Part shown: positions 1 to 64,000 of the stretch, piece after piece
Layout of the letters: each line of letters opens with the position of its first letter
How positions within the stretch are numbered: position 1 is the stretch's first letter
Assembly (NCBI GenBank): GCA_003554025.1
Contig: PWFC01000014.1
Location: 1-64,000, forward strand
From: Mollicutes bacterium
GTDB taxonomy: Bacteria; Bacillota_I; Bacilli_A; Izemoplasmatales; Izemoplasmataceae
DNA: 64,000 nucleotides
Reading direction: 5' to 3'
The notes under the pieces: model-generated
Seen by the model: only the letters and a program-made list of their open reading frames with translations
Told to the model about the DNA's origin: nothing
The model's database searches: none
Position numbers and translations under genes: made by a program

Positions 1-153
1 GATTTCTTGTTGAGCGAAGCGCGCTACGCACAACTCCACGACATCAACCCCGACAAGGCGGAATCGTTGTTAGAAGCCAACTTGAAAGACGCCAAGCGTC
101 GCTATCGCATGTACAAGCGTTACGAAGCGATGGATTATTCCGACGAACAATAA
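1..153 (+). CDS. nifJ: Pyruvate:ferredoxin (flavodoxin) oxidoreductase, C-terminal end (partial)
   Basis: An open frame enters from the left edge and stops at TAA 151-153, giving the last 50 residues. The tail resembles the C-terminus of the single-chain pyruvate:ferredoxin oxidoreductase family: a segment of the type FLxSExRYxxL, then an Asn-Pro-containing turn and a basic helix AKRRYxMYKR. These enzymes oxidise pyruvate to acetyl-CoA and CO2 and pass electrons to ferredoxin. This fits the window, where the glutamate pathway ends in pyruvate. No catalytic domain is visible in the window, so the call rests on the tail alone. A terminator follows directly. Confidence 0.68.
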   Translation, partial: DFLLSEARYAQLHDINPDKAESLLEANLKDAKRRYRMYKRYEAMDYSDEQ

Positions 154-166
154 CCATGAATCGCTT

Positions 167-196
167 AAAAAGGCGCTCCTTCGGGGGCGCCTTTTT
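167..196 (+). terminator. Intrinsic terminator after the PFOR gene
   Basis: A strong G+C-rich hairpin (arms AAAAAGGCGC and GCGCCTTTTT, loop around TTCG) is followed by a T-run. It lies 14 bases after the TAA of the partial gene. Confidence 0.85.
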
Positions 197-228
197 GCTA
201 GGAAATGTGCGAGAGTACCCGCAAAACC

Positions 229-257
229 TTGCTTTTTTTGCCATAAACGTTTATAAT
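229..257 (+). promoter_or_regulatory. Sigma-A-type promoter for the MgtC-family gene
   Basis: TTGCTT at 229-234, a 17-base spacer and TATAAT at 252-257, ending about 30 bases before the ATG at 289. It sits after the upstream terminator, as expected for an independent unit. Confidence 0.6.
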
Positions 258-288
258 ATGTTGTCAAATCATGGAAAGAGGGATTGCT

Positions 289-789
289 ATGAGCATGAAT
301 CCACCGTTAGATTTACCATACATACTGCAAAGTCTCGGTTTCACAATCCTTTTTGTCGGTTTAATCGGCTTTGAACGCCAACGTCGTAACAAGATCGCCG
401 GTCTTACGACGCATTTGCTCGTGGCAATCGGTGCGGCCGGTATCACCATGGTCCAGCAAATGATGGTCTTTGACGCCATCGCGTTTATCGAACATCATAT
501 GCACGACAATCCGGAGATTTTGGAACACGCGGATTTGACCATCGAACGCCAACGTATCGTTGCGCAAATCATATCGGGCATAGGCTTTTTGGGCACAGGG
601 ACCATCCTAAAAACCCAAGGCCACATCAGCGGTCTGACCACGGCGTCGACACTTTGGATTAGCGCCATCATCGGCATCATCTTTGGATATGGCCTCTATA
701 CACTTGGCATAACCGTATCGCTAACGACGCTGTTTGTGCTCACCATCATCAAAAACTTCATCCGGCACAACGTCGATGAACATCATTGA
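289..789 (+). CDS. MgtC/SapB family membrane protein
   Basis: This 166-residue integral membrane protein belongs to the MgtC/SapB family. The family is linked to magnesium limitation and control of membrane energetics; its exact biochemical role is not settled. Hydrophobic segments lie near residues 10-25, 40-55, 90-110 and 115-150. The family block GIGFLGTGTIL near residue 95, followed by GLTTASTLW, is well preserved. The ATG at 289 was chosen over an in-frame ATG at 271 because GAAAGAGGG sits just upstream at a normal distance. A charged, His-rich loop (residues 60-80) and a His-containing C-terminus are visible. It is a single-gene unit between a promoter and a bidirectional terminator. 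Confidence 0.85.
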   Translation: MSMNPPLDLPYILQSLGFTILFVGLIGFERQRRNKIAGLTTHLLVAIGAAGITMVQQMMVFDAIAFIEHHMHDNPEILEHADLTIERQRIVAQIISGIGFLGTGTILKTQGHISGLTTASTLWISAIIGIIFGYGLYTLGITVSLTTLFVLTIIKNFIRHNVDEHH

Positions 790-797
790 TGAAACGT

Positions 798-837
798 CAA
801 AAAAAGTCTCGGAAACGCCGTTTCCGAGACTTTTTTT
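798..837. terminator. Bidirectional intrinsic terminator
   Basis: A long perfect hairpin (AGTCTCGGAAACG paired with its complement, loop CCG) is flanked by an A-run and a T-run. It serves the MgtC gene on + and the convergent flavoprotein gene on -, whose stop codon lies in its last bases. Confidence 0.9.
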
Positions 838-2221
838 ATAGCGATGCGTTTTTTCCGGCGACACGGCCCATGACCAAGCAATCGGTGATGGCGCAGCTTC
901 CGAGCCTGCCTGCTCCATGCACCCCCGCCGCCGCTTCGCCAGCGGCGAACAGGCCTTCGATGGGTGTGTTTTGTTTGTCTAAGACACGAGCTTTCGTGTC
1001 AATGGCGAGCCCTCCCATGGTATGATGGACTTTCGGCCACATCCTCATGGCGTAAAAGGGGGCCACTTCGATTGGCGTTGCCCGTTTGGACAAGGATTTC
1101 TTGAACGCGTCTTTTCCGTTTTTGATGCCTTGATTGGTTATTTCAATGGTTTTTGCTAGCGAGCCGTAATCAACGTTGTAATGTTTCGCGAGGGTCTCGA
1201 CGGAGTCAAAGGCGCGCACCACTTGTTTTTTCAAGGCTTTTTCAAGGGAGAGACCGTCACGCTTTACGGCTTGATCGTCGGCGATGCCGATGGTGGGTTC
1301 TTTGCGGTCAAGAATCGCTTGTGCGACGGTGTCGCGGTCGGCGAGTTCATCGGTGAAACGCTTTCCGGTCTTTCTATCTACGACGATGCCGTAGGGAAGC
1401 ACGATGTAATCACCAAAAAGCGGACCCGCGCCCATGCCGTTCTCATCGGGAGACGCCCATGGCGCAAGCTGGATGCAGTCCATATCTTGCAATTTGGCCC
1501 CGATTTTCTGCGCGGCTTTTAAAAGTTCGCCGGTTGAGGAGGGCTTGTTCGTGGTCGAGATGTTTTGCAATTTCGCATCCAACGAGGTCTTCAGCGTTTT
1601 GTCCGCGCCGAAGCCGCCGCTGCATAGGGCAACCCCTTTGCGGGCGCGGAAGAAGATTTTACTCGTTTCGACTTCTTTGGTAAAATGATATGGGTACAAG
1701 GCCTCAACGCCGACGACACGTTTTCGTTCGTCTTGGACGAACGCTTGCACGTATGTCTTATAAAAAAAACGGACGTTGTTTCGTTTTAACCGCTTAAGCA
1801 AACCTTGAAGCAAGGGCCTTCCGCTGAGCGTCCCCTTGGGCGCATACGAACGGGGCGCTGAATGCCCGCCGAAAAGGTCCACGCGGTCTTCGTATTCGAC
1901 GCCCAACGTTTCTCTTGTCCAAGTAAAAACGTCTTTGGCGTTTTGGGCGACAATGTTGACAAGCGCAGAATCGTTGCGTCCTTTGCCGGCTTTTAGCATA
2001 TCTTCCGCCATCAAAGCGGGAGAGTCCTCGATTCCGTTTTTTTTCTGCAAATCGGTGTTTGGCGCGGCGATGCCGCCGTCGCTGATGCGAGAATTTCCGC
2101 CCGGTGTGCCCATTTTTTCAAGCACGAAGACTTCAAGTCCCCTATTTGCGGCTACATACGCGGCGGACAATCCCGCAAACCCCGTGCCGATGACCAATAC
2201 GTCGCAAATTTCTTCTTTCAT
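836..2221 (-). CDS. FAD-dependent fumarate-reductase/flavocytochrome-c-like flavoprotein
   Basis: This 461-residue protein resembles the flavin subunit of soluble fumarate reductases and related ene-reductases such as urocanate reductase. The N-terminal Rossmann motif GTGFAGLSAA (near residue 14) is followed by an acidic cofactor-binding residue in LEK. A catalytic-type HHTMGG motif lies near residue 403, RFTDE near 290, and a C-terminal GAGRLGSCAITDC binds FAD. There is no heme-binding CxxCH, no FMN-attachment domain and no signal peptide, so it looks cytoplasmic and must take electrons from an unknown donor. The ATG at 2221 is preferred over 2227 because GGGAGG lies seven bases upstream. 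It is monocistronic. The substrate cannot be read from the sequence. Confidence 0.75.
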   Translation of the reverse strand: MKEEICDVLVIGTGFAGLSAAYVAANRGLEVFVLEKMGTPGGNSRISDGGIAAPNTDLQKKNGIEDSPALMAEDMLKAGKGRNDSALVNIVAQNAKDVFTWTRETLGVEYEDRVDLFGGHSAPRSYAPKGTLSGRPLLQGLLKRLKRNNVRFFYKTYVQAFVQDERKRVVGVEALYPYHFTKEVETSKIFFRARKGVALCSGGFGADKTLKTSLDAKLQNISTTNKPSSTGELLKAAQKIGAKLQDMDCIQLAPWASPDENGMGAGPLFGDYIVLPYGIVVDRKTGKRFTDELADRDTVAQAILDRKEPTIGIADDQAVKRDGLSLEKALKKQVVRAFDSVETLAKHYNVDYGSLAKTIEITNQGIKNGKDAFKKSLSKRATPIEVAPFYAMRMWPKVHHTMGGLAIDTKARVLDKQNTPIEGLFAAGEAAAGVHGAGRLGSCAITDCLVMGRVAGKNASL

Positions 2222-2361
2222 TGTCATTCCTCCCCGATGCCATTATAGTAGCACGAACCCGCCGGTTTGCAAAAGAAAAACCTTGGGAAAAAATATCGTT
2301 TCATTAGCCAAATCGACCGCTTTCATATACAATATGTGTGGACGAAAAAGGAGGTTTTTTT

Positions 2362-3192
2362 ATGGCCACATTGAAAATCGAAGACCTGCACGCGCAAGCG
2401 GAAGGTCATGAAATACTCAAAGGTGTGAATCTTGAAATCAAAGGTGGAGAAACACACGCCATCATGGGTCCAAACGGAACGGGGAAAAGCACGCTTGCGT
2501 CTGTCATCATGGGGCATCCACGCTATCGGGTCACCCAAGGAACGATCACGTTAGACGGCGAAGACGTTTTGTCGATGAGCACCGACGAACGCGCCCGCGC
2601 CGGACTCTTTTTGGCGATGCAGTCTCCCGCCGAAGTTCCCGGCGTCACCAACAGCGACTTCATCAAATCGGCGATGAACGCCCGTTTGCCCGAAGAAAAC
2701 AACATCTCCTTGTTCAAATTCATCCGTGAATACGACAAAGCCGTTGCCGCCCTTAAAATGCGCGAAGACTTGCCCCACCGTTATTTGAACGACGGTTTTA
2801 GCGGCGGCGAGAAAAAACGCAACGAAATTTTGCAGATGCGCATGCTCAAACCGACCGTCGCCATCCTTGATGAAATCGACAGCGGCCTTGACATCGACGC
2901 TTTGAAAGTCGTCGGCGAAAACGTCACGGAGATGAAGAGCGACGACTTGGGTTTGCTTTTGATCACTCACTATCAACGTTTGCTCGATTACATCTCCGCC
3001 GATACGGTGCACGTAATGATGCAAGGAAGAATCGTGAAAAGCGGCGACACGGACTTGATGAAAAAAATCGACGAAAAAGGCTACGACTGGATCAAGGAAG
3101 AATTGGGCATCGAAGACGAACGCGTCGTCCCCGAGAAAGACGAACGCATTCTGCTTGAAGACTGCGCCACCAAAGAAGCGTTCGAAAAATGA
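2362..3192 (+). CDS. sufC: Fe-S cluster assembly ATPase SufC
   Basis: SufC is the ABC-type ATPase that drives conformational change in the SufBCD scaffold during iron-sulfur cluster assembly in the cytosol. The 276-residue product has Walker A GPNGTGKST (about residues 36-44), the signature FSGGEKKRNE (about 146-155) and Walker B ending in DEIDSGLD (about 170). Start choice: AAAGGAGG lies eight bases before the ATG at 2362, and an upstream in-frame GTG lacks this. It is the first gene of sufCDSUB, the usual Bacillota order. Its TGA overlaps the sufD ATG, so translation is probably coupled. It has an extended acidic C-terminal tail. Confidence 0.95.
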   Translation: MATLKIEDLHAQAEGHEILKGVNLEIKGGETHAIMGPNGTGKSTLASVIMGHPRYRVTQGTITLDGEDVLSMSTDERARAGLFLAMQSPAEVPGVTNSDFIKSAMNARLPEENNISLFKFIREYDKAVAALKMREDLPHRYLNDGFSGGEKKRNEILQMRMLKPTVAILDEIDSGLDIDALKVVGENVTEMKSDDLGLLLITHYQRLLDYISADTVHVMMQGRIVKSGDTDLMKKIDEKGYDWIKEELGIEDERVVPEKDERILLEDCATKEAFEK

Positions 3193-4226
3193 AAAACCCT
3201 ATCGCCAACGTCGACGCCTTGATCCAAGACCTTGAAAACGTCATCGTCGTCGAAGACGGTCGCGTTGTCCGAAATACTCTTTCAGAGATTGCCGGATTGA
3301 CGATTGAAACCTTAGACGCCAACCAGCGTTTGAATGAAGATTTTGCCGCCATAACCGTTGAAAACGAAATGGTCAAAAGCAACGAAAAAAACCGAGAGAC
3401 CACGCTCTATTTTCGCGTGTCCAAAAATGTGCGTTTGAAAAAACCGATTCATCTGTTCTTCAAAAACACCAAGTCCTCCATCCATCAAACGGCAGTGTTG
3501 CTTGAAGAAGGGGCAACGCTATCTTTGTTTGAGTATCTCTACGACACTCAAATCGCTTCGGCAAATTACCTTTTCAAGGCCAAAGTGTCCGAACACGCCG
3601 TCTTCGATTACACATCGCTGACGCGCCACCATCGCCATTCGCACACGAGCCTTCATAGGCTTTTAAGGCTTGGTGGCCGCAGCAAAGCCACCGTTCAAAC
3701 CGCCCAAATGGGCGACGACCAAACCCACCAAGAAACCGACATGCTTTTGCTTGGCGAACGCGCTCAGGGCACAATCAAAACCATCGCCTTGACCAACCGC
3801 CAACAAGAAGCGGTCGTCCGCACCAACATCGACCACAAAGCGCAAAGAAGCGAAGGGTTGATTGAACATTACGGCGTGGCCAACGACCAAAGCTTTTTGG
3901 CGTTTGAAGGCGTCGGGCGCATCCGAAAGGGAATGGTCCAAAGCGTCGCAAAACAAAGCAACCGCGGCGTCATTTTGGGCGCGAACGCCCGCTTGGACGC
4001 CAACCCGCTTTTGTATATCGACGAATACGACATCGAAGCCTCACACGGCGCCGCCATCGGCAAGATCGACGAAGAACAGCTCTATTACCTCATGAGTCGG
4101 GGCTTAAGCGAGAAAGCGGCCCAGCGGCTCATCATCCGCGGCTTTTTGGCTCCCCTTGAAGCTTTGATGCAAAACGAAAAATTCGACAAGCACATCCACG
4201 CGCTTCTCGCAAACAAAATCGAGTAG
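3189..4226 (+). CDS. sufD: Fe-S cluster assembly protein SufD
   Basis: This 345-residue SufB/SufD-family protein is a partner of SufB and SufC in the scaffold complex. The family shows in the beta-helix-like core and in the C-terminal block SHGAAIGKIDEEQLYYLMSRG (about residues 285-304), shared with SufB. It is shorter than SufB and lacks its N-terminal region. The ATG overlaps the sufC stop in an ATGA arrangement; no clear ribosome site of its own is seen, which supports coupling. The sufS start follows nine bases after the stop. Confidence 0.92.
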   Translation: MKNPIANVDALIQDLENVIVVEDGRVVRNTLSEIAGLTIETLDANQRLNEDFAAITVENEMVKSNEKNRETTLYFRVSKNVRLKKPIHLFFKNTKSSIHQTAVLLEEGATLSLFEYLYDTQIASANYLFKAKVSEHAVFDYTSLTRHHRHSHTSLHRLLRLGGRSKATVQTAQMGDDQTHQETDMLLLGERAQGTIKTIALTNRQQEAVVRTNIDHKAQRSEGLIEHYGVANDQSFLAFEGVGRIRKGMVQSVAKQSNRGVILGANARLDANPLLYIDEYDIEASHGAAIGKIDEEQLYYLMSRGLSEKAAQRLIIRGFLAPLEALMQNEKFDKHIHALLANKIE

Positions 4227-4234
4227 GTGAAAGT

Positions 4235-5443
4235 ATGGAAAGTTTAAGTCTGAAAAAAGATTTTCCGGTTTTCGACCAAAACGACATCGCGTATTTGGAC
4301 ACTGCGGCGACGTCGTTGACTCCAAGAAGCGTCATCGGGAAACTTACCGACTATTACAACAACTATTCCGCGAACGTCCACCGCGGTGTATACCGGCTTT
4401 CGCACGAAGCCACCGAACTTTATAACGCAACCCGAGAAGCCACCGCCCGTTTCATCAACGCCGAATTCGAAGAAATTGTTTTCACACGCGGCGCTTCAAG
4501 CGCGCTCAACCTAGTCGCTTTCGGTTATGGCCTTTCGAACTTGAACCCAGGCGATGAAATTATCATCAGCGAACTTGAGCACCACTCCAATTTTCTCCCT
4601 TGGCAGCAGGTGGCGAAAAAAACCGGCGCAAAGGTCGTCTACGTTCCCTTAAGCGAAGAAGGGCGCATCGAAGTCGAAGCGTTCGCCTCCGTTTTGAATG
4701 AGAACACCAAAATCGTGGCCTTGACCCACGTCTCCAACGTCATGGGGTATATCACCCCCATCAAGGCCATCACGGAACTCGCCCATTCTCAAAACGCCGT
4801 GGTATGCGTCGACGCGGCGCAATCCGCCCCGCATCTTCAAATTGATGTAAAAGAGATCGATTGCGACTTTTTGGCGTTTTCTTCTCATAAGATGCTCGGG
4901 CCCAAAGGCCTTGGCGTTCTTTACGGGAAGAAGAAGCGTTTGGAAAACATGGAACCCGTCGAATACGGCGGCGACATGGTGGAAACCGCCAGCAAGGATG
5001 GCTCCACTTGGCAAGCTCCCCCTCTCAAGTTTGAGACGGGCACTCCGCCGATCGCTTCGGTCGTCGCGTTCTTTGAAGCGCTTCGCTATCTTCAAAACAT
5101 CGGCTTCGTCGCGCTCAAAGAGCACGAACAGAGGTTGAAGAAGTATGTTCTCGACGCTTTTTCCAACATCGAAAGCGTCAAGGTATACAACCCCACTAGC
5201 GAAACCGGCATGGTCACTTTCAACATCGAAGGCGTTCATCCCCACGATGTGGTGACGGTGCTTGATGAGGACAATATCGCGCTGCGCGCCGGCCATCATT
5301 GCGCGCAACCGCTCATGCAGTGGTTGGGCGTGGTTGCGACTTTGCGGGCTTCCTTTTACGTCTACAACACCCTTGAAGATTGCGACCGTTTGATCGAAAG
5401 CGTGAAGAAAGCCGTTACATTCTTTAAGGAAGCCGGATTATAG
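4235..5443 (+). CDS. sufS: Cysteine desulfurase SufS
   Basis: This PLP enzyme of the class-V aminotransferase fold (402 residues) takes sulfur from cysteine to make a persulfide. The PLP lysine lies in SSHKMLGPKG (about residue 219). The persulfide cysteine is in RAGHHCAQP (residue 356). ELEHHSNFLPW and DAAQSAPH are also typical of the group. It is followed 11 bases later by sufU, its zinc-dependent sulfur-transfer partner in Bacillota, rather than by sufE. A ribosome site AGGTGA precedes the ATG. Confidence 0.96.
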   Translation: MESLSLKKDFPVFDQNDIAYLDTAATSLTPRSVIGKLTDYYNNYSANVHRGVYRLSHEATELYNATREATARFINAEFEEIVFTRGASSALNLVAFGYGLSNLNPGDEIIISELEHHSNFLPWQQVAKKTGAKVVYVPLSEEGRIEVEAFASVLNENTKIVALTHVSNVMGYITPIKAITELAHSQNAVVCVDAAQSAPHLQIDVKEIDCDFLAFSSHKMLGPKGLGVLYGKKKRLENMEPVEYGGDMVETASKDGSTWQAPPLKFETGTPPIASVVAFFEALRYLQNIGFVALKEHEQRLKKYVLDAFSNIESVKVYNPTSETGMVTFNIEGVHPHDVVTVLDEDNIALRAGHHCAQPLMQWLGVVATLRASFYVYNTLEDCDRLIESVKKAVTFFKEAGL

Positions 5444-5454
5444 GAGGAATTTCC

Positions 5455-5895
5455 ATGAACAGACTAGAAAACCTTTACCGTAAAATCATCATGGACCACT
5501 ACAAAAACCCTAGAAACAAAGGCCTCACTGACGATACAAGGTATAAGCAAGAACATATAAAAAACCCCAGTTGCGGCGACGATGTGACCATTCAAAGTTT
5601 CGTCGAAGACGGCGTTGTCAAAGACATCCGCCATGATGGCTCCGGGTGCAGCATCTGCTGTTCGAGCGCCAGCGTTTTAAGCGTGCTTCTCAAAGACCGT
5701 CCGGTCAAAGAAGCCCTTGCGTTCAGCGAAAACTACACCAAAATGATCGCCAATCAACCCTACGATGAAACGCTGGAGTTTGAAGACGCCCTCGCCTATC
5801 AAGGCGTTCGAAAATTTCCCGCCCGCACAAAATGCGCCACCATTGCCTGGAAAGCCTTTGAAAGCACGGTGAAAGTAGAGGATAACGATGAGTGA
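5455..5895 (+). CDS. sufU: Zinc-dependent sulfurtransferase SufU
   Basis: SufU accepts persulfide sulfur from SufS and passes it to the SufBCD scaffold. This 146-residue IscU-like protein keeps the three zinc-ligand cysteine positions: NPSCGDD (about residue 41), GSGCSICC (about 64-68) and RTKCATIAW (about 125). The SufU-type insertion around FSENYTK, between the second and third cysteines, separates it from true IscU scaffolds. It has a strong AGGAGG ribosome site, and its 3' end overlaps the sufB start by eight bases. Confidence 0.93.
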
Positions 5896-7300
5896 CAAGA
5901 CCAAAAAAGAAATCGAACGCATCATCGGCGACTACAAATACGGCTTCAAAACCGACACCAAACCCCTTCGCGACACCGGACGGGGGTTGACCGAAGACAT
6001 CGTCCGTGAAATTTCCGCGATCAAAAACGAACCCGAATGGATGCTCGAGTTCCGTTTAAAAGGCTACCGCGAATTCATCAAGCGTCCCAACCCCACTTGG
6101 GGTCCGGACTTGAACAAAGTCAATTTCGAAGACATCACCTACTACAAGAAACCTTCGGAAAAAAGCGAACGTTCATGGGACGATGTGCCCGAAGAGATCA
6201 AAAACACGTTCGACAAGCTCGGCATCCCCGAAGCCGAACAAAAGTTTCTAGCCGGCGTCGGCGCGCAATTCGAAAGCGAAGTCGTCTACCATTCGACCCT
6301 TGAAGAACTGGAAAAACAAGGCGTCGTCTTTTTGGACACCGACACCGCTCTCAAAGAATACCCCGAGCTTTTCAAAGAATACTTCTCCAAAGTCGTCCCG
6401 CAAAACGACAACAAATACGCGGCGTTGAACAGCGCCGTCTGGAGCGGCGGGTCGTTCATCTACGTCCCCAAAGGCGTCCACGTCGAAAAACCCCTTCAAT
6501 CCTATTTTCGCATCAACAGCGAACAAATGGGGCAATTCGAACGCACCCTCATCGTCGTCGATGAAGGCGCGAGTTTGCATTACGTAGAAGGGTGCACCGC
6601 CCCCATCTACACCACCGATTCCCTGCATGCGGCGACGGTGGAGATTTATGTCCGAAAAGGCGGGCATTGCCGTTATACGACCATCCAAAACTGGGCGGCG
6701 AACATCGTCAACCTCGTCACCAAGCGGGCCCTTGTCGAAGAAGACGCCCACATGGAATGGGTCGATGGCAACATCGGCAGCGGCATCAACATGAAATACC
6801 CCGCCTGCATTTTAAAAGGCGACCGCGCCAAAGGCACCACCATCTCCATCGCCTTTGCCGGCAAAAACATGCATCAAGACACCGGCGCAAAGATGATTCA
6901 TTTGGGCAAAGACACCACCAGTTCAATCGTCTCGAAATCCATGAGCGCCAAAGGCGGCAAGGTCAACTACCGCGGACTCATCCATCACGCCCATAGCGCG
7001 CGCGGCGCGAAAAGCAACGTCGAATGCGACACCATCATTTTGGACAAAGAAAGCACCTCCGACACGCTTCCTTACAACATCGTCAAAAACAACGCCGCGC
7101 AGATCCAACACGAAGCGAGCGTTTCAAAAGTCAGCGAAGAACAGCTCTTTTACCTCATGAGCCGCGGCCTCAGCGAAGAGGAAGCGACCGAAATGATCAT
7201 CATGGGCTTCATCGAACCGTTCGCCAAAGAGCTCCCGATGGAATACGCCGTCGAACTCAACCAATTGATCAAACTGGAAATGGAAGGGTCCATCGGCTAA
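5888..7300 (+). CDS. sufB: Fe-S cluster assembly protein SufB
   Basis: SufB is the main scaffold subunit on which clusters are built. The 470 residues match the usual length. Typical blocks include PEWMLEFR near residue 50, [16 protein letters not shown] near 120, [10 protein letters not shown] near 190 and the C-terminal [17 protein letters not shown]. The start lies inside the sufU 3' end, the last overlap of the operon, and a terminator follows the stop. Together sufC, D, S, U and B form a complete SUF system. No isc genes are seen in the window. Confidence 0.96.
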
Positions 7301-7319
7301 CGCCATGGCCCCTTTTTTT
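7286..7319 (+). terminator. Intrinsic terminator of the suf operon
   Basis: Arms GGGTCCAT and ATGGCCCC (one internal mismatch) overlap the sufB stop region and are followed by seven T. Confidence 0.7.
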
Positions 7320-7416
7320 CTAAGATGTAAACGTTACCCTGGCGTTTGAACGGTTTTATTTTTCGATTTGATACGTTATAATGAGAGGGACAACATCAAA
7401 GAAAGAAGGAGAGAGT

Positions 7417-9363
7417 ATGAAAACAAGCATCAACGCGATTCGATTCTTAGGATTGGATATGGTCAATAAAGCCCAAAGCGGGCATCCCGGCATCGTCTTG
7501 GGCGCCGCGCCGGTAGTGTACAAACTGTTCACCAAGCACATGAAAGCAACGTCCAACGCTTCCAAATGGTTCGACCGCGACCGCTTTGTCCTTTCGGCGG
7601 GACACGGGTCCGCGCTTCTTTATTCGACGTTGCATTTCGCCGGATACGACATAGACATGGACGACTTGAAAAGTTTTCGCCAGTTGGGCTCGATTACGCC
7701 CGGCCATCCCGAATACGGAGAAACCGACGGCGTTGAAGCGACCACAGGGCCCTTGGGCCAAGGCATCGGCATGTCGGTGGGCATGGCCATCGCCGAAGCG
7801 CACCTTCGCGCGCGCTTCAACAAAGACGATTTAAACGTCATCGACCACTACACCTACGCCCTTTGCGGCGACGGCGACTTGCAAGAAGGCGTCGCGCTTG
7901 AAAGCATGTCTTTGGCCGGACACTTGGGCTTAGAGCGTTTGGTCGTGCTTTTCGATTCGAACGACGTCCAGCTTGATGGCCCCACCGAGGAAGTGACCAG
8001 CGACGACATCCGCAAAAAGGTCGAAAGCATGAACTGGGACTACCATTACGTCGACGACGCCAACGATACCGAAGCGGTCTCTCAAGCCATCGAAAAAGCG
8101 AAAAAGACCGACAAGCCGAGCTTCATCGAAATCAAGAGCGTCATCGGGTTCGGTTCGCAAAAGGCCGGCACAAGCGCCACACACGGCGCACCGATTGGCG
8201 AAGAAGAAACGGATTCGATGCGTCGCGCTTTCGATTTCAACCACGGTCCCTTCGACCCGCCAAAAGAAGCGTATCAAGACTTCAAAGACACTTTCATAAA
8301 ACGCGGCGACAAAGCCTACGCGGATTGGCAAAAAACCATGGAAACCTACAAAAAACGTTACCCTGAAGCTTACGAAGAACTGACCGACATCATTGAAGGC
8401 CGCGGTGAAGTGGACTTTGACAAGCTGTTGGCCCCGGCCGAAATTGGCACCGTCGAAGCGACGCGCGCTTCGATGGGCGGCGTTTTGGGCGAAGTTTCCA
8501 GCGCCATTCCCGCCATGATCGGCGGTTCTGCGGATTTGAGCGGCAGCACCAAGGTCAAAGGGAACGACGGAAATTTCACTAAAGAAAACCGTCTCGGCAG
8601 AAACATCAACTACGGCGTTCGCGAACACGCCATGGCCGCCATCACGAACGGCCTCGTCCTTCATGGCATGAAGGCGTTTAGCGGCGGATTCCTCATTTTC
8701 TCCGACTACATGAAGCCTTCCATCCGCCTTGCGGCCTTGATGAACATACCATCCACATTCATCTTCACCCACGACAGCGTCGCCGTCGGCGAGGACGGGC
8801 CCACGCACGAACCCATCGAGCAGCTGTCGGTATACCGCGCCACTCCGAACACCGACACCATCCGCCCGGCAAACGCCAACGAAGTGCGCCACGCGTTGCG
8901 CTACGCCTTAGAGCAAACAAGCACCCCGACCGTCATCGCGCTTACCCGCCAAAAAACGACGCTCCTTAAAGACGTGATGTACGACGACTTCAAACAAGGC
9001 GCCTACGTAGCAAGCGACAAAGACGATTTCGAAGGCATTTTGATCGCTTCGGGCAGCGAAGTCGAGCTCGCTTTGAAAACCCAAGAACATCTTGAACAAG
9101 AAAAAGGCGTCAAAGTCCGCGTCGTTTCGATGCCCTCCATGGAACTGTTTGAAAGACAGCCGGAAGACGTCAAAGAATCCGTTCTTCCCTCTTCCTGCCA
9201 AAAGCGGCTCGCCATCGAGCTTGGCAGTCCTCACACATGGTACCGATACGCAAACGACGTTTGCGGATTGAACCGTTTCGGCGCAAGCGGAAAAGGCGCC
9301 GAAGTGGTCGAACATTTAGGGTTCACCGCTTCCGCCGTTGCAAAACGTTATTTGAACCTTTAA
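7417..9363 (+). CDS. tkt: Transketolase
   Basis: This thiamine-diphosphate enzyme of the non-oxidative pentose phosphate pathway moves two-carbon units between sugar phosphates. The 648 residues match the single-chain bacterial family. Visible signatures are SGHPGIVLG (about residue 20), the TPP site GDGDLQEG (about 150), THDSVAVGEDGPTHEPIEQL (about 450) and a C-terminal regulatory-like domain. The ATG at 7417 follows AAAGAAGGAGAG; an upstream in-frame ATG at 7381 lies in the -10 region (TATAAT at 7377-7382). It is a single-gene unit with its own terminator. Confidence 0.95.
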   Translation: MKTSINAIRFLGLDMVNKAQSGHPGIVLGAAPVVYKLFTKHMKATSNASKWFDRDRFVLSAGHGSALLYSTLHFAGYDIDMDDLKSFRQLGSITPGHPEYGETDGVEATTGPLGQGIGMSVGMAIAEAHLRARFNKDDLNVIDHYTYALCGDGDLQEGVALESMSLAGHLGLERLVVLFDSNDVQLDGPTEEVTSDDIRKKVESMNWDYHYVDDANDTEAVSQAIEKAKKTDKPSFIEIKSVIGFGSQKAGTSATHGAPIGEEETDSMRRAFDFNHGPFDPPKEAYQDFKDTFIKRGDKAYADWQKTMETYKKRYPEAYEELTDIIEGRGEVDFDKLLAPAEIGTVEATRASMGGVLGEVSSAIPAMIGGSADLSGSTKVKGNDGNFTKENRLGRNINYGVREHAMAAITNGLVLHGMKAFSGGFLIFSDYMKPSIRLAALMNIPSTFIFTHDSVAVGEDGPTHEPIEQLSVYRATPNTDTIRPANANEVRHALRYALEQTSTPTVIALTRQKTTLLKDVMYDDFKQGAYVASDKDDFEGILIASGSEVELALKTQEHLEQEKGVKVRVVSMPSMELFERQPEDVKESVLPSSCQKRLAIELGSPHTWYRYANDVCGLNRFGASGKGAEVVEHLGFTASAVAKRYLNL

Positions 9364-9367
9364 CACT

Positions 9368-9393
9368 AAGCGGCGCAAAAGCGCCGCTTTTTT
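9368..9393 (+). terminator. Intrinsic terminator of tkt
   Basis: Perfect arms AAGCGGCGC and GCGCCGCTT with a four-base loop and a T-run, five bases after the tkt stop. Confidence 0.9.
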
Positions 9394-9482
9394 GTGGGAT
9401 TTTGCCGGTTTTTTCTCAACGGAGGCGAGGGTTCTTACCTGCAATCCGAAGGTATACTGAGAAAAAAGACCGGGAGGTTATC

Positions 9483-9887
9483 ATGGAGTACATCAAACGG
9501 ACGGCGCATGGCGTAAGCGTTGCCGAACGCGGCCAAACGCGAACGTTGAAAGTGGGCATCCGGCAGTTTTTCGGCAAAATGCTTTTGCGGGAGCATACGA
9601 CGTATGAAGGGCGAATTCAAGCGTTGAAAAAGCGCTACGGACTGAAAAACAATGTCCCAATTTACATTGACGAGGACCATTGTTTTTACACCACGAAGAA
9701 CCTTCGGGAATACGACAGCGTCTGCATCAACTACCACAGCGTCCTCTCTGTGCGCGAAAAATCCAACAAAGAAACCGAAATCGTCTTCAAAGACCTTTCA
9801 ATCCTCGCTTTGCCCATCCCCTACGCCACGATCATGCGCAAACACGCCAAAACCGCTCAATTTCTGCGCACTCTGTCGTTCTCTTAA
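9483..9887 (+). CDS. ComK-like protein (putative competence-type transcription factor)
   Basis: This 134-residue cytoplasmic protein resembles the ComK family, DNA-binding activators of competence genes in Bacillales. The likeness is local: FFG around residue 26, YEGR around 38, then a central core with VPIYID, FYTT, CINYHSVLSV and a C-terminal LALPIPYATI, in the same order as in ComK. It is shorter than Bacillus ComK (about 190 residues), lacking the first and last parts. GGGAGG precedes the ATG at 9483 and a terminator follows the stop, so it is monocistronic. The family assignment is moderate and its target genes are unknown. Confidence 0.55.
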   Translation: MEYIKRTAHGVSVAERGQTRTLKVGIRQFFGKMLLREHTTYEGRIQALKKRYGLKNNVPIYIDEDHCFYTTKNLREYDSVCINYHSVLSVREKSNKETEIVFKDLSILALPIPYATIMRKHAKTAQFLRTLSFS

Positions 9888-9910
9888 AAGCCGCTTATGC
9901 GGCTTTTTTT
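9886..9910 (+). terminator. Intrinsic terminator after the ComK-like gene
   Basis: AAAAGCCGC and GCGGCTTTTT arms with loop TTAT and a T-run, starting in the stop codon. Confidence 0.85.
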
Positions 9911-10024
9911 GTAAGCGCTTCGACAAAAAGAAAGTGTTTTCAGGCAATTCCTTTCATGGATTTACCCCGAAAGATTTAGTATAATATATATGGTTGAAAT
10001 TTGAACACAAGGAGTTGGATAGCA

Positions 10025-11221
10025 GTGGCAAAGAAAACCGTTCGAGATTTGGAAGTTCGAGGAAAAACCGTTTTGGTCCGTGTGGATTTCAACGTTCCCA
10101 TGGAAGAGGGAAAAATCACCGACGACAACCGCATACGACAAGCGATTCCCACGATTGAAACGCTTTTGGAAAAAGAGGGCAAAGTCGTGCTCTTTTCACA
10201 CCTTGGCCGCGTCAAAGAAGAGGCCGACAAGGAAGGCAAATCCCTTGCGCCCGTGGCCGAAAAGCTCTCCGAGCACTTGAACAAGCCCGTCAAATTCGTT
10301 CCGCACACCCGTGGAGAAGAATTGGAAAGCGCCATCGCCTCTATGCAAGTAGGCGACATTTTGATGTTTGAAAACACCCGTTTTGAAGACGTCGACGGAA
10401 AGAAAGAATCCAAAAACGATAAAGAACTTGGCAAATACTGGGCCTCTTTGGGCGATGTCTTTGTCAACGACGCCTTCGGCACCGCGCACCGCAATCACGC
10501 CTCAAACGTCGGCATTGCGACGCATATGGACGAAGTCGCCGCCGGCCTTCTTTTGGAAAAGGAAATCAAGTTCATCGGCGGCGCCGTCGATAATCCGGAA
10601 CGTCCCTTCGTAGCGATCTTGGGCGGCCTAAAAGTCAGCGACAAAATCGGCGTCATCGAGCACCTTTTGAAAAAAGCGGACACCGTGTTGATCGGCGGAG
10701 GCATGAGCTATACGTTCATGAAGGCTCAAGGTCTTGAAGTGGGCACAAGCGTTGTCGAGGACGACAAACTCGACCTTGCGAAACGTCTGCTTGAAAAGGC
10801 GGAAGGCAAACTGTTTTTGCCCGTCGATTTCCGTGTGGCCAAAGAATTCAAAAACGACGCGGAATCCCGCATCGCCGATTTTGACGACATCAAGTCCGAC
10901 GAAATGGGCCTCGACATCGGCCCCAAAACCTTGGAGAAATACTCCGACATTTTGCAAAACGCCACCACCGTCGTTTGGAACGGCCCCGTAGGCGTTTTCG
11001 AGTTCAGCAATTTCGCCAAAGGCACCGAAGGCATCTTAGAAGTGCTCACTTCGCTTAAAGACACCACCACCATCTTAGGCGGCGGCGACAGCGCGGCCGC
11101 GGCCATCAGCATGGGCTATGAAGACAAAGTCACCCACATTTCCACCGGTGGCGGAGCAAGCTTGGAATACCTTGAAGGCAAAAGCCTTCCGGGCATCGAA
11201 TGCGTCGACGAAATCAAATAG
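10025..11221 (+). CDS. pgk: Phosphoglycerate kinase
   Basis: This enzyme transfers phosphate from 1,3-bisphosphoglycerate to ADP in glycolysis. The 398 residues are the family length. It shows the N-terminal signature [11 protein letters not shown] (about residue 16), FSHLGR (about 58), NDAFGTAHR (about 155) and the nucleotide-binding GGGDSAAA (about 360). The start is GTG at 10025, eight bases after AAGGAGTTGG; an in-frame upstream ATG at 10001 precedes that site. It heads a pgk-HPr-like-tpiA unit. No gapA is present beside it, unlike the common gapA-pgk-tpiA order. Confidence 0.96.
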
Positions 11222-11241
11222 TTCTATAAGGGGAATGTATC

Positions 11242-11493
11242 GTGAAAAAACAAATCGTAATACAAAGCACAGAGGGCTTGCACGCCGCTTTGGCCTCAAA
11301 GCTCGTGCAGCTCGCTTCCACGTTTTCCGCCGATGTCCGCATGGAATACGCGGACAAAGTCGTGGACGCCAAATCGGTTCTCAGCTTGATCAGCCTGGCG
11401 GTCCCAAACGGCGAAAACGTGAACATCATCGCCGAAGGCAGCGATGCCGAAGAAGCGATTCAAGAAATCGAGAAGTTGCTGGAAAGGGGATGA
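11242..11493 (+). CDS. HPr-like phosphocarrier-domain protein without the active-site arginine
   Basis: This 83-residue protein has the HPr fold pattern of the sugar phosphotransferase system. The histidine is kept (His14 in EGLHAALA), but the usual HARPA is HAALA, so the arginine that supports phosphotransfer in true HPr is replaced by alanine. The regulatory serine position is kept (Ser45 in DAKSVLSL), which in Bacillota is phosphorylated by HPr kinase to make the CcpA co-repressor. It lies between pgk and tpiA, and its TGA abuts the tpiA start. I infer a regulatory, Crh-like role rather than sugar transport, but it could be a divergent functional HPr. Confidence 0.8.
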   Translation: MKKQIVIQSTEGLHAALASKLVQLASTFSADVRMEYADKVVDAKSVLSLISLAVPNGENVNIIAEGSDAEEAIQEIEKLLERG

Positions 11494-11495
11494 AA

Positions 11496-12260
11496 ATGCG
11501 AAAACCGATCATCGCAGGAAACTGGAAAATGCCCAAAAACCGCGATGAGGCGCTGCAGTTCATCTACAACGTCAACATGAACGTTCCTTCTCGCGAATAC
11601 GTAGAAACCGCCGTTTGCGCACAAGCGCCGATTCTTCGCGACCTTGTCAAACGGCAAGGCGACCATTTGCGCATCGGGGCCCAAAACATGCACCAAAAAA
11701 CCGAAGGCGCCTTCACCGGAGAAGTCTCCGCCGCGGTCCTTAAAAACATCGGCGTGACCTACGTCATCATCGGTCACAGCGAACGCCGCGAGCACTTTTA
11801 CGAAACGGACGAACTCGTCAACCAAAAGCTTCATCAGGCGTTTCGCCACGGCCTCACTCCGATTCTTTGCGTCGGAGAACCCTTAGAAGTGCGCGAAGAG
11901 GGCACGACCGAAGAGTACGTCAAGAAACAGGTGCAAAAAGCCTTAAAAGGACTTGGCGACGAGCAGGTTCGCGATTTGATCGTCGCCTACGAGCCCATTT
12001 GGGCAATCGGCACCGGCAAAACCGCAAGCAGCGAACAGGCCGAAGAAACCATCGCCATGATTCGCAAGACCCTCTCGACGTTATACGACGGAGGCGTCGC
12101 CGACGCCGTTCGCATTCTTTATGGAGGCAGCGTCAAAACCCACAACATCGAAGAACTCTTGCAAGAAGAAAACATCGACGGCGCGCTTGTTGGCGGAGCG
12201 AGTCTGAAAACCAAGGATTTCCTCGCCATGTGCGAAACGGCGCAAAAACTGAAAGCGTAA
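11496..12260 (+). CDS. tpiA: Triosephosphate isomerase
   Basis: This enzyme interconverts dihydroxyacetone phosphate and glyceraldehyde-3-phosphate. The 254 residues form the usual TIM barrel: catalytic lysine in AGNWKM (about residue 12), electrophile histidine in IIGHSERR (about 94), base glutamate in AYEPIWAIGTG (about 166) and phosphate-binding LYGGSVK (about 207). The ATG at 11496 is preferred over 11490 because GGAAAGGGG sits at a better distance; 11490 overlaps the stop of the HPr-like gene. It is the last gene of the pgk unit. Confidence 0.96.
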   Translation: MRKPIIAGNWKMPKNRDEALQFIYNVNMNVPSREYVETAVCAQAPILRDLVKRQGDHLRIGAQNMHQKTEGAFTGEVSAAVLKNIGVTYVIIGHSERREHFYETDELVNQKLHQAFRHGLTPILCVGEPLEVREEGTTEEYVKKQVQKALKGLGDEQVRDLIVAYEPIWAIGTGKTASSEQAEETIAMIRKTLSTLYDGGVADAVRILYGGSVKTHNIEELLQEENIDGALVGGASLKTKDFLAMCETAQKLKA

Positions 12261-12284
12261 CCGAACAACGATTCGCAAGCATAC

Positions 12285-12316
12285 ACCCGAGCCTCGGCTC
12301 GGGTTTTCTTTTTTCA
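12285..12316 (+). terminator. Intrinsic terminator of the pgk-tpiA unit
   Basis: Perfect arms ACCCGAGCC and GGCTCGGGT followed by TTTTCTTTTTT, 24 bases after the tpiA stop. Confidence 0.9.
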
Positions 12317-12351
12317 AAAAAAATCACCTCTTCTAACGCAGAAGAGGTGAT
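12315..12351 (-). terminator. Intrinsic terminator of rpsD
   Basis: Read on the minus strand, arms ATCACCTCTTCT and AGAAGAGGTGAT (loop five bases) are followed by a T-run. It is a separate hairpin from the tpiA terminator beside it. Confidence 0.88.
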
Positions 12352-12360
12352 TGTCGGATG

Positions 12361-12960
12361 TTAACGGTTGTAGAACTCAACGATCAGATTCTCTTTGATG
12401 TCTGTGAGAATCTCGCTGCGTTCCGGCAGGCGCTTGTAGGTGAAGGCTTTTTCGTTGTCGTCGTAATCGATGAAATCAAGCCGTTCGTCGACGCCTTCTA
12501 AATTGTCGGCAATCAGTTGCAATTTGCGGGATTTTTCCCTCAAAGCGACGGTTTGCCCGGGGCGCACACGGTAAGACGGGATGTCGACTTTGCGTCCGTC
12601 TACGGTAAAGTGGCCGTGGTTGACGAGTTGGCGGGCTTGACGGCGGGTTTTTGCGTATCCGGCGCGGTAGACGAGATTGTCTAAGCGGGATTCGAGCAAA
12701 AACAAGAAGTTCTCGCCGTGGCGGCCTTCAAGCTTGTTGGCCTCGCGGAACGTTTTTTTGAACTGACGTTCGTTCAATCCGTAGGTGAAGCGCACTTTTT
12801 GTTTTTCATAAAGCTGAAGGGCGTATTCACTGGGTTTTCCGCGACGTTGTCCGTGCTGACCCGGCGGGTAGGGGCGCTTGCCGAGTTCTTTCCCGGTTTC
12901 AAGCGTCGAATGCTTGAGACGGCGGGAAATTTTCCATTGTGGACCGGTGTAACGAGCCAT
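12361..12960 (-). CDS. rpsD: 30S ribosomal protein S4
   Basis: S4 is a primary 16S rRNA-binding assembly protein and often represses its own messenger. The 199-residue product starts [10 protein letters not shown], contains [15 protein letters not shown] and the S4 RNA-binding domain ([13 protein letters not shown], about residues 90-102), and ends IVEFYNR. It lacks the zinc-finger cysteines of the C+ type. The ATG at 12960 follows AAAGGAGG on the minus strand; the longer reading upstream is leader. It is a single gene with a consensus promoter, a long leader and its own terminator. Confidence 0.96.
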
Positions 12961-13127
12961 ACGTATTCCTCCTTTTTTGTTTTTGCGCAAAAAAGAGTTC
13001 ATACCGTCTCCAAGCATAGAACAATTTTACAACGTTCATCTCGCCAGCAGAGACTACTAGAGGACCACAAACGTGGATTGTCCTAAATTCTCGAAAACGC
13101 ATATGTAGCTGCCTTCATTACGCATGC
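12961..13127 (-). promoter_or_regulatory. Long rpsD leader, probable S4 autoregulatory RNA
   Basis: About 167 bases separate the likely start point (near 13127) from the rpsD ATG. The leader can fold: for example, ACAATCCACG and CGTGGATTGT-type segments near 13060-13085, and CTCTAGTAGTCTCTGCTGGCGAG near 13030-13050. Bacillota rpsD genes are known to carry an S4-binding leader. I cannot confirm a match to that RNA family by eye. Confidence 0.5.
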
Positions 13128-13133
13128 GAGAGT

Positions 13134-13162
13134 ATTATACGGTTTTTAGTTAAGATTGTCAA
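13134..13162 (-). promoter_or_regulatory. Consensus sigma-A promoter of rpsD
   Basis: On the minus strand, TTGACA (13162-13157), a spacer of exactly 17 bases and TATAAT (13139-13134). This is a perfect consensus. The -35 box lies inside the 3' end of the upstream methionine-sulfoxide reductase gene. Confidence 0.9.
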
Positions 13163-13628
13163 CCAATACCGCGGCGACTTTTTCAAGATATTTCCTGTCG
13201 ATTTCGTCGAAGCGCGCTTTTTTGGGACTGTCGATGTCCAACAATCCGAACAGTTCGCCTCGAACCATCAAGGGGACAACGATTTCGCTCTTTGACGAAG
13301 CGTCGCAGGTGATATGGCCCGGAAACGCTTCGACGTCGTCAACAAGGAAGGTTTCCTTTTCCTCGGCGGCCTGTCCGCACACGCCGTGCCCGATGAGAAT
13401 TTTCGTGCACGCGGCGACGCCTTGGAATGGGCCGAGATAAAGACCGTCTTTTTCCATGCGGTAAAACCCCACCCAATTCACATCGTCGAGAAAATATTCA
13501 AGAATCGCGGAAGCGTTGGCCAAAACCGTATACCAGGGCTCTTCTTGGTCGACGTAATGCGGGAGCGTATCGAGCAGTCGTTCGTAGTTCGTTTGTTTGT
13601 CTTCGCTTTTTTCAACCGGTACAAACAT
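13146..13628 (-). CDS. Free methionine-(R)-sulfoxide reductase (GAF domain)
   Basis: This 160-residue single GAF-domain protein belongs to the fRMsr (MsrC/YebR) family, which repairs free methionine-R-sulfoxide. The three family cysteines are present: Cys74 in AACTKI, Cys84 in HGVCGQA and Cys108 in HITCDA, with FPGHI and SKSEIVVP around the pocket. The ATG at 13628 is chosen because GAGGTGG lies just upstream; the GTG at 13637 is inside that ribosome site. It is divergent from thiI. Its last codons carry the rpsD promoter. Confidence 0.9.
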   Translation of the reverse strand: MFVPVEKSEDKQTNYERLLDTLPHYVDQEEPWYTVLANASAILEYFLDDVNWVGFYRMEKDGLYLGPFQGVAACTKILIGHGVCGQAAEEKETFLVDDVEAFPGHITCDASSKSEIVVPLMVRGELFGLLDIDSPKKARFDEIDRKYLEKVAAVLVDNLN

Positions 13629-13713
13629 CGTTACCACCTCAAGGAAATAATATAAAAAGTCGCCGGAAAATGCAATCGATATGGTACAATATTACTGTTT
13701 GAGAGGTGATACC

Positions 13714-14946
13714 ATGTACGACCGCATTCTAATCCGTTATGGGGATTTGATGCTCAAAGGACGCAACAAAAAACAATTCATCCAAGCGGCCGTGGCTCGC
13801 GTCAAAGAAAAGGTGAAAAGCGAGAAGGTCACCTTCGAGACGGCCCACGACCGCCTCTACATACGCTTAAACGGCGAAAACGCCGAAACCGTCATGGCCG
13901 ACCTTGACAAGGTGAGCGGACTTTCAAGTTATTCTCCCGTCGTCAAAACGGGCAAAGACTTAGACGACATCGAGAAGAGCTCCCTGGAACTTCTTGAAAA
14001 ACTCGTAAAGGGCCAAAAGTCGATCAAAGTCGAAACCAAACGCGCCGACAAGACCTACCCGCTGACCTCCCAAGAAATCTCCAAGAAAATAGCCGGAAAA
14101 ATCTTGCCCGCCTTTGACGGCTTATCCGCCGACATGCACCATCCGGACTTGCTTTTGACCATAGAACTAAGAAGCGACGCCGCGTACTTGTTTGCCGAAA
14201 AAATTCAAGGACTCGGCGGATTTCCCGTCGGCACGATGGGGAAGGGGATGGCGCTTTTATCGGGCGGAATAGATTCCGGCGTCGCCGCCTATTTGGCGAT
14301 GCGAAAAGGCATAGAGACCGAACTGATTCATTTCGAGTCGACGCCTCTGACGCCGATTGAATCCGCGCAAAAGGTTGTCGACATCGCGAAAAAGCTGGCC
14401 GTCTACGGCATGCAAAACCGTGTCGTCCTCCACTTTTTTCCGATGCGACGCATCCATGAGGCCATTTTGAAACACGTCCCCGAACCCTACCACATCACCA
14501 TTTTGCGAAGGATGATGATGCGCATTAGCCAACGCGCCGCCAAGCGCCGCAAAATGTTTCTTCTTATCAACGGCGAAAGCGTCGGACAAGTTGCGAGCCA
14601 GACCCTCTCTTCTCTTTTTGTCTCAGACCGGGCTGTCAGCGTCCCCGTCATCCGCCCCCTAGCGACTTACGATAAGAATGAAATCGTCGACATCGCCGAA
14701 AAAATAGGCACCTATGAAATCGCCATTCGCCCTTACGAGGACTGTTGCCAGATTTACGTGCCCAAATCCCCGGCGACAAAACCCAGGGATTTTTACGCCC
14801 GCCGTTACGAGACCCTTTTTGATTACAACGAAATGATTGAAGAGGGCCTTGAAGAGATGGCCACAATCATTGTATCCGAGAAGAGCGAACTCGACCTTGT
14901 CGCGTCCGGATTCACCGTTAAGGAAGCGCTCATCGATAAGGAGTGA
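13714..14946 (+). CDS. thiI: tRNA 4-thiouridine sulfurtransferase ThiI
   Basis: ThiI adenylates U8 of tRNA and transfers sulfur to make 4-thiouridine; it can also supply sulfur for thiamine. The 410-residue form has a ferredoxin-like/THUMP N-terminal half (about 1-165) and a PP-loop ATPase with LLSGGIDSG (about 183-191). It has no C-terminal rhodanese domain, as in most Bacillota. The ATG at 13714 follows AGAGGTG; a TACAAT -10-like box lies at 13685-13690. The next gene starts five bases after the stop. Confidence 0.94.
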   Translation: MYDRILIRYGDLMLKGRNKKQFIQAAVARVKEKVKSEKVTFETAHDRLYIRLNGENAETVMADLDKVSGLSSYSPVVKTGKDLDDIEKSSLELLEKLVKGQKSIKVETKRADKTYPLTSQEISKKIAGKILPAFDGLSADMHHPDLLLTIELRSDAAYLFAEKIQGLGGFPVGTMGKGMALLSGGIDSGVAAYLAMRKGIETELIHFESTPLTPIESAQKVVDIAKKLAVYGMQNRVVLHFFPMRRIHEAILKHVPEPYHITILRRMMMRISQRAAKRRKMFLLINGESVGQVASQTLSSLFVSDRAVSVPVIRPLATYDKNEIVDIAEKIGTYEIAIRPYEDCCQIYVPKSPATKPRDFYARRYETLFDYNEMIEEGLEEMATIIVSEKSELDLVASGFTVKEALIDKE

Positions 14947-14950
14947 TGGC

Positions 14951-15667
14951 ATGATTGTTTCTTTGAACAACGAAACCGTGAAGAACCACGCCAAACTGCG
15001 CCAGAAAAAACACCGTCAAAAACAGCGGCGCTTTTTCGTCGAAGGCGAGCACCTGGTGGAAGAAGCGAGAAAGATGAAACTCTTGGACACCGTATACGTT
15101 TTAGAAGAAGACGAGCGCTATCCGGAGGCCTTGCTTGTGAACGAAGCGGTCATGAAAAAACTGACCGACACGAAGTCGCCGCCGAAGATCGCCGCCGTCT
15201 GCCGTTTTCGACCTTCTAAACCCATCGGCGACAAAGTGCTTTTTCTTGAACATATCCAAGACCCCGGCAACATCGGCACCCTGCTACGGAGTGCGCTGGC
15301 GTTTTCGTTTCATACCGTCGTCTTGGACCGATGCGCCGACCCTTACAGCCCTAAGGTTTTAAGAGCGACGCAAGGCGCCATTTTCCGTTTGAACGTCGTG
15401 CCTCTTTCGCTTGAGGAATTCAAAGAAAACGCCAAAGACCATACTCTAATCGCCACAGCCCCGTCTAAAAAGGGGCGTCCCATAAGACCCGCGCCCCCTT
15501 ATGCGCTCATGCTTGGAAACGAAGGCAGCGGCCTCTCACGTGATGCTTTGCGCGCCTCCGATGTGACCTTCCACATTGAAACCGAAACCATTGAATCGCT
15601 GAACGTCGCCGTCGCCGGCAGCATTCTCATGCACGAGCTGAACGCAAAAGGTCCGTTCTTTGCGTAG
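14951..15667 (+). CDS. SpoU-family (TrmH-type) RNA 2'-O-methyltransferase
   Basis: This 238-residue member of the SPOUT superfamily methylates ribose 2'-OH in rRNA or tRNA using S-adenosylmethionine. An N-terminal substrate-binding domain (RRFFVEGEHLVEEA, about residues 20-33) precedes the knotted domain with QDPGNIGTLLRSA (about 103-115), the AdoMet motif LMLGNEGSGL (about 184-193) and a C-terminal SLNVAVAGSILMHE. The ATG at 14951 was chosen because upstream in-frame codons lie inside thiI. The target nucleotide is not predictable; names such as YsgA or RlmB-like fit. Confidence 0.88.
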   Translation: MIVSLNNETVKNHAKLRQKKHRQKQRRFFVEGEHLVEEARKMKLLDTVYVLEEDERYPEALLVNEAVMKKLTDTKSPPKIAAVCRFRPSKPIGDKVLFLEHIQDPGNIGTLLRSALAFSFHTVVLDRCADPYSPKVLRATQGAIFRLNVVPLSLEEFKENAKDHTLIATAPSKKGRPIRPAPPYALMLGNEGSGLSRDALRASDVTFHIETETIESLNVAVAGSILMHELNAKGPFFA

Positions 15668-15703
15668 TAACGCCGACAAAAGGCCGTCTATGAAACTTAT
15701 GAC

Positions 15704-15732
15704 TTGCCTATTCCTTTCATATATGATAGTAT
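15704..15732 (+). promoter_or_regulatory. Putative promoter of the rimP-nusA-infB operon
   Basis: TTGCCT (15704-15709), a 17-base spacer and TAGTAT (15727-15732). The match is moderate but the position, just before the leader hairpin, is right. Confidence 0.45.
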
Positions 15733-15752
15733 GTATTTGACATATGGGTTAG

Positions 15753-15779
15753 AAGAGTGGGTCGAGTCCCACTCTTTTT
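15753..15779 (+). promoter_or_regulatory. Leader hairpin with T-run upstream of rimP
   Basis: Perfect nine-base arms AAGAGTGGG and CCCACTCTT with a six-base loop, followed by T-rich sequence and, about 20 bases later, the rimP ATG. It looks like an intrinsic terminator placed before the operon, so it could act as an attenuator. NusA, encoded downstream, modulates pausing at such hairpins, so feedback is plausible but inferred. Confidence 0.65.
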
Positions 15780-15800
15780 ATGCCAAAAGGAGGGTGTTTT

Positions 15801-16229
15801 ATGAAAACACTCAAGGAAAAAATCGAACACGAAGTCGAACGATTGGGCTTTTATCTTTACGACATGACGCTTGGACCACGCGGAAAAGACAAGGTGTTAA
15901 GCGTCAAAATCGACCACGAAAATCCAATCACCATCGACGACTGCGTCAAGGTTTCGGAGCACCTTTCGGAGTTTTTGGACAAAGAAGACCCCATCGAAAG
16001 CGCCTATATGCTTGAGGTCACCTCCGCGGGCGCCGAGGCGGACCTTCGCACATTTGAGGAGATGAAGCGCGCCTTGCACAAACTGGTCTATGTCAAAACG
16101 TTCGACCAGGAATTCAAGGGAACGCTTGAAAAGGTTACCGAAACATCCATTGAAGTCAAAGACGAGAAAAAACGCACCACCATCTTTATCGCCGACATCG
16201 AAAAAATTCGTCTGGCGATCGATTTCTAG
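15801..16229 (+). CDS. rimP: Ribosome maturation factor RimP
   Basis: RimP assists late assembly of the 30S subunit. The 142 residues contain the N-terminal alpha/beta domain with LYDMTLGPRGKDKVLSVKID (about 17-36), LEVTSAGAEADL (about 72) and a C-terminal SH3-like domain. The usual VSSPGLDRPL appears here as VTSAGAEADL. The ATG at 15801 follows AAAAGGAGGG. It is the first gene of the operon, 11 bases before nusA. Confidence 0.92.
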   Translation: MKTLKEKIEHEVERLGFYLYDMTLGPRGKDKVLSVKIDHENPITIDDCVKVSEHLSEFLDKEDPIESAYMLEVTSAGAEADLRTFEEMKRALHKLVYVKTFDQEFKGTLEKVTETSIEVKDEKKRTTIFIADIEKIRLAIDF

Positions 16230-16240
16230 GAGGAAACCCC

Positions 16241-17356
16241 ATGCAAAGCAAAGAATTTTTCAAAGCGCTCGACGAATTGATCCAACAGCGCGGCCTCGAC
16301 AGAGACAAAGTCATCGGCATCATCGAACACGGGCTTTTAAACGCCTACAAAAAAGAATACGAAAACCGCGACAACGTGCGCGTCGTTTTCGATGAAGAAA
16401 AACACGCCATCAACGTTTATGCCGACTATGAAGTGGTCGAGGAACCCGAAAACAAACACCAGATTTCCTTAGAAAAAGCCCGTGAAGAAAAAAAGCGCAT
16501 CAAAATAGGCGACACCCTCACTAGCGACATCACACCGAGAGACTTTGGACGCAACGCGGCGATGAGCGCCAAACAAATTCTTAAACAAGGGCTGAAACAA
16601 CTTGAACGCGAAAAAATTTACGACATCTTCAAAGAAAAAGAAAACGAAATGATGAACGCGGAAATCGTCGCGATGAACCGCGAAAAAGATTTCGTTACCC
16701 TCGATTTGGGCCACGACCTTTTGACATCGCTCCCACGAAAAGAATTGTTGAACTCGGACACGGTCCGCGTCGGCGCAAAAATCAAAGTCTACGTCAGCAA
16801 AGTCGAAATGACGCCCAAGGGACCGAAAGTCTATGTCTCACGCACGGATAGAAACCTCGTGAAACGCCTCATCGAACAAAACGTTCCCGAGATTATGGAC
16901 GGAACCGTCGAAATCATGGGCCTTGCCCGAGACGCGGGCCGCCGCAGCAAGCTCGCGGTTTACTCCCACGACGAAAACGTCGACCCCGTCGGCGCCTGCT
17001 TAGGGCGTGAGAGCCGACGCAAAAAAGAGGTCGAAGACGCCTTGCAAGGCGAAAAGATTTCCTTTTACCGCTGGTCGAAGGACCCTTACGAGCTGATTGA
17101 AAACGCCTTAGCGCCCGCGAGCATCGTCGCGATCAATCCCGACAAAAAAGAAAAAAGCGCCGTCGTCATCGTTGAAGACGAAGACTTCACCGGCGCCATT
17201 GGCGCCAAAGGCCAAAACGTTCGTCTTGCGGCACAATCGAGCGGCTGGAAGATCGACATCAAGTCCAAAAGCGACGCCAAAGAACTCGGAATCCATTACC
17301 GTCCCCTCGAAGAGATGGACGAAGAGGTGAATGAGGATGCCGAAGAAGGAACGTAA
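16241..17356 (+). CDS. nusA: Transcription termination/antitermination factor NusA
   Basis: NusA binds RNA polymerase and controls pausing, termination and antitermination. The 371-residue short Bacillota form has an N-terminal polymerase-binding domain (about 1-130), S1 domain (about 133-205), KH1 and KH2 with GAIGAKGQNVRLAA (about 316-329), and no C-terminal acidic repeats. GRESRRKKEVEDALQGEKI marks the first KH region; the more usual form is GxxGxRI, so KH1 is divergent. The 3' end overlaps ylxR by 26 bases. Confidence 0.95.
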   Translation: MQSKEFFKALDELIQQRGLDRDKVIGIIEHGLLNAYKKEYENRDNVRVVFDEEKHAINVYADYEVVEEPENKHQISLEKAREEKKRIKIGDTLTSDITPRDFGRNAAMSAKQILKQGLKQLEREKIYDIFKEKENEMMNAEIVAMNREKDFVTLDLGHDLLTSLPRKELLNSDTVRVGAKIKVYVSKVEMTPKGPKVYVSRTDRNLVKRLIEQNVPEIMDGTVEIMGLARDAGRRSKLAVYSHDENVDPVGACLGRESRRKKEVEDALQGEKISFYRWSKDPYELIENALAPASIVAINPDKKEKSAVVIVEDEDFTGAIGAKGQNVRLAAQSSGWKIDIKSKSDAKELGIHYRPLEEMDEEVNEDAEEGT

Positions 17357-17615
17357 AATCCCCCTTCGAAAATGCGTCGTCTCGCAAGAACGTTTGCCCA
17401 AAGGAGAGTTGCTGCGGGTGGTCAAGAACAAAGAAGGCGAAATCTTCGTCGACCCCACCGGCAAAGCCCACGGGCGCGGCGCATACGTCAAAAGGGACAC
17501 GGCGCTCATCAAGAAAGCCATGAAAAAAGGCGCCCTTGACAAAGCTTTCGGCGCCAAAGTTCCCGAAAGCGTCTACGAAGACATACTTGCGGTCATACGC
17601 AATGGAAAAAAATAG
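17331..17615 (+). CDS. ylxR: YlxR family RNA-binding protein
   Basis: This 94-residue basic protein of the YlxR (DUF448) family is typical of the nusA-infB operon. The family block IPLRKCVVSQERLPKGELLR (about residues 10-29), FVDPTGKAHGRGAYV and a C-terminal helix are all present. Its function is not settled; it has been linked to RNA binding and gene regulation. It starts inside nusA with GAGGTG upstream and overlaps the next gene. Confidence 0.92.
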   Translation: MRMPKKERKIPLRKCVVSQERLPKGELLRVVKNKEGEIFVDPTGKAHGRGAYVKRDTALIKKAMKKGALDKAFGAKVPESVYEDILAVIRNGKK

Positions 17616-17892
17616 GATTCTGGGCTATTTGGGACTCGCCCACCGAAAAGGTAGCGTCGTTTTCGGAACCGAAAAGGTCTTGAAGAATCTTGAAAATGCC
17701 CATCAAGGCATCGTCTTCATAGCCAGCGATTCCGGCAGGAACCTGCAAAAGAAAATCCGCGACAAGACCAAGCATCACCAAATCCGCCTGAACGACTTGT
17801 TCGACAGTCATACCCTGTCGCAATCGTTAGGCAGAAACAACATTAAGGTCTGCTTGTTGAACGACGAGGCCATTGCCCGTCAAATCGAATAA
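17602..17892 (+). CDS. ylxQ: L7Ae/YlxQ-family K-turn RNA-binding protein
   Basis: This 96-residue L7Ae/L30e/S12e/Gadd45-type protein is predicted to bind kink-turn RNA. The sequence starts with LGYLGLAHRKG, has a central GIVFIASDSGRN and RDKTKHHQI, and ends in a hydrophobic sheet VCLLND. The ATG at 17602 overlaps the ylxR 3' end. Position between ylxR and infB is the classical ylxQ slot. Confidence 0.88.
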   Translation: MEKNRILGYLGLAHRKGSVVFGTEKVLKNLENAHQGIVFIASDSGRNLQKKIRDKTKHHQIRLNDLFDSHTLSQSLGRNNIKVCLLNDEAIARQIE

Positions 17893-17919
17893 GAGACCCT
17901 ACAGAAAGAGGTGTTTTTC

Positions 17920-19791
17920 ATGGCGCAAAGAAAACGTCGTAAAAACAACAAACCCCAAAACCGTTCCAACAAAACCAAAAACAAGGGCGGCGCAAACCGA
18001 ACTCAAAACCGCCCCGCTCCCAAGAAACAAAAACTCAAAGAAGGACCCGTCGTCTACAAACCCGAAATGACGGTCGCCGATTTGGCCGACGCCATAGGCG
18101 TCAACGTCAACGACATCATCAAAAAAGCGATGTCGCTCGGCGTGATGGCCACCCAAAACCAATCTCTCGACTTCGACACCGTCGAACTCATCGCCTTAGA
18201 ATACGACAAGAGCGTTGAAGAGGAAAAAGTGAGCGACGAAAGCCGCTTCGAAGAAGTGCAAGTTGATGAAAAAGAGGAAGACCTCATCGTCCGGCCGCCT
18301 GTTGTTACCGTCATGGGTCACGTCGACCACGGCAAGACGACCTTGCTTGATACCATCCGCCACGCACGCGTCGTCGACGGCGAAGCCGGCGGCATCACGC
18401 AGCACATCGGCGCCTATCAATACAAAACCGATGACGGCAAAGCCATCACGTTCATAGACACGCCCGGCCATGCCGCGTTCACCGAAATGCGGGCCCGCGG
18501 AGCCAGCATCACCGACATCGCCGTCTTGGTCATCGCGGCCGACGACGGCGTCATGCCGCAAACCCGCGAAGCCATTGAACACGCGCAAGCTGCCGAATGC
18601 CCCATCATCGTCGCCATCAACAAAATGGACCGCCCGGGCGCCAACCCGGACAAAATCAAACAAGAACTCACCGAGTTCGAGCTGCTCCCCGAAGAATGGG
18701 GCGGCACCACGATTTTCGTCGAAATGTCCGCGCTCAAAGGCGAAGGCATCGACAATCTGCTTGAGATGATTTTGCTTACCGCGGAAGTCGAAGAGTTCAA
18801 AGCCAATCCGAACCGCGAAGCTTCAGGGACCGTTGTCGAAGCCGAACTCGACAAAGGCAAAGGCCCCGTCGCAACCTTGCTCGTTCGAAACGGAACCTTG
18901 AACACCGGCGACATCCTAGTTGTCGGCAACACATACGGCCGCGTCCGCGCTATGAGTGACGACCTTGGCCGCAATGTCGAAAGCGCCCTGCCCTCGCAAG
19001 CCGTCGAAGTCATCGGTTTAAACGATGTCCCTCAAGCCGGAGACCCTTTCAAAGTGTTCACCGAAGAACGCGAAGCCCGTCGAGTTTCCGAAACGCGCAC
19101 TTACCGAACGCTCAAAGAAGAACGCGGCGCCCGTCGCGCTGTAAGCCTTGACGATCTTTTCGCCAACTTAGAAGAAGGCGGCCAAAAAGAACTGCGCCTG
19201 ATTGTCAAAGGCGACACGCACGGTTCCATCGAAGCCTTGCGCGGCTCGCTTGAGAAAATCGAAGTCGAAGGCTGCAAGATCGACGTCATCCGCGCCAGCG
19301 TCGGAACCATCACCGAAACCGACGTTTCCTTGGCGCAAGCTTCGCAAGCGATCATCTTGGGCTTCAACGTTCGCCCCGCCGCGAACGTTCGCGACGCGGC
19401 CAAAGAGAAGAATGTCGAAATCCGTCTATACAGCGTGATTTATAAAGCCCTTGAAGACATTGAGAACGCGATGAAAGGCATGCTCGACCCCGAATACGAA
19501 GAAGTCGTCATCGGCCAGGCGGAAGTGCGCGAGACGTTCAAGATATCAAGACTCGGCACCGTTGCGGGCTGCTATGTGACCGACGGCCAAATCAACCGCG
19601 ACGCGAAAGTGCGCGTCCTGCGTGAAGGCGTGGTCATCTACGAAGGCGAACTTTCCAGCCTCAAACGTTTCAAAGACGACGCCAAAGAAGTCCAACAAGG
19701 CTATGAATGCGGCATGATGATCGACAAATTCAACGACATCAAAGAAGGCGACGTCATCGAAGCCTCAATCATGAAGGAGGTCACCCCCTAA
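17920..19791 (+). CDS. infB: Translation initiation factor IF-2
   Basis: IF-2 is the GTPase that brings initiator tRNA to the 30S subunit. The 623-residue short form has a basic Lys/Arg/Asn-rich N-terminus (about 1-45), an IF2_N domain, the GTP-binding motifs GHVDHGKT (about 134-141), DTPGHAAF (about 182) and NKMD (about 237), then the beta-barrel domains and C2. The ATG at 17920 is preferred to GTG 17911, which lies in the AGAGGTG ribosome site. The stop overlaps the rbfA ATG. Confidence 0.96.
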
Positions 19792-20138
19792 TGCCATCCA
19801 TTCCCAGGCTCGAAAGCGATCTCAAAAAAGCCCTGAGCAAAATATTGCGGGAAGAAACCAAGGACCCGGACATCGGGTTCATGACGGTTACGGATGTCGA
19901 CCTCACCAACGACCTTTCCTACCTCACCATCCACTACACCGTCCTAGACGACGATGAAGAAACCCGCAATATGCGCGCCAAAGCGCTCGAACGTTCAAAA
20001 AAGTTCTTGCGCACAGCGCTTGCGCAACATGTGAAGATGCGCAAGATGCCGGAACTTAGGTTCCGCTACGATTCCTCATTGGAAACCGGAAACCGTATCG
20101 AACGCGGCCTCAAGAAAGTCATGGACGAAGAAGAATAA
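19791..20138 (+). CDS. rbfA: Ribosome-binding factor A
   Basis: RbfA is a KH-fold assembly factor for the 30S subunit needed for 16S 5'-end maturation. The 115-residue product shows IPRLESDLKKALSKIL (about 3-18), DPDIGFMTVTDVDLTNDLSY (about 24-43) and the C-terminal MPELRFRYDSSLETGNRI. The ATG shares a base with the infB TAA, with AAGGAGG upstream. It ends the rimP operon; truB and ribF, often next, are absent here. Confidence 0.95.
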   Translation: MPSIPRLESDLKKALSKILREETKDPDIGFMTVTDVDLTNDLSYLTIHYTVLDDDEETRNMRAKALERSKKFLRTALAQHVKMRKMPELRFRYDSSLETGNRIERGLKKVMDEEE

Positions 20139-20163
20139 AAGCGATGCCCATCGCTTTTATTTT
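20137..20163 (+). terminator. Intrinsic terminator after rbfA
   Basis: Arms AAAAGCGATG and CATCGCTTTT, loop CC, then ATTTT. It separates the rimP operon from uvrC. Confidence 0.8.
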
Positions 20164-20185
20164 CTAGCGAAAAGAAGGCGATACA

Positions 20186-21958
20186 ATGCTCAAAGAAAAA
20201 CTGAAACACGTCCCGCAAAAGCCCGGAACGTATTTGATGAAAGACGAATACAGCCGGGTTGTATACGTGGGCAAAGCCAAAAACTTAAAACACCGTCTTT
20301 CGAGCTATTTCACAGGGTCTCACGATTACAAAACGACAAAGATGCTAATAAGCGTGCACGATTTTGAAACCATCGTCACCCATAGCGAACTAGAGGCCTT
20401 CATCCTTGAAATCGATCTAATCAAAAAATATAAACCTCGCTACAATGTGCTTCTTACCGACGACAAATCCTACCCCTACATCGAGATCACCCGCGAACGC
20501 CATCCGAAACTGATTGTGACGCGAAACGTCACAAAACAAAAAAACCGCCGGCTTTACGGTCCGTTCCCAAACGTTCGTGCGGCACGCGAGACCTTGCGTC
20601 TTTTGAACAAGCTCTATCCTTTGCGAAAATGCCAAAGGTTGCCCGACCAGCCCTGTCTTTACTACCATCTCGGGCAATGCTTAGCCCCCTGCATCAAACC
20701 CGTCTCAGAAAACACCTACCAAGAAATCGTTCAAAAGATCGACGCCTTTTTGAAAGGGCAAACCGGCGACATCGTCGCCGATTTGAAAAAGAAGATGCAC
20801 ACCGCGAGCGAGAACCTTGAATTCGAACGCGCCCAAGAATACAAAGAGACCATTGAAGCGATCCACACCACCACCGGAGCCAAACAGGCCGTCAATTTGA
20901 AAGACATGCGCAGCCGCGATGTTGTCGGCGTCGCCCGCGACGAAGAGTTCGTCGCGTTCAGCTTTCTATTCGTTCGTCATGGAAAAATCAGCGCAACCGA
21001 CAAAAAAATCTTTCAAGTCCCTTTGAGCGCCGAGGAATCGATCACCGATTATCTTGCGCAGTTTTACAGGACGTACCCGACGCCAAAAGAAATCCTCGTC
21101 GAAGATACACTCGACACAGACATCTTGCAAGAAGCGATTGAGACATCCGTCAAAACGCCCAAGCGAGGGGTGAAAAAACGTCTTTTGAACATGGCGAAAG
21201 TCAACGCGCAAGAAACCCTCAAAAACGAAAAAACCAAAGCGGAGGAAACAAAGAAGAAGACCTTCGGGGTCCTCGACGAACTCGGCGAACTTCTCCAAAC
21301 GCCGCCCCCTTACCATATCGAAGCGTTCGACAACGCCCATCTGTTTGGCAGCCATCCCGTTAGCAGTTTGGTCGTCTTTAAAAACGGCCGTCCAAGCAAA
21401 AGCGATTACCGCAAGTTCAAGTTGAAAGACCACGGCCGAAACGTTGGCGACGCCGCCCAGATGCAAGAAGCGATCTATCGCCGTTACCGGCGCGTTTTGC
21501 TTGAAAAACAGCCGCAGCCGGACTTGATCTTGGTCGACGGCGGCATCCAGCAGATGAACGCCGCGAGCGAAGTGCTCAAAAGCTTAGAATTGAACATTCC
21601 CGTTGCCGGGCTAGTCAAAAGCGAGGACCACCGCACCCACCATCTGCTTGACACCGAGCACAACACCATCGCCTTAGAAAAACAAAGCCGGCTTTTCCAT
21701 TTCCTCTCGCATGTGCAAGAAGAAGCCCACCGTTTTGCGACGACCTTTCACAAGGACTTGCGCGAAAAAGGCGTGTTCGAAAGCATACTCGATGAAGTCC
21801 CGGGCATCGGCGAAGCCACCAAAAAGAAACTGTTGCGCCGTTATCGGACTCTTGAAAAGATCAAAAACGCGCCCGACGAAGAACTACGAGCGATGCGCAT
21901 CCCGAAAAAAACCGTGCGCGCTCTCAAAGAACATCTCAAAACGACAGAAAACAGGTGA
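20186..21958 (+). CDS. uvrC: UvrABC excinuclease subunit C
   Basis: UvrC makes both incisions around bulky DNA lesions during nucleotide excision repair. The 590 residues comprise a GIY-YIG nuclease (KPGTYLMKDEYSRVVYVGKA, about 12-31), a Cys-rich linker, a UVR motif (about 200-235), an RNase H-like nuclease with IEAFDNAHLFG and LILVDGG (about 370-460) and C-terminal helix-hairpin-helix motifs with VPGIGEATKKKLL. Its TGA overlaps the start of the next gene. Confidence 0.96.
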   Translation: MLKEKLKHVPQKPGTYLMKDEYSRVVYVGKAKNLKHRLSSYFTGSHDYKTTKMLISVHDFETIVTHSELEAFILEIDLIKKYKPRYNVLLTDDKSYPYIEITRERHPKLIVTRNVTKQKNRRLYGPFPNVRAARETLRLLNKLYPLRKCQRLPDQPCLYYHLGQCLAPCIKPVSENTYQEIVQKIDAFLKGQTGDIVADLKKKMHTASENLEFERAQEYKETIEAIHTTTGAKQAVNLKDMRSRDVVGVARDEEFVAFSFLFVRHGKISATDKKIFQVPLSAEESITDYLAQFYRTYPTPKEILVEDTLDTDILQEAIETSVKTPKRGVKKRLLNMAKVNAQETLKNEKTKAEETKKKTFGVLDELGELLQTPPPYHIEAFDNAHLFGSHPVSSLVVFKNGRPSKSDYRKFKLKDHGRNVGDAAQMQEAIYRRYRRVLLEKQPQPDLILVDGGIQQMNAASEVLKSLELNIPVAGLVKSEDHRTHHLLDTEHNTIALEKQSRLFHFLSHVQEEAHRFATTFHKDLREKGVFESILDEVPGIGEATKKKLLRRYRTLEKIKNAPDEELRAMRIPKKTVRALKEHLKTTENR

Positions 21959-22833
21959 TGTATTTGAAAATGCTTTACGGAAGAATCCGACACGTCAAAG
22001 AAGAAGGCCGCATCGTGGTGGTGCACACCAAAAACCGTTTGCGTCGCCTGTATTTTCAGCGTTCCCTTTTCGCCCGTTTTCTCAAATATTTGCAACCGGG
22101 CAACTATATTGTCGTCGAACTCAAAAAAGACATACCGAAACAATCGACGGTCCATACCGTCCGCAGGCTTGTGCAAACGACGCCCCGCGGTTCCTACGTT
22201 GCGTTTTCGCAACGCAATCTACGCGAAGAAACCCGTCGATTTGTCAACGGCCTCTCGCACAAACTGTTTTTGGATTTCGAGATGAGCATGCACCCCTATC
22301 ATGCGGACAAAAACTTCGTCCAAGAAATCATCCAAGTTGGCTACGTATTGACCGACGACGCCGAACATGTCCTTGAAACCTTCGAGAGCTTTATTCGCCC
22401 AAGCCGCCACAAAGAAATCACCAAGCGCACCAAGAAATTTTTGAACATCGACCAGTCCACCGTGGAGGGCGGGATGACCTTTCCTGAATTCTACGACCGT
22501 TTTCAAAATTTGCTGCTTCAATACAAACCGGCCATCATCGTCTGGGGGAAAAACGATTCTTTGGCTCTCAAGGACGCCTATCGTATTCACAACTTGAAGC
22601 CTTTGTGGAAAGCGAGCCGTTTTGTGAACCTTTTGAAGCTTCATAAAAACTACTTCAATCTAAAAGACGACCTTGGCCTTTTAAGCGCCTATCGCTACTA
22701 TGGGTATGAACGTGAAAACCAGCGTCATAACGCTCTTGAAGACGCAAAAATGACCAAAAAAATTTTTGAGGGGTTCAAAACGTTGATCAATCGGGAAAAT
22801 CCCCCGAGAACTTTGAAGAAACCGAAACGCTAG
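21958..22833 (+). CDS. DEDDh-type 3'-5' exonuclease (KapD/DnaQ-like)
   Basis: This 291-residue protein has an extra N-terminal domain (about 1-85) and a C-terminal DnaQ-like exonuclease domain. Exo I is FLDFEMSM (about residue 102), a middle block with the second acidic residue lies in IIVWGKNDSLALKDAY, and HNALEDAKMTKKI (about 260) gives the His and last Asp of the DEDDh set. The order resembles the KapD/inhibitor group more than polymerase epsilon subunits. GTG 21955, ATG 21958 and ATG 21970 are possible starts; 21958 overlaps the uvrC stop. Substrate (DNA or RNA) is not clear. Confidence 0.75.
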   Translation: MYLKMLYGRIRHVKEEGRIVVVHTKNRLRRLYFQRSLFARFLKYLQPGNYIVVELKKDIPKQSTVHTVRRLVQTTPRGSYVAFSQRNLREETRRFVNGLSHKLFLDFEMSMHPYHADKNFVQEIIQVGYVLTDDAEHVLETFESFIRPSRHKEITKRTKKFLNIDQSTVEGGMTFPEFYDRFQNLLLQYKPAIIVWGKNDSLALKDAYRIHNLKPLWKASRFVNLLKLHKNYFNLKDDLGLLSAYRYYGYERENQRHNALEDAKMTKKIFEGFKTLINRENPPRTLKKPKR

Positions 22834-22887
22834 CATTCGATTGTAATGCGAAGAAACCTGCGGTACAATAAAGGTGAGGTGGAAGAT

Positions 22888-24054
22888 ATGAAAGAAGAAC
22901 TTGTCGACCGTCACAAAGAGAAGTTTCTCACCGAACCGAGGGCATTTTTCTTCGCGCCTGCCACAATCGCGCTTTTGGGAGATTTTTGCGATTACGCGGG
23001 CGGCGACGGGTTGATGTTCGCCACCGACATCGGCATCGACGCGGCCGTAAGCGTACGCGACGACCACAACATCCATATCGACATGGAATTTTTCAACCAA
23101 CGCCGCGAAGCCGTCATCGACATGCGGCGTTTGGTTTTGGAACAAGAATATGAAGACGTCAACATCCTAGAAGCTCTTTTGCTCAAACTTCAATACGAAG
23201 GCTACCAGGTCGAAGACGGGTTGAACCTTACGCTTCAAACCAACGTGTTGACCGACATCAACGCCATGCTCACACCGACGCTTGCCTCGCTCTTTATAGA
23301 AATTGTGATTCGGCGAAACAATTTTTCAATTTCCGAGGAGAAAAAAGGCATGTATTTGCGGTTTGCCGAAGCCAAAGTACGAGGCGAATCCCCCGTGCCG
23401 CTTCACCAACTTTCCACTCTAGAGGCCAAAAAGCATACCCTGACACACCTCGCGGGGAAGAATTTTACGCGTAAGGACGTGGACTTTGACCTACAGACAC
23501 ACCGGCTTTTGATTGCGCTCATCAAGCGCCCCCGGTTTGTCCTTGACGACAATCTTACCCGTCGTTTGCGCGCTCTTCAAAAGGGGTACGACGCCATCAA
23601 CGCCTACCGCGACATACCAAGCCTGTGCGCCGTCGACCGGGACGAGTTTTTGCGGCTTCGCAACGCCATCAAGTCGAGCATGGTGCTAAAACGGGTCGAA
23701 CACGTCATCTTCGAAAACGGTCGCACCCATGAAGGTTACGATGCGCTCCGCCGGAAAAATTACGCCGTGCTTGGCGAATTGATGAACCAGTCCCATCGTT
23801 CTTTGCAGGAATTGTTCGATTATTCCGATTCGTTTTTCGACCAGCTTGTCGAACAGATGTTACGGGCGGGCGCGCTTGGCGCCAAACTCAGCCGGTTTTC
23901 CGGCATGCCTTGCGTTGTGGCTCTTTTCAAAAGGGATACGGAAATCGATCTTGATAAATTGACAAACCGCGCCATCGAGCGGTTCGAACGAAACGTCGTC
24001 ATCGTCGAAGTGACCCCCGGCGACGGCGTTGGGCTTATTGAGGGTGAGCTATAA
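22888..24054 (+). CDS. Degenerate galactokinase-like GHMP-fold protein
   Basis: This 388-residue protein has a galactokinase layout but lacks key residues. Near residue 23, APATIALLGDFCDYAGG replaces the family APGRVNLIGEHTDYxGG, so the catalytic arginine and the GEH motif are gone. The ATP-binding PxGxGLSSSA loop is absent (the region reads NVLTDINAMLTPTLASL). The C-terminal half still aligns: LGELMNQSHRSL and GALGAKLSRFSGMPCVVAL match the family's SHxSL and GARxTGxGxGGxxVAL blocks. AAGGTGAGGTGG supports the ATG at 22888. Probably not a kinase; perhaps a sugar-binding or regulatory protein. The family fit is moderate. Confidence 0.6.
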   Translation: MKEELVDRHKEKFLTEPRAFFFAPATIALLGDFCDYAGGDGLMFATDIGIDAAVSVRDDHNIHIDMEFFNQRREAVIDMRRLVLEQEYEDVNILEALLLKLQYEGYQVEDGLNLTLQTNVLTDINAMLTPTLASLFIEIVIRRNNFSISEEKKGMYLRFAEAKVRGESPVPLHQLSTLEAKKHTLTHLAGKNFTRKDVDFDLQTHRLLIALIKRPRFVLDDNLTRRLRALQKGYDAINAYRDIPSLCAVDRDEFLRLRNAIKSSMVLKRVEHVIFENGRTHEGYDALRRKNYAVLGELMNQSHRSLQELFDYSDSFFDQLVEQMLRAGALGAKLSRFSGMPCVVALFKRDTEIDLDKLTNRAIERFERNVVIVEVTPGDGVGLIEGEL

Positions 24055-24085
24055 AAAAGACAGTTCAGTTTGAACTGTCTTTTTG
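24053..24085. terminator. Bidirectional intrinsic terminator
   Basis: Perfect hairpin AAAAAGACAGTTCA / TGAACTGTCTTTTT between convergent genes, with A-run and T-run on either side. Confidence 0.9.
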
Positions 24086-24091
24086 TTTGGG

Positions 24092-25771
24092 TCAAACCGT
24101 GACAATCACCGGAAGGATCATCGGGGAGCGTTCGGTTTTTTTGTAGATTTTTTCATTCAGAATGCGCACCACTTCCTTTTTGATGTAGGAGACGTTCAAA
24201 GCGGCTTGGGTTCGAAGAATGTTGTCTACGTGTTCGTTGACCATCGCGCTGATTTCGTTGGTGAGGGCGGTGTGGTCTTTCATGTAAACGAACCCTCGGC
24301 TGACAATCACCGGCTTGCCGAGGACTTGATTGGCTTCTTTGTCGATGGTGACGATGGCGCTTAAAAGTCCGTCTTCGCTCAAGATTTTTCGGTCTTTGAG
24401 CACGACGTTGCCGATGTCGCCGATGCGCTTGCCGTCGATGTAGACGCTTGAGGCGGGCACTTTGCCCGCTACGCGGGCGGATTTTCCGGTGAAGGCGAGA
24501 ACGTCGCCGTTATCCAAGACGAACTCATTGCCGCGTTTGACGCCGGTTGCGATGCCGGTTTCCGCATGGATTTTCAACATGCGGTGCTCGCCGTGCACAG
24601 GCATGAAGAATTTCGGTTTCATCAGCTTGAGCATGAGTTTCAACTCTTCGACGCCGGCGTGGCCGGAAGTGTGGGTGTCGGTGAGGGGCGAATGGGTGAT
24701 GACGTTCGCTTCGCGCTGGAAGAGTTGGTTGATGGTCTTGTTGATGGAAGGCTGGTTGCCGGGGATGGGGCTTGAAGAGAATATCACGGTATCGCCGGGT
24801 TGGATTTTGATTTGCCGGTGGGTGCCGTTGGCGATTCGGGACAGGGCGGCGAACGGTTCGCCTTGCGAACCCGTGCATAGTATGGTGATTTCTTCGGGGT
24901 TGAAATGTTTGAGCGCGCGTCCGCTGACAAACGTTCCGTGCGGCGCTTTGATATAGCCCATCTCTTCGCCGACTTCGATGGTGCGTTCCATACTGCGTCC
25001 GAATACGGCGATTTTCCGGTTTGTGGCAATGGACGCTTCGATGATTTGTTGCACACGGTGCACGTTGCTTGCGAACGTTGCGACAACCGCGCGTCCTTCG
25101 ATGCGGGAGAAGATGTCGCGTATGTTTTCGCTCACCTGCGTCTCGCTTTTTGTGAATGCGTCGATTTCGGCGTTGGTCGAGTCGCTTAAGAGAAGCTGCA
25201 CGCCATCGCGTCCGAGTTTGGCCATTTTCAAATAATCCGCATCGGGACCGGTGGGTGTGAAATCGAACTTGAAGTCGCTGGTGTGGACAATGTTACCTTG
25301 CGGAGTTTTTACCACAATCCCAAAAGAGTCGGGGATGGAGTGGTTGGTACGGAAAAATGAAACCTGCAGATGGTCGAAGCGAATTTTGTCGTTTTCGAAA
25401 AATTCCAGCAGATTGTAGTGGATGCCTTGATGTTCTTGCATTTTGTTCTTGATGAGTCCTACGGCGAGCCCGTTGGCGTAGATTTTCGGAATCTTGACAT
25501 GGCGCAAAAGCCATGGAATTCCGCCAATGTGGTCTTCATGACCGTGCGTAATAAAAAGGGCTTTGATTTTGTGTTCGTTTTCCTGCAAATAGGTATAGTC
25601 GGGAATAACATAGTCGATGCCGAGCAAGTGGTCGTCTGGAAACATGACCCCGGCATCGATGACGATGATTTCGTTTTGGTATTCCACGCAATACATATTT
25701 TTACCGACTTCACCAAGACCGCCTAATGCAAAAACACCGACTTCGTGTTTTTTTAAAAAATTGTTTTGCAT
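24092..25771 (-). CDS. rnj: Ribonuclease J
   Basis: This metallo-beta-lactamase/beta-CASP ribonuclease combines endonuclease and 5'-3' exonuclease activity in mRNA decay and rRNA processing. The 559 residues match RNase J1/J2. The zinc motif THGHEDHIGG lies near residues 75-84, HTSDFKFD near 165, SDSTNA near 195, the beta-CASP motif with FASNVHR near 235, and HGEHRM near 365. The C-terminal domain is present. GAGG lies upstream of the ATG at 25771. It is a single gene with a TATAAT-like box on minus at 25818-25813. Confidence 0.95.
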   Translation of the reverse strand: MQNNFLKKHEVGVFALGGLGEVGKNMYCVEYQNEIIVIDAGVMFPDDHLLGIDYVIPDYTYLQENEHKIKALFITHGHEDHIGGIPWLLRHVKIPKIYANGLAVGLIKNKMQEHQGIHYNLLEFFENDKIRFDHLQVSFFRTNHSIPDSFGIVVKTPQGNIVHTSDFKFDFTPTGPDADYLKMAKLGRDGVQLLLSDSTNAEIDAFTKSETQVSENIRDIFSRIEGRAVVATFASNVHRVQQIIEASIATNRKIAVFGRSMERTIEVGEEMGYIKAPHGTFVSGRALKHFNPEEITILCTGSQGEPFAALSRIANGTHRQIKIQPGDTVIFSSSPIPGNQPSINKTINQLFQREANVITHSPLTDTHTSGHAGVEELKLMLKLMKPKFFMPVHGEHRMLKIHAETGIATGVKRGNEFVLDNGDVLAFTGKSARVAGKVPASSVYIDGKRIGDIGNVVLKDRKILSEDGLLSAIVTIDKEANQVLGKPVIVSRGFVYMKDHTALTNEISAMVNEHVDNILRTQAALNVSYIKKEVVRILNEKIYKKTERSPMILPVIVTV

Positions 25772-25878
25772 TATCGAGTCCTCCTAAAAACGATTCGTTC
25801 GTATGTCACCCCATTATAGCTTATTTTCCGCGATAAACCAACGGATTTGTGTTATAATTTTGACAGTAGGTGATAGAA

Positions 25879-26664
25879 ATGAACACAAAGAAGATCGTGT
25901 TTTTCGATGTCGACCACACACTCTACGATCCGTTTGAAAAGCGCGTTCCCCCATCCAATGTCGAGGCGTTGAAGAAATTGCACGAACGCGACGATGTCTT
26001 GCTTGCAATTGCGACGGGACGTGCTTTTTACATGCTTGACATCGTTAAGGAAATACAACCTTACATCGATTTGTACATCACCATCAACGGGCAGCTTATT
26101 TACCATGGAGATCGTTTGATCGAGGATCTGCCGATGCCAAAAGAAGACGTTGCAACCGTCAAAGAACTTTTCAACCGACACGGCCTCGCATACGGCTTCA
26201 TCGGTAAGGAAAGCCATGCCATCAGTCGCTTGAATTCGAAAATTGTCGGACGTTTCTATGAACAAAGTTTGCCGCTGCCGGATTTGAATCCCGATTTCGA
26301 AAAGGAAAACCGGGTGTATCAGATGTGGGCCTTTTCCACCCCAAAGCAGATGCACGCCGTTGAAACCGAGCTCGAAGGGTACCGCCTTGTGCCTTGGATA
26401 GAAGAGGGGTTCGACGTGATTCACAAGCTCAGAAGCAAAAAAGAAGGGGTGTTAAAGACGTTGACCCTTTTGAACATCCCCTTAGAAAACGCCTATTGCT
26501 TCGGAGACGGCAACAACGACAAAGAAATGCTTGCCGCGATCCCCAATTCCGTCGCAATGGGAAACGCATCGGAACACGTGAAATCCCATGCCGCGCATGT
26601 GACCGCTCCTTTTTATGAGGACGGAATCGAAAAAGCGCTACTCAAATTCGGTCTTTTGAAATGA
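25879..26664 (+). CDS. Cof-type HAD-IIB family phosphatase
   Basis: This 261-residue haloacid-dehalogenase hydrolase with a C2B cap probably dephosphorylates sugar phosphates or nucleotides. Motif I is FFDVDHTLYDP (Asp nucleophiles near residue 11), motif II is LLAIATGR (about 50), motif III lysine is near 205 and motif IV is FGDGNNDKEMLA (about 210-221). The ATG at 25879 is used because AGGTG precedes it; TATAAT lies at 25853-25858. It is nine bases upstream of priA and probably cotranscribed. The substrate is not predictable. Confidence 0.9.
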   Translation: MNTKKIVFFDVDHTLYDPFEKRVPPSNVEALKKLHERDDVLLAIATGRAFYMLDIVKEIQPYIDLYITINGQLIYHGDRLIEDLPMPKEDVATVKELFNRHGLAYGFIGKESHAISRLNSKIVGRFYEQSLPLPDLNPDFEKENRVYQMWAFSTPKQMHAVETELEGYRLVPWIEEGFDVIHKLRSKKEGVLKTLTLLNIPLENAYCFGDGNNDKEMLAAIPNSVAMGNASEHVKSHAAHVTAPFYEDGIEKALLKFGLLK

Positions 26665-26673
26665 GGTGTTCCC

Positions 26674-29007
26674 GTGATTGCCGAAGTGCTCGTTGACATT
26701 CCCCATAAAGCGCTCGACAAGGTTTTCGACTACGTTGTCCCAAAGGATTTGGAAGACAGCGTTTCTCGTGGCCAACGCGTCGATGTCCCCTTTGGCGCCC
26801 GCATCATCACGGGTTTTGTCGTCGGATTGAAAGACGCCACCCAAGTAAAGGGGTTAAAATCCATAAAAACCATCCGCGACCTTGTGCCGTATTTTGATGA
26901 GGAAAGGCTTCGCATTTCTTCTTATTTGGCCGAAAAACACTTATACCCTCGCGCGGCCTATTTAGAGGCGATGCTGCCCCGAGGTCTTTCGATGAAATAC
27001 GAACGCCGCCTCAGAGTCGTTGACATGAACCGTCTTCCCAAGCCTTTGCGCCCCTATTTTAGAGAAACTTCGGACATCGCATACGACGAGGCGCTCAAAA
27101 AAACCGCCCATTTAGTGCGCGAAGCCTTAGAAACCGGCGCGTTAGAACAATACCCGGTCATTTCCCAACAAGAAAGCGTGAAAGAAGTCGACGTCGTAAG
27201 GCTGAAAAAAACGGCAAAAGTTCGAGGGGACAAACAAAAGGCTGTCCTTGAATACTTAAGGAACCGGGGAAAGCCCATAGACAGAAAACGTCTCCAAAAG
27301 GCCACAGAAGCGAATTCGGACACCTTGAGGCGTTTGGAAAAACACGGACTGATCGACATCGTTTCCGAAGAACGATACCGCGAACTGCAATCCTTGTACA
27401 ATTTGAAAGATAAGGCCGTCACGTTGAGCGAACCCCAACGTGACGTTTACCAAGCAATCAAGGATTCTTTCGGTTCGCATAAAACGTTTCTTTTGCATGG
27501 CGTGACTTCAAGCGGCAAAACGGAAATTTACATCAAGCTCGCCGAACAAGCGCTTGTCAAAGGCCAAAGCGCGCTCATTCTCTTGCCGGAAATTTCTCTG
27601 ACGCCCAAGATCGCCGCCCGTTTCAAAAGCCGCTTCAAAAATCAGGTGGCTCTTTACCACAGCGCCCTATCAACCGGCGAACAATACGACGAATGGCGAA
27701 AAGTGCTTCGGAAAGAAGCCCGGCTTGTCATCGGCGCTCGCAGCGCCGTCTTCGCCCCGCTTGAAAACATCGGCCTCATTGTCATGGACGAAGAACAAAG
27801 CGATTCTTTTATCCAAAGCGACGCTCCGCAATACGACGCCAAAGAAGTGGCCCGGATGCGCGCCAAGACGCACGCCGCTCCCTTGCTTTTAGGAAGCGCC
27901 ACCCCTTCGGTCTCGTCGTATTATTACGCACAAACGGGTCGCTACGAACTGCTCGAACTAAAAGAAAGAGCCTTAAAAAGCCTTCCGCCCGAGTTGCGCG
28001 TCGTCGATATGAAATCGGAGTTCAAAAAAGGCAACACCACCATGTTCGCCGAAGCCTTGCAAAAAGCCATTGAAAAGCGCTTGTTCAAAGGCGAACAAAC
28101 TCTCCTTCTCATCAACAGGCGCGGCCATGCGCAATTCGTGCTCTGCCGCGACTGCGGACACGTCGTCAAATGCGACGATTGCACCATCAGCATGACTTAT
28201 CACAAAACAAACGACGTTTTGATGTGCCACCACTGCAACAAGAAACAACCGATGGTCAAAACTTGTCCGAAATGCGGTTCTTTCCACATCCGATATATGG
28301 GAATCGGCAGCGAACGGGTCGAAGCCGCGCTGAAAAACCTGTTCCCGGAAGCCAGCATTTTGCGTATGGACCGTGACACGACAGGGAAAAAACAAGGCCA
28401 TGAACATCTGCTTTACGCCTTTGAGGAAGAAGGGGACATTCTAGTCGGCACGCAGATGATCGCCAAAGGATTGGATTTTGAAGACGTCACCTTAGTTGGC
28501 GTCTTAAGCGCCGATATGGGGTTGCATGTGCCCGATTTCTACGCCGAAAGCGAAACTTTCTCGCTGTTGATGCAAATCGCCGGCAGAAGCGGCCGCCGCG
28601 AAAAAAAAGGCGAAGTGATCGTCCAGACTTACGACAAGGACCACCCCGTGTTTTCCGATTTGCAAACGGGCGACTACGAATCCTTTTACCGCCGTGACAT
28701 CGCCTACCGCATCCAAGCGCGCGTAGAACCCATTCTTAGCCTCACGCAGCTGCTTGTTGCGCACAAACAAAGCCGACTCGCTTACCACAGGGCTCTTGAG
28801 GTCCTGCGGCGTTTGAAACAAGACGGATTTGAAACGCTTGGACCCTCTTTGCCGAAGATTCCTTATAAAAACGGAATGTATCGTCAACAGCTCATCGTCC
28901 GCCACAATCAAGCCAAGTCGCTTTCAAAAACCCTTGGGGATTTGATGGACACCGTGGATATGAAGCGCGAACGCTTGATTGTCAACCACTACCCCCGCGA
29001 TTTTTAG
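26674..29007 (+). CDS. priA: Primosomal protein N' (replication restart helicase PriA)
   Basis: PriA recognises stalled replication forks and reloads the replisome. The 777-residue protein has the N-terminal DNA-binding domain, Walker A HGVTSSGKTE (about 273-282), a zinc region with CRDCGHVVKCDDC and CHHCNKKQPMVKTCPKC (about 490-535), and the helicase C-terminal domain with VGTQMIAKGLDFEDVTLV. Motif II reads DEEQ where most bacterial PriA have DEEH. The start is GTG at 26674 with GAGGTG upstream. It is followed by fmt after ten bases. Confidence 0.95.
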   Translation: MIAEVLVDIPHKALDKVFDYVVPKDLEDSVSRGQRVDVPFGARIITGFVVGLKDATQVKGLKSIKTIRDLVPYFDEERLRISSYLAEKHLYPRAAYLEAMLPRGLSMKYERRLRVVDMNRLPKPLRPYFRETSDIAYDEALKKTAHLVREALETGALEQYPVISQQESVKEVDVVRLKKTAKVRGDKQKAVLEYLRNRGKPIDRKRLQKATEANSDTLRRLEKHGLIDIVSEERYRELQSLYNLKDKAVTLSEPQRDVYQAIKDSFGSHKTFLLHGVTSSGKTEIYIKLAEQALVKGQSALILLPEISLTPKIAARFKSRFKNQVALYHSALSTGEQYDEWRKVLRKEARLVIGARSAVFAPLENIGLIVMDEEQSDSFIQSDAPQYDAKEVARMRAKTHAAPLLLGSATPSVSSYYYAQTGRYELLELKERALKSLPPELRVVDMKSEFKKGNTTMFAEALQKAIEKRLFKGEQTLLLINRRGHAQFVLCRDCGHVVKCDDCTISMTYHKTNDVLMCHHCNKKQPMVKTCPKCGSFHIRYMGIGSERVEAALKNLFPEASILRMDRDTTGKKQGHEHLLYAFEEEGDILVGTQMIAKGLDFEDVTLVGVLSADMGLHVPDFYAESETFSLLMQIAGRSGRREKKGEVIVQTYDKDHPVFSDLQTGDYESFYRRDIAYRIQARVEPILSLTQLLVAHKQSRLAYHRALEVLRRLKQDGFETLGPSLPKIPYKNGMYRQQLIVRHNQAKSLSKTLGDLMDTVDMKRERLIVNHYPRDF

Positions 29008-29017
29008 GAGGCATACT

Positions 29018-29965
29018 ATGAAAATATTGTTTATGGGGACCTCCGAATTCGCCGTCCCCATCCTGCAAGCCTTGCACGAGCACTTCGAAATCGTCGGCGT
29101 GCTCACCCAGCCCGACCGCCCAAAAGGACGAAGGAGAAAACGCGAACCCTCTCCCATAAAAATTGAGGCGGAAAAACTAGGGCTTCATGTGCACCAGCCG
29201 CAAAACCTTTCTCAGGCATTTGAAGACTACCGCTTCCCAGTGGATTTCATCGTGACCGCGGCCTACGGCCAGAAAGTCCCGAGGGCTTTGCTTGATCACC
29301 CCCGCTTTGAAGCGCTCAACGTGCACGCTAGTTTGCTGCCGAAATATAGAGGCGCCGCGCCCATTACCCGCGCCATTGAAGAAGGGGCGCAAGAAACCGG
29401 CGTTTCCATCATGCGCATGGTCGGCAAAATGGACGCGGGACCGATATTCAAGCAAACTTCCTTGCCCCTCAGTGGCAAAGAAACCAAGGGCATGTTGGAA
29501 AAGAGACTCTCCCAACTGGGGGCGCAATCGCTTCTATGGACCATAAACGCCATCGCAAAAGAATCTTTAAAACCCGAATCGCAAAGTGAAAAGGAAGCGA
29601 CGTATGCGCACAAAGTCGGCAAAAAGGATACACTTTTGTCTTTCGATGAACCGGCCTCAACGATTGAACGAAAAATTCGCGCCCACAACCCTACCCCCGG
29701 CGCTTATTTCCTTTATAACGATCAGCCGTTCAAGGTTTTCTCCGCCAAGATTGTCGAAGGTTCCAACGCCCCCGCAGGGCAAGTGATCACACGTTTGAAA
29801 AACGAAGTTCATATCCAAACGGAAATGGGCGCGCTTTCCCTTTTGGAAGTGCAGGCCGCCGGCAAAAAACGGATGGACATCGCATCGTATTTGAACGGCG
29901 CCGGTCGAAACGCCTTCCAAAAAGGCGAAACCATCGCTTCAAATCGAGAAAAAAGCGTCAACTAG
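29018..29965 (+). CDS. fmt: Methionyl-tRNA formyltransferase
   Basis: Fmt formylates initiator methionyl-tRNA using 10-formyltetrahydrofolate. The 315 residues show the N-terminal FMGTSEFAVPIL (about 5-16), the catalytic NVHASLLPKYRGAAPI (about 106-121, with Asn, His and the later Asp in GKMDAGPI) and the C-terminal tRNA-binding domain. Its AGGAGG is eight bases before the ATG at 29018. A def gene, common beside fmt, is not present here. Confidence 0.95.
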   Translation: MKILFMGTSEFAVPILQALHEHFEIVGVLTQPDRPKGRRRKREPSPIKIEAEKLGLHVHQPQNLSQAFEDYRFPVDFIVTAAYGQKVPRALLDHPRFEALNVHASLLPKYRGAAPITRAIEEGAQETGVSIMRMVGKMDAGPIFKQTSLPLSGKETKGMLEKRLSQLGAQSLLWTINAIAKESLKPESQSEKEATYAHKVGKKDTLLSFDEPASTIERKIRAHNPTPGAYFLYNDQPFKVFSAKIVEGSNAPAGQVITRLKNEVHIQTEMGALSLLEVQAAGKKRMDIASYLNGAGRNAFQKGETIASNREKSVN

Positions 29966-30041
29966 CAATTTATCTTTGGCCCAAAAAGTGCTATAATGGG
30001 TAATTAAGACAAACCACCACACTGTAAAGGAGATTGTATCT

Positions 30042-30605
30042 ATGAACCCCCGAAGCCTCTTTTCCCGTCAAGAAATGCTCAACATGAACATAAGAACCCT
30101 AGAAGAACGCGGCGTCAGCGTTGAAGACATCGCCGAAGTCGCTTACGCACAACAAGCGAAATGGACGGCCGACGTTTCAAAAAAAGACTGCGTCGAATCC
30201 GTCGAAAAAATCCTTTCGCTTCGCGATACGTTTCACATTTTGCAGTTAGGCGCCGAGATTGACCGTTTGACCGAAGAAAAACGCATTCGCGAACCCCTGC
30301 GCGAAATTCTGCACAACGATTTGGGCCTTTTTGGCATCGACGAGCTCTTCGGACTCGAACTCGCCGGCCTTTTTGGGACCATCGGCAAGACCAACTTCGG
30401 CGACATCGACGTCAACAAGCCCGCCATCATTGAAAAACTGAACACCCAGGGCAAAGAAGACGAAAACGTCTGCCACACTTTCCTAGACGACATCGTCGGC
30501 GCCATTGCGGCCGCCGCCTCGACTCGCGTCGCGCAAATCGCCAACGAAAACGAAGCCAAAAAAGATCCCCGCTACAAGGAGATTAAACTGGATTTTGACC
30601 TATAG
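30042..30605 (+). CDS. PgpA-like (YutG-type) phosphatidylglycerophosphatase-family protein
   Basis: This 187-residue soluble-looking protein aligns with the YutG/PgpA group: LEERGVSVEDIAEVAY near residue 21, DCVESVEKILSLRD near 49, LGLFGIDELFGLELAGLFGTIGKTNFG near 90-116 and CHTFLDDIVGAIAAAASTRVA near 150. PgpA enzymes hydrolyse phosphatidylglycerophosphate; the YutG branch is short and lacks the usual membrane segments, so activity is not assured. AAAGGAG precedes the ATG, and TATAAT at 29992-29997 is a probable -10. It leads a three-gene group with the next two proteins. Confidence 0.75.
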   Translation: MNPRSLFSRQEMLNMNIRTLEERGVSVEDIAEVAYAQQAKWTADVSKKDCVESVEKILSLRDTFHILQLGAEIDRLTEEKRIREPLREILHNDLGLFGIDELFGLELAGLFGTIGKTNFGDIDVNKPAIIEKLNTQGKEDENVCHTFLDDIVGAIAAAASTRVAQIANENEAKKDPRYKEIKLDFDL

Positions 30606-30616
30606 GATGTGATTCC

Positions 30617-32170
30617 ATGGCGAAAAAAGAAAGGGATTTGGACGATTTTTTCAAGAAGACCGACAAAGATCCCGACGAACTGAAAACCTACGTGGACAAC
30701 ATCAAGAAGGGCGAAGACCCCAACCGCACCACGCGGCTTGATAAAATTGCCATGTTCTTTAAGAATGCCGTAGAACGCATCAAAATGTACTCGAAAAAAT
30801 CGGACGCCGCTTCCTCGAAGAAACCTTCGGATTTGCGGCGTCGATTGCGCATCGTCTATAAACGCGTCATGAAAAAAGCCACCGAGAAGTTTCACTTCGA
30901 ATCCGGCGTAGACATACTCGACGACAAGAGCGTCCTTTACCGGCGCAACCGCGTCATCAAAAACATTTTGATCGTCACCAACATTGTTTTCATGGTGTTT
31001 GTGCTCATCGGCGCCGAAGACAGGAATTATATCGTCATCTTCGGGTTCGGTGTGCTGATGTTCGCTATCAACACCACGCTCAAGCGCATCATCCGCGAAC
31101 GACCCAGAACGCTCCTCAAACAACAGATGGCGATGTACATCGCAAGCGTCTATATCCTCTTAGCATCCTTTGGTGTCTACATCAAGCTTCGAGTCGGCGT
31201 CGACCCCGGAACCGTCGGCGGTTTTTCCATCACCCAAGCGGGGTATGTCCTCATCTATTTCGCGCTCGTCGTCATCGCGCTTTATCAGGATGCGACGCTG
31301 CTTCGCATTTTGTTCAAATGGGTGCTCGTTTTGATGACCATCATCCATGTGACCATCATGTACCCTCTTTACGAACACGCCGAATCGATCACCGTCCTTT
31401 ACAATTATCTCATCGTTGAAAACCCGACCGTCACCATAGACATCTTGCTTCGTACGCTTGTGTTGATCATTTTCAACATCGCACTATACTCCTCGGTCGC
31501 CATCGGCGAGATGATGAACAACAAACGAAAAGAAGAACTGCTCAAACGCCGCGATATGGAATCCGATTTCAAAGCCGTTGTCGGCGACGTGTTTGACGTC
31601 ATCAGCGTCTTCAACGTCCACACCGACACCCGCGACAACACCCACGCCGCCAGACGCGTGGCCGAAATCGCTTCACGCCTCGGCAATGTCTTGGGTTTGA
31701 GCCCGACCGTCTGCAACGAAATTTACGAGTATTCGAAGATTCATGTCGACCGCACCAAAGAACTTTCCATCGTCGAATACGAAAACAAGGAAGTCCTAGA
31801 CGAAAAGGACTACCAAGTCATCCGCGACAAAACAATTCTTGGAAGCGTCATCATCAAAAGGCTTCAGCTCAACCAAAAAAGCGAAGACATTGTCCGCGCC
31901 CATTTCGAGAAAACGGCCGACCGCGCTTTCATTGAAAGGATGAAGCGCATACAACGCACCCAAGAAGGACAAATCATCCTGCTTGCGGAAATGTATGAGA
32001 TTTTGCGCCAGCCAAGAAACTACAAAACCGCCTTGGAACATAAAAGGGCTTTAGAATTGCTTGAATTGGAATTCAAGGACTATTTCGAGCCCTATATCCT
32101 TGACCGCTTCATGAAATACAGCGGCGAATTTGAAAATTACTACCAGCGCTTCAAGCAAAAACTGGCCTAA
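30617..32170 (+). CDS. Multi-pass membrane protein with a degenerate HD-GYP-like C-terminal domain
   Basis: I do not recognise a named family. The 517-residue protein has a charged N-terminus (about 1-115), roughly six hydrophobic segments (about 117-300) and a cytoplasmic C-terminal domain. That domain has the order of an HD-GYP phosphodiesterase: THAARRVAEIASRLGNVLGL near 345, SKIH near 380, and a final block with RPRNYKTALEHKRALELLE then FDP-like EPYILDRF. The His-Asp metal residues and the GYP motif are not intact, so catalysis is doubtful. It is 11 bases after the PgpA-like gene and just before the LemA-like gene, probably one operon. Confidence 0.55.
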   Translation: MAKKERDLDDFFKKTDKDPDELKTYVDNIKKGEDPNRTTRLDKIAMFFKNAVERIKMYSKKSDAASSKKPSDLRRRLRIVYKRVMKKATEKFHFESGVDILDDKSVLYRRNRVIKNILIVTNIVFMVFVLIGAEDRNYIVIFGFGVLMFAINTTLKRIIRERPRTLLKQQMAMYIASVYILLASFGVYIKLRVGVDPGTVGGFSITQAGYVLIYFALVVIALYQDATLLRILFKWVLVLMTIIHVTIMYPLYEHAESITVLYNYLIVENPTVTIDILLRTLVLIIFNIALYSSVAIGEMMNNKRKEELLKRRDMESDFKAVVGDVFDVISVFNVHTDTRDNTHAARRVAEIASRLGNVLGLSPTVCNEIYEYSKIHVDRTKELSIVEYENKEVLDEKDYQVIRDKTILGSVIIKRLQLNQKSEDIVRAHFEKTADRAFIERMKRIQRTQEGQIILLAEMYEILRQPRNYKTALEHKRALELLELEFKDYFEPYILDRFMKYSGEFENYYQRFKQKLA

Positions 32171-32183
32171 GGGAGGGATTTCA

Positions 32184-32666
32184 ATGTGGCAGTACCTGTC
32201 CGACATTTTCATCGTATTGTTAATTGTCGGCGCAATTGCGTTTTACATCTTCAACCGCCGCAACAAGATGCTCAAGCTTTGGGGGGAAGTCTCCCGTCTT
32301 GAACTAGACTTTCACAAAAGCCTCTTTGAGACGGCGGACGCGTTTTCTCAACACGCCGACCTCTTTGATCATTTCGATCATCTCGAATACTTGAAGGATT
32401 TGACCAAAGAGGGCTCGCCCAAAATCAGAACCCTCTCGTTAGAAGAACGACGGGCTGTGTACAAAGCGCTGCAGACGCTATATGTTTCTATGGACGACGA
32501 CGAACAAGAAACCCACCTCACTTTGAAGAAACAGTTTGAGGACTTACAAAGTCGAAGACTAATCTACAATTCCAAAGTGCTTTACTACAATCACTTCATC
32601 CAATCCTTTCCGATGCGCTACCTAAGGAAAAAAATGGGGTTTGAAGAAAAAGATTATTTCGGATGA
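32184..32666 (+). CDS. LemA-like membrane-anchored protein
   Basis: This 160-residue protein has one N-terminal membrane segment (about 5-25) followed by a helical domain. The C-terminal YNSKVLYYNHFIQSFP near residue 128 and the final GFEEKDYFG match the LemA family ending. LemA proteins have no settled function. GGGAGGG precedes the ATG at 32184, and the previous stop is 14 bases upstream. A terminator starts at the stop codon. Confidence 0.7.
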   Translation: MWQYLSDIFIVLLIVGAIAFYIFNRRNKMLKLWGEVSRLELDFHKSLFETADAFSQHADLFDHFDHLEYLKDLTKEGSPKIRTLSLEERRAVYKALQTLYVSMDDDEQETHLTLKKQFEDLQSRRLIYNSKVLYYNHFIQSFPMRYLRKKMGFEEKDYFG

Positions 32667-32695
32667 AAAGCGTTGTGAAAACAACGCTTTTATTT
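32666..32695 (+). terminator. Intrinsic terminator after the LemA-like gene
   Basis: Arms AAAAGCGTTGT and ACAACGCTTTT with a GAAA loop, then ATTT. Confidence 0.85.
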
Positions 32696-32752
32696 ATGGA
32701 AAACGCCATGAAAACAAGAATGGGAAAATCTCGAAAAAATTCGCGATACCCC

Positions 32753-32780
32753 TTGATTTCTCCCGTAATCAGCGTATAAT
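32753..32780 (+). promoter_or_regulatory. Promoter of the glutamate mutase operon
   Basis: TTGATT (32753-32758), a 16-base spacer and TATAAT (32775-32780). This 330-base intergenic stretch (32667-32996) holds, in order, a terminator, this promoter, a cre-like site, a possible leader peptide and an attenuator-like hairpin. Confidence 0.75.
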
Positions 32781-32788
32781 TATAAATG

Positions 32789-32804
32789 TGGAAAGCGTTT
32801 ACAC
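32789..32804 (+). promoter_or_regulatory. cre-like site (CcpA binding) at the glutamate operon start
   Basis: The sequence TGGAAAGCGTTTACAC begins nine bases after the -10 box. Its 14-base core matches the cre consensus TGWNANCGNTNWCA at all but the first position. A cre at this position normally represses by blocking initiation or early elongation. Confidence 0.65.
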
Positions 32805-32832
32805 GAAGACAAAGAAGACGAGGGTAATGACG

Positions 32833-32919
32833 ATGAGAACTTGGGCTGCACGAAACGAAAATGTGTGTGGTATAGTAGTCAAAAACGTCTCTCTCAGTAT
32901 ATCTTCAGGCGAATCGTAA
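32833..32919 (+). CDS. Possible leader peptide upstream of glmS
   Basis: A 28-codon open frame (MRTWAARNEN...SGES, TAA at 32917-32919) lies within the glutamate operon leader. GAGGG at 32820-32824 is eight bases before its ATG. It ends 11 bases before an attenuator-like hairpin. The peptide is not enriched in glutamate or any single amino acid, so a classical amino-acid attenuation mechanism is not indicated. It may be a chance frame. Confidence 0.3.
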   Translation: MRTWAARNENVCGIVVKNVSLSISSGES

Positions 32920-32930
32920 CGAAAAAACGG

Positions 32931-32961
32931 GGATGATTTTAACGACAAAATTATCCTTTTT
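32931..32961 (+). terminator. Attenuator-like hairpin in the glmS leader
   Basis: Arms GGATGATTTT and AAAATTATCC (one mismatch) with a six-base loop are followed by five T. It lies about 145 bases after the promoter and 35 before glmS, so it can only act as an attenuator or mRNA 5' structure. A weak alternative pairing of GTCAAAA at 32875 with its 5' arm is possible. Confidence 0.5.
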
Positions 32962-32996
32962 ATTGTGTTAAAAAGCACCGCGAGAGGATGGTTAGC

Positions 32997-33404
32997 GTGC
33001 ATACTGTTGTCATAGGCGTCATCGGCGCCGACGTTCATGCCGTCGGCATTCGAATCATCGAACATGTTTTGCGAAAACACGGTTTCAACGTCGTCAACAT
33101 CGGCGTTTTATCCTCGCAGGAGGATTTTATCAACGCGGCCATCGAAACCAACGCCAAGGCCATTTTGGTTTCTTCGCTCTACGGCCACGGCGAAATGGAT
33201 TGCAAATACATGAAAGAAAACTGCGAAGAGGCAGGATTGAGTCATGTGAAACTGTATGTCGGCGGCAACATCGTCGTCGGCAAACAGGATTTCAAAGACG
33301 TTGAACAACGTTTCAAAAAAATGGGCTTCGACCGCGTTTACCCGCCCGGAACCGACATTGAGGAAGCGGTCGAACACATCAAGGAGGATCTCAATACCGC
33401 ATGA
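32997..33404 (+). CDS. glmS: Glutamate mutase sigma (S) subunit, B12-binding
   Basis: This is the small cobalamin-binding subunit of adenosylcobalamin-dependent glutamate mutase, which rearranges L-glutamate to (2S,3S)-3-methylaspartate. The 135 residues show the base-off B12 motif DxHxxG as DVHAVG (about 12-17), then [29 protein letters not shown] and GGNIVVGKQ, very close to the Clostridium protein. GTG at 32997 is chosen over ATG 32988 because GAGAGG abuts the ATG but is nine bases from the GTG. The 3' end overlaps glmL by four bases. Confidence 0.96.
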
Positions 33405-34795
33405 GCGTTCACCTCCTAGTGGATTTCGGCTCCACCTATACCAAGCTGACCGCTGTGGATACGGAAAAAGAAGTGATCGTGGGTACTTCGAGGGCGATGA
33501 CGACGGTGCGAACCGATGTCCTTGAAGGCTTCGACATGGCTTTGGAGAAGCTGCAAAAAGCGCATCCGGACATGGGCGAGATCACGACTATTTCCGCATG
33601 CTCAAGCGCAGCCGGCGGATTGAAGATGGCGGCGATCGGCCTAGTTGAGGAATTGACGGCGGAAGCGGCCAAAAGGGCATGTCTCGGCGCCGGTGCGCTG
33701 GTCAACCATGTGTTTTCGCACCATTTGTCCAAAAAAGAGATTAAAACGCTGAAACAGGCGGATGTGGATATAATTCTGCTTGCCGGCGGCACCGACGGCG
33801 GCAACAAGGAATGCATTTTGCACAACGCGAAGAAACTCGCCGAAGCGAAACTCGGCATCCCCATCATTGTGGCCGGCAATAAGGACGCGGCCGATGAAAT
33901 CGACGAACTTTTCGAGAAATCGGAAGAAGAATATTACATCGTCGATAACGTCATGCCCAAACTGAAAAAGCTCAACGTTGCCCCGGCGAAGGACGTCATC
34001 CGCCGCATCTTCATCACCAAAATCATCGAAGGCAAAGGCATCAAAAAGGCCGAAGAGAAAATCGGCGAAATCATCATGCCCACTCCGGAAGCGGTTTTGC
34101 AAGCGGCGGAACTGCTTTCGAAAGGGCATGAAGAAGTAGAAGGCTACGGCGATATGATGGTCATCGACATCGGCGGCGCGACCACCGATGTGCACACCAT
34201 CGGCGAAGGCTCCCCGAAACGGACCGAGGTCATTTTGAAAGGGTTGCAGGAACCCTTTGCCAAACGAACCGTCGAAGGCGACTTAGGCGTCCGTTATAGC
34301 GCGAACGCTCTCCTTTCCTTAGTCAAGCCTTACGAGTTCAAGAAATATTACGAAAACGGCGACGAAGAAGCGACCGACGAAGACATCGAAGAAGCGATGC
34401 AACGTCGTCACGACAACGTCGACTACCTTCCGGAAAACGATCAGGAAAAGGCTTTTGACAAAGCGCTGGCGCGAATTTGTTGCGATTATTCGATGAGCCG
34501 GCACGTCGGCACCGTCGAAGTTGTGTACACACCGCTTGGCAACATGTATTATCAAACCGGCAAAGACCTCACCGAGATTCAATACGTCGTCGGCACCGGC
34601 GGAGTCCTCATCAACAACGCCGGCGCCAAACAAATCCTCAAAGAAGTGTTGCACAAGTCCCACAAAAAATTGGAGCTTCGTCCCAAAGATTCGGAATTTC
34701 TCATCGACGAACTCTACATCCTAAGCGCAATGGGGCTTTTGGGCCAAAAACATCCGAGATTGGCCTTGAAACTGTTAAAACGTCACTTGAAATAG
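33401..34795 (+). CDS. glmL: Glutamate mutase-associated protein GlmL (MutL family)
   Basis: This 464-residue protein belongs to the ASKHA ATPase fold family found between the two glutamate mutase subunits. The phosphate-1 motif is [11 protein letters not shown] (about 4-14) and the second is [16 protein letters not shown] (about 252-267). It is thought to reactivate the mutase by exchanging damaged cobalamin, by analogy with diol dehydratase reactivases. It is unrelated to the DNA-repair MutL. ATGA overlap with glmS; glmE starts 12 bases downstream. Confidence 0.93.
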
Positions 34796-34806
34796 GAGAC
34801 CGTTGT

Positions 34807-36285
34807 ATGGTGCAAAACAAGAAAATACCTTGGGAAGAATTTTTGGCGAAGCGCGAAGAAATACGTTTGCACTGGCAAACCGGCCAGAGTGAACTGCTCG
34901 ATTTCGAGACCGCGGTCGAACGCTTGAAAAACGTACCTGACGAGAAAAATTTCGCTTTGAAGCTTCGCAAAGCCAAAGAAGAAGGTCTTACATTGACACA
35001 GCCCCGAGCCGGCGTCGCGTTGATCGACGACCACGTCGCGTTGCTCAAGTATTTGGCCGAAGAAGGCGAGGCGGATTTGCTTCCTTCAACCATCGATTCC
35101 TACACCCGGCAAAACCGTTACGCCAACGCCGAAGACGCCATCAAGCAATCGGAGAAGCAAAAACGTTCGATGTTGAACGGGTTTCCCGCCGTCAATTACG
35201 GCGTTGAAGGGGGCATGCGGGTGCTCGATGAGACCCCTGTCCCCATTCAAGCACGGCACGGAACGCCGGACGCTAGGTTGCTATCGGAAATTATCCACGC
35301 CGCAGGCTGGACCTCAAACGAAGGAGGCGGCATCTCCTACAACATTCCCTACGCCAAAAACATTTCGTTGTCGGACACCATTCGCTACTGGCAATACTGC
35401 GACCGTTTGGTGGGGTATTACGCCGAACAGGGCATCGAAATCAACCGGGAGCCCTTCGGGCCCTTGACAGGAACCCTCGTTCCCCCGTCAATTTCGCATA
35501 CCATCGCCATCATCGAAGCGATTTTGGCCGCCGAACAAGGCGTCAAAAACATCACCGTCGGCTACGGCCAATGCGGCAACATCAACCAAGACATCGCCGC
35601 CCTTCAAACCCTCGATTCTTTGACGAACTATTACCTCAAGCTCTTTGGCTACGAAGACGTCTACGTCACCACGGTTTTCCACCAGTGGATGGGCGGCTTT
35701 CCGAAAGACGAATCGAAAGCCCTTGGAATCATCTCTCTCGCTTCCGCGGTCGCCGCACTCGGGAAAGCGACAAAGATGATTACCAAAACCCCCCACGAAT
35801 CCGAAGGCATTCCGACAAAAGAAGCGAACGCCGAAGGATTGAAAGCCTCGAAAATCGTGACTCGCATTCTAAAGGAACAGCGTTATTCGAGTTCAAAAGA
35901 ACTTGAAGCCGAAAAAGAACTGATCAAAAAAGAAGTCAACGCCATGCTGTATGCGACCTTGAACGTTGGCAAAGGCGATTTCGCCGCCGGGGTCGTCGAG
36001 GCTTTCAAACAAGGCATATTGGACATCCCCTTCGCACCAAGCGAAGTGAACGCCGGCAAAATCATGCCCGCAAGGGACGCCGAAGGCAACATCCGCCTTT
36101 TGGAATTCGGGAACCTTCCTTTTGACGATGAAATCAAGACCTATCATAAAAACGCGTTGAAAAAACGCGGCGAAAAAGAAAACCGCGAAGTATCGTTCCA
36201 AATGACGATCGACGACATCTACGCCGTATCCCGCGGCAACCTCGTCGGCAAACAAGACCCCCTAAAGGAGTTCAAGACCCCATGA
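34807..36285 (+). CDS. glmE: Glutamate mutase epsilon (E) subunit
   Basis: This is the TIM-barrel catalytic subunit of glutamate mutase. At 492 residues it is close to the clostridial enzyme. Recognisable blocks are [13 protein letters not shown] (about residue 62), [15 protein letters not shown] (about 175-189), [20 protein letters not shown] (about 216-235) and [15 protein letters not shown] (about 257-271). The ATG at 34807 follows AGGAGA. The stop overlaps the methylaspartase start, tying the first two steps of the pathway together. Confidence 0.96.
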
Positions 36286-37529
36286 AAATCCAAGACGTAA
36301 TCGTTTCAGAAGGCCTGACCGGATTTTATTTTGACGACCAGGCCGCCATCAAAGCGGGCGCCGAAATGGACCAATTCACCTATACCGGCGACCCGAGAAC
36401 CCCGTATTTCAAAGCCATCCGCCAAGCCGGCGAAGCGCTCTCCATCATGCTTGTCTTAGAAAACGACATGATCGCCTACGGCGATGCTTGCGCCGTGCAA
36501 TATTCGGGCGCCGGCGGCCGCGACCGCCTTTTCGAGGCGAAAAACGCCAAAGCCTTTTTCGAGGCGCACCTCACAGAAAAACTGATTGGCGTCGACGTGA
36601 GCCGTTTTCGTGAAAACGCCGAATATTTCGACAATCTAAAAATCGATGAACAACCGATTCACACCGCCCTGCGCTACGGCATTACCCAAGCGCTGTTAGA
36701 AGCCGCCGCAAAAGCCAATCAAAAAACGATGTGCGAAATCGTCCGCAAAGAATACAACATTCCCGGAAACACCTACCGTATGATTCCCATCTTTGCCCAA
36801 AGCGGCGACGACCGCTACAACAACGTCGACAAGATGATCATGAAAGAAGTCGACGTCATGCCGCACGGCCTCATCAACAGCGTCAAGTACAAATTAGGCC
36901 AACACGGCGAATTGCTTGGCGAATATGTGAAATGGCTTAAAAACCGCATCGTTTCCAAACGGCTCAACCCCGAATACCATCCCATCCTGCACATCGACGT
37001 GTACGGCACCATCGGCATGATTTTCGACGACGACATCGACAAGTGCTACCGGTATTTGAAAGAACTCTCCGGCATCGCGTCACCTTTTTCTTTGCGCATC
37101 GAAGGCCCCATCGACAAAGGCAACCGAGAAGAAACCAAAGACGCCCTCAAAGCGCTCAAACAAAAGATCGACGCCGATGAGGCGTGCCACGTCGAAATCG
37201 TCGCCGACGAATGGTGCAACACGCTTGAAGACGTCAAGTATTTCGCCGATGAAAACGCGGCGCACATGGTGCAGGTGAAAACCCCGGATTTAGGCGGCGT
37301 CAACAACACCATCGAAGCGCTGCGCTACTGTTTGAAAAAGGGCGTTGGCGCTTATAGCGGCGGTTCGTGCAACGAGACCAACATCAGCGCCGAAGTCACC
37401 ACGAGCATCGCCATGGCCTGCGAGGCCAAACAATGCCTCGCCAAACCCGGAATGGGGAGCGACGAAGGCATCATGATTGTCAAAAATCATATGATGCGCA
37501 CGCTAGCGCTCATAGAAAGCAGGCGATAA
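36282..37529 (+). CDS. mal: Methylaspartate ammonia-lyase
   Basis: This enolase-superfamily enzyme removes ammonia from 3-methylaspartate to give mesaconate. The 415 residues match the family. The catalytic lysine lies in [16 protein letters not shown] (Lys333), metal ligands in [10 protein letters not shown] (about 238), LRIEGP (about 273) and VADEWCN (about 307), and [14 protein letters not shown] carries the histidine-region equivalent. It follows glmE with a four-base overlap and is one base upstream of citD. Mesaconase, the next enzyme, is not in the window. Confidence 0.96.
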
Positions 37530-37530
37530 C

Positions 37531-37797
37531 ATGGGAAAATCTTATGTGGCCGGAACGCTTGAATCGAGCGACTGTCTGATTACGCTTTCCCCCGCAGACA
37601 AACTAAAAATCGAGATCGACACCGTCGTGCACGAAGCGTTTTACGATCACATCAAAACCTTAATCGAAAAAACGCTCGCCGAGGAAAGCCTCGAAAATGT
37701 CCGTTTGCGTTGCCAGGACCAAGGCGCGCTCGATTACACCATCAAAGCCCGGCTGAAAACCGCCATCCTGAAATATAAGGAGTCCGAAGATGGCTAG
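37531..37797 (+). CDS. citD: Citrate/citramalate lyase acyl carrier protein (gamma subunit)
   Basis: This is the small carrier subunit that bears the phosphoribosyl-dephospho-CoA prosthetic group. The 88 residues start with the family block AGTLESSDCLI, whose first serine (Ser12) aligns with the modified serine of Klebsiella CitD. Downstream, DQGALDYTIKARLKTA is also typical. Because it follows glmSLE-mal directly, its complex is more likely citramalate lyase (methylaspartate pathway) than citrate lyase. It overlaps citE by eight bases. Confidence 0.92.
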   Translation: MGKSYVAGTLESSDCLITLSPADKLKIEIDTVVHEAFYDHIKTLIEKTLAEESLENVRLRCQDQGALDYTIKARLKTAILKYKESEDG

Positions 37798-38629
37798 AAC
37801 GTATTTGTTCATCCCCGGCAACGTACCGCGCATGCTCCAAAACGCCGACGTGTTCGAAGCGGACGCTTTGATCATCGATTTAGAAGACGCCATCGCTACT
37901 TACGAAAAGGACGAAGCCCGTGAGCTCACGGCGCAGTTTTTGCGTGCGCATCGACCCCAAGGCGTCGAAGTCTATGTGCGCATCAACGCCGAAGAACCGC
38001 TCTTTTCCAAAGACATGAAGGCGTTGGCGCCGCTTGAGATCGACGGTGTTGTGCTTCCGAAAACAACGCTTTCTTCCCTGAAAGCTTATGAGGCTTACCA
38101 AGACCAGTTCGACGCCAAGCTTCCTTTGATTGGCCTAATCGAAACGCCGGAAGCTTTTTTCGAACTGCTTCAGATTGCGAAATTTTCTCTTGTAAAAGGA
38201 TTGATTCTCGGCGCTGAAGATTTGAGCGCGGCGACCGGCATGCACCGCGATGAGAACGGTCAAGAACTGCTCTTTTGCCGGTCAAAACTTCTCCTTGCGG
38301 CCAAGGCCGCAGGCATAAGAGCCATCGACACGCCTTGGACCACTCTTGAAGAAGCGTCGCTTTCATTAGACATACAATCGGCAAAACGCTTGGGCTTCGA
38401 TGGAAAGTGCGCCATTCATCCGAACCAGGTCCCTTCGATCAACGACGCGTTTTTCCCGACCGAAGAAGAACTTCGAAAAGCCCGCCGCATCGTCAAACGC
38501 CATGAAGAAACGAACAGCATGCGTTTTTCGCTGGATGGAAAAATGGTCGACAAACCGGTTGTCGAAAAAGCGAAGGCCCTTTTAGAGTCCGCGGAAGCCT
38601 ACCGGTTTAAAAGGGGGAAGGGACAATGA
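37790..38629 (+). CDS. citE: Citrate/citramalate lyase beta subunit
   Basis: This TIM-barrel lyase subunit cleaves the citryl- (or citramalyl-) carrier thioester. The 279 residues contain RTYLFIPGNVPRML (about 3-16), ADALIIDLEDAIATYEKDEAR (about 25-45, acidic metal ligands), VYVRINAEEP (about 62) and GKCAIHPNQVPSIN (about 205). It is slightly shorter than most CitE. Substrate specificity cannot be read from the sequence; context favours (3S)-citramalyl thioester, giving pyruvate. Confidence 0.93.
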   Translation: MARTYLFIPGNVPRMLQNADVFEADALIIDLEDAIATYEKDEARELTAQFLRAHRPQGVEVYVRINAEEPLFSKDMKALAPLEIDGVVLPKTTLSSLKAYEAYQDQFDAKLPLIGLIETPEAFFELLQIAKFSLVKGLILGAEDLSAATGMHRDENGQELLFCRSKLLLAAKAAGIRAIDTPWTTLEEASLSLDIQSAKRLGFDGKCAIHPNQVPSINDAFFPTEEELRKARRIVKRHEETNSMRFSLDGKMVDKPVVEKAKALLESAEAYRFKRGKGQ

Positions 38630-40020
38630 AACATGAACGCTTAGGCGAACTGCTTGATGGATTGGATTTGCGCGACGGCATGTGCGTTTCTTTCCACCAT
38701 CATTTGCGCAACGGCGACAAAACGTTGAACCTTGTGATGCAAGCCCTTCACGAACGAGGCCTAAAAGAACTGCATCTCATGGCTTCTGCGCTGTTCCCCG
38801 TGCATAAGCCGATTCTTCCCCTCATCAAAGATGGAACCATTGCCGACATAACCACCAACTACATGAACGGTCCAATCGCCGAGTGCCTGAGCAACCATGG
38901 TCTAAAGGGCAGTCTCACCATGCAAACGCACGGTGGCAGAGCCCGAAGCATCGTGGAAGGCGACAACGTCATCGACGTTGCCTTTATCGCCGCCCCGGCC
39001 GTCGACAAGGCGAAAAACGCTTCGGGCGTGCATGGAAAAAACGCCTGCGGTAGTTTGGGCTACGCTATTGAGGACAGCCTATACGCCAAACGGAAAGTTT
39101 TGGTGACCGACAACCTCGTCGACACCTTGGAAGACCCGCAAATACAAGGCGACGCCATCGACGACGTTTTGCTCGTAAAGACGCTTGGGGACGCCGAGGG
39201 AATCATGAGCGGGACGCTCAAAATCACAAAAGACCCGCTCGGTTTGAAAATCGCCCGTGAAGCGTTGCGCCTTTTGCAAGCCCTTGACGTCTTTGAAGAT
39301 GGCGTGTCGTTCCAAAGCGGTGCGGGCGGCATTTCACTCGCCATCACGAAAGGGTTCAACGATATTATGAGAGAACGCGGCCTCAAAGCCTCCTTTTATT
39401 CGGGAGGCATCACCCGCTATCATGTGGACGCGCTTGAAGGCGGTCTCGTCGATAAACTCTACGACGTGCAGTGTTTTGACGACGCCGCCATTGAAAGCTT
39501 GAAAAAAAACGCCAACCATCATGCAATCAGCGCTTCAAACTACGCCAACCCGAACAACGCAAACCGCGTCATCAAAGATTTGGACGTCGTCATCCTAGGC
39601 GCTAGCGAAATCGATACCGATTTCAACGTCAACGTCACCACCGATTCGTATGGGACCATCATCGGCGGCAGCGGCGGACATTCCGATACCGCCGAGGACG
39701 CCAAACTGTCCGTCATCGTATCCCCGCTTCTAAAAGCGCGCACGCCTCTCATCCGTGAAAGGGTGCGCACCATCACGACACCCGGAAAACATATCGACTG
39801 TTTGATCACCGAACGCGGAATCGCAATCAATCCGAAACGCCGAGATTTGCTTGAAAAGCTCAAAGACACGCGCCTTCCGCTTTTTTCCATCGAAGAACTG
39901 ATGGCAAAGGCCCACGCCTTTACCGGCAAACCGAAAGTTTCACATCCAGGGGATAAGATTGGGGTTGTCGAAAGCCGCCACGGCTCAACGCTCGACAACC
40001 TGTATAAAAAGGGGGATTGA
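38626..40020 (+). CDS. citF: Citrate/citramalate lyase alpha subunit (ACP transferase)
   Basis: This subunit moves the carrier thioester from acetyl to citrate or citramalate. At 464 residues it is about 45 shorter at the N-terminus than Enterobacteria CitF, but the core is intact: GMCVSFHHHLRNGD (about 17-30), ACGSLGYAIEDS (about 142), GAGGISLAI near 230, YSGGITRYHVDALEGG and SGGHSDTAEDAKLSVIVSPL. It overlaps citE by four bases and is one base short of citC. Confidence 0.93.
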   Translation: MKHERLGELLDGLDLRDGMCVSFHHHLRNGDKTLNLVMQALHERGLKELHLMASALFPVHKPILPLIKDGTIADITTNYMNGPIAECLSNHGLKGSLTMQTHGGRARSIVEGDNVIDVAFIAAPAVDKAKNASGVHGKNACGSLGYAIEDSLYAKRKVLVTDNLVDTLEDPQIQGDAIDDVLLVKTLGDAEGIMSGTLKITKDPLGLKIAREALRLLQALDVFEDGVSFQSGAGGISLAITKGFNDIMRERGLKASFYSGGITRYHVDALEGGLVDKLYDVQCFDDAAIESLKKNANHHAISASNYANPNNANRVIKDLDVVILGASEIDTDFNVNVTTDSYGTIIGGSGGHSDTAEDAKLSVIVSPLLKARTPLIRERVRTITTPGKHIDCLITERGIAINPKRRDLLEKLKDTRLPLFSIEELMAKAHAFTGKPKVSHPGDKIGVVESRHGSTLDNLYKKGD

Positions 40021-40021
40021 C

Positions 40022-41035
40022 ATGGAAATCAAAGAGGTCGTTTTGGAAGAGGAACGCCTTGAAATCGAACGGTTTTTAAGCAATTTCCATCTGACTTTCG
40101 AAGACGACATCGATTTGACGCTTTCGTTGCGTGAAGACGAAAAGCTTATCGCCACCGCTTCGGCGTCCGACAACATCGTCAAATGCGTCGCCGTCGCCGA
40201 CGAATACCGGCACAAAAACCATCTTGGAAAACTGATGAGCGCTTTGATCAAAGAATTGAACCAAAAAGGCGTCGACCACGTATTCGCCTACACCCGTCCC
40301 GAACACATCGAGATTTTCAAACGCCTCGGTTTCCGGCCCATTGTCCAAACCATGAATCTTACTTTCTTGGAAAGAAACGGCGACATTCGGGCGACCCTGA
40401 AAAGCCTCAAAGAAACATACGGGCTCACAAACGAAGCCAAAGGCAGCGTCGTCATCAACGCGAACCCGTTGACCAAAGGGCATCTTCACCTTATCGAGGA
40501 AGCCCGCAAGCATCATGAAACCCTGCTTGTGTTTGTCGTCAGCGAAGACCGTTCGTTCTTCCCCTTCGAAGATCGCATCGCCATCATCGAAGAAGCGCTG
40601 AAAGACAAGGAAAACGTTGTGGTGTTGCCGACGGGTGACTATCTCGTTTCGTTCGCAACCTTCCCCAAATACTTTCAAAAACACGAAGAATCCATTCGCG
40701 AAGAACATGCGCTCATTGACGTGCTCACCTTCAAACAACACTACATGAAGGCGTTCAACATCACCGACCGCTACGTGGGAAAAGAACCTTATAGCGCCAT
40801 GACCGATACTTACAACCAAACGATGAAACGCTATCTATGCGACGGTTTGCACATCATCGACCGCAAAAAGCACGATTCAACCCCGATTAGCGCGTCAACC
40901 GTCCGCAAATTGCTCAAAAATAACGGCCTTGAAGCGGCCAAGCCCTACATCCCGAAAGCCACCTACGATTACCTGCGTTCGGAAAAAGGGCAAAAAATCA
41001 TCAAGGACATCAAAACCCATGACAAACGCCACTGA
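40022..41035 (+). CDS. citC: [Citrate (pro-3S)-lyase] ligase / citramalate lyase ligase
   Basis: CitC acetylates the lyase prosthetic group, activating the complex. The 337-residue protein has an N-terminal GNAT-like acetyltransferase part (about 15-125, VADEYRHKNHLGKLM near 60) and a C-terminal nucleotidyltransferase domain with GSVVINANPLTKGHLHLIEEA (about 141-161) and PISASTVRKLLK. The ATG at 40022 follows GGGG two codons after the citF stop region. It overlaps the next gene by 17 bases. Confidence 0.92.
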   Translation: MEIKEVVLEEERLEIERFLSNFHLTFEDDIDLTLSLREDEKLIATASASDNIVKCVAVADEYRHKNHLGKLMSALIKELNQKGVDHVFAYTRPEHIEIFKRLGFRPIVQTMNLTFLERNGDIRATLKSLKETYGLTNEAKGSVVINANPLTKGHLHLIEEARKHHETLLVFVVSEDRSFFPFEDRIAIIEEALKDKENVVVLPTGDYLVSFATFPKYFQKHEESIREEHALIDVLTFKQHYMKAFNITDRYVGKEPYSAMTDTYNQTMKRYLCDGLHIIDRKKHDSTPISASTVRKLLKNNGLEAAKPYIPKATYDYLRSEKGQKIIKDIKTHDKRH

Positions 41036-42284
41036 GATTTTGCAAGCGCGCAGCGTGCGCGCCGAAACCGTTGAGGCGTTTAAAAATCGGAACCAAACCG
41101 ATGTCTTGTCGCTGAAAACGAACGTCGCGGGCGCCCCGAAAAACACTCGTTATCAAGCCCTCGTTTTGCGGCTGTTTCACCATATCCTGCAACAACTTTT
41201 CGAAACGGAAGGCACATATTGCGCCTCAAAGGACGGCGATTATGTGCTTTTTCCTGTTGCAAAGGCGGATGCCGCCAAACGTATCGGCGTGTTTTTGGAA
41301 ACCCATCATGCCCTAGGCGGTTTTGTCGACATCGACGTGTACATGCGCGACCAAGTCGAGCCGTTGCACCGTAACGATTTGGGCTATGAAGAACGCAAAT
41401 GCTGGCTTTGCGGCAAGCCGGCCCGAGTTTGCGCCCGTGCACAAACGCACGACATCGCCTCCTTGCGCGCACACATGAACGAAAAGGTGGAGGATTTTCT
41501 TGTTTCCGCGCTTGCCTTAGAAGCCTCGACCGCGCTTCGAAAGGAAGTCTTTTTCTATCCTTCGCTCGCTTTGGTCTCCTCGCGCGATTCCGGCCGTCAC
41601 AAGGATATGAACATTTCCCATTTTTTGGCCTCGATTGAAGCGTTGAAACCGTATTTTGAGCAATACGTCCGCTACGGATTTCACAAGCGTTCGCTCAAAG
41701 ACCTGCGCGGTTTGGGCAAAGACGCCGAGGCGGCCATTTTGCGCTCGACAAACGGCGTGAACACCCACAAAGGTTCAAATTTCATCTTTGGCCTCACGCT
41801 TCCCCATTACGCCCGTTCGCTCAAAAAAGGCGAAGATCTCTACGCCTGCATGCGCCTGCTTTCCGAAACGGCGCGCACGATTCTCCAAACGGACTTTTCC
41901 GACCTTCCCCCGGAAGAAAAGAGGACCCGCGGAGAAACGCTTTACGCCGAGCACAATGTCAAAGGCATACGCGGCGAAGCCGCAAACGGTTTTCCCGCTG
42001 TTTTTTCTTGGTACCCGAGAAAAGACCACCATCCGCTTAGGAAGTTTGCCTATATCGCTTCCCGCTTGGAGGATACGACGTTGATTTGCGGGATGTCGCC
42101 CACCCTTCACGAAGTGAAGGAAGCCATGAAGCGGGCCCAGGATGCGCCTTGCAAGGAATTAAGGCGCATTTACGCCGAACTCAAAAAGAAGGGGTGTTCG
42201 CCCGGGGGCGCCGCCGACTTGCTTGCGCTCGTGTACTTTTTAGAGGCGACGGACGTTTTGTTTGAACCGCTTGAAACTATGTAA
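41019..42284 (+). CDS. citXG: Fused CitX-CitG prosthetic-group synthesis and transfer protein
   Basis: This 421-residue protein fuses two enzymes. The N-terminal part (about 1-155) is CitX-like (EILQARSVRAE, NVAGAPKNTRY, CWLCGKPARVCAR) and attaches the phosphoribosyl-dephospho-CoA group to CitD. The C-terminal part (about 160-421) is CitG-like, making the 2'-(5''-triphosphoribosyl)-dephospho-CoA precursor; SSRDSGRHKDMNISHF and NGVNTHKGSNFIFGL are diagnostic. Such CitXG fusions are known in other bacteria. The ATG at 41019 lies inside citC; the earlier in-frame start falls deep in it. It ends the operon. Confidence 0.88.
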   Translation: MTNATEILQARSVRAETVEAFKNRNQTDVLSLKTNVAGAPKNTRYQALVLRLFHHILQQLFETEGTYCASKDGDYVLFPVAKADAAKRIGVFLETHHALGGFVDIDVYMRDQVEPLHRNDLGYEERKCWLCGKPARVCARAQTHDIASLRAHMNEKVEDFLVSALALEASTALRKEVFFYPSLALVSSRDSGRHKDMNISHFLASIEALKPYFEQYVRYGFHKRSLKDLRGLGKDAEAAILRSTNGVNTHKGSNFIFGLTLPHYARSLKKGEDLYACMRLLSETARTILQTDFSDLPPEEKRTRGETLYAEHNVKGIRGEAANGFPAVFSWYPRKDHHPLRKFAYIASRLEDTTLICGMSPTLHEVKEAMKRAQDAPCKELRRIYAELKKKGCSPGGAADLLALVYFLEATDVLFEPLETM

Positions 42285-42337
42285 ATTTCCTTTCATTAAT
42301 GGTATACTAAAGAAAATCATCCGGCAGGGGGATGGAG

Positions 42338-43042
42338 ATGGACAATCACTATGTTGACGCCGACGATCGGCAAAACGAGCGTTTTGCGAAAGGATACTCC
42401 TTTTACAAACTCGCGTTGGTGTTTGTCGCGGGTTGTTTGCTCGGAACTTGGTATGAGGAAATATACCATTACTTTTATTACGGATATTACGAGAACAGAA
42501 GCGGCGTGATTTATGGACCTTTCAATCCAATCTACGGCGTCGGGTTCGTGTTGATGCTTCTTGTGATGCGTCCGTTCAAACAATGGTATGCGGCCATTTT
42601 GGCCGGCGCCTTCGCGGGGGGCGTTTTTGAGTACGCCGCCAACGCCGGACAGGAATTTTTCACCGGTGCGGTTTCCTGGAGTTACCACGATTACTTTTTG
42701 AACATCAACGGAAGAACGACCATTCCCTATGCGCTTTTTTGGGGACTATTCGGGTATTTCATGGTACGGGTCGTCTACCCTTTTCTCTCCGCGCGCATTG
42801 AATCTCTTTCGAAGAGAACCGGCAAAATCTTGACATGGGTTTTGGTCGTGTTCCTTTTTTTGAATATGACGATTTCATACGGCGCCCTTATTCGCTCGCA
42901 TCATCGAAGCGAAGGGATCGAGGCCCAAACGTTTGTCGGCGAGTTCTTCGATCGTCATTATCCCGATGAACGTTTGGCGGAGGCTTTTCCGGATGCGCGT
43001 CGCATCGATCGAAACAACGAGGAAGAGGAGGGGGAAGAATGA
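42338..43042 (+). CDS. CmpB-family membrane protein (putative ABC-transporter-permease-like)
   Basis: This 234-residue protein has five or so membrane segments and matches the family annotated as putative ABC transporter permease CmpB. Typical signs are an early GTWYEEIYHYFYYG (about 35-48), GVIYGPFNPIYGVGFVLMLL (about 52-71), FAGGVFEYAAN and WSYHDYFLNINGRTTI. No ATPase partner is nearby and the function is unknown. AGGGGG at 42326-42331 favours the ATG at 42338 over 42332; TATACT lies at 42303-42308. It overlaps the glycosyltransferase by four bases, so they are probably cotranscribed. Confidence 0.72.
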   Translation: MDNHYVDADDRQNERFAKGYSFYKLALVFVAGCLLGTWYEEIYHYFYYGYYENRSGVIYGPFNPIYGVGFVLMLLVMRPFKQWYAAILAGAFAGGVFEYAANAGQEFFTGAVSWSYHDYFLNINGRTTIPYALFWGLFGYFMVRVVYPFLSARIESLSKRTGKILTWVLVVFLFLNMTISYGALIRSHHRSEGIEAQTFVGEFFDRHYPDERLAEAFPDARRIDRNNEEEEGEE

Positions 43043-44196
43043 ACATCGTTTTTGTGATCGACGAATTCGGCAAAAGCGGAAACGGCACCTCTATCTCCGC
43101 TTTGCGCATGGCGGAAAACCTCCGTGAGCGGGGACACCGTGTCCGGGTGGTTTCGGGGACGGCTCCAGGCGAAGACAACGTCTACCTTACCGGCATCAAG
43201 CGGTATCCTCTCCTTTATCGCCTTTGCAAGGCGCAAGGCATGTTTTTGGCAAAGGCGGACGAAGACGTTTTGAAAGAAGCTTTTGAAGACGCGGACGTTG
43301 TGCATTACTTCCTGCCTTTCGCTTTGTGCCGCCGAGGCAAGCGGATCGCGGACGCCATGGGCATTCCTTCGACCGCGGCTTTTCACGTTCAGCCGGAAAA
43401 CATCACTTCGACGCTTTATTTGAACCGGTTGCAGCCTATAAACGAATGGCTTTACAGCAAATTCCGCGGCTTTTTCGACCAGTTCGACCATGTGCACTGC
43501 CCGAGCGAGATGATCAAAGACCAGCTAAGAAGCCGATATTACCGAGCGAAAATGCATGTGATCTCAAACGGCGTATCGCCTGAATTCCGGCCCAAAACGG
43601 TTCTTAAACCGCAAGCGTTTCAAGGCAAAACCGTGGCGCTTATGGTCGGGCGCCTTTCAAGAGAAAAACGACAAGACCTTATCCTAAAGGCGGTCGCAAA
43701 ATCCCCCTACCAACAAGACATCCAAGTGGTCTTCGCCGGGCGGGGGCCTTGGCGGAAGAAATTGGAGAAAATGGGGAAACGGCTCCACAACGCACCAAAA
43801 TTTCTCTATTGCACGCAAGAGGAGCTTATCGATTTGATGAACGTCGCAGACCTCTACATCCACGCCTCCGATATCGAAATTGAGGCCATCTCCTGCATCG
43901 AGGCTTTTTCATGCGGCTTGGTGCCCATCATCTCGGACAGTCCCGTTTCGGCGACGAACCAGTTCGCTTTGTCCGAAGACAACTTGTTTCAAGCGGGAAA
44001 CAGCGACGACTTGGAAGCAAAAATGCGGCATTTGCTGGAAAACTCGAAAAAGAAAGCGGCGCTTTCAAAATATTATCTCAAGTACGCGCAAAATTTTCGC
44101 GTTAAAGAAAGCGTCGACAAGTTCGAAAACATGTTAGAAGAAGCGATTGCTTTGTATGAAGGCGAAAAAAAGACATCGCCTGTTCGCGATGCCTAA
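43039..44196 (+). CDS. Glycosyltransferase family 4
   Basis: This 385-residue GT-B fold enzyme probably transfers a sugar from a nucleotide donor to a lipid or polysaccharide acceptor. The N-terminal domain has GNGTSISALRMAENLRERGH (about 14-33) and the C-terminal domain has VALMVGRLSREKRQDLILKA (about 195-214), VFAGRGPWRKKLE, and the donor-site EIEAISCIEAFSCGLVPI (about 276-293) with the EX7E glutamates. It resembles diglucosyldiacylglycerol or lipid glycosyltransferases of Bacillota, but the product is not certain. Its stop overlaps that of the convergent gene. Confidence 0.85.
   Translation: MNIVFVIDEFGKSGNGTSISALRMAENLRERGHRVRVVSGTAPGEDNVYLTGIKRYPLLYRLCKAQGMFLAKADEDVLKEAFEDADVVHYFLPFALCRRGKRIADAMGIPSTAAFHVQPENITSTLYLNRLQPINEWLYSKFRGFFDQFDHVHCPSEMIKDQLRSRYYRAKMHVISNGVSPEFRPKTVLKPQAFQGKTVALMVGRLSREKRQDLILKAVAKSPYQQDIQVVFAGRGPWRKKLEKMGKRLHNAPKFLYCTQEELIDLMNVADLYIHASDIEIEAISCIEAFSCGLVPIISDSPVSATNQFALSEDNLFQAGNSDDLEAKMRHLLENSKKKAALSKYYLKYAQNFRVKESVDKFENMLEEAIALYEGEKKTSPVRDA
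44165..44191 (-). terminator. Minus-strand terminator embedded in the glycosyltransferase gene
   Basis: Read on minus, CATCGC, a six-base loop, GCGATG and then TCTTTTTTT. It lies just past the stop of the radical SAM gene and within the last codons of the glycosyltransferase. Confidence 0.75.
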
Positions 44197-45134
44197 GGGG
44201 TTTTGTTTTGATAATGGACGCCTTGGTGGGTGTTCTTTTTCCGCAGCAGCTTGTCGATTTCGTTTAGGACGACGAATTTCTTCAACGTCCATTTCGGGGC
44301 AATCAGTTGGTTTTTCGGCGCGTCTCCCGTCAAGCGATGGATGACGATGTCGGGACGTAGGCGCTCGATTTGCTTGACGGTGATGTCGACGTATTCTTTT
44401 CGGGTGAGCAATCTTACTTCGTTACGACCGGTCATTTTGGCGAGTTCTGTGCCTTTTAGCGCATGCAGCATATGGATTTTGACGCCTTGGATGTCGAGTT
44501 TGTTCAAGTGGTCGATGGTTTGCAGCATCATCTCTTCGTTTTCTCCGGGTAAGCCGTTGATGATGTGAGCCACGACTTCGATGCCGCGTTTTCGCAGCCT
44601 TTTTACGGCATCGTCGAAACAGCGAAGCGTGTGCGCGCGGTTGATTTTTATCGCCGTCTCTTCATGGATGGTTTGCAAACCGAGTTCGACTTGCACAGGA
44701 GTTCTTTCGTTCATTTCCGCGAGCAATTCGACTTTTTCGTCTTCTAAAGCGTCGCACCGGGTCGCAACCGCGAGGCCGACGACGCTTTCATCTAAAGAAA
44801 CGGCTTCGGTGAACAAACTTCTCAAGGTCGAAACGTCTTTGTATGTGTTGGTGTTGGCCTGAAAATAAGGCATGGTGTAACTGTCCGGCCATTTTTTTTG
44901 CAGGCCTTTTTTGACGTTTTCAAACTGTTGCTTCAACGGCAGCGTTTTTGGGGCGTTGAAGTCGCCGCTTCCGGAAGCCGAACAAAAAACGCACCCGCCC
45001 CATGCTTTTGTGCCGTCGCGGTTCGGGCAGGTGAAATCCCCGTTCAAGGGCACTTTGAAAACTTTCTTTCCAAAACGCTTTCTCAAAGTTTCGTTCAAGG
45101 TGCGATACGGTTTTTCTTTTGTGAAAGGATTCAT
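44193..45134 (-). CDS. TIGR01212-type radical SAM protein (YtqA/YhcC family)
   Basis: This 313-residue radical S-adenosylmethionine protein is uncharacterised. The cluster cysteines are spaced CX11CX2C (Cys36, Cys48, Cys51: TCPNRDGTKAWGGCVFC), as in the YtqA/YhcC group. FQANTNTYKDV, VELGLQTIHEETAIKINRAH and HIINGLPGE are typical. The ATG at 45134 is preferred to GTG 45143 because GAGGTGG precedes it. It is a single gene convergent with the glycosyltransferase. The family sits close to coproporphyrinogen-like radical SAM proteins; its reaction is unknown. Confidence 0.88.
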   Translation of the reverse strand: MNPFTKEKPYRTLNETLRKRFGKKVFKVPLNGDFTCPNRDGTKAWGGCVFCSASGSGDFNAPKTLPLKQQFENVKKGLQKKWPDSYTMPYFQANTNTYKDVSTLRSLFTEAVSLDESVVGLAVATRCDALEDEKVELLAEMNERTPVQVELGLQTIHEETAIKINRAHTLRCFDDAVKRLRKRGIEVVAHIINGLPGENEEMMLQTIDHLNKLDIQGVKIHMLHALKGTELAKMTGRNEVRLLTRKEYVDITVKQIERLRPDIVIHRLTGDAPKNQLIAPKWTLKKFVVLNEIDKLLRKKNTHQGVHYQNKTP

Positions 45135-45231
45135 TTGAGCCACCTCGGACCCATTTTAGCATAAAACCCTCAAAGATTGCACGAAGTATGTTACAATATG
45201 TGTTGAGCACGAAAACAAAGCAGAAGAAGTG

Positions 45232-46053
45232 ATGAATATGTTTGAACGTGTACGAACCGCAATCGCAGCTCCGCAACACTTGATTCTTTTTCGCAAGGAC
45301 CGATTGATATGGGTCTTTTTGTATATGCTTTTTTTCGCGGCGCTTTTCGCAACCCATGAAATTGTGACCGTGAGTACGTATGACGGCATTTCGTGGCAAA
45401 CCCAAGAAACAATTCGGGAAAACGGCGTGTCTCCTGATGCGGATTGCCGAATCGAAGACGCGGTTTTGCAGTGCGACGAGGAGACGAGAGAAGTGCTCTT
45501 TGAGCATACGACGCTGACTTTCAGCATTGATTCGCACGATTCCATCGACACCGAAGCGTATGGAGAATATTCTCCGCATTTCGTGCTGCACGGCGATACG
45601 CTTTATGTGTATTTGGACACCTTCGCCGGGATATTCTCGCACGAGAAGCCGATCGCCGAACTCGACGAAGCCGTCCACAACATTGATCTTAACTACGATG
45701 AGGAAACCGAACTGGAGTTTTTCGAAGCCGTCTATGCGGCGGTGGATGCGGAAATTCTCGCATACCGCGGCTTATGGGGGACGGGACTCATTCTCTTCCG
45801 CCTCGTTTCGGGCCTTTTGCTGTTCAACGTGTTTGTGCTGCTTAACGCGTTTTTGATTCAAAGACGCTTGCGCAAAGTGCCCTTCAAACAAATGTTCGTG
45901 ATGATGTCGTACGCCTCGACGCTGCTCTTTGTGGTGCTGGTCTTTGACGCCATTTACTCTTTCCATTTCATCTTGTTCATCCTCTTGCTGTTCGTCGCTT
46001 TCCGACAAACGAGCCGGTTGGCGCTTGAAATTCAGCGGCAAATTCAACGTTAG
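45232..46053 (+). CDS. DUF1189-family membrane protein
   Basis: This 273-residue protein has one N-terminal membrane segment (about 25-45), an extracellular acidic domain (about 50-185) and three C-terminal segments (about 190-262). The layout and ending match DUF1189 proteins of Bacillota, whose function is unknown. Three starts are possible (GTG 45229, ATG 45232, ATG 45238). It is monocistronic between a divergent gene and the leuS T-box. Confidence 0.7.
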   Translation: MNMFERVRTAIAAPQHLILFRKDRLIWVFLYMLFFAALFATHEIVTVSTYDGISWQTQETIRENGVSPDADCRIEDAVLQCDEETREVLFEHTTLTFSIDSHDSIDTEAYGEYSPHFVLHGDTLYVYLDTFAGIFSHEKPIAELDEAVHNIDLNYDEETELEFFEAVYAAVDAEILAYRGLWGTGLILFRLVSGLLLFNVFVLLNAFLIQRRLRKVPFKQMFVMMSYASTLLFVVLVFDAIYSFHFILFILLLFVAFRQTSRLALEIQRQIQR

Positions 46054-46055
46054 CC

Positions 46056-46084
46056 TTGTAAGGCGCGTAAAAATGTGCTACTAT
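46056..46084 (+). promoter_or_regulatory. Putative leuS promoter
   Basis: TTGTAA (46056-46061), a 17-base spacer and TACTAT (46079-46084), just after the upstream stop and before the T-box. Confidence 0.45.
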
Positions 46085-46089
46085 ATTAC

Positions 46090-46301
46090 ACACTAAAATG
46101 CATGGACACGGGCATAGTATTCGGACATTGTTTTCAGAGACTTAGTGGCTGCTGCGAACTAAGAACAATCCCCGAAGAACTCACCCGAAGAGCAGTGCGG
46201 GCAAAACCCGCAACGTATCCCGCGTTAAGGGCCAAAGCGCTACGGAACTAAGGTGGTACCGCGGAACTCTCCGTCCTTAACTTTGTTAAGGGCGTTTTTT
46301 T
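46090..46301 (+). promoter_or_regulatory. Leucine T-box riboswitch
   Basis: The conserved T-box AAGGTGGTACCGCGGA lies at 46250-46265, followed by a terminator (CGTCCTTAAC / GTTAAGGGCG, 46272-46294) and a T-run. Upstream, stem I carries GAACTCACCCGAAG, where CTC at 46180-46182 sits in the specifier position and codes leucine, matching the downstream leuS. Uncharged tRNA-Leu should pair with CTC and with the antiterminator bulge (TGGTA) to allow transcription. About 230 bases lie between promoter and leuS. Confidence 0.93.
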
Positions 46302-46322
46302 ATCCAAATAAGGAGTGATTGC

Positions 46323-48728
46323 ATGAAATACAATCCGAAAACCATTGAAAAGAAATGGCAAAAGCACTGGTACGATTCCGACTGCTTCGAAGCCAAGGAT
46401 TTTGGCGAGAAACCCAAATATTACGCGCTTGTGGAATTCCCCTACCCTTCAGGAACCGGCATGCATGTCGGTCACATTCGCGCCTACACTTCGCTTGAGG
46501 TCGTCTCGAGAAAACGGCGGATGGAAGGCTACAACGTTCTTTTTCCGATCGGTTTCGACGCCTTCGGCCTGCCTACCGAAAATTACGCGATGCAGGAAAA
46601 AATTCACCCGCGCAAGGTGACCGACCAAAACATCGAGATTTTCACCGACCAGCTCAAACGTGCCGGGTTCAGTTTCGATTTCTCCCGCATGGTCGATACG
46701 ACCGACAAAGATTACTACAAATGGACGCAGTGGATTTTCGTGCAGCTTTTCAAAAACAATCTGGCCTACCGCCATAAAACGACGGTTAATTTTTGCCCCG
46801 ACTGCAAGGTCGTCTTGTCCAACGAAGAAAGCCAAGGCGGAAAATGCGACCGTTGCGGCGAAAGCGTCGTCCAAAAAGAAAAAGACGTCTGGTTCTTGAA
46901 AATCACCGAATATGCGGAACGCCTGCTCAAAGGTCTTGAGGAATTAGAGACGCTCCCCCGCATCAAAACCGAACAGAAGAACTGGATCGGCAAATCGATC
47001 GGCGCGGAAATCCGTTTCGGCATCGCCGATTCCAATGAGAGCCTGAATGTTTTCACCACCAGGCCCGATACCTTGTTTGGTTCGACGTTTATGGTCATCG
47101 CCCCCGAACATCCCTTGCTTGAAAAAGAATCCGACAAAATTGAGAACGCAAAAGCGTTGAAAGAATACCAAAAGCGCGCCGCCCAAAAAACCGAATTTGA
47201 ACGCACCGAACTTCAAAAAGACAAGAGCGGTCTCAAACTAGAAGGCATTGAAGCCCTTCATCCCTTAACCGGAGAAAAGATGCCCGTCTTCGTCGCCGAT
47301 TACGTGATGATGGATTACGGAACGGGCGCCATCATGGCCGTCCCCGGCCACGACGAACGGGACTACGAATTTGCAAAAACCCACGGATTGTCCATTGTCG
47401 AGGTCATTGAGGGCGGCGACATTGAGAAAGAAGCCTTCACCGATGTGGAAACCGGCACTCTTGTCAACAGCGATTTCTTAAACGGCCTCGATGTCCAAGA
47501 CGCCATCGACGCCATGATCGACCACCTCGTCAAACACGACCTAGGAAAAAAAGCCGTCAACTACAAAATGAAAGACTGGGCCTTCAACCGCCAACGCTAT
47601 TGGGGCGAACCCATTCCCATTGTGCATTGCGAAGATTGCGGCATGGTGGCCGTCGATGAAGAGGATTTGCCGGTCACTTTGCCGGACATCGAAGACTTCG
47701 CGCCCAACGAAGAAGGAGAAAGTCCGCTTGCGAACATCGAATCCTTCGTGCACACCACTTGTCCCAAATGCGGTCGAAACGCCAAACGCGAAACCGACAC
47801 CATGCCCCAATGGGCGGGCAGTTCGTGGTATTTCCTTCGTTACATCGACCCGAACAACGACAAAGAACTCGCCAATTACCACAAACTCAAATATTGGCTG
47901 AACGTCGATTGGTACAACGGAGGCATGGAACACGTCACAAGACACGTCATCTATTCTCGTTTTTGGCACCAGTTCCTCTACGACATCGGCGTGGTGCCGA
48001 CCAAGGAACCATACAAAAAACGCACCGCCCAATGATTGATTTTGGGCCCTGATGGCGATAAGATGAGCAAATCGAAAGGCAACGTCGTCAACCCGATGGA
48101 AACCATCGAAAGCTATGGCGCCGATACATTGCGCCTTTACATCCTCTTTATCGGCGACTACGAGCAATCGACGCCTTGGAGCGAATCCGGCGTCAAAGGC
48201 GCCCGCAGATTTTTAGAGAAAGTATGGCGCCTCCAAGACAAGGTGAAAGACCAAAAACCCGACGAAGAACTCACGAATTTCCTTCACAAAATCATCGACG
48301 GCGTCGATACGGACATCGAAGCCACCAAATTCAACACCGCCATCTCAAAATTGATGACGTTCGTCAACGAAGCCTCGAAAAAAGAAACCATCGCCAAAGC
48401 GACCTTTGAAACCTTTTTGAAACTGCTCAACCCCTTCGCTCCGCACATCAGCGAAGAACTCAACCAAAACATCGGCAACAATGAATCGCTGGTGTTTGCG
48501 GCTTATCCCGAGGCGGACCCCGAACGACTCAAAGAAGAAAAGGTCACCATCGTGTTGAGCGTCAACGGCAAAATGCGCGACAAAATTGAAGCGAAAAAAG
48601 ACGAAGACAAAGAGAAACTTGAAGAACTCGCCTTGGCCAATGAACGCGTGCAAAAGTTCATCGAAGGCAAGAGCGTGCAAAAAATCATTGTCGTCCCGAA
48701 CCGCCTCGTGAACGTGGTCGCCCAATAA
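46323..48728 (+). CDS. leuS: Leucyl-tRNA synthetase, with in-frame TGA
   Basis: This class I synthetase charges tRNA-Leu. The reading frame spans 801 codons, the usual bacterial length, but codon 571 (48033-48035) is TGA. The first part (570 residues) has the HIGH-type motif GMHVGHIRAYT (about 43-53), zinc-like CPDCKV...CDRCGE and the CP1 editing domain with MAVPGHDERD. The second part begins LILGPDGDKMSKSKGN (KMSKS at 48060-48074) and holds the anticodon-binding domain. Homologues read QGMILG or QGLILG here, so TGA replaces glycine, a GGA-to-TGA change. No ribosome site precedes the second part. ATG 48031 overlaps the TGA but closes after six codons in another frame. Confidence 0.88.
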
Positions 48729-48736
48729 ACAACCTT

Positions 48737-48758
48737 AAGCCCTCGCAAGAGGGCTTTT
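48737..48758 (+). terminator. Intrinsic terminator of leuS
   Basis: Arms AAGCCCTC and GAGGGCTT with a short loop, then TTTTCATTTT. Confidence 0.85.
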
Positions 48759-48805
48759 CATTTTGCCATGATTTTTTTGTATGACAACTTTTTCCCTTTT
48801 TAACG

Positions 48806-48834
48806 TTGCAAGCCCCGTTCAAACATGATATAAT
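48806..48834 (+). promoter_or_regulatory. Promoter of the bcd-vor-buk operon
   Basis: TTGCAA (48806-48811), a 17-base spacer and TATAAT (48829-48834), ending about 70 bases before the bcd ATG. Confidence 0.8.
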
Positions 48835-48840
48835 TTCACT

Positions 48841-48866
48841 GTAAAAACGCTTTCATGGAAAAGCGT
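48841..48866 (+). promoter_or_regulatory. cre-like palindrome at the bcd operon start point
   Basis: GTAAAAACGCTTTCATGG at the expected +1 contains a 14-base core that fits the cre consensus with one mismatch (A for G at position two). It is followed by GAAAAGCGTTT, which makes a near-palindrome with the first half. Position suggests repression of initiation by CcpA. Confidence 0.6.
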
Positions 48867-48905
48867 TTAAATTATGAGTGCCAAATCGAAAGGGAGGCTT
48901 TTTTA

Positions 48906-49982
48906 ATGAAAAAATTTGAGTACATGGAGAAATACGGCTACGAACAGCTTGTGTTTTTTCATGACGCGACCACAGGTTTGAAAGGCATCACATGCATTCA
49001 CAACACCACCCTCGGGCCCTCTCTCGGAGGAACGAGACTTTGGGTCTACGACAACGAAGACGACGCGACGCTCGATGTATTGCGGTTGGCTCGCGGCATG
49101 ACCTACAAGGCGGCATGCGCCGGATTGAATCTTGGCGGCGGAAAAACCGTCTTGATCGGCGATGCGAAAAAGGTCAAAAGCGAAGAATATTTCCGCGCTC
49201 TTGGACGCTATGTCCAAACGCTAGGCGGACGCTACATCACCGCGCCGGATGTCAACACATCCGCCAAAGACATGCAGTATGTCAATATGGAGACCGATTA
49301 TGTCGTCGCCATCCCCACCAAGAGCGGAAACCCCTCGCCGGCCACGGCACGAGGAGCGTTTCACGGCATCCGCGCCTCGCTCAAAGAACGTTTTGGCACT
49401 GACGACATGAGCGAACGCACATTTGCGGTACAAGGCGCCGGGCAGACCGGCGACTTCCTGATTGGCGATTTGCTTGAAGCGGGCGCCAAAAAAGTGTATT
49501 TCACCGAAATCAACGAAGACCACATCGCCAAAATCAAAGAAAAATACCCCGATGTCGAATACGTCGAACCCGATTCAATCTACGACCTCGACGTCGACGT
49601 CTTCGCCCCATGCGCGCTTGGCGCCGTCATGAACGACAAGACCATCAAGCGCCTCAAGTGCGAAATCGTTGCCGGTACGGCGAACAACGTCCTCGAAGAC
49701 GAAGAGAAACACGGCGAAGCCCTCAAAAAGCGCGACATTTTGTACGCTCCCGACTTCGTCATCAACGCCGGCGGCCTAATCAACGTTTCCCACGAACTAG
49801 AAGAAGACGGATACAGCAAAGATAAAGCGTTCAGCGACATCGAGAGAATTTACGACCGTCTGCTTGATATATACCAAGTCGCCAAAGAAAACGACACCCA
49901 CACCCAAGAAGCGGCGAAAATCTTTGCGAGACGCCGCATTGAAACCATCAACAAACTTCATTCCAACTACATCAAACGATAG
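48906..49982 (+). CDS. bcd: Leucine/branched-chain amino-acid dehydrogenase
   Basis: This NAD-dependent oxidative deaminase of the Glu/Leu/Phe/Val dehydrogenase family converts leucine, valine and isoleucine to 2-oxoacids. The 358 residues match leucine dehydrogenases. The catalytic lysines are in GMTYKAACAGLNLGGGKTVL (about 64-83), the Rossmann motif is VQGAGQTGDFL (about 176) and APCALGAVMND and GTANNVLED complete the pattern. GGGAGG precedes the ATG at 48906; the frame upstream holds the cre and leader. The next gene starts right after its stop. Confidence 0.93.
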   Translation: MKKFEYMEKYGYEQLVFFHDATTGLKGITCIHNTTLGPSLGGTRLWVYDNEDDATLDVLRLARGMTYKAACAGLNLGGGKTVLIGDAKKVKSEEYFRALGRYVQTLGGRYITAPDVNTSAKDMQYVNMETDYVVAIPTKSGNPSPATARGAFHGIRASLKERFGTDDMSERTFAVQGAGQTGDFLIGDLLEAGAKKVYFTEINEDHIAKIKEKYPDVEYVEPDSIYDLDVDVFAPCALGAVMNDKTIKRLKCEIVAGTANNVLEDEEKHGEALKKRDILYAPDFVINAGGLINVSHELEEDGYSKDKAFSDIERIYDRLLDIYQVAKENDTHTQEAAKIFARRRIETINKLHSNYIKR

Positions 49983-50633
49983 ATGAAACGTTTGACGATT
50001 CTCAGTGGACACTATGGAGCGGGAAAAAGCGAAATCGCGGTGAATATGGCCATCGATTTCCGGATGGATGCCCTCGTCGATCTGGATATCATCAATCCGT
50101 ATTTCCGCTCCCGTAGTGTCCACGCTTTACTGCAAGAACACGGTGTGAATCTCGTCGAATCAAGCGTCGAGAAATCTTCGGGAAGCGATTTGCCCTATAT
50201 CAGCGCCCAAGGCAGCAGGCCTTTTTACGATAAAAGCTTGCGGGCCGTTTACGATTTGGCGGGCACCAAAGCGGGCGCGAAAATCATGATGCAATACCGC
50301 GATTTGATCGACGCCGACGAAGACTTGGATTTCTTCGTCGTCGTCAACGTGTTCCGCCCCGACACCGACACGCCCGACAAGATTGTCCGGCTGATCGAAA
50401 CCTTAGAGGGTGGCGCACAACTCAAAGTGACCGGTTTGATCAACAACAGCAATCTCATCAAAGAAACAAAAGAAGAACACATCGCACAAGGGGAGAAGAT
50501 TCTTCAAGAGGGCTCAAAAGAAACCGACCTTCCCATCGTCTACACCTTTTATGAAGAATCGGTGAAACCGACCCGGCGATTTTCCGGCGAAGTGCGCCCT
50601 CTTAGGCGTTACCTTGCCAAAACATGGTTATAG
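49983..50633 (+). CDS. P-loop ATPase of the vor operon
   Basis: This 216-residue nucleotide-binding protein has Walker A GHYGAGKSE (about 9-17), then DLDIINPYFRSR near 38. It resembles the MinD/ParA/CobQ-like P-loop proteins that sit beside 2-oxoacid:ferredoxin oxidoreductase genes in anaerobes. Its role is unknown; a part in complex maturation or cofactor insertion is inferred from position only. It follows bcd with no gap and overlaps nothing; vorD starts ten bases downstream. The C-terminus is basic and unlike ParA. Confidence 0.75.
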   Translation: MKRLTILSGHYGAGKSEIAVNMAIDFRMDALVDLDIINPYFRSRSVHALLQEHGVNLVESSVEKSSGSDLPYISAQGSRPFYDKSLRAVYDLAGTKAGAKIMMQYRDLIDADEDLDFFVVVNVFRPDTDTPDKIVRLIETLEGGAQLKVTGLINNSNLIKETKEEHIAQGEKILQEGSKETDLPIVYTFYEESVKPTRRFSGEVRPLRRYLAKTWL

Positions 50634-50643
50634 GAGGCTATTC

Positions 50644-50868
50644 ATGGCAAAAGGAAGAATCATCATTGCGGAGGACAAATGCAAGGGCTGCGGACTGTGC
50701 ATCCACCATTGTCCTGTCGACATACTTGCGCTTGACACTTCAAGGACAAACAAAAAAGGCTACACGCCGCTTTATGTGACGGACCCGGAAAAATGCATCG
50801 CTTGTTCGATGTGCGCCCTCGTTTGTCCCGACAGCGTCATCACCGTTGAACGTTTCAAGAAATCCTAA
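50644..50868 (+). CDS. vorD: 2-oxoacid:ferredoxin oxidoreductase delta subunit (2[4Fe-4S])
   Basis: This 74-residue ferredoxin-like subunit has two CxxCxxCxxxC clusters: CKGCGLCIHHCP (about 14-25) and CIACSMCALVCP (about 49-60). It passes electrons from the catalytic core to ferredoxin. AGGAGG precedes the ATG at 50644. Its place before vorB, A and C makes it the delta subunit of a four-subunit enzyme of the VOR/KOR type. Confidence 0.92.
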   Translation: MAKGRIIIAEDKCKGCGLCIHHCPVDILALDTSRTNKKGYTPLYVTDPEKCIACSMCALVCPDSVITVERFKKS

Positions 50869-50880
50869 AGGAGTGAAATC

Positions 50881-51954
50881 ATGGCAAAAGTTCTAATGAA
50901 AGGGAACGAAGCGATGGCCCTAGCCGCCATCAAGGGTGGATGCGACGCCTTTTTCGGCTATCCCATCACCCCGCAAAACGAAATTCCCGAATACCTTTCC
51001 TACCATATGGAAAAAAACGACCGCGTCTTTGTGCAAGCCGAAAGTGAAGTCGCGGCCATCAACATGGTATATGGAGCCGGAGGCGCGGGCGCGCGCGTGC
51101 TCACCTCCTCTTCAAGCCCCGGCATCGCCTTGAAACAAGAAGGCATCAGCTACCTTGCCGGCAGCGAAGTCCCCTGCGTCATCATCAACGTCATGCGCGG
51201 AGGCCCTGGCCTCGGCGGCATCCAGCCGGCGCAATCCGATTACAACCAAATCACACGCGGCGGCGGAAACGGCGATTACCGCGTGCTTTCCTTCGCCCCC
51301 GAAAACCTCCAAGAGGCGGTCAACATCATCAAAGAAAGTTTTTCTCTCGCCGATTATTACCGCAACCCGGTCATGATCGCCGTCGACGGATTGCTCGGGC
51401 AGATGATGGAACCGATCGACCTTGACGAAGCGCCCGATTTCGGTCCCGCGAAAGAAAAGCCTTGGGCCGCCGACGGTTCTTCGGGCAAACGCGGCAGCCG
51501 CAACAAGATCGTTTCTTTGCATCTTGACCCCTACAAACTCGAAGAACACAACTTGAATCTCAAGAAAAAATACGACGAAATGGTGGACAAGGAACAGCGT
51601 TACGAAACCGTCGAAATCGACGACGCGGAAATCGTTTTTGTCGCGTATGGTTCGATGGCGCGCATCGCAAGAAGCGCCGTTGACACATTGCGCAAAGAAG
51701 GCGTCAAGGTCGGCATGATTCGGCCGATTTCTCTTTGGCCCTTCCCGCAAAACGCTTTCGAGAAGCTTCCGAAATCCGTGCATACGCTCTTGACGCTTGA
51801 AATGAGCCTCGGACAGATGCACCAAGACGTCCGCATCGTCAACAACGGACGCTACAAACTCGACTTCTACGGCCGCACCGGCGGCGTCGTCCCCGAACCC
51901 GAGGAAATCGTCGAACGCGTCCACAAACTCCTCAATAAGGAGGACCAATCATGA
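50881..51954 (+). CDS. vorB: 2-oxoisovalerate:ferredoxin oxidoreductase alpha subunit
   Basis: This is the subunit that binds substrate and supports thiamine-diphosphate chemistry. The 357 residues show GCDAFFGYPITPQNEIPEYL (about 20-39), VQAESEVAAINMVYGAGGAG and SSSSPGIALKQEGISYLAG, then NVMRGGPGLGG. This is the VorB pattern; VOR oxidises branched-chain 2-oxoacids to acyl-CoA. The 2-oxoglutarate enzyme (KOR) is similar; the bcd and buk neighbours favour branched-chain acids. Overlaps vorA by four bases. Confidence 0.88.
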   Translation: MAKVLMKGNEAMALAAIKGGCDAFFGYPITPQNEIPEYLSYHMEKNDRVFVQAESEVAAINMVYGAGGAGARVLTSSSSPGIALKQEGISYLAGSEVPCVIINVMRGGPGLGGIQPAQSDYNQITRGGGNGDYRVLSFAPENLQEAVNIIKESFSLADYYRNPVMIAVDGLLGQMMEPIDLDEAPDFGPAKEKPWAADGSSGKRGSRNKIVSLHLDPYKLEEHNLNLKKKYDEMVDKEQRYETVEIDDAEIVFVAYGSMARIARSAVDTLRKEGVKVGMIRPISLWPFPQNAFEKLPKSVHTLLTLEMSLGQMHQDVRIVNNGRYKLDFYGRTGGVVPEPEEIVERVHKLLNKEDQS

Positions 51955-52712
51955 AAACCGAAACCGTATACAAACCGACACACGGTCTCACCGACCGGGA
52001 TTTGAGCTATTGCCCCGGATGTACGCACGGCATCATCCACAAGCTCGTCGGCGAAGTCCTCGTCGAAAAGGGCTTGCTTGACGAAGCCGTCGGCGTCGCA
52101 AGCGTCGGCTGCAGCGTGCTTAGTTACGAGTTTTTCAACTGCGACATGCATCAAGCCGCGCACGGTCGTGCGCCGGCGGTCGCAACCGGCATCAAACGTG
52201 TCCGCCCCGAACACGCCGTATTCACCTATCAGGGCGATGGCGATTTGGCGTCGATTGGTCTGAGCGAAGTCGTACACGCTGCCCATCGCGGCGAGAACAT
52301 CACCGTCATTTTCGTCAACAACGCCATCTACGGCATGACCGGCGGGCAAATGGCGCCTACGACCCTCATCGACCAAAAAACGACGACCTCTCCCCTCGGC
52401 CGCAAAAAAGAAGGCGCGGGCGAACCGATCCGCATCAGCGAAATGCTCGCCACCATTCCCGGCGCCGCTTATTTGGAGCGCGTAAGCGTGCACGACCCAA
52501 AACACATCCGCAAAGCCAAAAAGGCCATCGAAAAGGCGTTTGATGCGCAGATGAACAAGCAAGGGTTCACCTTGGTCGAATTCATCTCCACATGTCCAAT
52601 CAACTGGGGCATGAACCCCAAGGATTCCATCGACTGGTCGGTCGAGCATATGATACCTTATTATCCGCTCGGCGTTTTCAAAGACAAAACGAAAGGTGAT
52701 AGCGATGATTGA
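51951..52712 (+). CDS. vorA: 2-oxoisovalerate:ferredoxin oxidoreductase beta subunit (TPP-binding)
   Basis: This 253-residue subunit binds thiamine diphosphate. It has the CPGCTHGIIHKL motif (about 22-33), GCSVLSYEFF, the TPP motif YQGDGDLASIG (about 92-102) with downstream NNAIYGMTGGQMAPTT (about 124-139), all typical of VOR/KOR beta subunits. The start overlaps vorB by four bases and its end overlaps vorC by eight. Confidence 0.9.
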   Translation: MKTETVYKPTHGLTDRDLSYCPGCTHGIIHKLVGEVLVEKGLLDEAVGVASVGCSVLSYEFFNCDMHQAAHGRAPAVATGIKRVRPEHAVFTYQGDGDLASIGLSEVVHAAHRGENITVIFVNNAIYGMTGGQMAPTTLIDQKTTTSPLGRKKEGAGEPIRISEMLATIPGAAYLERVSVHDPKHIRKAKKAIEKAFDAQMNKQGFTLVEFISTCPINWGMNPKDSIDWSVEHMIPYYPLGVFKDKTKGDSDD

Positions 52713-53247
52713 TGAACGCGTCATAGTCGCAGGCTTCGGCGGTCAAGGCGTCATGCTGATGGGGCAAATTCTCTCCTACGCCGCCACGCAGGAAGATTTG
52801 AACACCGCGTGGATTCCTTCATACGGTCCCGAAACGCGCGGCGGCACGGCGAATTGTTCGGTGGTCATCTCCAAAGCCCGCATCAATTCACCGGTCGTAA
52901 GCGAACCCGACACTTTGATCGTGCTCAACCAGCCTTCTTTGGACAAGTTTGAGAAGAAACTCAAAAAAGGCGGCAAGCTGTTGGTGAACAAAGCGCTCGT
53001 CGATACGGAAAAAATCCGCGACGATGTGGAACTTTACGCCGTCGACTGCAACAAAATCGCCCTTGACATCGGCAATTTGAAAGTCGCCAACATGGTCATG
53101 CTTGGCGCGTATATCGCCATGACCGACATGTTTGAAAAAGAAGCGATTTTCGCCGTGTTCGATCAAATCTTCACCGGCGCAAAAAGCAAACTGATCGATA
53201 TGAACAAACAAGCGCTTGAGGCCGGCATCAAAGCGATTGAAGCGTAA
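52705..53247 (+). CDS. vorC: 2-oxoisovalerate:ferredoxin oxidoreductase gamma subunit
   Basis: This 180-residue subunit contains the GFGGQGVMLMGQIL pattern (about 9-22), PSYGPETRGGTANCSVVIS and NLKVANMVMLGAYIAM, the gamma-domain signature of 2-oxoacid:ferredoxin oxidoreductases. The ATG at 52705 is preferred over GTG 52696 because AAAGGTG lies upstream. It completes a four-subunit complex with vorD, vorB and vorA. Confidence 0.9.
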   Translation: MIDERVIVAGFGGQGVMLMGQILSYAATQEDLNTAWIPSYGPETRGGTANCSVVISKARINSPVVSEPDTLIVLNQPSLDKFEKKLKKGGKLLVNKALVDTEKIRDDVELYAVDCNKIALDIGNLKVANMVMLGAYIAMTDMFEKEAIFAVFDQIFTGAKSKLIDMNKQALEAGIKAIEA

Positions 53248-53277
53248 AAAAACGCTATGTAAGGTGGTGATTCTCTT

Positions 53278-54348
53278 ATGAGAATCCTAACGATCAACCC
53301 GGGTTCAACCTCTACGAAAATCGCCGTGTTCGACAAGGTCTTCAAGAAGCACAAGCCTTTTGCGAAAACGACCATCAAGCACAACGGTTCACAGATGCTG
53401 CAGCTTGAAACCCTCGCCGAACAGCTGCCTTTGCGCCGCAAACTCATCGAGGAGTTCTTAGAGGAATACGACATAGAACTAAAAAGCATCGACGGGTTCA
53501 TTGGCAGAGGCGGGTTGCTGCGTCCCTTAGAAAGCGGCCTTTACCGCGTCAACGACAAGATGATCGAAGAACTCACGGCCAACGCCCATGGAGAACACGC
53601 CTCGAACTTGGGCGGACTCATCGCCCACGCTTTGGCCGAAAAAGGGGGCAAACACGCCTACATCGCCGACCCGGTAGTGGTGGATGAAATGGACGACGTG
53701 GCGAAGATGTCCGGATTAAACGGCATCGAAAGACGCAGTTTGTTTCACGCTTTGAACCAAAAAGCCGTTGCTAGAAAGTACAGCGAAGAACAAGGCGTTC
53801 CCTACGAAGATTTGCATTTGATCGTCGCCCATTTGGGTGGAGGCATCAGCATCGGCTATCATAGACAAGGCCGTGTGGTCGATGTCAACAACGCCCTTGA
53901 CGGGGACGGACCGATGTCGCCCGAACGAGCGGGAAGCTTGCCGGTTTGCAGCGTCATCGATATGGCGTCTTCTTCGCAATCGGCCGAAGAATTCAAAAAA
54001 ATGGTCCGCAGCTACGGAGGCATGTTCTCGTATTTGAACACCAAAGACGCCGAGGAAGTTTCGGACATGCTCGCCGAGAACAACCTTGAAGCGGAGCGGG
54101 TCGTCAAAGCGATGGTGCATCAAATCGCCAAAGAAATTGGCGGATTGTTCGCTTTGACCCACGGCCAGCTTGACGCCATCATTCTCACCGGCGGCCTCGC
54201 CTACAATCAAGACATCATCCAACCGCTCATCGAGACGATCGACCATCTCGGCGACATCACTCTCTACCCCGGCGAAAACGAACTCGATTCCATGGCCTTC
54301 AACATGCTCGCCCTATTAGAAGGGCGGACAAAAGCCAAAGAATATTGA
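53278..54348 (+). CDS. buk: Butyrate (branched-chain fatty-acid) kinase
   Basis: This acetate-kinase-family enzyme converts acyl-phosphate plus ADP to carboxylate plus ATP. The 356 residues have TINPGSTSTKIAVF (about 4-17), LIVAHLGGGISIGYHRQGRVVDV (about 182-204), DGDGPMSPERAG (about 209) and the adenine-site ILTGGLAYN (about 302). Length and motifs fit butyrate/isobutyrate kinases rather than acetate kinase. It closes the operon, giving substrate-level phosphorylation from branched-chain acyl groups. The phosphotransacylase that would feed it (ptb) is not in the window. Confidence 0.93.
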   Translation: MRILTINPGSTSTKIAVFDKVFKKHKPFAKTTIKHNGSQMLQLETLAEQLPLRRKLIEEFLEEYDIELKSIDGFIGRGGLLRPLESGLYRVNDKMIEELTANAHGEHASNLGGLIAHALAEKGGKHAYIADPVVVDEMDDVAKMSGLNGIERRSLFHALNQKAVARKYSEEQGVPYEDLHLIVAHLGGGISIGYHRQGRVVDVNNALDGDGPMSPERAGSLPVCSVIDMASSSQSAEEFKKMVRSYGGMFSYLNTKDAEEVSDMLAENNLEAERVVKAMVHQIAKEIGGLFALTHGQLDAIILTGGLAYNQDIIQPLIETIDHLGDITLYPGENELDSMAFNMLALLEGRTKAKEY

Positions 54349-54356
54349 AGCAAAAA

Positions 54357-54394
54357 ACGCCTCCGGCGCGTATCATGCGCAAGGAGGGGTTTTT
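54357..54394 (+). terminator. Terminator whose 3' arm carries the next gene's ribosome site
   Basis: Arms around CCTCC (54360-54364) and GGAGG (54383-54387), inner GCGC pairs, one outer mismatch, then TTTTT. The GGAGGGG arm is also the ribosome site for the ATG at 54395, so termination after buk and translation of the next gene compete for the same bases. Confidence 0.75.
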
Positions 54395-54763
54395 ATGCGT
54401 TGTCCTTTGTGTTTGCTCCCTAACGAACAAGAAGCGACGTTTGCGACACTTTTTCGCTTGGACTTCACCCATGAAGGTTGTCAAGCGGCATCCTTGAGCG
54501 AACGAGTGGAAGAGCAAGTCCCCCTTTCAAACAACACGCTTGAGATAGTGTGGTTCCGCGGAACCGCGCATCCCCTGCATTTTCAAAGAATCCTGCAAGA
54601 CGCGCTTCATTCAAAGCGTGCATACCTTTTTTATGAGCCCAACATGAAAGATTCAACCTCCACCCGCTTGCTTGCGGGGTTGCTTTTTCCTCTTCGCATC
54701 TACGCCGAACGCTTTTTGACCCTCGACGACTTGGCGTCCTTGTTGCGCGCTTTGGGTGAATAA
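54395..54763 (+). CDS. Small uncharacterised protein with N-terminal Cys pair, in the comFC slot
   Basis: I do not recognise this 122-residue protein. It starts with MRCPLCLLP, has a further HEGC near residue 28 and no membrane segment or signal peptide; the CxxC-X24-HxxC spacing could bind zinc. It sits directly before hpf-secA-prfB, where many Bacillota carry comFC, whose product also begins with a zinc site, but no phosphoribosyltransferase motif is present. So it may be a comFC remnant or an unrelated gene. Its GGAGG lies inside the buk terminator hairpin. Confidence 0.45.
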   Translation: MRCPLCLLPNEQEATFATLFRLDFTHEGCQAASLSERVEEQVPLSNNTLEIVWFRGTAHPLHFQRILQDALHSKRAYLFYEPNMKDSTSTRLLAGLLFPLRIYAERFLTLDDLASLLRALGE

Positions 54764-54841
54764 GATTTTGTTCGCATTTTGAATGCCAAGCGCTTATTAT
54801 ATGTTATAATAAATGTATAAAAGACGAAGGAGTTGATGCAC

Positions 54842-55381
54842 ATGATCGTCGAAGTTCGTGGCAAAAACGGCTTCAAAGTCACCGACGCAATTGAAAACTA
54901 CGCTCATGAAAAACTCTCGAAACTCGAACGGTTCTTCAAAGAAGAACTCGACGCCGCAGTAGTCTGCAAGACCTATTCCGACCACCACAAAGTGGAGGTC
55001 ACCATTCCGACCAAATACTTCACAATGCGTGCGGAAGTCGCCGAAGAAGACATGTATGCGGCCATCGATTTGGCCATCGACAAACTCGAACGTCAAATCC
55101 GCAAACACAAAACAAAAGTCAACCGGAGCCTCCGCAAGCGCGAAGGCGTAAAGGATCTGTTCAACGAAGACGTCGACCTTGAGGCGCTCGAACGCGAACT
55201 TGTCGGACGCCCCGTCAAGAAGAAACAACACAAGCTTGAACAAATGAACACCGACGAAGCGATTACCGCCATGGAAATGTTGGGCCATGATTTCTATATT
55301 TACCGCGACGAAAAAACCAAAAACGTACACGTTCTCTATCTCCGAAACGACGGCGATTACGCCGTAATCGAAACCGAATAA
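54842..55381 (+). CDS. hpf: Long-form ribosome hibernation promoting factor
   Basis: This protein binds the 30S decoding region and dimerises ribosomes in stationary phase. The 179 residues have the N-terminal HPF/YfiA domain (about 1-100, [16 protein letters not shown] near 17) and the C-terminal dimerisation domain (about 125-178, [20 protein letters not shown]), the long type of Bacillota. The ATG at 54842 is nine bases after GAAGGAG; TATAAT lies at 54805-54810. It has its own terminator before secA. Confidence 0.95.
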
Positions 55382-55388
55382 ACAGTGG

Positions 55389-55420
55389 ATGCGCGGTGGA
55401 TTCCACCGCGCATTTTTTTT
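55389..55420 (+). terminator. Intrinsic terminator of hpf
   Basis: Perfect long arms ATGCGCGGTGG and CCACCGCGCAT with loop ATT, followed by eight T. Confidence 0.92.
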
Positions 55421-55443
55421 GGGTTCGAAGCGGGGGTTATGCT

Positions 55444-55471
55444 TTGTAAAAAAGCCCATATGTGATAAGAT
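55444..55471 (+). promoter_or_regulatory. secA promoter
   Basis: TTGTAA (55444-55449), a 16-base spacer and TAAGAT (55466-55471), 25 bases before the secA ATG. Confidence 0.65.
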
Positions 55472-55496
55472 ATTTATGATTAAACGAGGTGACATT

Positions 55497-58007
55497 ATGC
55501 TAAAAAAACTGAAGAAATTTTTCGACCACAGCCGTCGCGCGCAAAAACCTCTCAGCGATTTTGCCGACAAGGTGCTCGAATTAGAAGAAGAGTACAAAAA
55601 ACTCTCCGACGAAGAATTGAAAAGCAAGACCGAAGAATTCAAAAAACGCCTTGAAGAAGGCGAATCGCTTGACGACCTTGAAATTGAAGCGTACGCCGTT
55701 GTCCGCGAAGCCTCTACTCGCGTGACGGGCATGACGCCTTTCAAGGTCCAAGTCATGGGCGCAAGGGTCATCCATCAAGGAAACATTGCCGAGATGAAAA
55801 CGGGGGAAGGGAAAACCTTGACCGCCGTCATGCCGGCTTATTTGAACGCTCTGACCGGAAAGGGCGTCCACATCGTTACGGTCAACGACTACCTTGCCCG
55901 CCGTGAAGCCGAAGGGGAAATCGGCGATATTTTCCGCTACCTCGGATTGAGCGTCGCCATGAACCATCGCGATTTGTCGAAAGAGGAAAAACGCGAAGCG
56001 TATGAAGCGGACATTCTTTATTCCACAAACAACGAACTCGGCTTCGACTATTTGCGAGACAATATGGCCATCTACAAGGAACGCATGGTGCAAAAAGAAC
56101 TTCATTACGCCATCATCGACGAGGTCGACTCCATCCTGATCGACGAAGCGCGTACCCCCCTTATCGTCTCCGGCGGCGCGAAAAAGACCGCGAACCTTTA
56201 CAAACAAGCCCAAGCCTTCGCCCGTACCCTCGATGAAGACGATTACGACATCGACATCAAGGCCCGCCATGCGACACTGACTTCATCCGGCGTGGCCAAG
56301 GCGGAGCGCTATTTTGGCATCGACAATCTCTACGACCTTGAACACGTTTCGTTGCTGCATCACATAAACAACGCCATCAAGGCGAATTTTACCATGGAAA
56401 ACGACGTCGATTACGTCGTCAAGGACAATCAGGTCATACTTGTCGACCAATTCACCGGCCGGCTGATGCCTGGCAGACAGTTCTCTTCCGGGCTTCATCA
56501 GGCCCTTGAAGCCAAAGAAGGCGTCGAAATCAAAAAAGAGACGAGCACGCTCGCTTCAATTACCTTCCAAAACTTTTTTAGGATGTACGACAAACTTTCC
56601 GGGATGACCGGTACGGCCAAAACGGAAGAAGAAGAGTTTCAAAACATCTACAACATGCTCGTCATCCAAATCCCCACCAACGAACCGATGATCCGCGAAG
56701 ACGCCAACGATGTCATTTACCCGACCATGGAAGCCAAATACAAAGCGCTCGCCGATGAAATCGAAGAGCGCCATAAAAAAGGCCAGCCCATGCTTGTTGG
56801 CACCATATCCATCGAAAGCAGCGAACGTTTGAGCAAACTGCTCAAGCGCCGGGGCGTCAAACACGATGTGTTAAACGCGAAAAACCACGAACGCGAAGCG
56901 CAGATTGTCGCCAACGCCGGCGAGAAGTATTCGGTCACCATCGCCACCAACATGGCCGGACGCGGTACCGACATCAAACTAGGCGAAGGCGTCAAAGAAC
57001 TCGGAGGCCTCGCCGTCATCGGAACCGAACGTCACGAGGCGAGACGCATCGACGACCAGCTCCGTGGGCGTAGCGGCCGCCAGGGCGATCCTGGGTATTC
57101 CAAGTTTTTCCTCTCTGGCGACGACGATTTGGTTCGCCGTTTTGGCGGCGAACGGTTCAAGCGCCAACTTGAAATGCTCACCAACCGCCGGGGAAAAGAC
57201 GACAACCGTCCGGTCGATTATAAGGTTTTCTCCCGTTTCATCAAGCGCGCCCAGCGACAAATCGAAGGCAACAACTACGACCGCCGCAAAACCGTGTTGC
57301 AGTATGACGAAGTTTTGAGGAAACAACGTGAAGTCATCTACGGTCAGCGCCGTGACGTATTGCTCAAAGACGACATCATCGATTTGACCAAGTCGATGAC
57401 CAAACGCCACATCGACCGCTTGATTGGTGAACATACGGACCATACGCAAAAAGAGCCCAAGCTCGACCCCGAAGCACTTTACGAAGCCATTCAGGGCAAA
57501 CTCTTTCCTGTGGATTTGATCGAACGCCGCAAACTGAGCGAAAACCCTGATGAAACCTACAAATATTTAGAAGAACGCCTCGAATACGACTTTTCACGAA
57601 AAGAAGAGAAGTTTGACAGCGAAAAATTCAACGAATTTCTAAAAGCGGTCGTTTTGCGCGTTGTCGACACGTATTGGGTACAGCACATTGACCAAATGAG
57701 CGAACTCCGTCAAAGCGTCGGCTTGCGTTCTTACGGACAGCAAAACCCGCTTCGAGAATACCAAGAAATCGGCTATCAGATGTTCGAAGACATGATCGCC
57801 ACCATCGAACGCGACGTAACCCGCTATATTCTGCGCGCCCGTGTCCGCGACAACGTCGAACGCGTGCAAGTCGCGAAACCGACCAAGACCTCTTCCGGCA
57901 AAGAAGAACAAAAGAAAAAAGAACCTGTGCGCCGCAAAAAAATCGGACGCAACGAACCCTGCCCTTGCGGCAGCGGAAAAAAATACAAACACTGTCACGG
58001 ACGCTAA
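55497..58007 (+). CDS. secA: Protein translocase ATPase SecA
   Basis: SecA is the ATPase motor that pushes preproteins through SecYEG. The 836 residues contain Walker A GEGKTLT (about 105), [19 protein letters not shown] (about 208-226), the preprotein cross-linking domain, [15 protein letters not shown], helical wing/scaffold domains, and the C-terminal zinc motif [17 protein letters not shown] (about 820-836). The ATG at 55497 follows GAGGTG. prfB begins 30 bases after the stop, the usual Bacillota order. Confidence 0.97.
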
Positions 58008-58037
58008 GCCGCTCTCTTTGACACGAAGGTGATCTCT

Positions 58038-59147
58038 ATGGAACTTTTTGAAATCAAACAATCTCGGGAAGCTTTTCAAAAAAGGCTTGAAGACATTGAA
58101 CAGCTATTGGACGTCGAAGCGTTGAAAAAAACGATTCATTCCCTATAAGAAAAAACGTACGACAACCATTTTTGGGACGACCACAGCGAAGCCCAAAAAA
58201 CCATCCAAACGCTCAAACGACAAAAAAAGCGGCTGCAATCCTACGAGGAATTGCGCGAACGCTTAGAAAATCTCGACGTCGCCATCGAGCTTTTGGAGAT
58301 GGAAGAAACCGTCGACGAAATTGAACACGACATTAAAACGCTTGAAAAACGTTTCAAGGACACAGAAACCATGCTGTATCTCGCCGAGGAGTACGACGCC
58401 TCCTCGGCTATTTTGGAAATCCATCCGGGCGCCGGCGGCACCGAAAGCCACGATTGGGCGCTGATGCTTTATAGGATGTATCGTCGCTACGCCGAACGGC
58501 AGGGCTTTTCCTTTACCGTCAACGACTACCAAGAAGGCGGCGAGGCCGGCCTCAAAAACGCCACGCTGAGCGTCGAAGGCGAATACGCCTATGGTTTGTT
58601 GAAGAGCGAACACGGCGTCCATCGTTTGGTCCGCCTTTCGCCCTTTGACTCTTCCAATCGCCGCCACACCAGTTTTGCGGGGGTGAGCGTCATTCCCGTA
58701 CTTGAAGAAACCGCCGATATAGAGATTAAAGATGACGACATTCGCATCGACACCTTCCGTTCGAGCGGCGCCGGCGGACAAAGCGTCAACACAACCGATT
58801 CCGCCGTACGCATCACCCATCTTGAAACCGGGGTGACCGTCAGTTGCCAAAACGAACGTTCGCAGATCAAAAACCGCGAACAAGCGATGAAGATACTGCG
58901 TGCGAAGCTGCACCGCATCGAGAAAGAGAAAAAAGCCGACGAAATCGAGCGGTTGCGCGGCGGCGACATCAGCAACGCCTTCGGTTCACAAATCCGCTCG
59001 TACGTCATGCACCCTTATACGATGGTCAAAGACCACAGAACCGACGAAGAGACGGCGCAAGTGCAAAAGGTTTTGGACGGTGAACTTGAACCCTTTGTCC
59101 ATGCATACTTGAAAACCCGCTTGAAAGAAGGTGAGGACGATGCGTAA
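58038..59147 (+). CDS. prfB: Peptide chain release factor 2, with in-frame TAA
   Basis: RF2 terminates translation at UGA and UAA. The frame spans 369 sense-equivalent codons, close to normal, but codon 37 (58146-58148) is TAA. The alignment to other RF2 proteins runs through it without shift: ISL-type AELEEQ reads IHSL*EKT here, so a glutamate codon GAA has become TAA. The tripeptide anticodon is SPF (RLSPFDSS, about 199) and the catalytic GGQ is residues 246-248. The classical CTT-TGA-C frameshift site and its upstream SD-like element are absent near codon 24. It overlaps yitT by eight bases. Restart at TTG 58251 would lose domain 1. Confidence 0.9.
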
Positions 59148-60018
59148 AACGTTGAAGAAACTCAGCTTCACCAAGCGCTACCTCATGATCACCATGGGCA
59201 TAGCGCTCATGGTCGGCGGGTTTTATTATTTCATCATGCCGGCCGCCTTGGTCATCGGCGGCGTCAGCGGTGTCGGCGTGCTTTTTTCCGAACTCTTTCC
59301 CATTCGCGTCTCGTATGTCGTTTTCATCTTGAACGTCTTGCTGCTTGGGCTAGGCTGGTTGTTTTTGGGCTTTAAGTCCTTTGCGCGTAGCGTGTATGGG
59401 TCTTTGTTGTTTCCCGTGATTCTTTTTTTGCTTGAAGAGTTTTCACCGCAGCTTAAAATGGAACATAGCTACCTATTGTATACGACATTCGGAGGCTTCT
59501 TTTTGGGCCTCGGGTTTGGCTACGTCATCAAATACGGCGGCACGAGCGGCGGCACCGACATTCCCATCAAGATTCTTCACCGTCTTTTAAAACTGCCTTT
59601 GAGCGTGTCCATCTATCTAGTGGATGGCGTCATCATCCTATCGGGCGTCATTGCGTTTTACGCCGACCGCGGAGTCTCGATGGGGCTTTACGCCATTTTG
59701 ACAATGGTCATTAGCGGACGCGTCGCCGATTACGTCGTCGTCGGTTCGAACACCTTGAAAGCCGTACATATCATTACCGACAAACCGCGCGAGATGAAAC
59801 AGCTCATCTACGATACCTTAGAACGCGGCGTCAGTCTCGTGCCAATCAGAGGCGGCTACACCTTGCAAGATAGAACCATGGTTCTAAGCGTCATCACGCG
59901 CGACGAATACTACACAATCCGCAACGTTATAGCGGAAGTCGACCCGGACGCCTTCGTGTTCGCTTCGCCGGCCACGGAAATCCAAGGAGATTTCACAACC
60001 CACTGGGAGGATGATTGA
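59140..60018 (+). CDS. yitT: YitT family membrane protein (DUF161/DUF2179)
   Basis: This 292-residue protein has about six membrane segments (about 15-215) and a cytoplasmic C-terminal DUF2179 domain (about 225-285). Typical are GGVSGVGVLFSELF (about 42-55), GLGFGYVIKYGGTSGGTDI (about 125-143) and RGGYTLQDRTMVLSVITRDEY (about 232-252). The family is common and uncharacterised in Bacillota. The ATG at 59140 is chosen because AGGTGAGG precedes it; it overlaps prfB by eight bases. Confidence 0.9.
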   Translation: MRKTLKKLSFTKRYLMITMGIALMVGGFYYFIMPAALVIGGVSGVGVLFSELFPIRVSYVVFILNVLLLGLGWLFLGFKSFARSVYGSLLFPVILFLLEEFSPQLKMEHSYLLYTTFGGFFLGLGFGYVIKYGGTSGGTDIPIKILHRLLKLPLSVSIYLVDGVIILSGVIAFYADRGVSMGLYAILTMVISGRVADYVVVGSNTLKAVHIITDKPREMKQLIYDTLERGVSLVPIRGGYTLQDRTMVLSVITRDEYYTIRNVIAEVDPDAFVFASPATEIQGDFTTHWEDD

Positions 60019-60019
60019 G

Positions 60020-61489
60020 ATGAAACGAATCAGAGGACTTCTGACAATACTTGTGGTGGTGCTTATTTTTGCGCTTTCCGCATGCAACATCACCATTGAA
60101 AACGGCAACGACAACAACGATAATGGCAACGACAACGGCAACGACGTCTACGACGGTTCTTACAACCAAGAACTCTTTGAAGAAGTCTTTGAGAAACTGC
60201 TCGACAACCACTACAAGGACTTAAGCGAAGAACAACTTTATGAAGCGGCATTGCGCGGACTTTTCGGCGCCATCGAAGACCCTTACACCCGCTATCTAAC
60301 CAAAGAAGAAGCGCAACAGCACCGTGAAGGATTAGGCGAGGAGTTCGTCGGTGTGGGCATCACCATCGAAAACATCGACGACAACGTCGTTGTGCGCAAA
60401 GTATGGAGCGATTCGCCCGCTGAGGCCGCCGGCATGCAGCCGGGCGACAGAATCACCCACGTAGACGGCACCGATTACCGCCAGAAATCCTATGTCGAAA
60501 CCGTCACGGATCTTTTGGGCGAAGAAGGCACCACTGTGGAAATCGGCGTCGCTAGGGGAGGCGTTGAGGAAACCATCTTTTTCACCATGGAACGCGAACG
60601 CATCCCCAATCCGACCGTGGTCTACGATGTCCATGAAATCGACGGCAAAACCATAGGTTATCTGGAAATCAACACTTTTGGTGGACAAACCGCGGGCCTT
60701 GTCGAGGACGCGCTTGAGCATTTTGAAGACGAAATGAGTATTGAAGGGTTGATCATCGACCTTCGCGACAATTCCGGGGGATATCTAAACGCCGTCAACA
60801 ACATCCTGGATATGTTTTTGCCCGCCGGAGACAAGCCGATGTTCACCATCGAACAATGGATCGGCGGCGAACCTGTCGGCTTTGATTACGACGCGACGGG
60901 CGAAGAAACGAAACCTTACGACATTGTGACGATCGTCAACGAGTACAGCGCGAGCGCTTCCGAAGTGTTCGCCGCGGCGATGATTGAAAAGGGCGGCTAC
61001 GACGTCTACGGCATGCCGACCTTTGGCAAAGGCACCATGCAGGTGCCCCACGATCTCATGAACGAAGGGGTCATCCATATTTCCGAAGGCCGCTGGCTCA
61101 CGCCCGATGGCCATTGGATCAACCGGGGCGACGGCGATTATGAACACGTATCGCCGACAGTCGAGGTTGCGCAAAACCCGTATTTCAAAGCATACAGCGT
61201 CTATTTGCGCGACGATGAAACGCTGGAATACGACACCGTCTCCACCCGCACCGCCAACGCGCAAACCATCTTGAACGCTTTGGGTTACGATGTCCGCGAC
61301 GACGGCTATTTCGATGAAGAGACCGAAAACGCCGTCACCGATTTCCAAACGGAACACGACCTTGAAACAAACGGAAAAATCGACCACGATACCGCGGCCA
61401 AGCTCAACGAACTCTATCACGAATACCGCACTTCGCTAAAGTACGACGAGCAATTCCAAGCGGCGCTTGCGCATTTTAACGGCGAATGA
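60020..61489 (+). CDS. ctpA: Lipoprotein S41-family carboxyl-terminal processing protease with peptidoglycan-binding domain
   Basis: This 489-residue protein is a C-terminal-processing (tail-specific) protease. A hydrophobic signal peptide ends in the lipobox LSAC (Cys22), so it should be a membrane-anchored lipoprotein outside the cell. A Gly/Asn/Asp linker (about 30-44) follows, then a PDZ domain (about 110-190) and the S41 core with NEYSASASE (catalytic serine near 313) and GKGTMQ (catalytic lysine near 338). A peptidoglycan-binding domain is at about 400-460. The ATG at 60020 follows GGGAGG at nine bases; its end overlaps recX. Confidence 0.9.
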   Translation: MKRIRGLLTILVVVLIFALSACNITIENGNDNNDNGNDNGNDVYDGSYNQELFEEVFEKLLDNHYKDLSEEQLYEAALRGLFGAIEDPYTRYLTKEEAQQHREGLGEEFVGVGITIENIDDNVVVRKVWSDSPAEAAGMQPGDRITHVDGTDYRQKSYVETVTDLLGEEGTTVEIGVARGGVEETIFFTMERERIPNPTVVYDVHEIDGKTIGYLEINTFGGQTAGLVEDALEHFEDEMSIEGLIIDLRDNSGGYLNAVNNILDMFLPAGDKPMFTIEQWIGGEPVGFDYDATGEETKPYDIVTIVNEYSASASEVFAAAMIEKGGYDVYGMPTFGKGTMQVPHDLMNEGVIHISEGRWLTPDGHWINRGDGDYEHVSPTVEVAQNPYFKAYSVYLRDDETLEYDTVSTRTANAQTILNALGYDVRDDGYFDEETENAVTDFQTEHDLETNGKIDHDTAAKLNELYHEYRTSLKYDEQFQAALAHFNGE

Positions 61490-62271
61490 TTCGCATCAAG
61501 GAAATTTCCCGCAAGGGGAAAAACGCCTACGTGGTGACGTTTGAAAAAAATGGCGAGGAAATCCGGCAAACCCTTCATCAAGATACGCTAATCAAGCACA
61601 ACCTGCTAAACGCCGCTCAAATCGACGAGGAAGGCTATCGCCGCATGCTACGCGACGATCGGTTTCATGTCGCTCTTGACAAAGGGCTTGCGCTCCTTTC
61701 AAAACGCACCCTCTCCAAACGAAACTGCCGCAAAGCTCTGCTTGCGAGCACTTCGCCCGCCGTGGCCGATCAAGTGGTCGAGCGTTTGGAAAAGGAAGGG
61801 TATATTGACGATCAAAAAGCGCTCGAATATTTCGTTGACGACGCGATCGAATACGACACGAAAGGACCGCGGCTGCTTCGTGAGAAGTTGATTCAAGAAG
61901 GCTACGACAAAGAACAAATCGACCGCGTCCTTTTGCGATTCGACGAAGAAAAGCAACGTCAAAAAGCGCGCGCTTTGCTTGAAAAGACGCTGCCGACCTA
62001 TCGAAAAGACCACCCCGTCCGCAAAATCAAAGAAAAGCTCCGCGTTTTGCTTTACCGCAAAGGCTTCGACGCCGACGTCTTTAACGGCGAGATTGATAAG
62101 ATCATTAAGCCCCTTGAAGAAACGCACGATGAGGACGCTTTGCTTAGGCGGCGCATTGATAAGTTGCGCGGACGCTATTCAACAGACACTTCGAAGGAAA
62201 AACAACGCTTCATCGCCAAACTGCTTCGCGAGGGTTTTTCTTACGAATCGATCACAAAACGCTTGGATTGA
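61486..62271 (+). CDS. recX: Regulatory protein RecX
   Basis: RecX restrains RecA filaments. The 261-residue protein is the long Bacillota type, with several helical three-helix repeats: a first motif around RTLSKRNCRKALL (about 78), then VVERLEKEGYIDD (about 98-110), GPRLLREKLIQEGYDKEQI (about 126-144) and further repeats to the C-terminus. It overlaps ctpA by four bases. recA is not in the window. Confidence 0.85.
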   Translation: MIRIKEISRKGKNAYVVTFEKNGEEIRQTLHQDTLIKHNLLNAAQIDEEGYRRMLRDDRFHVALDKGLALLSKRTLSKRNCRKALLASTSPAVADQVVERLEKEGYIDDQKALEYFVDDAIEYDTKGPRLLREKLIQEGYDKEQIDRVLLRFDEEKQRQKARALLEKTLPTYRKDHPVRKIKEKLRVLLYRKGFDADVFNGEIDKIIKPLEETHDEDALLRRRIDKLRGRYSTDTSKEKQRFIAKLLREGFSYESITKRLD

Positions 62272-62280
62272 GGCGATTGC

Positions 62281-64000
62281 ATGAAACCTTTCACCAAAGA
62301 GACGCTCTATTATTTGCACAACGGCGAACTGAAGGACGCCTACGTTTATTTCGGCGCCCATCTTTTGAAAGACGAATCCGGTGAAATCCAAGAGACGCGT
62401 TTTCGGGTGTACGCTCCAAACGCGAATCGCATCGACCTTGTCGGCGATTTCAACGATTATCGCCTCGGCGCTCATCCGATGCAGGAAATTTTCGACGGCG
62501 TGTTTGAAATCTGCGTGCCGGAAAATCTTCGCGGATGCGCCTACAAATACGCCATTGAGGCCTCCTCTGGAGAACGTCTTTACAAAAGCGATCCTTACGC
62601 TTTTTATAGCGCTTTGCGTCCGAAGACGCCCTCGATTGTCGCCAATCTTGACAATTACCGCTGGAACGACAAAACGTACATGGAGACCACCCGCAACGTC
62701 CCGCCTTACGACAAGCAGGTGAGCGTCTACGAAGTGCACTTAGGCAGTTGGATGCGAAAACCCGACGGAAGCGTGCACGATTACCGCGAACTCGCCGAGC
62801 GTTTGCTGCCTTACGTGTTGGAACACGGGTTCACCCACATCGAACTGATGCCCGTTGTGGAACATCCTTTTGACAAGTCCTGGGGCTATCAGGGAACGGG
62901 GTATTTCAGTGTGACTTCCCGCTATGGGAGCGTGGACGATTTCAAGCATTTCGTGGACGCTTGCCATCGCGCCGGCATCCGTGTGCTGTTGGACTGGGTG
63001 CCCGGGCACGTATGCAAAGACGAACACGGATTGTACCGTTTTGACGGCGATTTCCTATACGAATACAGCGACGAAGACATTCGAGAAAACGCTGTTTGGG
63101 GAACGGCCAACCTAGACCTAGGCAAAGGCGAAACCCAGAGCTTTTTGATTTCGAATGCGCTTTTTTATCTGAAAGAGTACCATATCGACGGGTTTCGGCT
63201 CGACGCCGTCAGCAACATCATCTACTATTTGGGCGATTCGAGCCGCGGCGTGAACGAACGGGGTTTGGAATTTTTGCGCAAACTCTCGCAAGCCGTTTTC
63301 GCCTACCATCCGCAAGCGTTGCTCGTGGCCGAAGACTCAAGCGCCTTTCCGAAAGTCACCCATCCGCTCGAGTCTGGCGGACTGGGCTTTAACTACAAGT
63401 GGAACATGGGGGGGATGAACGATACTTTGGAGTTTTTCCAGACGCCGCATTTTGTCCGCAAGGACCACCACGGCAAGCTCACCTTTTCGCTGATGTACGC
63501 CTTCAGCGAGAACTTCATGCTTCCGTTTTCGCACGATGAAGTGGTGCACGGCAAGAAATCGTTGCTAGCCAAAATGCCCGGCGATTACGCGCAAAAGTTT
63601 CGGGACGCCCGAACGCTTTTGGGGTATATGTTCACGCATCCGGGCAAAACGCTTTTGTTTATGGGCAACGAATTTGCGCAATTCGAAGAGTGGAAAGATT
63701 ATCGGGAACTCGACTGGAGTTTGCTTCAGTATCCCTTGCACGACAGTTTCAAACGCTACGTGCGCGATTGGAACATGACCGTCCGAAGCGAAGCCGCGCT
63801 TCACGAAACCGACCATGACCCGCGTGGTTTTGAATGGATCGACGCGGACAACACCACTGAAGGCATCGTTTCGTTCATGCGTTTCGACAAGCGCCGCGAG
63901 GAAACGATAGTCGTAATCTTGAACGTCATCGACCGCCACCACGAAAACCTGCCGGTAGGCGTTATGCGTCCCGGGAAATATCGCGAGATCATCAATTCCG
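62281..64000 (+). CDS. glgB: 1,4-alpha-glucan branching enzyme (partial, runs off the right edge)
   Basis: This is a GH13 branching enzyme that forms alpha-1,6 branches in glycogen. 573 codons are visible, still open at the edge. An N-terminal CBM48-like domain (about 1-110, RFRVYAPNANRIDLVGDFNDY) precedes the catalytic barrel: WGYQGTGYFSVTSRYG (about 201), the nucleophile in GFRLDAV (Asp308), the acid/base in LLVAEDSS (Glu351) and FSHDE (His418, Asp419). DWVPGHVCKD and WGTANLDLG also fit GlgB. GAGG lies upstream of the ATG. It points to glycogen storage; other glg genes are not in view. Confidence 0.93.
   Translation, partial: MKPFTKETLYYLHNGELKDAYVYFGAHLLKDESGEIQETRFRVYAPNANRIDLVGDFNDYRLGAHPMQEIFDGVFEICVPENLRGCAYKYAIEASSGERLYKSDPYAFYSALRPKTPSIVANLDNYRWNDKTYMETTRNVPPYDKQVSVYEVHLGSWMRKPDGSVHDYRELAERLLPYVLEHGFTHIELMPVVEHPFDKSWGYQGTGYFSVTSRYGSVDDFKHFVDACHRAGIRVLLDWVPGHVCKDEHGLYRFDGDFLYEYSDEDIRENAVWGTANLDLGKGETQSFLISNALFYLKEYHIDGFRLDAVSNIIYYLGDSSRGVNERGLEFLRKLSQAVFAYHPQALLVAEDSSAFPKVTHPLESGGLGFNYKWNMGGMNDTLEFFQTPHFVRKDHHGKLTFSLMYAFSENFMLPFSHDEVVHGKKSLLAKMPGDYAQKFRDARTLLGYMFTHPGKTLLFMGNEFAQFEEWKDYRELDWSLLQYPLHDSFKRYVRDWNMTVRSEAALHETDHDPRGFEWIDADNTTEGIVSFMRFDKRREETIVVILNVIDRHHENLPVGVMRPGKYREIINS

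Follow-up and report, generated by a model that had tools for sequence, protein, structure and literature searches.

Results

A cre-like site lying at about the transcription start of a branched-chain amino-acid fermentation operon is very probably the operator of a CcpA-type repressor of the LacI family, and comparison across 61 genomes points, just as firmly, to the same regulator at the glutamate fermentation operon and at a second branched-chain operon. The genome encodes a CcpA homologue, HPr and HPr kinase, several of its operons carry the operator, and relatives keep it. Amino-acid burning is probably turned down by this control when sugar is plentiful in a mostly uncultured, Izemoplasma-like family.

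Promoter, operator and genes of the two operons

The window, i.e. the whole 64,000-nucleotide stretch of DNA that was analysed, belongs to a genome of 1.507 Mb in 85 contigs that is 91.6% complete; its features are listed in Table 1. The initial annotation had read TTGCAA-17-TATAAT followed at about +1 by a cre-like core with one mismatch, and this was confirmed: the spacer is 17, and the operator TAAAAACGCTTTCA differs from the cre pattern TGWAANCGNTNWCA on either strand by a single mismatch, G to A at the conserved position 2, with the central CG present. The glutamate operon had been credited with the same arrangement, which is true of promoter plus cre and not of the near-palindrome, since no inverted repeat was found at the glutamate-operon site. 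Over the sites examined, operator centres lie either 12–18 nt past the last −10 base or, in an upstream class, near −60.5 from the assumed start.

Table 1. Features of the two amino-acid fermentation operons in the window
Feature	Position	Strand	Basis or remark
−35 box TTGATT, glutamate operon	32753..32758	+	promoter scan
−10 box TATAAT, glutamate operon	32775..32780	+	promoter scan
cre-like operator GGAAAGCGTTTACA, glutamate operon	32790..32803	+	pattern match, relatives
glmS, first gene of the glutamate (methylaspartate) fermentation operon	32988..33404	+	profile match
TTGTATGACAA palindrome upstream of the branched-chain promoter	48777..48787	+	sequence; candidate site for a second regulator
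−35 box TTGCAA, branched-chain operon	48806..48811	+	sequence reading, promoter scan
−10 box TATAAT, TG-extended, branched-chain operon	48829..48834	+	sequence; TATAAT in the same place in relatives
cre-like operator TAAAAACGCTTTCA at about +1 (16-mer GTAAAAACGCTTTCAT, 48841–48856)	48842..48855	+	pattern match and conservation
Leader hairpin, 5′ arm AAACGCTTT, within the operator	48845..48853	+	inverted repeat, folding
Leader hairpin, 3′ arm AAAGCGTTT, the 'second half' of the initial annotation	48860..48868	+	inverted repeat, folding
Ribosome-binding site AAGGGAGG	48890..48897	+	by eye
Glu/Leu/Phe/Val-family amino-acid dehydrogenase, leucine-dehydrogenase-like	48906..49982	+	profile matches
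P-loop protein	49983..50633	+	leads the operon where the dehydrogenase is missing
Ferredoxin-type delta subunit, start uncertain	50614..50868	+	profile match
VorB, 2-oxoisovalerate:ferredoxin oxidoreductase subunit	50881..51954	+	NF005507, above cut-off
2-oxoacid:ferredoxin oxidoreductase beta subunit	51951..52712	+	profile match below curated cut-offs
2-oxoacid:ferredoxin oxidoreductase gamma subunit	52696..53247	+	TIGR02175, above cut-off
Butyrate kinase	53278..54348	+	TIGR02707, above cut-off

Both operons had been taken for amino-acid fermentation operons, and gene-family matches bear this out. The branched-chain route runs from the amino acid through the 2-oxo acid and acyl-CoA to an acid plus ATP. 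The operon from 32988 contains genes for methylaspartate mutase and lyase together with citrate-lyase-like genes, which marks it as one for glutamate fermentation. The start codon of the dehydrogenase was picked by its ribosome-binding site. The P-loop protein has no match in Pfam or NCBIfam and a relative in 45 of the 61 genomes. A related dehydrogenase was found at 23 loci, mostly in MAGs labelled Candidatus Izimaplasma or Mollicutes, the others bearing single Acholeplasmatales, Bacilli and Bacterium labels or, more distantly, Fusobacteriaceae, Halothermothrix and Butyrivibrio.

Some further features lie close by. The palindrome upstream of the branched-chain promoter, possibly the site of a second regulator, resembles the motif of a GntR-type regulator, and TGTCATACA (either strand) occurs at varying distance in 11/18 dehydrogenase-first leaders of the same family. 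Upstream of leuS there is a T-box leader (window 46094–46281; RF00230, 105.7 bits), and leuS itself has an in-frame TGA (48033–48035, context RTAQ*LILG) that may be a sequencing error, a mutation or recoding; leucyl-tRNA synthetases have glycine at this position.

Conservation at the branched-chain operons

Among the 61 genomes, 45 leaders of the branched-chain operon were examined, 30 from the window's family (18 dehydrogenase-first, 12 P-loop-first) and 15 from a sister family (7 and 8, respectively; G048, with a partial P-loop gene only, was left out), and a cre-like site follows the −10 box in all 45. The exact 16-mer was found in 22/61 genomes, one copy in each, and its reversed control in none. 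All copies except one are at the branched-chain operon, 14 ahead of the dehydrogenase and 7 ahead of the P-loop gene in genomes lacking the dehydrogenase; the remaining copy (G046) lies elsewhere, with no TATAAT within the 45 preceding bases. The 14-mer TAAAAACGCTTTCA occurs in 22/30 leaders of the window's family, where the variants are TAAAAACGCTTACA (3), GTAAAACGCTTTCA (2), TAAAAGCGCTTTCA, GTAAAGCGCTTTCA and CAAAAACGCTTACA. In the 15 sister-family leaders the site differs in sequence, being of the TGTAAGCGTTTWC or TGGAAGCGTTTWCA type (individual forms: TGTAAGCGTTTTC(C/G/T), TGTAAGCGTTTACG or TGGAAGCGTTT(T/A)CA), and its centre is 12 nt past the −10 box in 15/15. A Bacilli MAG whose dehydrogenase is 68% identical (L017) has TGTAAGCGTTTACG at the corresponding place; a scan of 180 bases allowing one mismatch found no site at three distant dehydrogenase operons with Fusobacteriaceae/Halothermothrix labels (L018–L020).

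The second branched-chain operon, on contig C18, encodes butyrate kinase, phosphate butyryltransferase (the phosphotransacylase step), a second dehydrogenase and a PEP carboxykinase-like protein. Its canonical cre, TGAAAACGCTAACA, lies just before the −10 box. From relatives 17 stretches were fetched and the kinase start was found in 16, all of which keep the cre (13 with no mismatch, 3 with one), three bases ahead of TATAAT and in the spacer if the −35 box is TTGTTG or its like.

A shared operator with a shifting position at the glutamate operon

At the glutamate operon, 30 loci of the window's family, one of them (L127) cut by a contig end, and 14 of the sister family were examined. The sister family has TAAAARCGCTTWCA after the −10 box at 12/14 loci, nearly the branched-chain operator, and 2 of these 12 carry the window's exact 14-mer; no site was found at the other two (G052 and G054). 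Nothing points more strongly to a common regulator than this common operator type, and it is very probable that both operons answer to one regulator. In the window's family the site follows the −10 box at 10/30 loci (NGNAAGCGTTTACA in 9, TAAAAGCGTTTACA in 1), and at 19/30 a site with the right half CGCTTWCA is upstream of −35, at a distance of 18 nt in 15, and of 17 nt and 19 nt in 2 each. If the start is taken to be about 7 nt past the −10 box, the 16 upstream sites placed by pattern are centred at −60.5 (13), −61.5 (2) and −59.5 (1).

According to a B. subtilis study, a cre upstream of −35 usually activates, one in or after the promoter represses, and the lev operon, repressed from an upstream cre, is an exception (PMC3463425). 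Since most glutamate sites of the window's family occupy the usually activating position, control may have a different sign in different genera, and a common control does not imply a common sign. The initial annotation had placed both operons, 16 kb apart, under one apparent sugar-sensing control as a small regulon. Shared CcpA-type control of the amino-acid fermentation operons is well supported by the conserved cre-like operators, by the operator type common to both operons in the sister family and by the single LacI-family protein found in the genome; the same sign for both operons is not implied.

The glutamate leader between promoter and glmS (32827–32964) has features of its own, namely a 30-codon open frame followed by a terminator-like hairpin, GGATGATTTT..AAAATTATCC TTTTT, and looks like a leader-peptide attenuator. 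An open frame of at least 15 codons ends in 27/29 same-family leaders (relatives L122–L151). Nineteen of the 29, the set with the upstream site, were aligned, and a hairpin GCCG..CGAC inside the frame there has 5 predicted pairs, 3 of them changed on both sides; 9 leaders of the other set were aligned as well. An Rfam search with four loci gave no family at gathering score.

The candidate regulator

A single LacI-family protein, a CcpA homologue, was found in the window's genome; since the assembly is 91.6% complete, another could be missing. All 8 solved sequences that match it at 1e-30 or better are CcpA under the present or an older name (best 1e-72), and 34/54 residues of its HTH plus hinge are identical to B. 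subtilis CcpA. The best NCBIfam model is ccpA (300.8 bits against 180.3 for the next), and because this score is below the curated equivalog cut-off of TIGR01481 (442.35 bits), we call the protein a CcpA homologue. Its gene, with neighbours recognised by eye that are presumably trmD and rplS, is preceded by a TGAAAGCGATTGAA site centred 56 nt upstream. Among the 61 genomes, 60 have a match at 1e-20 or better; the match of G052 is distant (28% identity), so the orthologues were counted as 59. G052, with only this distant LacI relative, is also without the glutamate-operon site; G054 has CcpA and lacks that site.

The window's genome has HPr kinase and three HPr genes, and over cut-off HPr kinase was found in 47/61 genomes and HPr in 53/61. 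Neither was detected in G012 (99% complete), which has the sites and CcpA, and HPr kinase was not detected in G011 (99% complete), so classical sensing through HPr-Ser-P may not hold everywhere. In seven genomes of a third family (G037, G039, G041, G043, G045, G047, G049) HPr and all three operon markers are lacking. As a separate observation, an HPr-like protein in the window (11242–11493) reads GLHAALA in place of the GLHARPA of the other HPr read, keeps a KS motif, and is possibly an HPr paralogue with a regulatory role.

The operator might be real and shared and yet belong to another regulator, either a LacI-family protein in an assembly gap or a non-LacI factor sensing amino acids or redox. 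The incompleteness of the assembly leaves room for this, as do the further, more distant LacI-family proteins of many relatives and the undetected HPr and HPr kinase of G012, and a single copy of the exact 16-mer in each of the 22/61 genomes that have it is unusual for a global regulator. Against it stand the cre of the second branched-chain operon with at most one mismatch in 16/16 relatives, the usual-type cre at the corresponding place of the sister family's branched-chain operon, and the near-universal CcpA orthologue. We consider another regulator unlikely.

A leader hairpin that overlaps the operator

The initial annotation had described a second half completing a near-palindrome. The inverted repeat is real, with 6 nt between AAACGCTTT and AAAGCGTTT; its second half lies outside the shared operator and is the 3′ arm of a hairpin at branched-chain operons. 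In the window's family, the dehydrogenase-first leaders form a stem between A(A)ACGC and a GCGTT(T) further downstream at variable distance (at least 6 pairs, G-U allowed, in 18/18), and this stem beats shuffled downstream sequence at 0.05 in 12/18. The P-loop-first leaders of this family keep the operator, and their stems beat shuffles at 0.05 in only 1/12. In the sister family, a stem of 7 or more pairs is present in all 8 P-loop-first leaders, 5/8 beating shuffles at 0.05, and the best stem in 7/8 is of another type, GTTTTCC/GGAAAAC and variants; dehydrogenase-first leaders have a stem in 4/7. Mean folding z was −1.7 (18 dehydrogenase-first) and −0.9 (12 P-loop-first) in the window's family, and −0.7 (7) and −1.9 (8), respectively, in the sister family. 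Glutamate leaders had no such stem above chance (mean z +0.5 for 12 of the sister family, 0.0 for 10 others). When downstream parts were swapped, the score in the window's family fell from 17.6 (native) to 10.6, and sister-family operators joined to window-family downstream parts scored 16.1, as high as their own 15.2; owing to this one-sided outcome, clear specificity is seen for the window-family stem only.

Selection could be keeping a 5′-terminal RNA element of the message (stem AAACGC/GCGTTT) in place of a DNA site for a protein. The stems present throughout the same-family dehydrogenase-first and sister-family P-loop-first leaders speak for it, and stem scores are higher in the 45 branched-chain leaders than in 22 glutamate leaders (p = 4.5e-8, with relatedness uncorrected). 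We nevertheless judge it improbable, more so than another regulator: 12 sister-family glutamate operons have nearly the same operator and no stem, the 12 same-family P-loop-first leaders keep the operator with a single stem above shuffles, and the glutamate site of other genera, upstream of −35, is outside the transcript. The hairpin is a leader feature of the branched-chain operon and not part of the operator; a role as the core function was rejected, since operators of almost identical sequence stand without a hairpin, and protection of the 5′ end is our guess. Two tandem cre sites were not favoured either, because the arm spacing varies and the sister-family 3′ arm GGAAAAC has no CG.

Frequency of sites in the window and in the genome

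Taken singly, neither promoter-like sites (11 against 10.3 expected in 16 kb) nor cre-like matches (9 against 5.2 expected in the window, with 16/100 shuffles reaching 9) exceed chance. The combination of promoter plus cre, counted by a rule drawn up after both sites had been seen, occurs exactly twice in 64 kb, at the glutamate and branched-chain operons; in 300 dinucleotide shuffles it was absent from 299 and occurred once in the other. A chance resemblance of an AT-rich start region to cre, suggested by the single counts, can practically be dismissed in view of this joint test and the conservation.

A genome-wide motif search gave a mixed picture. The strict cre pattern with at most one mismatch shows no excess in number (24 + 16 = 40 against 20 + 21 = 41 for the reversed control); its distinct places are between genes more often (10/35 against 3/31, background 7.9%), which is borderline against the control (Fisher p = 0.051) and clearer against the background (binomial p = 0.0003). 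Our gene caller was crude and took the sites at the glutamate operon, pgk and histidine ammonia-lyase for coding sequence. Matches to a looser pattern numbered 207, against 72 in its reversed control. Context was inspected for 37 entries (35 distinct places) chosen from the strict matches and the 100 looser matches listed, symmetric ones being favoured, and many are inside genes. Promoter-placed sites among the matches listed precede further amino-acid genes, namely the second branched-chain operon, histidine ammonia-lyase and a tryptophanase-family enzyme. Other promoter-placed sites among those listed precede pyruvate phosphate dikinase, NuoE-like, pgk-like (window 9910), ccpA and TrmB-family regulator genes and a weakly MalF-like permease gene (90 bits, no Pfam match); behind one is what we take, by eye only, to be gapA. 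All of these but the second branched-chain operon were observed in a single genome, and chance will account for some.

Discussion

Repression by CcpA at the branched-chain operon would work as follows. With a preferred sugar present, HPr kinase would phosphorylate HPr on serine, and CcpA with HPr-Ser-P would bind at the presumed +1 and block initiation or early elongation, so that branched-chain amino acids would not be fermented under sugar. The same regulator would act at the window's glutamate operon and at the second branched-chain operon, and possibly at the histidine and aromatic amino-acid lyases, the MalF-like permease gene and ppdK. Such a circuit for the choice between sugar and amino acids could be tested in little-studied, mostly uncultured anaerobes.

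A wider reading joins these observations, and we put it forward tentatively, as possible but somewhat less than an even bet. A CcpA-type operator may have been moved about in the order: it would repress the branched-chain operon from +1, and the glutamate operon would be repressed from +1 in the window's genus and the sister family or activated from about −60.5, mostly 18 nt from −35, in numerous further genera of the family; the sign would switch between sister genera. The branched-chain operator would double as an arm of a 5′-terminal mRNA hairpin, with different stem sequences in the two families, adding RNA-level control. The moving glutamate-operon site, if this is true, would be a clear natural case of a repressor-to-activator change between sister genera.

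The control proposed is a new case of an already known kind, with two twists, the hairpin and the shifting glutamate site; our literature search, with most subscription journals outside its coverage, found no paper joining 'Izemoplasma' and 'CcpA'. The cre_var of Clostridium acetobutylicum has inverted arms with a variable spacer that resemble the two arms here. It requires TGTAAA/TTTACA cores (PMC5263246), which our arms are not, and identity with cre_var was rejected; moreover, the conserved unit here is the 14–16-mer, and other operons lack the 3′ arm.

In Clostridioides difficile, CcpA acts directly on amino-acid (Stickland) fermentation genes, repressing leucine reduction and activating proline reduction genes (PMC3510511). 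The C. difficile cre, RRGAAAANGTTTTCWW, is without the central CG that is kept here, and the pathways here are the oxidative branched-chain and methylaspartate routes.

There is also a close likeness to CcpA/cre of B. subtilis, which shares the 14-nt pseudo-palindrome around CG, its place in or just after the promoter for repression, and the genes for CcpA (here a homologue), HPr and HPr kinase. TAAAAGCGCTTACA, equal to a variant observed here, is listed as the high-affinity xsa cre of B. subtilis, in which sites of high affinity are concentrated about the start site (PMC3463425). Strong conservation of G2 is described there, whereas many sites here have A at position 2 and the operator is without this G. 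The systems differ also in that the targets here are anaerobic amino-acid fermentation operons, and in that the first branched-chain operator varies little and, in dehydrogenase-first leaders, forms part of an mRNA hairpin.
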